Source of the DNA: a virus
Length of the DNA stretch: 32,863 nucleotides
Reading direction: 5' to 3' (one strand)
Virus record (IMG/VR): IMGVR_UViG_3300030102_000690
Span: 1-32,863 of that record
Both the position numbers and the translations under genes were made by a program. Shown piece by piece: positions 1 through 32,863 of the stretch (position 1 is its first letter; each line of letters opens with the position of its first letter). The notes under the pieces were generated by a model. That model made no database searches and was not told the origin of the DNA. It saw nothing but the letters and a program-made list of their open reading frames with translations.

Positions 1-1503
1 TGCAACACTATTCGCTTCAGCAGTTGCTTCGGTAGTTGCACCAATATCACTTAATAATTCTGACGCACTTCTACCCTCGATAGAAGTACCACTTACTCTC
101 AAGAAATCATCATCAGCTACACCAGATGTAAACGTAGCAACATTGCCACTTGATATTCCTGATGTTGGTATTTGAGAAGTAAGAGCTAATGTACCAGTTG
201 TTGCTGGCATTGTAAGAGTAATGTTACCAGAAAAAGCAGAGTGAGCTGGTGCTTGTAATTGTGCGTAATGAGCATTAGAGCTTTCACAATAAAATCTAAT
301 ATAAGATTGTGTGCCACCATTCTTTAAATCTATAGCACCAGTTGAGATATCAACATTACCATCTATTCTAACAACACCAGCACCATTTGGTGTTATGGCT
401 ATATTCCTGTCACTTGATGATACAATACTATGCGTAACTACATCTAAGTTACCTCCTAATTCCGGTGTACTATCTGATGATAAATTACCAAAAGCACTTG
501 CCGCAATCCATCCACTTGACCTATAAACTTTTAACTGATTTGCTGTTGTATCATAATATAAATCACCTTCATCAAGAGATGATGTAGGCTCTGATGATGC
601 TACTCTATATCTTTCAGCAAAGCTATTTACTCCAGATAAGTTAGATGCAACTGTATTTACATTAGAAATATCAGTAGCAACAGTTGATATGTTTGATATA
701 ACACCTGATGCGTTAAGTGCCGCCATGTGACCAACAACAGTAGATGTTCCTAAGTTTGCCATTGCTGTTACATTTGCAGATGTTCCAAGAAATCCCATAT
801 CCTCTACAACAGCAGATGTACCAAGTAATCCCATATCAGTAATAACAGAACTTGTTCCTAACAATGCCATAGCAGATATGTTGCTCGATGTAGCCAACAA
901 TCCCATATCTTCTATAACTGCTGAAGTAGCAAGTAATCCCATGTCTTCTACGACAGCAGAAGTACCCAGTAGATTTATAGATGTAGTTACATCAGCTAGA
1001 CTTTGAACAGAAGCAATAGTTGGTCCAGCTTCTACTGCACCAGTAGTTGCATTAAATCCTAATACAGTCCCTAATCTTGATGCTTTGAGCGGTAACTCCA
1101 TTGATGCTGAAGCATCCTGATCTTTCAACCTTATTGATCTACTAATAGTATCATCAACATCTGCGTCTATAGCTACCAGTTTATCTAGTTCTGTATTCAG
1201 AGAAGAAATATTAAAAGCACCTTGAGTTGGGAAGTCAGTTGTCCTCTCGAGTGCAATATCTCTAGTAATAACTACAGTTGATCCACCAGTAGCACCAGTC
1301 ACACTTATCGTTACTGTACCAGTAGAGCCATTACCACCTGATACTGTATAATCTGAAGTTATTGTTTTAAGGACATCATCTACATAAACATTTAGATCTG
1401 CTTCTGCAAAAAACTCAAAAGAAACAGTAAAAGAAGTTTGTGTAGCACCTTGAGATACAGTATATGAAACTCTTGGTGTATTATTTGAAACTGCTATTGT
1501 CAT
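1..1503 (-). CDS. Tail fibre protein, N-terminal part (runs off left edge)
   Basis: The frame is open from the ATG at 1503 to base 1, giving 501 residues with no stop. Residues 1-130 look like the T7 gp17 N-terminal domain that attaches fibres to the tail: a beta-rich SFTVSFEF stretch, then a segment ending RSIRLKD. Residues 177-260 are seven tandem 12-residue repeats. From residue 261 comes a module of about 240 residues that is repeated at the right end of the window. The gene starts 4 bases after the upstream internal virion gene ends, with a weak G-rich ribosome site. In a circular genome it continues at 32863 in the same frame, giving about 747 residues. Its likely role is host receptor binding. 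Fibre assignment is confident; the true C-terminus is not settled. Confidence 0.85.
   Translation of the reverse strand, partial: MTIAVSNNTPRVSYTVSQGATQTSFTVSFEFFAEADLNVYVDDVLKTITSDYTVSGGNGSTGTVTISVTGATGGSTVVITRDIALERTTDFPTQGAFNISSLNTELDKLVAIDADVDDTISRSIRLKDQDASASMELPLKASRLGTVLGFNATTGAVEAGPTIASVQSLADVTTSINLLGTSAVVEDMGLLATSAVIEDMGLLATSSNISAMALLGTSSVITDMGLLGTSAVVEDMGFLGTSANVTAMANLGTSTVVGHMAALNASGVISNISTVATDISNVNTVASNLSGVNSFAERYRVASSEPTSSLDEGDLYYDTTANQLKVYRSSGWIAASAFGNLSSDSTPELGGNLDVVTHSIVSSSDRNIAITPNGAGVVRIDGNVDISTGAIDLKNGGTQSYIRFYCESSNAHYAQLQAPAHSAFSGNITLTMPATTGTLALTSQIPTSGISSGNVATFTSGVADDDFLRVSGTSIEGRSASELLSDIGATTEATAEANSVA
655..732. repeat. 78-bp exact repeat, internal copy
   Basis: Bases 655-732 are identical to the last 78 bases of the window (32786-32863). 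Both lie at the same place in two copies of the tail fibre module and read in the same strand and frame. Confidence 0.95.
724..975 (-). repeat. Seven 36-bp repeats in the tail fibre gene
   Basis: These encode seven 12-residue units (fibre residues 177-260), each close to G-L-L-G-T-S-A-V-V-E-D-M, with a degenerate eighth unit and shorter variants after it. The conserved positions are L-G/A-T-S and the final M. Such short periodic units fit a repeating trimeric fibre shaft. The array lies directly before the duplicated module. Confidence 0.85.
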
Positions 1504-1506
1504 ATC

Positions 1507-4500
1507 TTACCCCAATCTTCCAGCAACAGTACGACCTAAATCATTTGTAAAGTCCCTTAGAAACCATAACCTAGCAAAAGGTAAATTGCTAATAAAATCT
1601 TTTGCGCCGTCATAATCGCCTTGTGTAAACTTATATGCACTAGTACCTAAATCATACGCAATACTTGGTCCTGATCCTAGTGGAGCGAGTATAGCATCCA
1701 CTGGATTATACTCTTGTGGGAACTTAGGACTAATCATTCCCATAGTCAAGTCTGGACCTCCTAATGCTAAAGACATTTGTATTCCGGTATAATACATATC
1801 AGAGTATAGAGCGGCTAATCCAGACATATCAAAGGATCGTGCTATCTTATCTTCTAATGGCATTTGCTCTAATACAAAAGGATTCGATCTATATTTTAGT
1901 TGCATACCCATATACGCTAGACCCATTGATGCCGCTATTCCAACTGCTCTATTTAGAACTTGGTCTTGTGTATATAAAGTGGTTATCTTGTTTAGTGCGG
2001 CAAAAGAATAAGAATAGAATTGAAATGGCAATCCAATCAAAGCGTTCTCTACTCGAGCATAGCCCTTTATTCGTCTATCCTCTTTCATACCCATTATCCT
2101 AGCAACACGCATGGGAATATAAAAAACACCATCAACATTTATTGGCTTATCTGCTGGTGATCCCATAAGCACAGTATTCTTTACAGTAGCATTTAAAGTT
2201 CTTCTAAACATTCTAGCTGTATTTTCATCCTTCCAGGCTTTGGTATTAGCCAAATAAAACCCATTACTATTCTCAATAACATTATCTTTAACAAGCTGAT
2301 CTATCTTCTTAGCATCATCTAAGTCCATGCCATATCGTGATAAATATTCTAGTTCTAGTTTAGATGCTCTTTTCTGTGCCATCTTTACAGAGTAATCAAT
2401 AATAGTATGAGAGTGTGCCATAGATGACATATGCTTCATAATGCGTGTCATTGGACCTAATAGATTTAATTGAAAGAAAACATTCTTAGTTTTTGATACA
2501 ATCCCATTATTAAAAACATTATTCATGCTATCTTCCATAAGACGCATATGCACATCGCCTTTTAGAATCTCTAACATCTCTCCAGCAAGTCGTGCTTCAT
2601 TAGCGTTCATACGAACACGCTCATCATTTAAAACTCTAAATAACTGATTAAACAAAGGCTTTAGTTCATTAGTCATCATTATTGCCGCGGCATCAGGAAG
2701 AGTAGAAAAGCCAGCACTACCAAGATAGTTAAGAGTAGCAAGATTCTTTAGTACATCAGCTGTTCTGTTACTGAGTGCTTCTGGATTCTGCAAGACAACA
2801 CCAGCAACACGATCATAGCTATGCAAGAAATCTCTTCTAAGTTTGTTTATATTATTAAGATCCATTCCTTGTTTAGCTTCACGGAGAAGAATATTATTAG
2901 CAACAATCTCAGGATCAGCATGACCAAAACTCTTTACAAACTCATGTTGTGCCGCTGTTCGATTTGTGTATGCCATCATAACTTGAACTGGATTCTGTAT
3001 TATAAAATCTACAACCTCACTATTTGCTATCTCGATCTGTCTGTGTTTAAAATGCTTTGACTTACCATACCCATAGAATATTGCATCATCAGCCATAGGA
3101 TCATCTTGACCATAGAGTATTTTATTTACAGTAGCATCTATCTTAGATTCTATTTCTTTTTCTGATAAATTTACCAGCTGTCTTTCAAACTTAACATTAC
3201 CTCGAGGTGTAGTTGTCTTAACAATATCATAAGCCTTTGTTTTAAAATGCTTTCTAAGTATCTCTTTGAAGTCTTCCATACGATCATTGATAGCTTGCTT
3301 ATTCCAAAATCGAGGAAAGAACTTTTCTTTAAGAGTTGGTAATGGTACATCGCCTTCTTGTTTTTGAAGATTAGCTCTAACCTGATCTCTCTCATCTTTT
3401 AGTTTTGCTATTTGATTTTTAAGTATGTTTCTTTCGTTAGGTTTAATAGATGTATTATTGTCTAACTCTTCAAATACTTCACTTATTTTATCGTCAACTC
3501 TTGCAGATAATGGCTGTTTAATCTCTTCACCAGATTTTAACTTAATAGTTTTAGTTAAGTTATATTCCTTACCATAGTCATCAAGAACAGTAGATAACTG
3601 TCTATTTCTTGCAGATAGATTAGCCTCATTAGCAATTAGACCAGATGCTTGCAATCTATCATCCCATTTATCAAAGAATCCATTCCATGCTTGAACTGCC
3701 GCTTCTTCTATTTCATTAAGATTATCTGGTTGCAGTAAACTTTTTTTCCATGTTTCAGAAAGCCAATCATCATAGCCTCTTCGAAAAAATGTACCATAAT
3801 CAAAAGATGCACCGAATGGTTTGCCTTTACCTGATGCTTCTCCATACAAAGTCATAAGCTGGTCATGTACTGCTACCCACTCCCCTTCATATTCAGATGC
3901 TTTAATATAGACAGAATGAGGAGTTTTAACACCAACTTGATTGCCCTCCATAGCAACACCGTGATCTCCCATCAACCTAATAAAATCAAACTTCGTTTCT
4001 TGGCTTATGCGTTTATTCTGTAAAGTTCTTTTGAATGGTGTAGTTATACCTTTGTATAACCAGCTTCGTGTAAATAGATTCTCTTTTAGATTATACGCAC
4101 TTTTAGGCGCACCTTTTTTAGTTTCGAGTGTGCGTAATGCATTTTCACCTTTCATATATTTAGAAAAATCTTGGGTTACTTTAGTGTCAAAGAAGCCAAA
4201 CTCTGTTTGTAAATATGCCTTTGCCTCAAACTCATTAGATAGTCGTTGTACATCAGCATCAGAAAATCTACTCATATCTATCTTTAATCCTTCTGGATCA
4301 AATATTCTTAGATCTCTATTGCCTATTTGTAGTCTTTGTTCTGGCGATGTTAAGGCTATAGCATTATTCATCTCAGATATTTCTTTTTGGGTTTTTAAAA
4401 ATGTGTTTGCTCTCATCGTACTTGGCACTGCCAACAGACCGCCCAAAGTAGAACCAATAGCAAAAGTAGTTCCCATATTTATTACTGACTCTGATGGTGT

Positions 4501-5001
4501 AGAAGTAGGATCAAAGACTTGCCTTCCAGCCTCGAGCGGAGCTTGAATAACAGTAGCACCAGCTCCAACTCTAATTGCTGATTTAGCTATGCCTAGAGTT
4601 GGGCCGCCAAAAGGCAAAGCAAATAAATTAATGGGATCAAATAACTGGGTTGTAAATTGATTCATTAATGAAGAATTAGCTATAGTTTCTCTTGTTTGCT
4701 TCATATGATCTATTTGTGCTTTTAAATCATTCATGTGTTCTTTTGTTTTTGCGTGTAGCAAATCATTTTTATACTGCTCGTAGCCTTCAATGTCATCGGC
4801 TGGTACATATTCTGGATCAGGTTGAATACGCGCATAACGACTGCGATTATGCATTGCATTTATATAAGGTTGATATTGATAAGCAAGAGAAGCATTAAGA
4901 GTATCAAACCAAGAAGGACTTTGTGCTTGATCTGGAAATACTTGTTCAGTAAATCTTAGCTTTGGATCATAGCTATAAACTTTTTCGTCTAATCTTCTCA
5001 T
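1507..5001 (-). CDS. Internal virion protein, T7 gp16-like position
   Basis: At 1164 residues this is the largest gene. By position (last of three internal virion genes, just before the tail fibre) and size it corresponds to T7 gp16, part of the inner core ejected to form the DNA channel. Hydrophobic stretches near residues 121-155, 174-195 and 1018-1035 could cross the host membrane. Long charged helical stretches fill much of the middle. I do not see the N-terminal transglycosylase domain that T7 gp16 carries. The start overlaps the stop of the upstream gene (ATGA). Family by position is fairly sure; detailed activity is unknown. Confidence 0.75.
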   Translation of the reverse strand: MRRLDEKVYSYDPKLRFTEQVFPDQAQSPSWFDTLNASLAYQYQPYINAMHNRSRYARIQPDPEYVPADDIEGYEQYKNDLLHAKTKEHMNDLKAQIDHMKQTRETIANSSLMNQFTTQLFDPINLFALPFGGPTLGIAKSAIRVGAGATVIQAPLEAGRQVFDPTSTPSESVINMGTTFAIGSTLGGLLAVPSTMRANTFLKTQKEISEMNNAIALTSPEQRLQIGNRDLRIFDPEGLKIDMSRFSDADVQRLSNEFEAKAYLQTEFGFFDTKVTQDFSKYMKGENALRTLETKKGAPKSAYNLKENLFTRSWLYKGITTPFKRTLQNKRISQETKFDFIRLMGDHGVAMEGNQVGVKTPHSVYIKASEYEGEWVAVHDQLMTLYGEASGKGKPFGASFDYGTFFRRGYDDWLSETWKKSLLQPDNLNEIEEAAVQAWNGFFDKWDDRLQASGLIANEANLSARNRQLSTVLDDYGKEYNLTKTIKLKSGEEIKQPLSARVDDKISEVFEELDNNTSIKPNERNILKNQIAKLKDERDQVRANLQKQEGDVPLPTLKEKFFPRFWNKQAINDRMEDFKEILRKHFKTKAYDIVKTTTPRGNVKFERQLVNLSEKEIESKIDATVNKILYGQDDPMADDAIFYGYGKSKHFKHRQIEIANSEVVDFIIQNPVQVMMAYTNRTAAQHEFVKSFGHADPEIVANNILLREAKQGMDLNNINKLRRDFLHSYDRVAGVVLQNPEALSNRTADVLKNLATLNYLGSAGFSTLPDAAAIMMTNELKPLFNQLFRVLNDERVRMNANEARLAGEMLEILKGDVHMRLMEDSMNNVFNNGIVSKTKNVFFQLNLLGPMTRIMKHMSSMAHSHTIIDYSVKMAQKRASKLELEYLSRYGMDLDDAKKIDQLVKDNVIENSNGFYLANTKAWKDENTARMFRRTLNATVKNTVLMGSPADKPINVDGVFYIPMRVARIMGMKEDRRIKGYARVENALIGLPFQFYSYSFAALNKITTLYTQDQVLNRAVGIAASMGLAYMGMQLKYRSNPFVLEQMPLEDKIARSFDMSGLAALYSDMYYTGIQMSLALGGPDLTMGMISPKFPQEYNPVDAILAPLGSGPSIAYDLGTSAYKFTQGDYDGAKDFISNLPFARLWFLRDFTNDLGRTVAGRLG

Positions 5002-8000
5002 TGATCTCTAATTTTTTGTAGTTCTCTTATCTTTGCTTCTGGTGACATTGGTGTACGCATAATTCTTTCAACCAGCTTAGATTTCTTGCTATCAAGAACA
5101 CCTGGAGTCATAAGTTGTTGTTGAAGAAGTTCTAGAGATTCCATCTTATCTTGCTCTTCTTGTTTTCTTTCTTTTGTTTCAGCTGGTGTTTCTTTATTTA
5201 GATCAATAGATAAGAAACTCTTATCATCTGGCTGGGTAACTGCTTCTGCTGGAATCACAATACCTTTTTCAAAGTTCTTAAACTGTGCATAATCTTTTAA
5301 AGATATACGAACAAAATCTTTTTCATTAGGACTAATCTCTCGAATATAAGGTACAAGCTCTCCATTGTAGGATACATATAAAAGAAAAGATGTACGTATT
5401 TTATTCTGCTCTCGAATCTCAAACTCTTCTTCATCAAGAGAGGTAATAGGTACGATAGAAGCATCATTTTCAGGAATAAGAAATCCCTTCAGTGCTTGTG
5501 ATTCTGCCGTAACAGAACTAAGAGAAAAGAAGTTACCAACCTGTGTATCATCCCCACCAAAACCATTTGTTGTTCCAGCAATAAGATTAACCTTACCATC
5601 AGTTAAGACAGAAACCTGATCTGCTGAAAACTTTTTAAAATCTTTTGCATATTCCTTATTACCACCAAAAAGAATCATAGGAGCAAAGCGTGTTAACTTC
5701 TCACCATCGCTGGCATTTATCATATGTGATTCAAGAATAAACCCATCACCACTACCGAAACTTTGCTTTAGTGTTTCTTCTATGAACTTACCAAAATCTT
5801 TTGTAGATTCGAATCCTCTGTTTGTAGATAGCTTTCTATATATATACATATCAAGAGCCGCACCATTCTGTTGGGTTAGCAATCGATAAGGCACAGTATT
5901 TCTACCACCAGTTTTTCTTGCAACAATCTCAAACATCAAAGCACGACCAGACTTTCTACCATACTTTTCTTCGCTTTGGAATATTTCAGTAATAGCATTG
6001 TTAAGTCTTTCTCTATCATTTTGTAATTCAATAAACTTTTGATATGTAGAAAAAGCGTTCTCCTCACCATTTATTTCAATAGCCGCCTCAAGCTGTTTAA
6101 TAAATGTAACCACAGTATTCGTTTTTTCATCAAATGTTGTATCTTCAACAAAACCTTTTATAAATGTTCGATAAGCTGCAAACTGTTGGGAATTGATATT
6201 ATTTCCAGCAACAAAAGCTTGCATCGATTTTCTTAAAGATTCTGGCATAGCATTTTGGTTAATAACGAGTTGTGCTATGCGTGTTCGTGCATCAGCAAAA
6301 TCTGGACTCGTTACAAAACTAGGATCAAAGTATAATCGAGGACGTTGCTCTTTAGGTAAGTTAGGAATATCTCCAAAAATATAATCATCTACCTTTTCTC
6401 TATCAGGAGTTGAGCTATTACCCATCATAACAGAACCTTTACCTAATTGGTCATAATATGATTTAGTAGCCGCTTGTTTTTCTGTAATGCCTTTATTTGA
6501 AGTAATATCATCAATAATACTTGCCATATTATTAGCAATACTTGCTCGTATAGCTTTTGAATATTGTGAAGGTTGTATCTGTGGACCAAACGGATACATC
6601 TTTTCTACAACCTCTCTTGGTAGAGATGTAAAGTCTTCAAACTGTCTGAGCCTAGTAATCTCTGGCTGAGAAAAACCATCTAAGTTCCTAACATCAGTAT
6701 CACCTAGATAGCGTATTATTCTATTAGCTTTTACAAGGTTTACATTGCCAGCAGTATCTTTTGTAGAGTTTATAAGCCTTGATGCTATTTCTGTTTCTGC
6801 TGATTTACGAAGATCTGCAATAACTCCACTTACTTGTGTCTGTGTCAAAGGAGAGTTCTTAGCTTCTAATGTCCTATCACCAACAGTTATCTTTTGCTTA
6901 GTAAGACCTTTACTGTATGTATCATTAATAAATCTCTCGAGTATCTTACCGACCTCAACAGAATCATTAGCTATACTTATTTCTTTTTCAAATCGATCAG
7001 TAAAGTCTGGTGTTAGTAATTCATTTTGAATAGTTTCATTATTTTTCAATACTGTTTCTTGGAATGATTCATCTATCTCTGTTTCTTGAGCAGAAATTAG
7101 AGAACTTCTATTTGAAGCTACTACCTTTTGTTTTGTAACAGATCGCTCAAGAGCAAGTATATCTCCATTATTTTCTACAAAAGATAAAGCTTTTGATATT
7201 CTCTTAACGCCTTCTTCACCTAGCTTTTCTTTAAGTTTATCTAGTCCTCGAAGTGTTTTGTTTTTATTCGTAATAGCACGCTGTAAATCATTTGCTAATA
7301 AAGGATCTGAATCGAGTAGTCGCTGGTGAAATCCCATAACAACACCCTGACCATAGTTTGACTTTCTAGTATTAGTATAACCATTACCATTTATTTTAAG
7401 TGCGCCGTTAAACTGTAGATTAGTAGCAATATTTTTAGTTTCGTTATGAGCAAGATCTTCTTTCATAACATTCTCAAAACCAACAATATCACTACCAAGA
7501 TTAGCTATACCTAACGCATAATCATTTGAGTATGTTTTTTCTGCTTCTTCAGACCAGTTCTGAGCAGATATTCTTTGCTGATTTATAAGTGAGTTTTTAA
7601 CAATATTACTTTTGACTGCCGCGCCATATGCAGTTCCACCATCTAATATTGCATTACGATATTCTCCATCATAAGGCTGGGCTTGTGTTAAGAGAAAATT
7701 AGAAAATTCTTCTTGAAATTTGGTTGGCTGAAATCGATATTTAGCTGATAGTTCTGCCGCTTTATTTACATAAGCATTTTTAGCAACTGTTGCAAAACGT
7801 CTTCTTATCTCACGCTCAACAGTTCTTTTAGCTATTGTTCCATAGCCTTTAGTAGAGAGAGATGTCCTAAGATCATTTAAAAGATTGACTGGTTGACCTT
7901 TTTCATCAATACCCATGATTTGATTATCAGGTAAATCAGCTACAAACTTTCTGCCTTTCTCTTCTGCTCGAACTGCGGCTTCTCTAAAAGCTGTATTAGA

Positions 8001-8111
8001 TATACGCTCCATGCTATTTGATATATCAGCAAGACTGTTTGCTACTGACATATCAGCACGAATCACACCTATCTGTTGATTTCTAAATCTTTGTTTCTGT
8101 CGTACTACCAT
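4998..8111 (-). CDS. Internal virion protein, T7 gp15-like position
   Basis: This protein has 1037 residues and lies between the gp14-like and gp16-like genes, so it matches T7 gp15 by order and size. It is rich in charged and Gln residues, mostly helical in appearance, with no clear membrane segment or catalytic motif. The C-terminus is strongly charged, including a run of Glu, Lys and Arg near residues 985-1000. The likely role is a structural part of the internal core or ejected DNA conduit. It starts 6 bases after the gp14-like gene ends and overlaps the next gene by 4 bases. The call rests on order, as the sequence itself is not recognisable. Confidence 0.7.
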   Translation of the reverse strand: MVVRQKQRFRNQQIGVIRADMSVANSLADISNSMERISNTAFREAAVRAEEKGRKFVADLPDNQIMGIDEKGQPVNLLNDLRTSLSTKGYGTIAKRTVEREIRRRFATVAKNAYVNKAAELSAKYRFQPTKFQEEFSNFLLTQAQPYDGEYRNAILDGGTAYGAAVKSNIVKNSLINQQRISAQNWSEEAEKTYSNDYALGIANLGSDIVGFENVMKEDLAHNETKNIATNLQFNGALKINGNGYTNTRKSNYGQGVVMGFHQRLLDSDPLLANDLQRAITNKNKTLRGLDKLKEKLGEEGVKRISKALSFVENNGDILALERSVTKQKVVASNRSSLISAQETEIDESFQETVLKNNETIQNELLTPDFTDRFEKEISIANDSVEVGKILERFINDTYSKGLTKQKITVGDRTLEAKNSPLTQTQVSGVIADLRKSAETEIASRLINSTKDTAGNVNLVKANRIIRYLGDTDVRNLDGFSQPEITRLRQFEDFTSLPREVVEKMYPFGPQIQPSQYSKAIRASIANNMASIIDDITSNKGITEKQAATKSYYDQLGKGSVMMGNSSTPDREKVDDYIFGDIPNLPKEQRPRLYFDPSFVTSPDFADARTRIAQLVINQNAMPESLRKSMQAFVAGNNINSQQFAAYRTFIKGFVEDTTFDEKTNTVVTFIKQLEAAIEINGEENAFSTYQKFIELQNDRERLNNAITEIFQSEEKYGRKSGRALMFEIVARKTGGRNTVPYRLLTQQNGAALDMYIYRKLSTNRGFESTKDFGKFIEETLKQSFGSGDGFILESHMINASDGEKLTRFAPMILFGGNKEYAKDFKKFSADQVSVLTDGKVNLIAGTTNGFGGDDTQVGNFFSLSSVTAESQALKGFLIPENDASIVPITSLDEEEFEIREQNKIRTSFLLYVSYNGELVPYIREISPNEKDFVRISLKDYAQFKNFEKGIVIPAEAVTQPDDKSFLSIDLNKETPAETKERKQEEQDKMESLELLQQQLMTPGVLDSKKSKLVERIMRTPMSPEAKIRELQKIRDQ

Positions 8112-8116
8112 TATAA

Positions 8117-8560
8117 CTATCCTGTTTGTGTAGCCTTATATGATGCAGAGAATATAGTAGCCATAGCATTTAGGTTAGCCGCCCTTTCTGCGGCTCGACC
8201 AGCTCTTAAAGCACCAACACTTCTTAATCGTAACTGCTCACTAGCATATAATCCTTGTGCATCAATACGTCTAATATCTCTATCTGATATCTCTGTTTGT
8301 GCTTCATTAAAAGCTCTGACAGAATTATCATCATCTCTATTTAGAAAAGCAAAGGTAGCTCTATTAACATCTTCAGCCTGATCTAATTCTGCTAGTAAAT
8401 CATTATGTTGCTGAAGTGTATTAATCTCAGCTTGTCTACGTTCTTGCTCTAACTGTTGTGCTTCTGCTTCTTTCTGTCTGCGAATCTCACGACCTCTTTC
8501 AATAGTTGCCGCCGCACCAAATAAAGAACTTGCAAAACCTAATGCTGAAAAAATATCCAT
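8117..8560 (-). CDS. Internal virion protein, T7 gp14-like
   Basis: This protein has 147 residues. It has a short hydrophobic N-terminus (ALGFASSLFGAAATI), then a long Glu/Gln/Arg-rich coiled-coil-like region (about 22-60), and an Ala/Arg-rich C-terminal half. This layout is typical of the small gp14-type internal core protein of T7-like phages, which enters the host envelope during DNA ejection. The ATG shares one base with the stop of the tail tubular B gene (TAATG). Its place directly after tail tubular B supports the call. Confidence 0.75.
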   Translation of the reverse strand: MDIFSALGFASSLFGAAATIERGREIRRQKEAEAQQLEQERRQAEINTLQQHNDLLAELDQAEDVNRATFAFLNRDDDNSVRAFNEAQTEISDRDIRRIDAQGLYASEQLRLRSVGALRAGRAAERAANLNAMATIFSASYKATQTG

Positions 8561-10824
8561 TAAAATGTAATCTCCGCTATAATTGAATTAACTTGTAATG
8601 ATAATGGTGCAGATTGACTTACAGTTACTTGAGGATCTTTTGAGAATCCTAGCAATCTAAATTCTTTCTTACCAGTAATTGCTACTCGCGCTTGACTTAA
8701 ATCATCTGTTACTTGTCTAATAATTAAATTTTTATTGTTAACAGAACAAGACAAAGTATTACTTAAATCTACAATAACTTTATTTAGACTTCTTGGCTCA
8801 CCAGTTAATGCACCTTGCTGTGTAGCTGTATCGATGGGATTTGTTGTAAGTGTAACATCAAACTTAAATCCTATTTCTGCTGATGAAAGAGAATTGTCCA
8901 CAGCCGATACATCGATATTCCCACTAGCCACAGTAAACTGACCAAGATAATGAGTGCCACTGACCACATCCAAGACTGCACCGTTAGCAAAGTCAGCACT
9001 GACATCGAAGACTCCGCTACTTCCAGAATATGTTTTAGCCATATCAGTATTAAAACTACTATCAAACTCACAGAGAATATATTTATTTGTACCATCTCCT
9101 TTATCAAATTTAACTACAGCATACACCCTTGTATCAACTGTGCAAAGAGAATGAAAAGAACCTTGACTTGTAAACTGTGTCCAGCCATATCTTTGCTCTG
9201 CTCTATTAGAATTAAATATAGCTAGAGTGCCATCAGCATCTACTAAGAAATAATATGACTCAGCACGATCAATACCACCAGCTAATGTAGTTGCTTGAAT
9301 AGGATTCTTAATTAAATGAGATGATAAGCTTGAGATAGGTTGACCGGTATAGGCTTGCTGACCATCATCAAAAAGCATTTCTCGAACTATCTCTCCTGAT
9401 CCTTGCACATATACTGTTGCACCATCATAAACATAAGGCTTCACAAAAGAAGAACCAAAAGAAGTTTGTCTTTTAATTGTAGCATTTGTAGGGGTTGTAG
9501 GCTTCTCAACAAAAGCTGGTACAATAAATTCATCTGTAGTTGTAAAAGCTTGAAGATCTCTATTTGATACTAGATGTCGAATTGTATTTACTTCACCAAT
9601 AGATGCACGAATATCAATAGAATCATTATCTGCAGCTTCACCAGTATCAAAATTAAAGAACTCATTAGACTTACTAGCCCACAATCCATCAGGTTGTGAT
9701 ATTGTACCTCCATACCACAATCTATTCTGATGAAAAGTAACAGCTCCAGGAAATCCTCTAAGCGTAGAATACGATTGTTCTTCCCAGTTAGTAGCTGGTG
9801 CATGAGTTTCTAAAAATGGCGTACCACCACCAACAGTAGAATCATTAGCATTACCACCAGCGGTAAATGTAAAAGTATTATCATCTATCACTTCTGAAAC
9901 AGTTCGAGAACCATTTAGATTACTTGTACTTATACCACCAACAGTATCAGCATTAGAAATAACAAAAGCATCACTAGCAGAAAAACCATGATTAACCAAT
10001 GTAACTGTTACTGTAGCAACTCCATTATCTGTACGAAAAGAATCTACTTTAAGTTTTTTCTTCAGTGTCGCTAAACAATTTCCAGTTGCCTGAGTAGCTG
10101 ACTGAACAGAAGTAATCTCTATCTCCTGACCATGATAACGAATAGTTGTACCAACATGTTTTGAATCAGGATAGTTGCCACCTGATTGCGATCCAGTCAA
10201 ATCCCAGTAAGCGGCGCTTGTAGTAAGAGTAATACCATTACCAGAACTAGCTGACGGATCTAATGTTACACCAAGATCTTGAAACTGAAAGTATGGTTGG
10301 TATATTTTTGCTCCAGCAGATTGTGTATCAAATGTTTTTGTTTCCACTTGGAACGATGTTAATCCAGTACGAACAAGCTTTCTAACCATAAATGTTTGAT
10401 GAGCAATAAACATTACATCACCAGATTGTGCATATGTAACTTGATGTATATTTGTATTTGTAAAAGGTAATGTAGCACTATTTGCATCTTGCGTAATTGT
10501 AGTTGCTAATGAAACAGTGTTATTAGTATCTATCTGAAATACTCTAATTTTTTGATGCTCTAAGGATACAATGTATCTTTCATCATCAGAAAATATAAAA
10601 GGAACTAATCTATGTTGCTGTACTTTTGTAGCATCAACAGTTGTATCAAACTCATATATCTTAGATAAACCAGCGCGTTTAATAACACCACCTTCTGCCC
10701 TAAGAAAAAAGTTCTCAACTTTTTGAGCAGAGGCATTATAGACTCTTGTATCTGTTCTGGATATTAAACTAGGACTTAGCTCACCATACTGAAAATTGGT
10801 AAGAGGTATCTTTGCTTTACGCAT
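8560..10824 (-). CDS. Tail tubular protein B (T7 gp12-like)
   Basis: This protein has 754 residues and is rich in beta strands, Thr and Ser. It opens with the characteristic N-terminal pattern of the family (FQYGELSPSL near residue 11, then a VENFFLRAEGG segment). It forms the tail nozzle below the gatekeeper protein. It starts directly at the stop of tail tubular A with a strong AGGAGG site. The length is close to that of T7 gp12 (about 790). Confidence 0.9.
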   Translation of the reverse strand: MRKAKIPLTNFQYGELSPSLISRTDTRVYNASAQKVENFFLRAEGGVIKRAGLSKIYEFDTTVDATKVQQHRLVPFIFSDDERYIVSLEHQKIRVFQIDTNNTVSLATTITQDANSATLPFTNTNIHQVTYAQSGDVMFIAHQTFMVRKLVRTGLTSFQVETKTFDTQSAGAKIYQPYFQFQDLGVTLDPSASSGNGITLTTSAAYWDLTGSQSGGNYPDSKHVGTTIRYHGQEIEITSVQSATQATGNCLATLKKKLKVDSFRTDNGVATVTVTLVNHGFSASDAFVISNADTVGGISTSNLNGSRTVSEVIDDNTFTFTAGGNANDSTVGGGTPFLETHAPATNWEEQSYSTLRGFPGAVTFHQNRLWYGGTISQPDGLWASKSNEFFNFDTGEAADNDSIDIRASIGEVNTIRHLVSNRDLQAFTTTDEFIVPAFVEKPTTPTNATIKRQTSFGSSFVKPYVYDGATVYVQGSGEIVREMLFDDGQQAYTGQPISSLSSHLIKNPIQATTLAGGIDRAESYYFLVDADGTLAIFNSNRAEQRYGWTQFTSQGSFHSLCTVDTRVYAVVKFDKGDGTNKYILCEFDSSFNTDMAKTYSGSSGVFDVSADFANGAVLDVVSGTHYLGQFTVASGNIDVSAVDNSLSSAEIGFKFDVTLTTNPIDTATQQGALTGEPRSLNKVIVDLSNTLSCSVNNKNLIIRQVTDDLSQARVAITGKKEFRLLGFSKDPQVTVSQSAPLSLQVNSIIAEITF

Positions 10825-11411
10825 TAACTCCTCCTTGTTAGAGCAAATCTAGTTTGTGGTATATTTCTTGTTGTTTGCTGTTGTGAATCTATATTCCTAG
10901 CTTTGAGCATTGCCTGATCTGCCATGCTTGTCATTAACTGCATCAATGTTGCATCTCGAGCAATAGATGTAGCAAAAGCAGAAGCCAAAGCATACTGTAA
11001 AGCTATAGTAAAATAACTTGGGAAGTTTTCTTCTGTTTGTCGAAAAGTATAATCAGCAATAACAACATCCTGAGATGAAGTATCAGCAAATACCATATCA
11101 CCATATATCTGATAACCTATTGGCAAATCATTAACTGTGACAGCATGTGTTATTAAATGATTAGAAGGTAATTGATAAGCAAAATCATATCGACCAGTTG
11201 GTGCATCAGTTAATCTATTTAGCACTCGTTGGTCTGTTGCAAATCGCCATCGTGTATTAGATAAGGCACTACGGCAGATATCTTCATAAAGATTTGAAGC
11301 CACTAGAGATTCTGTTGTTCCATCAGTAAATGATGTAATAGGTTCAGCACCTATAAGAATCAAAGCACGACTAGAAATATCTATTGCGCTATCTGCCGCA
11401 GTTGCAGTCAT
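10824..11411 (-). CDS. Tail tubular protein A (T7 gp11-like gatekeeper)
   Basis: This protein has 195 residues, the usual family length. Its opening (SRALILIGAEPITSF), the segment around RSALSNTRWRFATDQ (residues 47-61) and the family's C-terminal arrangement identify it as the adaptor between portal and nozzle. It shares bases with the stops of its neighbours (TAATG upstream), so translation is probably coupled through head-associated protein, A and B. Confidence 0.92.
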   Translation of the reverse strand: MTATAADSAIDISSRALILIGAEPITSFTDGTTESLVASNLYEDICRSALSNTRWRFATDQRVLNRLTDAPTGRYDFAYQLPSNHLITHAVTVNDLPIGYQIYGDMVFADTSSQDVVIADYTFRQTEENFPSYFTIALQYALASAFATSIARDATLMQLMTSMADQAMLKARNIDSQQQTTRNIPQTRFALTRRS

Positions 11412-11674
11412 TAGTCGCCGTCTGTTTCGGCAATAGCTGTACCATCAGATACATCTACTACACTACCAGTATTTGACAAAACAGTCACAAAATGTGTCGT
11501 AGGAGTGTTTGTATCAGCAACCATAATAACATCTCGAACAGCTAGCATGTTCGCGGCATCATTAAAATAACCAGCGGTATTTACAGTACCAATAGCGTCT
11601 GTAGTTGTGTAAGCCCACAAGTTAAGATTTGATGCACCAGCCAATCGAGATAATCCACTAGCACTATAAGCCAT
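11411..11674 (-). CDS. Small head-associated (decoration-like) protein
   Basis: This 87-residue protein sits between the capsid and tail tubular A, with a strong AGGAGGT site 7 bases before ATG. The pattern (MAYSASGLSRLAGASN, then an A-Y-T-T-T-D segment, a GYFNDAANML turn and an acidic end) is one I associate with small beta-rich phage proteins next to capsid genes, often guessed to be head decoration or head-fibre proteins. Position and composition fit a virion role, but the function is not proven. Confidence 0.6.
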   Translation of the reverse strand: MAYSASGLSRLAGASNLNLWAYTTTDAIGTVNTAGYFNDAANMLAVRDVIMVADTNTPTTHFVTVLSNTGSVVDVSDGTAIAETDGD

Positions 11675-11685
11675 TTCAATACCTC

Positions 11686-12501
11686 CTATGAGTTATTATC
11701 TAGGACTTCATAGATACCATTGTCATCAATAACAACAGCACCCATTGACATCATAGATGTTGCAAGATGTGATGCTCTTTCAGCGATATAATTAATCTCT
11801 GTCTGAACATCAGAGTTAATACCTAATCCAATAGCAGATGTGTGGTACGCCATATTCTTACCAGCTGTAATAGCGGCAGTTGAGAATATCTTGAAACCAA
11901 GAAATTCCTTCATAGACATTCCACCAGCAAAAGGTAGATTCTGCTCACCAACAAAGTCAGATGATGCAAACTCAGTTATATTAAACAAGTCAGCATATCC
12001 CTTTGGATGCATTGCAAGATACCTATTGCCATCTTCTGGAATATTAGCAGTACCAAATGTTTCAAATAATGAAAGCAAATCAGCTTTTTCGAGAGCTGAA
12101 CTTGTATCATGTATTTGAGTTGAATTAGCACCACTATCCATAGCTGTGTATAGGAGTTCATCAGTTTTACGACCGAGTGCCGCCGCCGCCGAAGTTGCAA
12201 CAGCTTGTCGCTCATTGATGTTGATTTTTAACTCATCCAACTTGTCGATATATTCTGCGGCATAGAAGTCACTCATTGTCGCTTCAACAGTTGTATGCGC
12301 TAGTTCCATTGGAGTTACAAGACCATTTCTGGACTTGGTACTCGCAGTTCCAGTTCCAATCTTCTGAAAGCGTACAACACTTGCAGTCACATTGTTTGCC
12401 ATACGCACAGTGTTCCTTAGTTTAGAACCCATACGCTGATAAGCAAGGTGAACTTCAGACTCGAACTGCTTGATAAAGGCTGTGTCAATAGTATTAGCCA
12501 T
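11686..12501 (-). CDS. Major capsid protein
   Basis: This protein has 271 residues. Its position after the scaffold, the compact size, and an Ala/Met-rich, hydrophobic C-terminal region with a late GAVVIDDNGIYEV strand are typical of HK97-fold capsid proteins of small podoviruses. The family details (N-arm about 1-50, E-loop about 50-85, then P and A domains) are inferred from the fold. The start has GAGGTG 6 bases upstream. An 85-base gap without an ORF precedes the start. Confidence 0.88.
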   Translation of the reverse strand: MANTIDTAFIKQFESEVHLAYQRMGSKLRNTVRMANNVTASVVRFQKIGTGTASTKSRNGLVTPMELAHTTVEATMSDFYAAEYIDKLDELKININERQAVATSAAAALGRKTDELLYTAMDSGANSTQIHDTSSALEKADLLSLFETFGTANIPEDGNRYLAMHPKGYADLFNITEFASSDFVGEQNLPFAGGMSMKEFLGFKIFSTAAITAGKNMAYHTSAIGLGINSDVQTEINYIAERASHLATSMMSMGAVVIDDNGIYEVLDNNS

Positions 12502-12586
12502 TTAAGCACCTCATTAGTTAGAGTTTCAATTTACGATTCAGATTGTCCTGTGCATTTTTCAACAAAGTTATCCGTAGTGGGCTTCT

Positions 12587-13174
12587 CTAATGCAGTACGG
12601 GTCTTTCACTTAATCTATTATTAGACTCAAATTTATTTAAATTGCAATAGAAAACTCGTACAAACTCATGATGATCTATAAAATATTGCTGATTTTCTAC
12701 CTCAAACCCTATCCATTTTAGCCATCTAACAGTTTTATGATGATCTACTGGCACATAATTTTCTACTACATCATAGTCAATAGACAAGAAACTAAGTATT
12801 AGTTTGGAGTGTTTATAAAACGATTTCCATATTTTATCTACATCATCTGTGCCAAGAAACCATATCTTACCAGTATGCATATACTTATCCATAGGTGTGA
12901 TACCACACATTGCTATAGGTTTATTATTATGGCAGATAGTAAATCCTCTTGCGCCTTCTTCTACAAAAGGAACATGGAGGGCTAACTTTGGTGATACCCC
13001 AACCAATGCACACTCTCTGATATCAGGTAGGCGCATATTATCGACAATAATATCAACATCAGAAATAACACATGGTCGAAACTCAAGGTTACCTCGTCTG
13101 ATATAAGTCAATACTTTATCGGCTTTTTTACTTTTTTCTTTTTCATTTGTTATACATCTTTTTAAAACCGTCAT
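12587..13174 (-). CDS. GNAT-like acetyltransferase fold protein
   Basis: This protein has 195 residues. Residues 30-60 (LEFRPCVISDVD onward) and the following strand-rich part with GFTICHNNKPIAMCGI (about 98-113), an IWFLGTDD strand and a WLKWIGFEV segment near the end look like the GNAT fold. T7-like phages have a GNAT-like protein (gp13) among internal virion proteins. Here it lies between scaffold and capsid, which is unusual. It overlaps the scaffold gene by 32 bases and has only a weak ribosome site. It could modify a host or virion protein, or be a structural relic of the fold. Confidence 0.6.
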   Translation of the reverse strand: MTVLKRCITNEKEKSKKADKVLTYIRRGNLEFRPCVISDVDIIVDNMRLPDIRECALVGVSPKLALHVPFVEEGARGFTICHNNKPIAMCGITPMDKYMHTGKIWFLGTDDVDKIWKSFYKHSKLILSFLSIDYDVVENYVPVDHHKTVRWLKWIGFEVENQQYFIDHHEFVRVFYCNLNKFESNNRLSERPVLH

Positions 13175-13868
13175 CTACCATCCTAACAAAACCAGCGTCC
13201 CTTTGGCTAGGATTAAAATAACGAGGGTCGTTCATCATCTCTCGCAACTTGTCTTCTGTTAAAACAGCAGTCGGAGAGGAAGATCCATTAACAGGAGTCT
13301 GCTTCATGTTGTTCATAATTATTTCCATAGCTTTTATGCCATTTGCAGTAGCACATAAACTATCTACAGCATCTCTAACTTCTTCTGGAAAGTTTTGCTG
13401 TACAAATAATCCAACAGCTTCAACACGATCTTCTGCATTATCACCTAACTGCTCCATCTCTGTTTCAGCATTATATCCATCATCCATAGAATCTTTAAAT
13501 GCTTCTATACCTTTTTGAAACTCTTCTTGAGAGAATCCATTTTCATAAGAATGTTCAGCCCACCAGTTTAATAATTTATTATCTGCGGCTTGATCTAAAT
13601 CGATAGACTCAGGCAATATATAATCATCAGAAGTAGCTGGTCTTTCAGAGAAAGCAGTTTCTTCCATTTCTTTCATTACAGCAGATCGTATATCTTCTTC
13701 TTTTTGTCCAATCTTAGCTTCAAGATTAGAGTAAGAATTAGCCATATCTTCTGGTGTTTTAAATTTTTCTGGTAACCAACTCGGTCTTTCATCTGCATAC
13801 TCCTGAGGTACTTCTATTGTTTCATTAGCTGTTTGCTCAGTAGTTTCTGTTTGTTGTTCTTCACTCAT
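13143..13868 (-). CDS. Capsid scaffolding protein
   Basis: This protein has 241 residues and is highly acidic (EQQTETTEQTANETIEV at the start). It has a RPSWLPEKFKTPEDMA segment near residue 28, common in T7 gp9-type scaffolds, and a basic C-terminal tail that would bind the capsid shell. The order portal, small protein, scaffold, capsid agrees. Start ATG with AAGGTG 8 bases upstream. Confidence 0.88.
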   Translation of the reverse strand: MSEEQQTETTEQTANETIEVPQEYADERPSWLPEKFKTPEDMANSYSNLEAKIGQKEEDIRSAVMKEMEETAFSERPATSDDYILPESIDLDQAADNKLLNWWAEHSYENGFSQEEFQKGIEAFKDSMDDGYNAETEMEQLGDNAEDRVEAVGLFVQQNFPEEVRDAVDSLCATANGIKAMEIIMNNMKQTPVNGSSSPTAVLTEDKLREMMNDPRYFNPSQRDAGFVRMVDDGFKKMYNK

Positions 13869-14127
13869 TTGATTTCACCTTATGTCCATGTTGAATACGT
13901 CTTTCAATTAAGCCAACAATATATCGCTGACCTTCTGCATGTCGAAGAGTATCATTAGTTACAGCAGATCCATGTACCGCTTCTATTGTTACACTTCTTA
14001 AATACTTCAATACTTGTTTACCAGCTGGTGATGAAAACAGAGAAACAAAATTTAAAGATATTTGTTGTTCATCTTCTGTTCCTCTAGGGAATCCATCAAG
14101 ACCACTAATATTAGCTTGCTTGTTCAT
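13861..14127 (-). CDS. Bbp19-like small virion protein
   Basis: This is 88 residues from ATG 14127, which overlaps the portal end by 17 bases. A longer frame from 14181 would overlap the portal gene by 71 bases and adds a Lys/Cys-rich head that looks like out-of-frame portal sequence. The segment LKYLRS, then HAEGQRYIVGLIERRI, matches the Bbp19 family, which sits between portal and scaffold genes in many podoviruses. Its function is unknown and is presumed to lie in head assembly. It overlaps the next gene by 8 bases. Confidence 0.7.
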   Translation of the reverse strand: MNKQANISGLDGFPRGTEDEQQISLNFVSLFSSPAGKQVLKYLRSVTIEAVHGSAVTNDTLRHAEGQRYIVGLIERRIQHGHKVKSNE

Positions 14128-15667
14128 TTTGCATTTGTCCTTGTTGCATTGTTGCTTGTTGTTGCTGTAACTGTTGAGCAAACTGGATTATCTGTTTACG
14201 CTCTTCTAAATCTCTAATTAGATTATCTGGCACACCAAACTTCTTAGCAAGGTAAGTTGCTACTTGCTCAGAGTTGATGAGAATGTTTACAAGATCTGGT
14301 CCTAATCGTGTTTGTACAACTTCCAAGAATCTATTAACAGATGATATATCTTGGTTGGCTTGTGCTTGTGATAAAGGACTTACAGATCTTACTTTAACTT
14401 GTCTGCCATTCAACGTAGGTATCTCAATACGACCTTGCTTCTTTAGAATATAAACAACACGCTGTAGAACTGGCTGTACTAACTCAGCTTGCAATCTACC
14501 AAAAGCAGATCCAATACGTCTTGATAAATCTGCCATACGTTCTGCTATCTCTGTAGCACTAGCTGGTGTTCGATCTGGATTGCCTAGCATATCATTATAC
14601 AATGCTTTTTTAATATTGTTTCTCATATCGGATAGAATTAACTGAGCAACATCAAACGATCCAGCCGCCTTTACTGGTTGTAAACCAGCAGAATTTGGTG
14701 CTTTAGGTATTACAGTTCCAGGCACGAGATTAATTGTATCTGGATTAATAACACCATCATCATCCATTTGATACACACCAGATATAGCCATCTGTGCATT
14801 TTCTAATATAAGTTCTATTGTTAGGTTAGTAGTTTTAATTGCACTCAATGCGCTAATAAGTGGACCTCGCCCATAGACCGCACCGGGATCTTTGCTCCAG
14901 CGAAAGCATATAAATGGATTACTACCATTGCCTTTAAACTCTTCATACTTTAATAAACAGCGTGTACCCATATCAAAAATAATGCAATAGAAAGCCTCTT
15001 CATTTACTTTTTCATAGTTCTTGCAAATGATTTCTAATACCTGTGTTCGACCATCAGGATTAGCCATCATCGCACCTTTTAGCCTGTCATCAATAGTAGC
15101 ATCTGGATAAAGTATTTTTATATCAGAATACCTAATGTCCCTTTCCCTATATACATGATCGATATGATCGTCAGGACCAACATCCAAAACAACATGAGGT
15201 AGAGGCAAAGCAGTAAAGTTAACTGGATTAACAGAATCACCCTCCTCGACATGTAATACACCAGTACCGATTGCCAGATCCATAAATGATTCATGAACCT
15301 CTTGACCAAAGTTAGAGTTTTGAAGAACCTCAAATACATAATCAGTTACTTCCTCTAAATCATTATCTATTTTTTCTCGAGCTTCTTTTGGGATCTCACT
15401 ACCAGCAGTAAAGTCAGCCCATCGTGCAAAGTTAGGAACTAAGCCAGCTTGCAATCGTGATGCAAACTCTTGAACACCAACAACTGCTGTTTCATCAAAG
15501 ATCTTATCATCTCTTCTTTCACCAATAGATTGTGTAGCGAATGTCTGACGCATAGGCATTGCAAACTCATAGCACTCATCAAATAAACTTTCCCAGCGTC
15601 TTCTAATAGATTTTGCTCTTTCATACTTCTGAATGAAGCGTTCTATAAGTTCTTTATCTTGATCCAC
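14111..15667 (-). CDS. Portal protein (T7 gp8-like head-tail connector)
   Basis: This protein has 518 residues and starts at GTG (15667) with AGGA about 8 bases before it. It carries the family's early RRRWESLFDECYEFAMP and LQAGLVPNFARWADF segments, a conserved RWSKDPGAVYGRGP stretch in the middle, and a Gln-rich C-terminus (QQLQQQQATMQQ) in the crown or barrel position. It forms the dodecameric ring through which DNA is packaged and ejected. The length is close to T7 gp8 (536). Confidence 0.93.
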   Translation of the reverse strand: MDQDKELIERFIQKYERAKSIRRRWESLFDECYEFAMPMRQTFATQSIGERRDDKIFDETAVVGVQEFASRLQAGLVPNFARWADFTAGSEIPKEAREKIDNDLEEVTDYVFEVLQNSNFGQEVHESFMDLAIGTGVLHVEEGDSVNPVNFTALPLPHVVLDVGPDDHIDHVYRERDIRYSDIKILYPDATIDDRLKGAMMANPDGRTQVLEIICKNYEKVNEEAFYCIIFDMGTRCLLKYEEFKGNGSNPFICFRWSKDPGAVYGRGPLISALSAIKTTNLTIELILENAQMAISGVYQMDDDGVINPDTINLVPGTVIPKAPNSAGLQPVKAAGSFDVAQLILSDMRNNIKKALYNDMLGNPDRTPASATEIAERMADLSRRIGSAFGRLQAELVQPVLQRVVYILKKQGRIEIPTLNGRQVKVRSVSPLSQAQANQDISSVNRFLEVVQTRLGPDLVNILINSEQVATYLAKKFGVPDNLIRDLEERKQIIQFAQQLQQQQATMQQGQMQNEQAS

Positions 15668-15675
15668 AATAGTTC

Positions 15676-15954
15676 CTAGAGTAATGGATTTCTATAACCT
15701 ATGCCACCTCTTTGAGAAGTGTATAGTGCGCGTCTACCTCTACTGCCTCTCATAACTCTTTGACCAGCTTTAGCACCAGTTTCATATGTTAAGGATGTTG
15801 CTATAGGAGTTTCAGCTTGAATAGTTTCTTCTTTCTCTTCTTGCCTACGTTCTACTTTTCTTTTGGTTTCTTCTTCTTTTTGAGCTTTTTGTTGCTCTTT
15901 TACTGGTTCGCTCACTGGTTCAGGAGCTGGACTACCACCGCCGCCAAAGCACAT
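15676..15954 (-). CDS. Gly-rich small protein between terL and portal
   Basis: This protein has 92 residues. It begins MCFGGGGSPAPEP, followed by a very charged Glu/Lys/Arg helix (about 19-46) and an Arg/Gly-rich end (MRGSRGRRALYTSQRGG). Genes starting with this M-C/G-F-G-G-G motif often sit just before the portal gene in marine podoviruses. Their function is not known. A strong AGGAGGT site lies 5 bases before ATG. It is tightly placed, 9 bases after terL and 8 before portal. Confidence 0.75.
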   Translation of the reverse strand: MCFGGGGSPAPEPVSEPVKEQQKAQKEEETKRKVERRQEEKEETIQAETPIATSLTYETGAKAGQRVMRGSRGRRALYTSQRGGIGYRNPLL

Positions 15955-15963
15955 ATTGACCTC

Positions 15964-17484
15964 CTATAATCTGTTCCAAAAAGAACCGCCTTTTCTATTA
16001 ATAGGCGATCTTCTAAAAATATCAAAGCCTTTTCTTGCATTAAAAGATTTCACTGGTTTTTGACCAGCTATTAATGTTCTACCTTCTCCAGCTCCTAACA
16101 TCATATATTGCAAAGCATCATGGATATGGGAGTACATATTTTTATCAGGTTTATCATCATATCTTTCTCCAGATACTTGCATACGTCTATAACAATAGCC
16201 ACCTTGAAAACCTTTAATTAATGTAGGGCATCTTCTATCAATTAGAAATGCTGGCAATCCTTCAGACATCTTTGTTAACTGAGAAGCAACAGACTCTAAT
16301 CTTAGATCGACACTATTACTTGGAGCTGGCACTGCTTTCAGACCAGCGCCCCTGAGAATCTGAAAAGGAGTTGATTCATCTGTTTGCGCTCTGAAATCAC
16401 CAGCTGGATCACCATAAATATAGACATCAAGACCATTAAATCGTGTCGCTATTTCTTGTCGTAGTAACTCAGCAAAACGAACTACACCCATATCAACAGC
16501 TACAATCTCAGCTTGTACCAACCATCGACCTCGAACCTTCTGACCAAATACAGCAGAAGGAGTCAAGCCAAAGTCAATACCAACATATAAAGGTATGCCT
16601 ACTGCTATAGGTATCTCCTCATCTGCTATATGTGTTTCTGAAACAAAGTCAGGATATACAGGCTTACCTTCCTGTATTAATCCTAATCGATTCATTACAT
16701 ATACATCTATCCAGTTTTTTGTCTTACCTTGAATAAGGTTAGGATAATAACTCTCTAGAATATTCTTTTTATTTTCTGCTTTATTGTTGAGAGTATAAGA
16801 AGTAATTTCTTTGCGGTCATTTAATTTTTCCATCATAGCTGGGGGTTGAATAAAAAATTTCCAGTTATCAGGCTTTACCAACATCGCCGCTTGTTCTCGA
16901 GGTATGTGATCTGGTATAGGAACCTCTCCAGCCATAATAGCCCACCAGTGATCTTCTTCTGGTGCGTTCGTATCACAGATAACACCAGACCAACTAGCAC
17001 CACCTTCTCGCATACTTGGATATCGACCAACACGCATAGTACATGCATCAACTATACTCTTTGGAATCTCTCTTGCTTCGTTAATCCAGATACCAGTAAG
17101 TTCAAGAGAAAGAAGTTTCTTTACATCTTCTGGTCTATCTAAGGCTAAAAAAATTACCTCTAAGTCTAGGTCATTTCTTTTTATGTGGTGAGTATAGGGA
17201 ACAGACCAATGGAAGTTTCCCCAATCTGATTCTGGAAACCAGTCTAACCAAGTCTTTATTGTCGTTGTTCTTAGCTGAGGATTGGTGTTTCGAATAACAG
17301 CCCATCGAGATTTACGCACTCCATCTTCATTTGGCTTTTGTTCTAATGCTCTTCGGAATACTTCGACACAGCATCCAACAGATTTACCAGAGCCAACTGG
17401 GCCGCGAATACCACGAAAGAAACTATTATCCTTCATAAAATTTTTTAGAACATTGCCATCAGGCTTGTACTTAAACTCTGTCAC
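15964..17484 (-). CDS. terL: Terminase large subunit
   Basis: This protein has 506 residues and starts at GTG 17484. Walker A is GPVGSGKS (28-35, K34). Walker B is GIWINEARE (131-139) with catalytic E136. The C-terminal nuclease has the expected acidic residues in VGIDFG (D304), YGDPAG (D359) and SHIHDAL (D456). It is the motor that pumps DNA into the head and cuts the concatemer. It overlaps the upstream 67-aa gene by 14 bases. Confidence 0.97.
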   Translation of the reverse strand: MTEFKYKPDGNVLKNFMKDNSFFRGIRGPVGSGKSVGCCVEVFRRALEQKPNEDGVRKSRWAVIRNTNPQLRTTTIKTWLDWFPESDWGNFHWSVPYTHHIKRNDLDLEVIFLALDRPEDVKKLLSLELTGIWINEAREIPKSIVDACTMRVGRYPSMREGGASWSGVICDTNAPEEDHWWAIMAGEVPIPDHIPREQAAMLVKPDNWKFFIQPPAMMEKLNDRKEITSYTLNNKAENKKNILESYYPNLIQGKTKNWIDVYVMNRLGLIQEGKPVYPDFVSETHIADEEIPIAVGIPLYVGIDFGLTPSAVFGQKVRGRWLVQAEIVAVDMGVVRFAELLRQEIATRFNGLDVYIYGDPAGDFRAQTDESTPFQILRGAGLKAVPAPSNSVDLRLESVASQLTKMSEGLPAFLIDRRCPTLIKGFQGGYCYRRMQVSGERYDDKPDKNMYSHIHDALQYMMLGAGEGRTLIAGQKPVKSFNARKGFDIFRRSPINRKGGSFWNRL

Positions 17485-17674
17485 CCTTATCTACACCAGT
17501 TCTTATCATTGACTCTGCAACTTCAGGTCCAATGTTTTCTATTATGTTATCCAGCATTTTATTAGTGACGAAAGAAGCTCCATGTTTCTTATCAAAGTAT
17601 TGGAAGTGTATTTCTTTGACTATACGTCTTAAATATCTATGTTCTTCTGGTTTGAGATTATTTATAAAGCTCAT
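17471..17674 (-). CDS. Hypothetical 67-aa protein upstream of terL
   Basis: This short mixed-charge protein has 67 residues, including LKPEEHRYLRRIVKEIH. GGAG lies 6 bases before ATG. It shares ATGA with the DUF5872-like gene and overlaps terL by 14 bases, so it is translated with the packaging cluster. I do not recognise the family. The position suggests a packaging or head role, but nothing proves it. Confidence 0.7.
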   Translation of the reverse strand: MSFINNLKPEEHRYLRRIVKEIHFQYFDKKHGASFVTNKMLDNIIENIGPEVAESMIRTGVDKGDRV

Positions 17675-17913
17675 GAGAATCTCCTATAGAGAGCTGTCTT
17701 TTTTGCTATTGCTTTTGGTTGTGAAGAAAACTGTTTCCCTTTCTTCTTTGCTTTTCTTTTCTCTGCTGTGGTTCGTGCGTACTCTTCTGCTGAAAGAGCT
17801 TGGATTGCTTTCTTTGGTAGATATCTTTCCCCAGTCACGGAAGACTTCTTGCCACTTTTGGTTTGCCAATCTTGTTCCCCCCATGCTTTTAAACTACGTT
17901 GTGACTTTTTCAT
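17671..17913 (-). CDS. DUF5872-like basic protein
   Basis: This protein has 80 residues and is very basic. The segment WGEQDWQTKSGKKSS, then GERYLPKKAIQALS and KGKQFSSQPKAI, is the signature I know as DUF5872, widespread in marine phages and of unknown function. It may be a DNA-binding or capsid-packed basic protein, which is inference from charge only. It overlaps the neighbouring genes by 20 and 4 bases. Confidence 0.8.
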   Translation of the reverse strand: MKKSQRSLKAWGEQDWQTKSGKKSSVTGERYLPKKAIQALSAEEYARTTAEKRKAKKKGKQFSSQPKAIAKKTALYRRFS

Positions 17914-18199
17914 TCTTCTTCTTTCTCAGTTGAATCTTTGCCATCTTTGCAATACGCGCTTGTTCTGGTTTACCACCATACTTACTTCTTTGCTCCATAA
18001 CAGTAAGTATCTGTATCTTTCGTGCATAAGGTTTATTAATCTTCTTAACCTTATTGGCAGTGCGTCTGGCATCACCAACTGTTGCATACTTTATAGAAAC
18101 AGTATCTTTAGGATTCTCATCTGTATAAAGTCTACGACCAGATCCTTTTGGTTTTTTCCCAGTACCTTCTTTTGGATCACTAGGTATAACCACCTCCAC
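17894..18199 (-). CDS. Basic 101-aa protein, GTG start
   Basis: This protein has 101 residues and is Lys/Arg-rich. The core, SIKYATVGDARRTANKVKKI followed by ARKIQILTVMEQRSK, resembles small proteins common next to terminase genes in marine phages. Function unknown. The frame opens at GTG 18199, and a second GTG two codons on is also possible. It overlaps the 55-aa gene by 20 bases. Confidence 0.7.
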   Translation of the reverse strand: MEVVIPSDPKEGTGKKPKGSGRRLYTDENPKDTVSIKYATVGDARRTANKVKKINKPYARKIQILTVMEQRSKYGGKPEQARIAKMAKIQLRKKKNEKVTT

Positions 18200-18347
18200 G
18201 CTTCTTATAAAGTTTAGCCAGGAGTTGTGCTTTTCGCGCTGACCACTTACCAGCCGCCGTACCTTGAACAGCTCTATTTTTTATAGAGTTGAATAAAGCC
18301 TTACGCATCTTTGGTTTGGTATAATTACCAGCCGCGTTAACTGCCAT
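18180..18347 (-). CDS. Basic 55-aa protein
   Basis: ATG at 18347, TAG at 18180. The 55 residues begin MAVNAAGNYTKPKMRKALF, contain KWSARKAQLLAKLYKKR, and end in a Gly-rich GGGYT. It is very basic. It overlaps the genes on both sides by 11 and 20 bases, in keeping with the surrounding chain of overlapping genes. The pattern of a short repeated-Lys/Arg helix is shared by several proteins here. Function unknown. Confidence 0.7.
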   Translation of the reverse strand: MAVNAAGNYTKPKMRKALFNSIKNRAVQGTAAGKWSARKAQLLAKLYKKRGGGYT

Positions 18348-18492
18348 TCTTCTTTTTCTTCTTTAAAATTAGCATCTGTAAATTTTTAGGAAGAGTCTTT
18401 TGCTTGGCTGTTAAACCATTCATTCCATTAGAACCATTCTCTTTCTTCTTCATCTTTCGAGCTGATCCCATAGTCTTACTACTACCATACAT
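18337..18492 (-). CDS. Basic 51-aa protein
   Basis: ATG at 18492 with an AAAGGA site 6 bases upstream, TAA at 18337. The 51 residues are dominated by Lys, Met, Asn and Gly, with a KMKKKEN stretch and a LILKKKKKNGS end. It lies 3 bases after the DUF6321-like gene stops and overlaps the next gene by 11 bases. Function unknown. Confidence 0.65.
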   Translation of the reverse strand: MYGSSKTMGSARKMKKKENGSNGMNGLTAKQKTLPKNLQMLILKKKKKNGS

Positions 18493-18495
18493 AGC

Positions 18496-18804
18496 TTATC
18501 CTTTCTTTTTCTTAGCTTTGTTGCGTTTACTTATTGCCGCCGCTTTTTTTCGTGCGTCGGCTTTGCTTGACGCTCCCCATGCTCTTAGACTGAGAAGAAG
18601 TCGAGTCGGCTTTCCGTCCTTGTATTCCGGTCCTCGAGCGTTTCCCATTCTTGCTAGAAAGCTTGCTCTTCGAGGATTGTCGCCTGACTTTACTGGTGCT
18701 TTGAGATTCATCCCTTGTGCTTTTGCTGACCTTCGACCTGCCGCGTTTAGACCGCCCTTGGGATTCTTTCCTCCCTTCCTCTGCCACAGTGGTGTCTTCG
18801 CCAT
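18496..18804 (-). CDS. DUF6321-like basic protein
   Basis: This protein has 102 residues. The signature is KGGKNPKGGLNAAGRRSAKA, then KAPVKSGDNPRR, SFLARMGNARGPEY and LLSLRAWGASSKADARKKA. This is a conserved marine-phage family I know as DUF6321, of unknown function. It has a strong AGAGGAG site 7 bases before ATG 18804. Another open frame on the same strand (18527-18895) covers nearly all of it in a different phase. Confidence 0.85.
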   Translation of the reverse strand: MAKTPLWQRKGGKNPKGGLNAAGRRSAKAQGMNLKAPVKSGDNPRRASFLARMGNARGPEYKDGKPTRLLLSLRAWGASSKADARKKAAAISKRNKAKKKKG

Positions 18805-18895
18805 TGACTATCTCCTCTTCAGAAAGACTATCTACGTTCTGTTTTGTATGCAATAACTTTTTTAACAGACCAGCCATCATAACTCCTACTCTCAT
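18527..18895 (-). CDS. Possible overprinted 122-aa Ser/Lys/Arg-rich protein
   Basis: An ATG at 18895 has a strong AAGGAG site 7 bases upstream. A second ATG pair near 18880 follows AGGAG closely. Residues 1-31, before the overlap, contain a hydrophobic-basic start (MMAGLLKKLLHTKQ) and an acidic stretch (LSEEEIVNGED). The remaining 90 or so residues are read from the DUF6321-like gene in another phase and are rich in Ser, Lys and Arg. No other gene explains bases 18805-18895. It could equally be a short leader whose extension is a by-product of the overlapped gene. Confidence 0.45.
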   Translation of the reverse strand: MRVGVMMAGLLKKLLHTKQNVDSLSEEEIVNGEDTTVAEEGRKESQGRSKRGRSKVSKSTRDESQSTSKVRRQSSKSKLSSKNGKRSRTGIQGRKADSTSSQSKSMGSVKQSRRTKKSGGNK

Positions 18896-18937
18896 GTTAC
18901 TCTCCTTTTTCTTTTCTGTGATGAAGTACCTTTTTGG

Positions 18938-19003
18938 AAAAAAATGCTAGGGCTATACCATTGTTATTTGTAGGTGTGCTACTTTTTGGGGTAGCCCCTA
19001 TAC
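18938..19003 (-). terminator. Candidate terminator or structured site after terS
   Basis: Read on the minus strand, TAGGGGCTACC (18990-19000, with the flanking bases) can pair with GGTATAGCCCTA (18948-18959) with two bulges, followed by GCA and seven T (18938-18944). The loop holds a smaller GTAG/CTAC pair. It lies in the only gap between terS and the downstream basic-protein cluster. A packaging site next to terS is an alternative reading. Confidence 0.35.
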
Positions 19004-19025
19004 CTGTGTAGCTTACAGACAATAA

Positions 19026-19403
19026 TCAGCTCAAGTCTATCTTAACATTTATATTACCTACATGGCTATGCATTACTTTATCTGGTGCTTTAAACCCAGC
19101 TCTATCTAGTATATCCTTGCTAGCTTCAAGCTGTACATACTCAGATTTAGCTCCACTTGCTAGTCTTAGTAGCTTGTTACTGGCTATCGTAGCATTCATT
19201 CCTATACTGTCTGCTATCTGTTGCATCATATACTGTTGCACATGTGGTGTCTTCAAAGCCTTGCTTGCACTTACTCTACCTGATTCTCCTTGTGCATATC
19301 CAGCTTCTTTACTGGCTTGTTTTACACTGCATCCTTTTGCTACTAGTGTATCAACTAGCTTCTTCTGTTTCTCTGTTATCCTTGTAAGTTCCATGCCGAT
19401 CAT
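19026..19403 (-). CDS. terS: Terminase small subunit
   Basis: This protein has 125 residues. The N-terminal part (TRITEKQKKLVDTLVAKG, then CSVKQASKEAGY) is a helix-turn-helix for recognising phage DNA, followed by SASKALKTPHVQQYM and helices that would form the ring. The C-terminal segment would contact the large subunit. ATG at 19403 or 19394; neither has a clear ribosome site. It is the first gene of the leftward late region, separated from terL by the basic-protein cluster. Confidence 0.85.
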   Translation of the reverse strand: MIGMELTRITEKQKKLVDTLVAKGCSVKQASKEAGYAQGESGRVSASKALKTPHVQQYMMQQIADSIGMNATIASNKLLRLASGAKSEYVQLEASKDILDRAGFKAPDKVMHSHVGNINVKIDLS

Positions 19404-19415
19404 TCTGCGTCAATT

Positions 19416-19444
19416 ATTCTGCTCATGTCAATACATTAATTCAA
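19416..19444 (-). promoter_or_regulatory. Candidate promoter for the leftward late genes
   Basis: On the minus strand TTGAAT (19444-19439) and CAGAAT (19421-19416) are 17 bases apart, each matching 4 of 6 sigma-70 consensus positions. Transcription would start about 6 bases before the first terS ATG, which would make that message almost leaderless and would fit the missing ribosome site. The evidence is weak. Confidence 0.3.
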
Positions 19445-19823
19445 GATTCTTAATATTTGCACTTCGTGTAATCAGCTTTGTGTCAGGATATGCAATGCAG
19501 ACGCATGCCCTTCGGGTTCTCGAAATAGTAAGCCATATTCCACTTCGGTGTATCTCGTTCCTCAATACACACTACGTTACATATCGCTTAGATAATCGTA
19601 GAATCTTACTCACAATTGACACGAATACACACACATCTAACGATTATATCATAGGCATGATGACCGTCCTACAAATCTGCCAGAACCTAAATACCGAAAT
19701 CCAGAAAAGGCAAGCCTGATTTATTTCTCCCTTGCTTGCAAACTTTTTGCCACAATCACTGCTTTGTTTCTTTTCTGCACATCTCGGCTGTGTCAAAAAC
19801 TTTGTCCCCTTTTCTGCACCAAG

Positions 19824-19838
19824 CAACTCGCGGAGTTG
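19824..19838. promoter_or_regulatory. Short perfect hairpin/palindrome before the early operon
   Basis: CAACTC and GAGTTG are separated by GCG. Flanking bases can extend the stem slightly. It lies about 100 bases before the first early gene and could be an operator or RNA hairpin. Confidence 0.35.
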
Positions 19839-19934
19839 TTTCGGTATTGAGAACCATGTCAGATTTATAGGCTTTCGAACCTGTACATATCGTTGTGTGT
19901 GTACTTAATTTTAATCTTAATATAGGAGGTCATA

Positions 19935-20696
19935 ATGGCTTTAGATAATAATATAGAAGTAACTAGTACTAGATTTAGTAAAGATGAATTAATTAACGAT
20001 TATAAAAAACTACAAAAAGAATATGAGAGTAAGACTATTCAATCTATTCTTTCCAAACTATCTTCACCAAGAGGAGTTGAGTTATGCATGTTACATGTAC
20101 TTAACTTTATGATGGGTAATGACATGGTACATAATCCATATGAGATGCAATATGACATTGATAGTCAGACACATGTTCATAGGAAGGCTAATGGTAAAGA
20201 TTCTCTTGGTAATACCATATGGGAAGAAACTGATGAGATGATTCCAGTTGGCAAAATGTCAGCTGTTCCATATTGGGAATCTTTACTTTGGGGTACTCGT
20301 AAGACTGATAAAAATGGTCAGTTTAATGATGCTATTACCAGACAGTTAAACATTGGAGGTAATCAAATCGCAAAGGCTGAACGACGTATCCTAGATCGAG
20401 CATTGGGCAAGAACAGTGACACAGATACACAGTTACGACATCTTGCTCAAGTTGGTAAGACTAACATCGATGTTGCTCAGGATAATCTAAGAATCACTAA
20501 GGTTATCGAGATGTGGTACTTAGCAACTACTGGAGATACATACCAGACATATTCTGAGCAATCTGCTAAGTCAGGTGCTAAGTTGTTAGAGGATCTAGAC
20601 AGAGAAAAACTTATACAATCTGTCTTAAATGGTCAGAACAATGAGGTGACTCAGAAACACGATGCTGATGAATCTCCAGAATCTAACAACGTATAA
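19935..20696 (+). CDS. Unrecognised 253-aa protein, first early gene
   Basis: This protein has 253 residues with a strong AGGAGGT site 5 bases before ATG. The N-terminal 35 residues look helical and charged (KDELINDYKKLQKEYESK). The middle contains two Trp-bearing segments (NTIWEETDEM, PYWESLLWGTR). An acidic, Asn/Gln-rich tail ends the protein. No enzyme motif is visible. As the first gene of the rightward operon it could act early in takeover of the host or in regulation, which is inference from position alone. Confidence 0.75.
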   Translation: MALDNNIEVTSTRFSKDELINDYKKLQKEYESKTIQSILSKLSSPRGVELCMLHVLNFMMGNDMVHNPYEMQYDIDSQTHVHRKANGKDSLGNTIWEETDEMIPVGKMSAVPYWESLLWGTRKTDKNGQFNDAITRQLNIGGNQIAKAERRILDRALGKNSDTDTQLRHLAQVGKTNIDVAQDNLRITKVIEMWYLATTGDTYQTYSEQSAKSGAKLLEDLDREKLIQSVLNGQNNEVTQKHDADESPESNNV

Positions 20697-20706
20697 CTAT
20701 AACATT

Positions 20707-20735
20707 GGGAGTCACCTCATACTGGGGTGGCTCTC
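20707..20735 (+). terminator. Stem-loop after the first early gene
   Basis: GGGAGTCACC (20707-20716) pairs over 10 positions, with G-U pairs allowed, to GGTGGCTCTC (20726-20735), leaving a 9-base loop. There is no T-run after it, so an RNA-processing or stability hairpin is as likely as a terminator. Confidence 0.4.
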
Positions 20736-20752
20736 ATTACATTGAGGCAATC

Positions 20753-20821
20753 ATGACAGACTTATTTAATATCATTGTAATAGCTTGTGGCTTAATTATC
20801 TTGTGTCATATAGCGGTGTAG
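20753..20821 (+). CDS. Possible 22-aa single-span membrane peptide
   Basis: ATG at 20753 with GAGG about 6 bases before it; TAG at 20819. The peptide starts MTDLFN and then has about 15 mostly hydrophobic residues (IIVIACGLIILCHIAV), enough for one membrane helix. The stop is followed at once by a perfect 12-bp hairpin. It is short, so chance is a real alternative. Confidence 0.4.
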   Translation: MTDLFNIIVIACGLIILCHIAV

Positions 20822-20861
20822 AAACCAGTTGTGCCGAACCAAGCCAACCCACAACTGGTTT
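20822..20861 (+). other. Perfect 12-bp stem-loop
   Basis: AAACCAGTTGTG (20822-20833) and CACAACTGGTTT (20850-20861) are exact inverted repeats around a 16-base loop. It starts at the base after the stop of the 22-aa ORF. No T-run follows. Confidence 0.6.
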
Positions 20862-20862
20862 A

Positions 20863-20912
20863 GCACACTCACTCACTACATCGGTGGGGGGTCGCGTTAG
20901 CGAGAGTGTTGC
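20863..20912 (+). other. Stem-loop with inner tetraloop hairpin
   Basis: GCACACTC (20863-20870) pairs with GAGTGTTGC (20904-20912) with one bulged T. Just inside the right arm, TCGC and GCGA enclose GTTA (20892-20903). Confidence 0.45.
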
Positions 20913-20978
20913 CGCGCGAGCGCAATGTTATTTACGCAAGTTTATGAATGATTTGTTAATCAGAATTTGATCTCGATA

Positions 20979-21051
20979 GCACATGATTTCCATCTCGCAT
21001 CAAGGTTTCCCTTCGGCGCGTTGCGACCTTGACGCTTGGAAATCGTAGTGC
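20979..21051 (+). other. Long three-part stem-loop before the 86-aa gene
   Basis: The outer stem is GCAC (20979-20982) with GTGC (21048-21051). The middle stem is GATTTCCA (20985-20992) with TGGAAATC (21037-21044). The inner stem is GCATCAAGGT (20997-21006) with ACCTTGACGC (21026-21035), one A-C mismatch. The 19-base loop contains CCCTTCGG. It ends 24 bases before the ribosome site of the next gene, so it may control it or be a small RNA. Confidence 0.5.
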
Positions 21052-21084
21052 TTTTCGAGGTGTTATAAATTGATGGAGAGAACT

Positions 21085-21345
21085 ATGATAAAGCTAAGTG
21101 AAGTATATAAACATTATGGTGTAGATCATATGTATGATGATGAGTTTACCAGTATTGAGTATTATCGTTTGAAACAAGATGGAGATATCCAGATATGGGA
21201 TGTGATGAAAAATGGTAAGATTGTTTGGGAAGTTTTCTGTAACAAGACACGACGATCACATGCATATCATAGACTAGCTGACGCCATGATGGCTGGTGTA
21301 TTCTGGTATCTTTATCAAAATAAATATAAGTATGTAACGAGTTGA
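21085..21345 (+). CDS. Hypothetical 86-aa early protein
   Basis: I take ATG 21085 because GGAGAGAACT lies just before it; an in-frame ATG at 21070 lies upstream of that site. The 86 residues are rich in Tyr, Asp and Met (KHYGVDHMYDDEF), with a Trp-bearing strand-like middle and a C-terminal helix (AYHRLADAMMAGVFWYLY). Family not recognised. Confidence 0.65.
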   Translation: MIKLSEVYKHYGVDHMYDDEFTSIEYYRLKQDGDIQIWDVMKNGKIVWEVFCNKTRRSHAYHRLADAMMAGVFWYLYQNKYKYVTS

Positions 21346-21387
21346 TTTAGTTAATAAATTTTAATATAATTATAGATGGAGAAAACT

Positions 21388-21750
21388 ATGAACGATCAAA
21401 CATTTTATTACGCTAAAGAAATACTACGACAGATACAGTATGCAGATCCAAATGCAATGAACTGCTGGGGAGTTATAGTAGGTATGAACTGTTTTGCATT
21501 ACCAGAATCAAAAGAAAGAAGAGCTGGTATCAAAATGAATACCAATGGATTTAAGCATCAAGGTCGTGTTGACGTTGATCTTACTTGGGCTGATGACTAT
21601 ACCATTAAGTTTTACGACAAGAAAGATAATGTAATCAATACGCTTGAGAGAGTGTATGCACCGGAGTTGTGTCGTACACTTGATATACATATCGAGAGTG
21701 GACCTAATTCACCAGTCCAGGAGTTACAATTTACAACGGAGGTAAACTAA
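21388..21750 (+). CDS. Hypothetical 120-aa early protein
   Basis: The likely start is ATG 21388, directly after GGAGAAAACT; ATG 21376 overlaps the ribosome site itself. The 120 residues begin MNDQTFYYAKEILRQIQY and have a beta-rich middle (GRVDVDLTWADDYTIKFYD) with an acidic end. No motif recognised. The stop shares bases with the next start (TAATG). Confidence 0.65.
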   Translation: MNDQTFYYAKEILRQIQYADPNAMNCWGVIVGMNCFALPESKERRAGIKMNTNGFKHQGRVDVDLTWADDYTIKFYDKKDNVINTLERVYAPELCRTLDIHIESGPNSPVQELQFTTEVN

Positions 21751-22112
21751 TGACCAATGAGAAATACTTCATTGAGCCGAGAGCTGATTCGCAATGCGGA
21801 TTAGTTCTCGCATACATACGACTACATGGATCTATCACAGATAAAGATGCTATGGCTTTCGGTTGTCGGCGACTCGCATCGAGAATACATGATCTCAATG
21901 TGAACGGAGCAGACATCATAGCTATAAAGCAAACAGGGTATACTCATTACAAAACAAAAAGCAAAGTTCACTTTGCAAAGTATATGTTTCGTAAAGACTA
22001 TGAGAAAGATCTAAAGATGACTATGGATGCCGAGCTTGCTGGTCAATCTGTAGCTCCTATGATGAAACCATTCTGGCAAAAGGACTATGCAAAATATGCA
22101 GAAAGCTTTTGA
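21750..22112 (+). CDS. Helix-turn-helix protein (HTH_39-like)
   Basis: This protein has 120 residues. Residues 15-60 (QCGLVLAYIRLHGSITDKDA, then CRRLASRIHDLNVNG) match the pattern of a small winged helix domain of the HTH_39 type found in phages. The C-terminal half is Lys/Met-rich. It may regulate early genes or bind the replication region. GGAGG lies 8 bases before ATG. It overlaps the next gene by 26 bases. Confidence 0.6.
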   Translation: MTNEKYFIEPRADSQCGLVLAYIRLHGSITDKDAMAFGCRRLASRIHDLNVNGADIIAIKQTGYTHYKTKSKVHFAKYMFRKDYEKDLKMTMDAELAGQSVAPMMKPFWQKDYAKYAESF

Positions 22113-22419
22113 GAATGTAGGAACATTTGTGTGGAATAAATTGACACACAGTGTGCGAGTTTGTCGTGATTATCTAAACTATTCAGAGCATGGTATGCCC
22201 TATGTAGTAGATCACTTCGAACTCAATGTAACCGATGTAAATGGTAATCAAGTAAAGAGTCCGCTGACAGAAACTGGGTATCGTTCGTATATGCTGGCGC
22301 GCAAATCAGAACATTACGACGGTACAACTCATTGCGATAAACCAACAAGCAATGAGGAGTTTCTGTCTAGCTTAAAACATAAACTTGGCGATGAGCCACA
22401 ACAGAAGGAACTATTCTAA
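22087..22419 (+). CDS. Hypothetical 110-aa early protein
   Basis: This protein has 110 residues from ATG 22087 (AAAGGA just upstream); ATG 22096 is a close alternative. The sequence has strand-like segments (HFELNVTDVNGNQVK, ETGYRSYMLARK) and a Lys/Glu-rich tail (DEPQQKELF). No known motif. Its stop shares bases with the next start. Confidence 0.65.
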   Translation: MQNMQKAFENVGTFVWNKLTHSVRVCRDYLNYSEHGMPYVVDHFELNVTDVNGNQVKSPLTETGYRSYMLARKSEHYDGTTHCDKPTSNEEFLSSLKHKLGDEPQQKELF

Positions 22420-22688
22420 TGAAGACAGTACGAGGAAAACAAATGGTAACACTTGAAGAAAGACTCAGAGCAGACATGCTGTTCTATGAAGCACTATCAA
22501 TTGATGAGGAACGATTCCCTTCTTTTGATACTCGGTATGACTTAGGTGCTATATTCAAATCATTACGTTGTGTTGTAGAAAAGTTTAACTTTGTAGATGA
22601 CATACGAAACGAGTTAAATATTCCGACTACAGAAGAAACAGATGGTCGACAAATACATTATGGGAGCGATGATGTCACATCCAATTAA
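22419..22688 (+). CDS. Hypothetical 89-aa early protein
   Basis: This is 89 residues from ATG 22419 (TAATG overlap). ATG 22443 is possible, with GAGG 8 bases before it. It is acidic and helical in appearance (TLEERLRADMLFYEALSIDE). It overlaps the next small gene by 17 bases. Family not recognised. Confidence 0.6.
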   Translation: MKTVRGKQMVTLEERLRADMLFYEALSIDEERFPSFDTRYDLGAIFKSLRCVVEKFNFVDDIRNELNIPTTEETDGRQIHYGSDDVTSN

Positions 22689-22851
22689 TGATATCATACT
22701 TGAACAGATCGAGGACAAGGTAAATGCAATGCCTTGCCTTGATCTTCTAAACTATTGTGATGAAGTAGGAATCAAAACAACTAATGTTCCAATGGAAGTT
22801 CTGATGGATTTAGTAATTGAAAACCTAACTGAAAAAGCAATGCAACCATAA
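22672..22851 (+). CDS. Hypothetical 59-aa early protein
   Basis: ATG 22672 is preferred because GGAG lies 5 bases before it; the open frame begins at 22642 and has several ATGs. The 59 residues (MSHPINDIILEQIEDKV at the start) are acidic and helical with two Cys. No motif recognised. Confidence 0.55.
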   Translation: MSHPINDIILEQIEDKVNAMPCLDLLNYCDEVGIKTTNVPMEVLMDLVIENLTEKAMQP

Positions 22852-22852
22852 C

Positions 22853-22939
22853 ATGTATCAGTTCTGGCACAAACCACCATACAGTAACCAGCGTGGTCTG
22901 ATACAAAAAAGGGGAGGTGTCGGAGCCTCCCCAGTTTGA
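22853..22939 (+). CDS. Possible 28-aa leader peptide
   Basis: ATG 22853 to TGA 22937 reads MYQFWHKPPYSNQRGLIQKR and then a Gly/Val-rich end. There is no ribosome site, so translation is doubtful. It spans both stem-loops before the winged-helix gene, as a leader would. Confidence 0.2.
   Translation: MYQFWHKPPYSNQRGLIQKRGGVGASPV
22854..22905 (+). other. Stem-loop TGTATCAG/CTGATACA
   Basis: An exact 8-bp inverted repeat (22854-22861 and 22898-22905) with an inner ACCAC/GTGGT pair (22873-22877 and 22893-22897). Confidence 0.5.
22905..22932 (-). terminator. Intrinsic terminator shape on the minus strand
   Basis: GGGGAGG (22911-22917) and CCTCCCC (22926-22932) enclose an 8-base loop. On the minus strand the stem is followed by six T (22910-22905), the classic terminator form. 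On the plus strand the run is on the wrong side, so there the stem would act only as a leader hairpin. Confidence 0.5.
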
Positions 22940-22950
22940 AGGATACTATC

Positions 22951-23343
22951 ATGAGAAAACTAACGTCTAATCAAGTTCGTATACTAGCAACAATAAAGCT
23001 GTATCACGATAAGTCAAACCCAAAACCACCAAGAATATCATATTCTACTTTTCGGAAAGAGCTGCCTGATCTCAAGCATGGAACAATCAGCACGACGCTA
23101 CACCAGCTCGAGCATCGCTATGGATTTATTATATCAGTGCAGATGCAAGATAATGAAAGGATACTATATGCAAATCCAAAAGCACCTGGACTAGTAAGAA
23201 AATATTTTATTACCGCATTAGGTACCAAAACAATCAATAGGTACTTGTCTTTACAAGCAAAGCGTAGTAGACCTATTCTCTATGAAAAGTTATTTGGAAC
23301 AGCTAACAATTCAATCAGAGAATCAGAAGGTCAGTTTGCGTGA
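22951..23343 (+). CDS. Winged-helix DNA-binding protein (putative regulator)
   Basis: The start at ATG 22951 is set by AAGGA about 7 bases upstream; the open frame extends to a TTG at 22936. The 130 residues fit a winged helix: a first helix in SNQVRILATIKLYHDK, a recognition-helix region in HGTISTTLHQLEHRYG, then wing strands (FIISVQMQDNERILYANP). No enzyme motif. It is the first of three small DNA/RNA-binding-type genes in a row and follows a hairpin leader. Regulatory role is inference. Confidence 0.6.
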   Translation: MRKLTSNQVRILATIKLYHDKSNPKPPRISYSTFRKELPDLKHGTISTTLHQLEHRYGFIISVQMQDNERILYANPKAPGLVRKYFITALGTKTINRYLSLQAKRSRPILYEKLFGTANNSIRESEGQFA

Positions 23344-23473
23344 TGCTTTTAACTGGGCTGGTCTATCGAAGACTACCTACTACAGACAACTAAAAGGCAC
23401 TGAACTAAGGTATGACACTGCTATCAAGATTGAAAGAGCTATTGACCAGCTTGCGACGCTCCAAAAAAAATAA
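23282..23473 (+). CDS. Cro-like HTH small protein
   Basis: This protein has 63 residues. The core SLRDAFNWAGLSKTTYYRQL, followed by a TAIKIERAIDQL helix, looks like a Cro/C1-type HTH. It overlaps the preceding gene by 62 bases and has no strong ribosome site. TTG at 23336 with AAGG before it is a possible alternative start, but would cut the first helix. A small repressor or switch protein is plausible. Confidence 0.55.
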   Translation: MKSYLEQLTIQSENQKVSLRDAFNWAGLSKTTYYRQLKGTELRYDTAIKIERAIDQLATLQKK

Positions 23474-23642
23474 AGGAGCAGAACAAAGAGCATGGCAAAA
23501 ATGTGATGCTTGTGGTCAACAGACTCAATACTTTGTAGTCTTTCTTTATAAGAGCAGTTTGATATGTCACAAGTGCTATGAGGAGGACACATGGTTAGCA
23601 AAAATAAAGCAAAAGGAAGCTATCACGAACGATGGTTTCTAA
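23412..23642 (+). CDS. Small zinc-ribbon protein
   Basis: This protein has 76 residues with two CxxC pairs, C31/C34 and C52/C55, spaced as in zinc ribbons. The N-terminus is basic (KELLTSLRRSKKNK). AAGG lies just before ATG. It overlaps both neighbours (62 and 52 bases). Binding to DNA, RNA or a host polymerase is possible; none is shown. Confidence 0.6.
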   Translation: MTLLSRLKELLTSLRRSKKNKGAEQRAWQKCDACGQQTQYFVVFLYKSSLICHKCYEEDTWLAKIKQKEAITNDGF

Positions 23643-23917
23643 AGCTATGGAATAACTTAGGAATAAAGACAAAGAAACAACCACTATCGGGCAGTCTAGG
23701 TGGTGAATATAAAGGGGATCTGACTATTGAGGTAGATGGTCAGATTCTCTTTGTAGAAGTAAAGTATCGAGATAAGAGTTCTTTTCCAAATGTATTTAAT
23801 CTTCTTGAAGATAGGGATATCGCAGTCTGTAAACGTAAGACTGGCGACCCTAGATACTGTGTAATAATTAGTGACCGAGTATGGGAATCAACATTTAAAA
23901 AACTTATTGGAGGATAA
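23591..23917 (+). CDS. PDDEXK-fold, Hjc-like Holliday junction resolvase
   Basis: This protein has 108 residues with a GGAGG site 5 bases before ATG. The nuclease residues are in order: E13 in HERWF, D43 in KGDLTI, and E56-x-K58 in FVEVKYRD, with the SGSLGGEYKGD segment typical of Hjc-like resolvases. It would cut branched DNA during recombination or before packaging. It belongs with the exonuclease and annealing protein downstream. A general endonuclease of the same fold is the alternative. Confidence 0.75.
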   Translation: MVSKNKAKGSYHERWFLKLWNNLGIKTKKQPLSGSLGGEYKGDLTIEVDGQILFVEVKYRDKSSFPNVFNLLEDRDIAVCKRKTGDPRYCVIISDRVWESTFKKLIGG

Positions 23918-23918
23918 C

Positions 23919-24290
23919 ATGACAGTTATTAACATACTATATAAACCATTGGATACTGTTCAATCTAAATACTTTTTTGGTTATACTCGTGGTGAAAATC
24001 CAAAGCAAATTGCAACAAGCAAACAGCTCTGGAAAGTTCAGGACTTAGTAAACAAACTGTATCACTACTATTATTGTATCCAAACAGTTGGTGAGCAAAT
24101 AAAAAACAAACAAATAGAAAACCAAATCGAGGAAACAAAAGCAACTCTTGATGAGATGAGTTGTATATCTTTACCCATGTCGAAAGAGAACATAGATAGA
24201 AAAATAAAATTGCTAACTCAGTTACTCGAATCAACACTTCCAAAGCTACATAATCTAGTTGAGGAATCAATTCAAATCAATTCAGCATAG
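23919..24290 (+). CDS. Hypothetical 123-aa early protein
   Basis: The start at ATG 23919 is set by GGAGG 5 bases upstream; the open frame begins at 23871. The 123 residues include a basic, Tyr-rich N-terminal half and a Lys/Glu/Ile-rich coiled-coil-like middle (EQIKNKQIENQIEETKATLD). It follows the resolvase directly. Function not recognised. Confidence 0.6.
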   Translation: MTVINILYKPLDTVQSKYFFGYTRGENPKQIATSKQLWKVQDLVNKLYHYYYCIQTVGEQIKNKQIENQIEETKATLDEMSCISLPMSKENIDRKIKLLTQLLESTLPKLHNLVEESIQINSA

Positions 24291-24298
24291 GAGAAAAC

Positions 24299-24784
24299 AT
24301 GTCTAAAGTCGTATCAATCAGTGAGGGTGGCAATGTCGCTACTCTTCTTTCTTTTCGTGATCCATCAAGAGCAAATGCACAACTGGTTCGTGAACTCAAT
24401 GCGTTATCCACTGTTCGCGTAAATGGTATTAATATCGAGGTTGATAAAGTTCCTGATGCTATTGCCGCCGTTGCGAATATCGAAGCGTATCTAACACCAC
24501 ACAAAAGAGAGAGAGTTGAGCAGTTGTTCTCTCGATGGAAGTACTTGTTCCAGCGTCCTTATGAAACGAGTATGGACGAGTGTAGTACGCGTGTAGATAT
24601 TATGATCGAGAGTTTGATAGATCTACCAGCAGATTGCATTATGCATATATACAATCAATCTATTAAGAGTTTTCGTATTCTACCACCTTACTCAGATGTT
24701 TATGCTTTGGTAAAGAAAGAGTATGAGATGCGTAAAATTTATCTCGAATTGTTTCAGAATAAAGTTGACGAGTTGCAGAAGTGA
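24299..24784 (+). CDS. Hypothetical 161-aa protein, replication-module type
   Basis: This protein has 161 residues and a GGAGAAAAC site just before ATG. The C-terminal half (LPADCIMHIYNQSIKSFRIL, then PPYSDVYALVKKEYEMRK) resembles small proteins that sit near replication and recombination genes in alphaproteobacterial phages, where an early PADV-type segment is followed by a P-T/S-x-x-x-L/V-x motif. It may help load or hold off host replication proteins. This is only a likeness recalled from memory. Confidence 0.5.
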   Translation: MSKVVSISEGGNVATLLSFRDPSRANAQLVRELNALSTVRVNGINIEVDKVPDAIAAVANIEAYLTPHKRERVEQLFSRWKYLFQRPYETSMDECSTRVDIMIESLIDLPADCIMHIYNQSIKSFRILPPYSDVYALVKKEYEMRKIYLELFQNKVDELQK

Positions 24785-24817
24785 AACTAATATAGCCATA
24801 TAAATAAGGAGAAAACT

Positions 24818-25672
24818 ATGGGAATCATTAACGATAGAAAAGATTTTATCGGTGGCACAGATGCTATCAGAATTATGAATGGTGACTGGTCTGACTTGTA
24901 TCAAGAGAAGCTTGGTATAGTTGAACCGGAAGATCTTTCAGAAAGTTTACCAGTTCAGCTTGGTATACACACAGAGCAGTTTAATCTCGATTGGTGGACA
25001 GAAAGACATCAACCTGGACTAGGTTTAGCTGGAACTAGAGTTAGATTGCAGTTTGGTCTAGGCAGTGGTGATCTAAATAAACTGCATGGTGTTCCGATGT
25101 TTGGCACCAGCGATATGATGTGCATTGATAGTAAAAATAAAAGCTATCTTGTCGAAGCAAAACACACAAATGCATTTACAAACATGGAAACTATTATCGA
25201 GAGATACATGCCGCAGTTACAGTTCTATATGTTTCTACACAATAACTATTGCGAGAGTGAAGGATATAAAGCTGATGGTATTTATCTTTCTGTAATATTT
25301 GGTAACAGCAAATGGGAATCAAAACACATATCATACGATCATGCCTACACAATGCACATGATAAGTTTGATTGTTAAGTTCTGGCGACATGTTCAAGGCA
25401 AGATGCCACCTAGCAATCGTGATGCGGAAACCCCAGATATTTCAAGCATCGCGATTGATAGGAAAGTAAAGCTAGATATGAACAGCAGTAATGAGTTCAT
25501 GGCTGATGCACACGACTATGTTGATACGCTCGAGTCTGCAAAGAAAAACGAGTCGGCAAAGAAAAGATTGATGAGCCACATACCACCAGATGTATATCAG
25601 ATGGATTGTGATTTATTGTCTGTAAACATAACCAACAAAAGAAGAACTATTAAAGTAAAGGAGCAAGCATGA
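24818..25672 (+). CDS. YqaJ-type (lambda exonuclease-fold) exonuclease
   Basis: This protein has 284 residues with GGAGAAAACT immediately before ATG. Family landmarks in order are IGGTDA (11-16), E53 in GIHTEQF, D99 in GTSDMMC, and E113-x-K115 in LVEAKH, with MPQLQFYM (131-138) after them. It resects double-strand ends to give single-stranded tails for the annealing protein two genes on. Length is typical of the family. Overlaps the next gene by 4 bases. Confidence 0.85.
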   Translation: MGIINDRKDFIGGTDAIRIMNGDWSDLYQEKLGIVEPEDLSESLPVQLGIHTEQFNLDWWTERHQPGLGLAGTRVRLQFGLGSGDLNKLHGVPMFGTSDMMCIDSKNKSYLVEAKHTNAFTNMETIIERYMPQLQFYMFLHNNYCESEGYKADGIYLSVIFGNSKWESKHISYDHAYTMHMISLIVKFWRHVQGKMPPSNRDAETPDISSIAIDRKVKLDMNSSNEFMADAHDYVDTLESAKKNESAKKRLMSHIPPDVYQMDCDLLSVNITNKRRTIKVKEQA

Positions 25673-25896
25673 GAGGTAAAAGAAGAAAAGATAAAGAGCT
25701 TTGGTCAGGTAAATGGCTAAATATAAGGATGGTTCAAATACATCCAGATGGTGACTGGTCAATGTTTGTTGAAGACAGGCATTTTAATCTTAGACATTTT
25801 GATGAAATAAAGATGCATCCATCAGATGTACGCATGATGACATCACTTGCTCAAGATGCAGTTAGAAAATATGAAACAGATGAGGAGATAGCATGA
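25669..25896 (+). CDS. Hypothetical 75-aa protein between exonuclease and annealase
   Basis: This protein has 75 residues. A very basic start (MRGKRRKDKELWSGKW) is followed by a strand-like DGDWSMFVEDRHFNLRHF segment and an acidic end. Both ends overlap neighbours by 4 bases (ATGA), so it is translationally coupled to the recombination genes. It could be a partner of the exonuclease. Not recognised. Confidence 0.65.
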   Translation: MRGKRRKDKELWSGKWLNIRMVQIHPDGDWSMFVEDRHFNLRHFDEIKMHPSDVRMMTSLAQDAVRKYETDEEIA

Positions 25897-26399
25897 GTAA
25901 AATAGAAAAATCAAAGCTGTATGAAGATCGAATGGCTATATGGAACGCAATATGTGAAACAGATCAGAAGCATATGAAGAAAGTAAGTATAGGTTCTCGA
26001 TCTTTTAATACTGTTGATGCTCAGTATCAGATTAAAAAGATGACAGAAACATTTGGTCCAGTTGGTATAGGGTGGGGATATGATGTCGAATATGATTATC
26101 CATGTCATGCTGATGTAATGATGGTAGTTGCACGTGTCACTGTTTGGCATACTCTACCAGAAAATAAATTTGGACCAGTTGCTGGGTGTCGAACATTTAT
26201 CTCTAATGCACAAGTTAACGGCAAGCCTTTAGTAAGAAGAATTAGTGATGAAGAAGCTACTAAATCAGCAATGACCGATGCCCTAACAAAAGCTCTATCG
26301 CACATAGGGTGTGATGCAGATATGTTTCTTGGTAAATATGACGGCAATAAGTATGAGCCTGGAAATAATAAAAATACTAAATCTAATCCATTAATTTAA
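25893..26399 (+). CDS. Single-strand annealing protein (Rad52/ERF-like)
   Basis: This protein has 168 residues. Landmarks are QYQIKKMTETFGPVGIGWGY (44-63) and DEEATKSAMTDALTKALSHI (119-138) followed by GCDADMFLG, characteristic of phage recombinases of the Rad52/ERF/Sak type. Its place after a YqaJ exonuclease is the usual pairing. It anneals complementary single strands to join DNA ends, so it may build the concatemers needed for packaging. The exact subfamily is unsure. Confidence 0.75.
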   Translation: MSKIEKSKLYEDRMAIWNAICETDQKHMKKVSIGSRSFNTVDAQYQIKKMTETFGPVGIGWGYDVEYDYPCHADVMMVVARVTVWHTLPENKFGPVAGCRTFISNAQVNGKPLVRRISDEEATKSAMTDALTKALSHIGCDADMFLGKYDGNKYEPGNNKNTKSNPLI

Positions 26400-26410
26400 T
26401 AGGAGGTAAT

Positions 26411-26794
26411 ATGGATCAACAATACGATAACAATAACAAAGGTGTGCTTTACATGCAGACAAAAACAAATCTTAGTCTGATTGGTACTGGTACTCTTAAT
26501 GATGATGGTGAAGAAAAGCGTATTGCTATCACAAGAGATACAATGCCAGACGGACAAGTTGTTCGAGATGTGTATGTCAAAGTAGGACGCATGTGGGATA
26601 ACTCCTCAGACAATCCATCAGCACCACAGATATCTGGTGTAATAGGTGTTAACTCTGGAGAGAAGCGTATTGCCGCTTGGCTAAAAGACTCGAAAGCTGG
26701 TCAAATATTATCGCTCGAGGTTACAGAAAAAAGAGCATCAGCAGAACAAAATAATATTGACAAAGAACTTCAAGATGATGAAATACCGTTTTAG
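26411..26794 (+). CDS. SSB-like single-stranded DNA-binding protein
   Basis: This protein has 127 residues with an AGGAGGT site 5 bases before ATG. A second ATG at 26453 is weaker. The C-terminus is acidic and ends DDEIPF, almost the DDDIPF tip through which bacterial SSB recruits partners. The core (LIGTGTLNDDGEEKRIAI, then VRDVYVKVGRMW) could form an OB fold. It sits right after the annealing protein. Fold assignment is inferred; the tail is directly visible. Confidence 0.65.
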   Translation: MDQQYDNNNKGVLYMQTKTNLSLIGTGTLNDDGEEKRIAITRDTMPDGQVVRDVYVKVGRMWDNSSDNPSAPQISGVIGVNSGEKRIAAWLKDSKAGQILSLEVTEKRASAEQNNIDKELQDDEIPF

Positions 26795-26830
26795 GAACAT
26801 AGTTTTCTCCAAATAAACTAATCCTAAAAC
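26788..26830 (+). other. Stem-loop over the SSB stop codon
   Basis: GTTTTAGGA (26788-26796, including the stop codon) and TCCTAAAAC (26822-26830) are exact inverted repeats. The loop holds CATAGTTTTCTCC (26798-26810), the exact complement of this phage's start signal GGAGAAAACTATG. Confidence 0.55.
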
Positions 26831-26833
26831 ATG

Positions 26834-26877
26834 CTAGGAGGTCTAATACTGCTCTGCTTGCCAGACCTCCTAGTTTT
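26834..26877 (+). terminator. Stem-loop followed by four T
   Basis: CTAGGAGGTCT (26834-26844) and AGACCTCCTAG (26863-26873) pair perfectly over 11 bases around an 18-base loop, then TTTT. The form is that of an intrinsic terminator for the early operon, although one more gene follows on this strand. Confidence 0.6.
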
Positions 26878-26893
26878 ACCAGCGGAGATAACT

Positions 26894-27106
26894 ATGATAG
26901 AAAAGATGACACACACTATCATTCTCATGCTGACTATTGATCTCGAGTCTGCAAGAGAATGTCAGAAACTTAGCGAACAAGTATATAAAGAAAACAGATG
27001 CTTTGAAGCCTATAACATCTACAGCACAGTACCACCTCGCAAACCAGATAACTTTGAAGATATTATTTCTCTGTACATAGAACGCAAGAAACTATGGGAA
27101 AAATGA
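26894..27106 (+). CDS. Hypothetical 70-aa protein, last early gene
   Basis: ATG 26894 is chosen because GGAGATAACT lies directly before it. The frame is open back to ATG 26831, which would add a hydrophobic stretch (GLILLCLPDLLVLP) read through the stem-loop but has no ribosome site. The 70 residues (MIEKMTHTIILMLTIDLESA at the start) are helical and charged. Not recognised. Confidence 0.5.
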   Translation: MIEKMTHTIILMLTIDLESARECQKLSEQVYKENRCFEAYNIYSTVPPRKPDNFEDIISLYIERKKLWEK

Positions 27107-27122
27107 AACATATCGAGAACGA

Positions 27123-27165
27123 TTGGTATCATATGGAGTACAGTTTGGTATCAAATGAGATACAG
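27123..27165. repeat. Tandem 21-bp direct repeat at the convergent junction
   Basis: Copies at 27123-27143 and 27145-27165 begin TTGGTATCA and end TACAG/GTACAG, matching at 17 of 21 positions. They lie between the ends of the early and late modules. Confidence 0.65.
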
Positions 27166-27174
27166 CTGTATTCT
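27135..27174. terminator. Candidate bidirectional stop signal
   Basis: GGAGTACAG (27135-27143) can pair with CTGTATTCT (27166-27174) with G-U pairs, around a 22-base loop that itself holds TATC/GATA. It fills the 68-base gap between converging genes. No long T-run is present. Confidence 0.4.
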
Positions 27175-27285
27175 CTATGGTACTGTAGTTTTCCAAAGGT
27201 ATTCTAACCACAACTCTGGCGGCCCATCGTAATCATCAAAGTCAAAAGCTAGTTGTCTAGGTATGCAATTGGAAGTGAGGTCCAT
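27175..27285 (-). CDS. Possible 36-aa protein overlapping the endolysin end
   Basis: ATG 27285 to TAG 27175, overlapping the endolysin by 29 bases. The peptide starts MDLTSNCIPRQLAFDFDDYD and ends with a Trp/Leu-rich segment (ELWLEYLWKTTVP). The even mix of acidic and aromatic residues looks coding rather than random. No strong ribosome site; translation could be coupled to the endolysin. Function unknown. Confidence 0.5.
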   Translation of the reverse strand: MDLTSNCIPRQLAFDFDDYDGPPELWLEYLWKTTVP

Positions 27286-27724
27286 CGATGAACGGACGTC
27301 TTGATTCGGCTCTTCTTGTGTCGATATAGTCATTCATTAAATCCTCTGCACTATCCGGTGACATAGTAAGAAGCTTGTGCCATGCCGCACCCCAAACCAA
27401 ATCAACCCCAACTTCTTTGCCAGCCTTACGCATAGCATCAGCTATGTTATCATAATCCACAATATCCCAAGATGGATTACTGCCATCATAAGCCATAAGG
27501 TCAACAGCATGCGCATAACCATCCTCTTGAATCAAATGTTTACTAGCCATAGTCTGCGATTTGCCAGACTCATACAATTTCTTTTGAGTTTCTAAATCAC
27601 GAACACCATAGATAACCCCAAAGTCTACATCAGTGTACTCAATTGCTTTCTTAACAACCTCAACAAGCTTAGGATGTACTCCATCCAGTTTATCCAGCGA
27701 CCGTTGTGATAATTTAAATGCCAT
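27257..27724 (-). CDS. Endolysin, M15 family peptidase
   Basis: This is 155 residues from ATG 27724, which has AGGAG 7 bases upstream. The zinc-site motifs are SKH (61-63) and AHAVD (71-75) with a late GPHFQL; this pattern fits L-Ala-D-Glu peptidases that cut the cell-wall cross-peptide. A longer frame from ATG 27805 (MGNNWEKRRENLRIHRDW) is open and plausible as protein, so a 27-residue extension cannot be excluded. No signal peptide is visible, so release would depend on the holins upstream. Confidence 0.85.
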   Translation of the reverse strand: MAFKLSQRSLDKLDGVHPKLVEVVKKAIEYTDVDFGVIYGVRDLETQKKLYESGKSQTMASKHLIQEDGYAHAVDLMAYDGSNPSWDIVDYDNIADAMRKAGKEVGVDLVWGAAWHKLLTMSPDSAEDLMNDYIDTRRAESRRPFIDGPHFQLHT

Positions 27725-27794
27725 ATCTTTTCTCCTAAAGTTTCTAATATCCCAATCCCTATGTATGCGAAGATTCTCACGACGTTTCTCCCAA

Positions 27795-28160
27795 TTATTT
27801 CCCATTCTTTCGTAGCCCAAAGAATTTAGTCACTGAGCGTATGCCAAAGCTGGCGGCTACAATACAACCTAAAGTTACCTGATACCACTCAGGCATCGTT
27901 TCTAAAGCTTTAAAACCCTGTTCTACTATATCTCTACCCCACTCACCCATAAAACAGAGAATAAGAGGTATACTAAATAAAATTACAAGATATTCGTCCT
28001 TCCAGCTAGACTGAGATCCTTTCATAGCCTCGAGATCCCAGTCAATATCACCAGTCAACTGCTTCTTTTTTATCTCCAGGTTAAGTTTTTGTGACTCAGC
28101 TTTAGATTCTATCCATGTAGATGCCATACCACCAACAAGTTGTAGTGCTTTGAATATCAT
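27795..28160 (-). CDS. GTA-type 3-TM holin-like protein
   Basis: This protein has 121 residues. A charged N-terminal helix (SKAESQKLNLEIKKKQLTGD) is followed by a SSWKDEYLVILFSIPLILCF segment, a second hydrophobic stretch near WYQVTLGCIVAASFG and a basic end. This arrangement matches the family named holin of 3 TMs for gene-transfer release. It would permeabilise the inner membrane for the endolysin. Overlaps the upstream 54-aa gene (ATGA). Confidence 0.75.
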   Translation of the reverse strand: MIFKALQLVGGMASTWIESKAESQKLNLEIKKKQLTGDIDWDLEAMKGSQSSWKDEYLVILFSIPLILCFMGEWGRDIVEQGFKALETMPEWYQVTLGCIVAASFGIRSVTKFFGLRKNGK

Positions 28161-28321
28161 TTGCCTACATCTTTCATTGCTTTTTTATGCGCGGCACTAA
28201 ATGAGGTTCCTTTAGCCATCATCTTAGCCATAGATACCATATGTTTTTTAGAATGATGCTTACTGTGCTTCATCATAGTTTTCTTCTGTCGGTCTGTTAG
28301 CTTATCGTAAAGAGCTTTCAT
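28157..28321 (-). CDS. Small Lys/His/Met-rich protein
   Basis: ATG 28321 to TGA 28157, 54 residues, start MKALYDKLTDRQKKTMMKHS, with runs of Lys, His and Met and no membrane segment. It overlaps the holin-like genes on each side. Small basic proteins of this kind are common between phage lysis genes. Function unknown. Confidence 0.65.
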   Translation of the reverse strand: MKALYDKLTDRQKKTMMKHSKHHSKKHMVSMAKMMAKGTSFSAAHKKAMKDVGK

Positions 28322-28517
28322 TATTAGTTTCCTTTCCTAACCATATAGCAAATGAGCCAGTCATCGCACCAGTAACTACAGACACCAAGCCAGCTTGTTG
28401 AGTGGTTAAATCAGGCTGGCTCAATGCCCACTCGATACACCTAATGTAAACACAGGTCATAGCTAGCATCATCAAGCGTGGGAGGATTCGCCACTTGTCG
28501 AGCGTTTCTGGTGTCAT
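28302..28517 (-). CDS. Two-TM holin-like protein
   Basis: This protein has 71 residues. There is a hydrophobic stretch at RLMMLAMTCVYIRCIEWAL and a second at LVSVVTGAMTGSFAIWLG, separated by a polar turn (SQPDLTTQQ), with a charged C-terminus. This is the layout of a class II holin. Starts in the stop of the upstream gene. Confidence 0.7.
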   Translation of the reverse strand: MTPETLDKWRILPRLMMLAMTCVYIRCIEWALSQPDLTTQQAGLVSVVTGAMTGSFAIWLGKETNNESSLR

Positions 28518-29014
28518 CAGCCTATGTTTCCCCTATCGAGTTGTACCAATCCATATACAAAAGCAAGTAATATACCCATACCAATTACAAGAACAAGTAA
28601 TACTACGATAACTGTAATTATCTTTTGTCGCAATATTTGTTTATCATATATCTCTTTCTGCCTACGCTTGCGTATATCACCTTCCATCTTAAGCAATTCA
28701 TTCCATGCTTGTGTACCATGTTTAAACTTAATGAACTGCTGTAGCTCATATCGCTGTGCTTCAAGCTGTTTCTTAGCAGTCAATGCTTCAACAGCTTCTT
28801 GCTCAATGCTATCTTTGCGTGTGAGTTTTGTAATGAAAGAAGGATTCTTAGCTCTCTTCTGTGCGTTCTCGATATCTGATGCGGCACTCATCCATTTGGA
28901 TAAGTCATTCCCCATACTCTGAATATCTTTTCCAACCTGAAAAGCACGCTTCAACCCATTAAATGCCGTGTTAGCTGTTGCGACGGCGGCACTAATTGTT
29001 AATGGGTCGAGCAT
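28517..29014 (-). CDS. Coiled-coil protein with C-terminal membrane span
   Basis: This protein has 165 residues. A long helical, charged region (ERA-rich, including SIEQEAVEALTAKKQLEAQR) is followed by a single strong span near 131-155 (IITVIVVLLVLVIGMGILLA). It lies between two lysis-type proteins. It could be a lysis regulator or spanin-like bridge, but it lacks a clear signal peptide or lipobox. The start abuts the stop of the XhlA-like gene. Confidence 0.6.
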   Translation of the reverse strand: MLDPLTISAAVATANTAFNGLKRAFQVGKDIQSMGNDLSKWMSAASDIENAQKRAKNPSFITKLTRKDSIEQEAVEALTAKKQLEAQRYELQQFIKFKHGTQAWNELLKMEGDIRKRRQKEIYDKQILRQKIITVIVVLLVLVIGMGILLAFVYGLVQLDRGNIG

Positions 29015-29173
29015 TTAACTAACTTGTGATAGAACTCCGATAAGCATAGTAATAACAGCACCCATGCCACCGATTAATACCACCTCTAATCGTTTTAATC
29101 TGTAAAAGATTTCTTTGAACTGAATATGATTTTCAGTTTCTAGTTTCGTTATGCGTTCCGTCAGCTTAGTCAT
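29015..29173 (-). CDS. XhlA-like small membrane protein
   Basis: ATG 29173 to TAA 29015, 52 residues, too short for most gene lists. An amphipathic heptad-like start (TKLTERITKLETENHIQFKE) is followed by a membrane span (VVLIGGMGAVITMLIGVL). This is the classic XhlA/haemolysin layout, associated with holin function. It shares one base with the stop of the upstream gene and directly abuts the next. Confidence 0.65.
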   Translation of the reverse strand: MTKLTERITKLETENHIQFKEIFYRLKRLEVVLIGGMGAVITMLIGVLSQVS

Positions 29174-29586
29174 CAGCTAGGCTTAGTAGGAAAGGTAACA
29201 GAGGACATATCTAGCGACCCATCACTTGATAACTTTGGTGATGCACTAGCTGGTAAATCTCTAAGCTGTTGTCGATAGGTTTTCCAGTTATCGGCAAGAG
29301 TTACATCAGAGTTTGCCATCCAATCTGTTTCAGCAAGCAATCTATTGCGTTCAACTCTAAGCAATCGCATAGGCTCTGCATTGACTAGCTCTGTCTTTTT
29401 ATCGCTTACAGCTTTCCATGTTGTCCCAAAGTCTGATGGTTTATCACTCTCGATAGCTGAACCATTGCTGTCTGCTCCTGTAACTTTACGAAACATAGCG
29501 TTGAACTCTTCTTCATTTGTAGGCTCTCCTCTGAGTACCCACTCTGTAACTCCTAAACTCGATAATGCTGTTGCTACATCTGTCAT
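29173..29586 (-). CDS. Tail fibre assembly chaperone-like protein
   Basis: This protein has 137 residues. The C-terminal half (RNRLLAETDWMANSDVTLAD, then NWKTYRQQLRDLP) is the pattern seen in many phage tail-fibre or tail-assembly proteins next to fibre genes. It probably helps fold or attach the fibre or appendage proteins encoded just upstream. The N-terminal part is variable. Overlaps its upstream neighbour by 4 bases. Confidence 0.7.
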   Translation of the reverse strand: MTDVATALSSLGVTEWVLRGEPTNEEEFNAMFRKVTGADSNGSAIESDKPSDFGTTWKAVSDKKTELVNAEPMRLLRVERNRLLAETDWMANSDVTLADNWKTYRQQLRDLPASASPKLSSDGSLDMSSVTFPTKPS

Positions 29587-30179
29587 TGTTTTATCTCCTG
29601 TATTATAATAGCTGTATTTCCACCAGCTTGACCATCTGAGCCTGCTGTTGGTTTATTCCAATACACAGTTTTGCCAGTGCCTGATGTGCCTAAAGTAAGT
29701 TGGTAAGTTCTTGCATCTGTTCCAGAATAAGTATCTTTTAAAAAAGCTGAACAAGGTTGAACTGAATAATCATAGTGTATTCTTGAACCACTTGCGTTGT
29801 TAGGTGAATCATCATGCCAAAAGAAAGGCTCTCTTGTAAAACTCCCCACAGTAAATTTTCCTCTTGCAGCATCTGGATTAGTAGAGCCATTAACATATCC
29901 AGTTAACGAACCACCTATTTCCCTTCTCATTGCAAGGCCATGATCATCATTGCTATTTTTAGGAGCAAACCACCAATTTACTGTAATAAACATATGACTG
30001 TTAGAAAATTTAGGAGTAATAGTACAAGACAAAGTGTTTTGTTCTGTATTTGCACTTAGACTATAGGTTGCACTTCCATAACTTGTATTGCTTACTGTTT
30101 GCACCACATGACCAGCTGGCATAGACACAGTTCCAGCCGTTGTCTTACCCTGAATTGTATCGACTTTAAGTGTACTCAT
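29583..30179 (-). CDS. Tail appendage protein, paralog A
   Basis: This protein has 198 residues. It starts STLKVDTIQGKTTAGTVSMP followed by AGHVVQ, and ends in a short hydrophobic strand (AIIIQEIKQ). It shares the opening and end with the next gene upstream (30176-30664), so the two are paralogs whose central regions differ. This layout is common in phage structural fibre or receptor-binding appendages. Overlaps both neighbours by 4 bases. Confidence 0.7.
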   Translation of the reverse strand: MSTLKVDTIQGKTTAGTVSMPAGHVVQTVSNTSYGSATYSLSANTEQNTLSCTITPKFSNSHMFITVNWWFAPKNSNDDHGLAMRREIGGSLTGYVNGSTNPDAARGKFTVGSFTREPFFWHDDSPNNASGSRIHYDYSVQPCSAFLKDTYSGTDARTYQLTLGTSGTGKTVYWNKPTAGSDGQAGGNTAIIIQEIKQ

Positions 30180-30664
30180 TGCGCTATCTCCTGTAACACT
30201 ATAATGCTGTCTTTACCATCTACATCAATATAGATTGTTGGACCACCAGAGGCAACTTTGGCGAACACTGTGTAAACTGTAGCACTAGTTGTTGAAGGAC
30301 TATCAATAGTCATAAGGTTTTCTGGTGTATTTAAAAGAAGACCAGAGCTTCCATAATCATATAATCTATGTGCCTTAGTTGATATTGCTGAAGAACCTCT
30401 GTATATAGCAAGTTCTCCTGCTGCATTTTGAATTCCTCCACTTGCGTGATAAAGACCAATATTTACCATGACAAGAATTTTACTAGTTGAAAATTTTGGT
30501 GTTATTGTTGCTGTTAAACTTGTAGTTACAAAAGATGTACTGGTAATTTGTCTTTGTGTATTAGTTGTGCCACTGACAACTTGCACCACATGACCAGCTG
30601 GCATCTGCACAGTACCGCTTGCGGTCACTCCTTCAATTTTGTCTGCTTTTAATGTTGAGGTCAT
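30176..30664 (-). CDS. Tail appendage protein, paralog B
   Basis: This protein has 162 residues. It opens STLKADKIEGVTASGTVQMP then AGHVVQ, and ends SIIVLQEIAQ, matching its neighbour at the ends but with a different, shorter middle. The middle is the expected place for receptor contacts, which is inference. Overlaps its neighbours by 4 bases. Confidence 0.7.
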   Translation of the reverse strand: MTSTLKADKIEGVTASGTVQMPAGHVVQVVSGTTNTQRQITSTSFVTTSLTATITPKFSTSKILVMVNIGLYHASGGIQNAAGELAIYRGSSAISTKAHRLYDYGSSGLLLNTPENLMTIDSPSTTSATVYTVFAKVASGGPTIYIDVDGKDSIIVLQEIAQ

Positions 30665-30918
30665 TTTAATTTTGCCTGTTCTGCTATGTGGTCAGCGTAT
30701 GCTTTCTTTACTGCATCTGTGTGAAACTGTGCCACCATTGCTTTTACATCTGCACTTTCATTTGTGCTGTCACTATCTGGTGCTAAACTATGGCGATGAT
30801 AGGAGCGTGATATTTCAACACCATCTTCTTTTATCACAGTTGCTGTCCTGATTTGAATGTGTTTAAAATCACCTACAACTTCTATTTTGTCTTGTATTGT
30901 TTCTTTTGTTATTGCCAT
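30661..30918 (-). CDS. Small conserved phage protein in the fibre region
   Basis: This protein has 85 residues. A strand-rich N-terminal half (DKIEVVGDFKHIQIRTATVI, then KEDGVEISRSYHRH) and a helical C-terminal half (AMVAQFHTDAVKKAYADHI) match a small family often seen beside phage fibre genes. Exact role unknown. Follows a 51-base gap with a short hairpin (30951-30965). Confidence 0.6.
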   Translation of the reverse strand: MAITKETIQDKIEVVGDFKHIQIRTATVIKEDGVEISRSYHRHSLAPDSDSTNESADVKAMVAQFHTDAVKKAYADHIAEQAKLK

Positions 30919-30950
30919 ACTTTAACTCCTTTTGACTGTGGACTGACAAC

Positions 30951-30965
30951 CCAGTTTCAAACTGG
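30951..30965. other. Short inverted repeat between fibre-region genes
   Basis: CCAGTT and AACTGG flank TCA. It is short and has no T-run on either side; a weak RNA hairpin at best. Confidence 0.3.
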
Positions 30966-30969
30966 TGTA

Positions 30970-31569
30970 TTAACCTGTTGCTCTATAACCAATTCCAATA
31001 ATCATATCCCAGGGGTCTGAGCCTGAAACATCTGAATATCCCATACTTCCCCAACTCGCCCCTGCACCAGAACTCCAATAAAATATAACTGTAGTAGAAG
31101 AGCCGTTTATTAAAGGTGTTAATTGAACATAATTTGTTGGCGCATTTAAGTACCTAAACATAACACTTCCTGTTGCCTGACTTGCAGACTGAGAAGTAAA
31201 AGGAAGACCCCCTATTTGAACCATTGTGCTTGTACCTGTGTCAGTTATATCAGCTAAATTTGCTGAAACATACACAAAATCGCCTACTTTTACATAGGTA
31301 CAGTTAAGAGGCGTTATTCCTCCTGAATTAACTGTTGGAGTCCAAGTTCCCTCTTCATATTCTGTTAGCCTGTTTGCCGATGTATCAGATGTTGCACCAA
31401 GAACTATGCCTTGTGAGGTTGATGCTGGAAATAAGTTACCAGAAGAATTAAGTGTCCACTTACTAGCATTTGCTATCTTAAATCCAATCTGGTCATTTGT
31501 AGTTAAGTCAATACCACTATCATTATCGCCAGTTTGGTTAACTACTTCATCTACTTCTATCTTGCTCAT
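30970..31569 (-). CDS. Tail fibre/adhesin-like protein
   Basis: This protein has 199 residues. A beta-rich repeat-like middle (YEEGTWTPTV motif near residue 90) is a hallmark of many phage structural fibre tips, and the protein ends in a hydrophobic Gly-rich strand. It overlaps its neighbour by 4 bases. A receptor-binding or attachment role is inferred. Confidence 0.65.
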   Translation of the reverse strand: MSKIEVDEVVNQTGDNDSGIDLTTNDQIGFKIANASKWTLNSSGNLFPASTSQGIVLGATSDTSANRLTEYEEGTWTPTVNSGGITPLNCTYVKVGDFVYVSANLADITDTGTSTMVQIGGLPFTSQSASQATGSVMFRYLNAPTNYVQLTPLINGSSTTVIFYWSSGAGASWGSMGYSDVSGSDPWDMIIGIGYRATG

Positions 31570-31751
31570 ACTACCACCAATATTCCAGATACAGTTACTG
31601 TTGCACTACTGCCAATTGTTATCGGCCCAGCAACAACAGCATTATTCGTTGCGTCTATTGTAAATGAATTATTTATTGTGTTTTCTACTTGGCGAATAAC
31701 TGGCTCATAGCTTGTGCCATCGCCTTGTTTTCCTATGCTATACTCTGACAT
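31566..31751 (-). CDS. Hypothetical 61-aa structural-region protein
   Basis: This is a 61-residue beta-type protein (TIDATNNAVVAGPITIGSSA, then TVTVSGILVVV). It sits inside the run of fibre-region genes and shares bases with both neighbours. No motif; probably part of a fibre or baseplate-like appendage. Confidence 0.6.
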   Translation of the reverse strand: MSEYSIGKQGDGTSYEPVIRQVENTINNSFTIDATNNAVVAGPITIGSSATVTVSGILVVV

Positions 31752-32110
31752 TATGTAATCTCCATTATTGACATAGTAACCGATACTTTGTCAGCAACTG
31801 AACAATCTATCTGTATCTTATCTGTAGTTTCTAAAACAACTTTACCACCAGCTAACATATTTATACTTTGTCCCACAGCAATAGGAACATTCTTAGCCAA
31901 AAATGTTGTTGTGTTGGTTGCTGTTCGACCTCCACCAGATGTATCTGATACTAATTTTACTGATGCTGTTACTTGTGCAGTATGAATATTGGCTAACATC
32001 AAACCAATAATCACAGTTGTTGTACTACTTGGTGTGGTATATAAGTCTTCTGGCGAACCAGCACTTGCTGGCATGACATCGTGACTTACTACCTTAAATG
32101 TATTTGCCAT
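31751..32110 (-). CDS. Beta-rich virion protein downstream of the tail fibre
   Basis: This is a 119-residue beta-sandwich-like protein (TTTVIIGLMLANIHTAQVTA, then a Thr-rich middle and KVSVTMSIMEIT end). Such proteins follow fibre genes in many marine phages. Good ribosome site (AAGGAG) before ATG 32110. Structural role inferred. Confidence 0.65.
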   Translation of the reverse strand: MANTFKVVSHDVMPASAGSPEDLYTTPSSTTTVIIGLMLANIHTAQVTASVKLVSDTSGGGRTATNTTTFLAKNVPIAVGQSINMLAGGKVVLETTDKIQIDCSVADKVSVTMSIMEIT

Positions 32111-32122
32111 ATTATTTCTCCT

Positions 32123-32863
32123 TTATCCCAACGCTATAGCAAGAGCTGTTGCATCATCTGTTGTTGCCGCTCCTATATCTGAAGCAACCTCAGAAGCACT
32201 CCTACCCTCAATAGAAGTACCATTTACTCTCAAAAAATCATCATCAGCTACACCAGATGTAAATGTAGCGACATTGCCACTTGATATTCCTGATGTTGGA
32301 AGTTGAGATGTAAGAGCCAATGTACCAGTTGTTGCTGGCATTGTAAGAGTAATGTTACCACCAAAGGAAGAGTGAGCTGGTGCTTGTAGTTGTGCGTAAT
32401 GAGCATTAGAACTTTCGCAATAAAATCTAATATACGACTGCGTACCACCATTCTTTAAATCTATAGCACCAGTTGATATATCTACATTACCATCTATTCT
32501 AACAACACCAGCACCATTTGGTGTTATGGCTATGTTTCTATCACTTGATGATACAATACTATGTGTAACTACATCTAAGTTACCCCCTAATTCCGGTGTA
32601 CTATCTGATGATAAATTACCAAATGCACTTGCCGCTTCCCAGCCACCAGACTTATACACCTTCAACTGATTAGCTGTCGTATCAAACAACAAATCACCAA
32701 CATCGAGAGAAGAGCTTGGTTCAGATGATGCTACTCTGTATCGAGCCGCAAAATCATTCACACTAGATAGATTCGTTGCAACAGAATTTACATTAGAAAT
32801 ATCAGTAGCAACAGTTGATATGTTTGATATAACACCTGATGCGTTAAGTGCCGCCATGTGACC
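32123..32863 (-). CDS. Tail fibre protein, C-terminal part (runs off right edge)
   Basis: This reads from the right edge to TAA at 32123, 246 residues, with no start needed inside: the frame is open to base 32863 and reads GHMAALNASG, the same words that appear in the left tail fibre. It is a second copy of the same module of about 240 residues, strongly alike except for a more divergent stretch around 32640-32785. In a circular genome it continues the left-end fibre in frame. It then ends ALAIALG. Receptor-binding part of the fibre, by family. Confidence 0.8.
   Translation of the reverse strand, partial: GHMAALNASGVISNISTVATDISNVNSVATNLSSVNDFAARYRVASSEPSSSLDVGDLLFDTTANQLKVYKSGGWEAASAFGNLSSDSTPELGGNLDVVTHSIVSSSDRNIAITPNGAGVVRIDGNVDISTGAIDLKNGGTQSYIRFYCESSNAHYAQLQAPAHSSFGGNITLTMPATTGTLALTSQLPTSGISSGNVATFTSGVADDDFLRVNGTSIEGRSASEVASDIGAATTDDATALAIALG
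32786..32863. repeat. 78-bp exact repeat, edge copy
   Basis: Identical to 655-732. The identity runs to the very last base of the window, which is the usual sign of an assembly stop at a repeat. Confidence 0.95.

Follow-up and report, generated by a model that had tools for sequence, protein, structure and literature searches.

The window, i.e. the whole stretch of DNA that was analysed, comprises all 32,863 bases of an IMG/VR virus record. Comparison of the encoded proteins with the PHROGs placed the large and small terminase subunits, a portal protein (head-tail adaptor), a major head protein and tail proteins on the - strand. The + strand carries an early block with a RecE-like exonuclease, a second exonuclease-family protein, an SSB and a Holliday-junction resolvase. 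Among the window proteins that were scanned, recombination genes and an SSB are present and a polymerase is absent from the PHROGs matches. An RNA polymerase family was not detected among these proteins either, and the host RNA polymerase therefore presumably transcribes the early genes. Judged by the terminase, the closest isolate is the Pelagibacter phage EXVC031P Hodr (65% amino acid identity), so that a Pelagibacter-type marine bacterium is the likely host. Hodr has the same layout, with the terminase/structural block set against the early block. When the DNA was compared directly with the phage collection, no relatives were recovered; they were collected by a terminase scan and by a scan with a 124-aa early protein. 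The following features were recognised in and around the 388 bases between two early genes:

19935-20696, + strand: upstream early gene encoding 253 aa, without family match; homologs with 25-29% aa identity lie upstream of H4 in relatives
20706-20736, + strand: H1, a 14-bp hairpin directly 3' of the stop codon of the 253-aa gene (z -6.24); terminator-like, without a T run
20753-20821, + strand: small ORF for a 22-aa hydrophobic microprotein, MTDLFNIIVIACGLIILCHIAV, predicted to span the membrane once; GAGG upstream
20822-20861, + strand: H2, an exact 12-bp stem with a C/A-rich loop of 16 nt (z -3.89)
20887-20930, + strand: H3, a GC-rich segment with a GAGTGTT motif (20904-20910)
20968-21060, + strand: H4, a conserved hairpin of 93 bases (z -5.18); 90.7 bits with the covariance model R1 in the window; 22-25 distinct relatives
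21007-21017, + strand: invariant bulge strand of H4 (TTCCCTTCGGC region), with invariant or nearly invariant columns; a signature common to plasmids and mobile elements, exact on pSN2
21085-21345, + strand: downstream early gene g91, without family match; start codon about 25 nt past H4; 40-93% aa identity in relatives

An earlier note on this DNA had described a chain of five stem-loops in an untranslated, nearly gene-free stretch. The excess of structure was borne out: the + strand of 20697-21084 folds with -133.4 kcal/mol, compared with -103.2 +/- 5.1 kcal/mol for shuffled sequences (z -5.95), and none of 100 shuffles was as good. The - strand is less structured (z -2.69). The exact 12-bp stem is present as described (20822-20833/20850-20861). 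The 73-base three-part stem (20979-21051) exists as well, but it is only the inner part of the longer hairpin H4. When taken alone, the GC-rich part at 20882-20934 is not more stable than its shuffles (z -0.50). Several relatives carry the same series of hairpins, and the chain is therefore real and recurrent; however, only H4 is constant. In L107 and L103 an upstream gene extends to H4 and the other hairpins are absent. No tRNA or tmRNA was detected in the stretch, and canonical promoters and terminators did not occur above chance. Moreover, no promoter was called on the + strand within 20697-20968, and the search for intrinsic terminators (GC hairpin and T run) gave no site in 19380-21120.

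The description of the stretch as untranslated was wrong in detail. The part between H1 and H2 is coding because it contains the 22-aa ORF with a ribosome-binding site, which encodes MTDLFNIIVIACGLIILCHIAV*, and comparable hydrophobic microproteins (26 aa; for some relatives the sequence that was read covered only the C-terminal part) are encoded at the same position in L084, L091, L092, L094, L113, L122 and other relatives. A hydrophobic microprotein also precedes the H4-like hairpin in the distant contig L400. Those beside H4 in the window, L084, L092, L113, L122 and L400 have about 22-27 aa, and the one in G018/L380 has 49 aa and comes after H4. It is possible that the early-region microprotein is a membrane effector or a small toxin-like product. 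At the position of H1, L084 has a hairpin that is followed by CTCTTTTC. Hairpins of the H2 type were found in seven relatives (L090, L101, L102, L105, L085, L099 and L149), in which the stem sequences differ, all are paired and the loops are C-rich (e.g. CCCAATGCCAAACCCC..TGCC). Covariation of the stem and conservation of the loop CCCAATGCCAAACCCC..TGCC can be seen when the window is compared with L090, L099, L101 and L105. Most relatives contain a GCGAGTGTTG-like motif, which in L084 reads CACGGCGC-GAGTGTT-GCGCCGTG, and in the window, L084, L092, L113 and L149 the GCGAGTGTTG motif is conserved about 50-90 nt upstream of H4. H1 to H3 and the microprotein are accessory, clade-specific neighbours of H4, which alone is universal among the relatives.

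H4 consists of the outer stem P1 (CTCGA.AGCAC/GTGCT..TCGAG), the stem P2 (GATTTCCA/TGGAAATC), an asymmetric UCUC loop and the stem P3 (GCAUCAAGGU/ACCUUGACGC) with a 10-nt 5' bulge, UUUCCCUUCG(G), and a short apical stem P4. Its core can be written as GTMAA-NNN-T-D-CCCTTCGGC-[stem]-NNN-TTGAC, which corresponds to a 10-base bulge in a long hairpin. The TTGAC sequence stays fixed even opposite a mismatched partner (A.G), and this constancy suggests that the sequence itself is recognised; the fixed TTGAC of the stem and the fixed bulge look like protein contacts. With DNA parameters, the folding of H4 is about equally significant on both strands (z -5.38 and -4.51). R1 scores the - strand of the window with 21.9 bits, far below the + strand.

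In BLASTN comparisons, only near-identical phages retained the 5' half of the stretch, and the last ~110 bases recurred with 75-88% DNA identity in many others, i.e. in dozens of related marine podovirus contigs. In the same contigs, g91 is about 40% identical and the 253-aa protein 25-29%. Since the related marine phages keep H4 better than the surrounding proteins, they depend on it. In a RNAalifold consensus of 22 aligned distinct elements, 16 of the 29 pairs are compensated. When the structure described above was applied to the near family, 95.9% of the cells paired, compared with 87.3% in shuffled alignments and at most 50% after sliding by one column; half of the pairs (16/32) change on both sides, which is far above the shuffled and slid controls. 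The covariance model led to the identification of a second, more diverged group of H4 elements upstream of other early genes, and pattern scans added two further groups. When the first two groups were combined (25 distinct members), 23 of the 32 pairs proved to be compensated, a count that leans towards the model to which the alignment was fitted, and 94.7% of the cells pair in this wider set. The earlier note had named a lack of compensatory changes in relatives among the findings that would refute its interpretation. The interpretation has survived this check, and the changes prove that the hairpin form of H4 matters and that its base-pairing is under selection. A pattern match in the viral contig L399 lacks pairing and was judged to be due to chance.

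Members of the main phage group carry H4 in sense orientation throughout, at a short distance (about 20-110 nt) before the first early start codons, whichever gene follows: g91, g124, the gene for a 49-aa protein in G018 or that for a 198-aa protein in L400. Autoregulation by g91 alone was rejected because H4 also precedes g124 and other genes. In G018, terS and the early genes are divergent and H4 lies in the intergenic space that separates them. Neither the window nor any of 18 related loci matched a family of Rfam release 15, whether gathering or relaxed thresholds were applied. The absence of a known family, together with the covariation, supports the part of the earlier interpretation that saw a new structured element of phages, which may act either as a non-coding RNA or in the form of DNA, for instance as an origin.

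The core is also found in bacterial genomes, plasmids and mobile elements. The 20-letter core pattern had 53 matches in 85,000 bacterial and archaeal genomes, compared with ~3.7 that would be expected by simple base counting, and a reversed-pattern control gave no match in 274 + 59 genomes. Most of the 53 matches extend into long hairpins with paired outer stems, and features that the pattern does not require are enriched, namely GT before N-AAGG (42/53), the bulge T (42/53) and an extra pair (41/53). Genes of the rep, relaxase, integrase and transposase types adjoin the core in several bacterial phyla. Among the neighbours are genes for recombinases, for proteins that resemble initiators and relaxases, for an S24 repressor and for transposases, as well as a repeated HNH family, several of these names having been read from the sequence and not taken from database matches. 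For instance, the integrase- and initiator-like neighbours were recognised by eye as a tyrosine recombinase and a Rep_trans-like protein, and others are IS481 and UPF0236 transposases. One Nocardioides genome contains five near-identical, mobile-unit-like core hairpins (L286, L302, L309, L319 and L320), which are located about 100-520 nt upstream of the next gene, mostly of the HNH family, and downstream of the 3' ends of unrelated genes. The covariance model R2 had 31 matches in one Nocardioides genome, but the genuine core is present in only five of them, and the others probably represent GC-rich repeats. In Acidobacteria (L281, L295 and L307), the core hairpin is nested in larger inverted repeats, GCAAAGTAGAAATGTCC/GGACATT..TACTTTGC.

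Among the plasmids, pRPA carries the core downstream of repA (RepA plasmid) and pBs5S5a behind the relaxase gene. Moreover, more than 150 staphylococcal plasmids of the pSN2/ermC RepL type carry it, and in pSTE2 it lies between ermC and repL. The pSN2 core reads AACGTAAATGC-TACCCTTCGG-CTCGC..GCTCG-GCATTGACGTC, with P3 changed on both sides, and is enclosed by a nested palindrome that is about 190 bases long. Plasmid copies were found by R2 independently of the pattern (E 7e-5 and 1e-8). Across the copies, P3 shows compensatory changes (AAGG/CCTT, AATG/CATT, AAGT/ACTT and AAGA/TCTT). A local switch hairpin formed by AAGG and CCTT within the bulge was abandoned as a general mechanism, since the other three combinations replace AAGG/CCTT in pSN2, L400 and L401 and CCCTT is kept. 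Phage G4 and the plasmids pT181, pC194, pE194 and pUB110 did not show the core, nor did any viral contig that is recognisable as a single-stranded DNA phage.

A cis-acting RNA should have a constant strand relative to transcription. The core is antisense to repL in pSTE2 and to the terminase genes in the phage contig L401, it points opposite to the adjoining initiator operons in L277, L280 and L293, and it is placed after genes in other elements. The wobble pairs of the phage elements lean to an RNA of the + strand, with 21 G-U versus 7 A-C cells in 7 versus 3 columns (p = 0.34), whereas the bacterial hairpins show the opposite lean (4 versus 15; p = 0.019, paralogues included). In the folded structures, the G-U totals are about equal on both strands. 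Taken together, the variable orientation and the wobble counts favour, not strongly, a hairpin that would act as single-stranded DNA.

Since the core is present in plasmids and mobile DNA of unrelated bacteria, H4 is probably a signal for the machinery of the host itself. Mobile elements that pass through a single-stranded stage depend on priming sites which the host can read. H4 may thus be a cis-acting hairpin signal for the host machinery, most likely a single-strand initiation site of the sso/ssi type that is common to mobile DNA; we favour this explanation, with a confidence that stays somewhat below even. DNA as the acting form, a host factor and a role in priming are all suggested by sequence comparisons. 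According to this model, the early or replication region would become single-stranded and the strand would fold into the H4 hairpin. A host factor, either RNA polymerase or the primosome, would recognise the T-D-CCCTTCGGC bulge together with the GTMAA/TTGAC stem next to it and would prime synthesis. Plasmids of the pSN2 type replicate by the rolling-circle mechanism and their ssoA is primed by RNA polymerase (reviewed in PMC5703833). The need for priming sites, this report on ssoA and the fixed TTGAC and bulge are the reasons for ranking single-strand initiation first and an early leader RNA second. With more reserve, H4 can be proposed to exemplify an as yet undescribed hairpin signal that phages, plasmids and integrative elements share across bacterial phyla and that a universal host factor would read.

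Strand-specific priming by the host RNA polymerase is one criterion for sso elements. H4 is similar to origins of the ssoA/ssoU type, which are primed by RNA polymerase, in being a long imperfect hairpin on mobile DNA. A long imperfect hairpin on an element with a single-stranded stage is what the core forms on the pSN2-family and relaxase plasmids; the window belongs to a double-stranded DNA tailed phage, for which a single-stranded stage is only presumed. Plasmids of the pSN2 family carry both the H4 core and a reported ssoA (PMC5703833), and the core is only a candidate for this ssoA or for the dso. A convincing -10 element was not seen at the expected distance from TTGAC; a reading of TTGAC as part of an M13/Frpo-like -35/-10 promoter was rejected because no consistent -10 element was visible by eye, and an origin of the G4 primase type was rejected because phage G4 gave no match. 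The CS-6 consensus TAGCGT/A, which we take to be located in the terminal loop of ssoA, is absent from the H4 loops, and the CS-6-like TAGCGA of pSN2 is confined to the opposite strand and has been lost in pNE131. If the pSN2 core is the ssoA of this plasmid, the phage H4 is a new form of a known element; otherwise, it is an undescribed signal.

H4 could also function as a cis-acting RNA of the early transcript, either by binding RNA polymerase like a put RNA and counteracting termination or pausing in the ~6-kb early operon or by controlling the translation of the next gene, an explanation that ranks closely behind single-strand initiation. The sense orientation at a short distance from the first early start codons in all subgroups of the main clade, with varying downstream genes, would be expected from such an RNA, and so would the location in G018, the ribosome-binding site after H4, the excess of G-U over A-C cells in the phages, the much higher R1 score of the + strand and the presumed transcription of the early genes by the host RNA polymerase. 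The antisense copies in pSN2-type plasmids and L401, the copies behind genes elsewhere, the bacterial hairpins without a wobble bias towards the strand of H4 and the lack of a canonical promoter just upstream argue against it. The put RNAs act in antitermination through the zinc-binding domain of the RNA polymerase β' subunit. They are known from lambdoid phages, consist of two adjacent stem-loops of about 70 nt, lie close to early promoters and do not require a partner protein (PMC9378689). The HK022 put RNA and H4 are both structured, about 70-90 nt long and close to the start of early operons, and neither would need a phage protein (PMC9378689); however, H4 forms one long hairpin instead of two stems. 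A position close behind the early promoter fits G018, whereas H4 of the window follows the 253-aa gene. As R2 had no match in the HK022 early region that was read, the core was not seen in G4 and Hodr gave no H4 match even with the filters off, H4 cannot simply be equated with a put RNA or with an origin of the G4 type.

Two further explanations concern the bacterial look-alikes. It is unlikely that these and H4 are recombination or mobility hairpins, i.e. targets or ends for a site-specific recombinase or a single-strand transposase, which have spread with mobile elements. The tyrosine recombinase and transposase neighbours, the repeated Nocardioides copies near the HNH family and after the 3' ends of unrelated genes, and the nested inverted repeats around some copies would fit; however, a conserved apical core with an outer stem that is free to vary is the reverse of what transposon ends look like, and the phage H4 is a single copy that diverges vertically at a fixed syntenic place. 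It is similarly improbable that the phage and bacterial hairpins are unrelated and that their common core reflects convergence or a chance-enriched terminator-like hairpin. The outer stems have nothing in common, the pattern matches were selected and some of the 53 resemble coding coincidences, but the 10-base unpaired bulge, TTGAC and the compensatory changes in P3 recur together, and the plasmid copies were recovered by R2 without the pattern.

A literature search for the core sequence returned unrelated papers only, and a description of the H4 element was not found. As far as could be searched, the link between the marine phage hairpin, the pSN2 palindrome and the other mobile elements is new. 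Should the common core prove to be a single signal, it would point to a general host-read control point of replication or early expression, from Pelagibacter-type phages to staphylococcal plasmids. A covariance model and a seed alignment of H4 now exist and can be used for scanning transcriptomes and genomes. Finally, upstream of the microprotein and the H4 homolog, the first 260 bases of L400, oriented by the motif, contain another hairpin, GTCAAGGA..TCCTTGAC, whose bulge is different and much larger.
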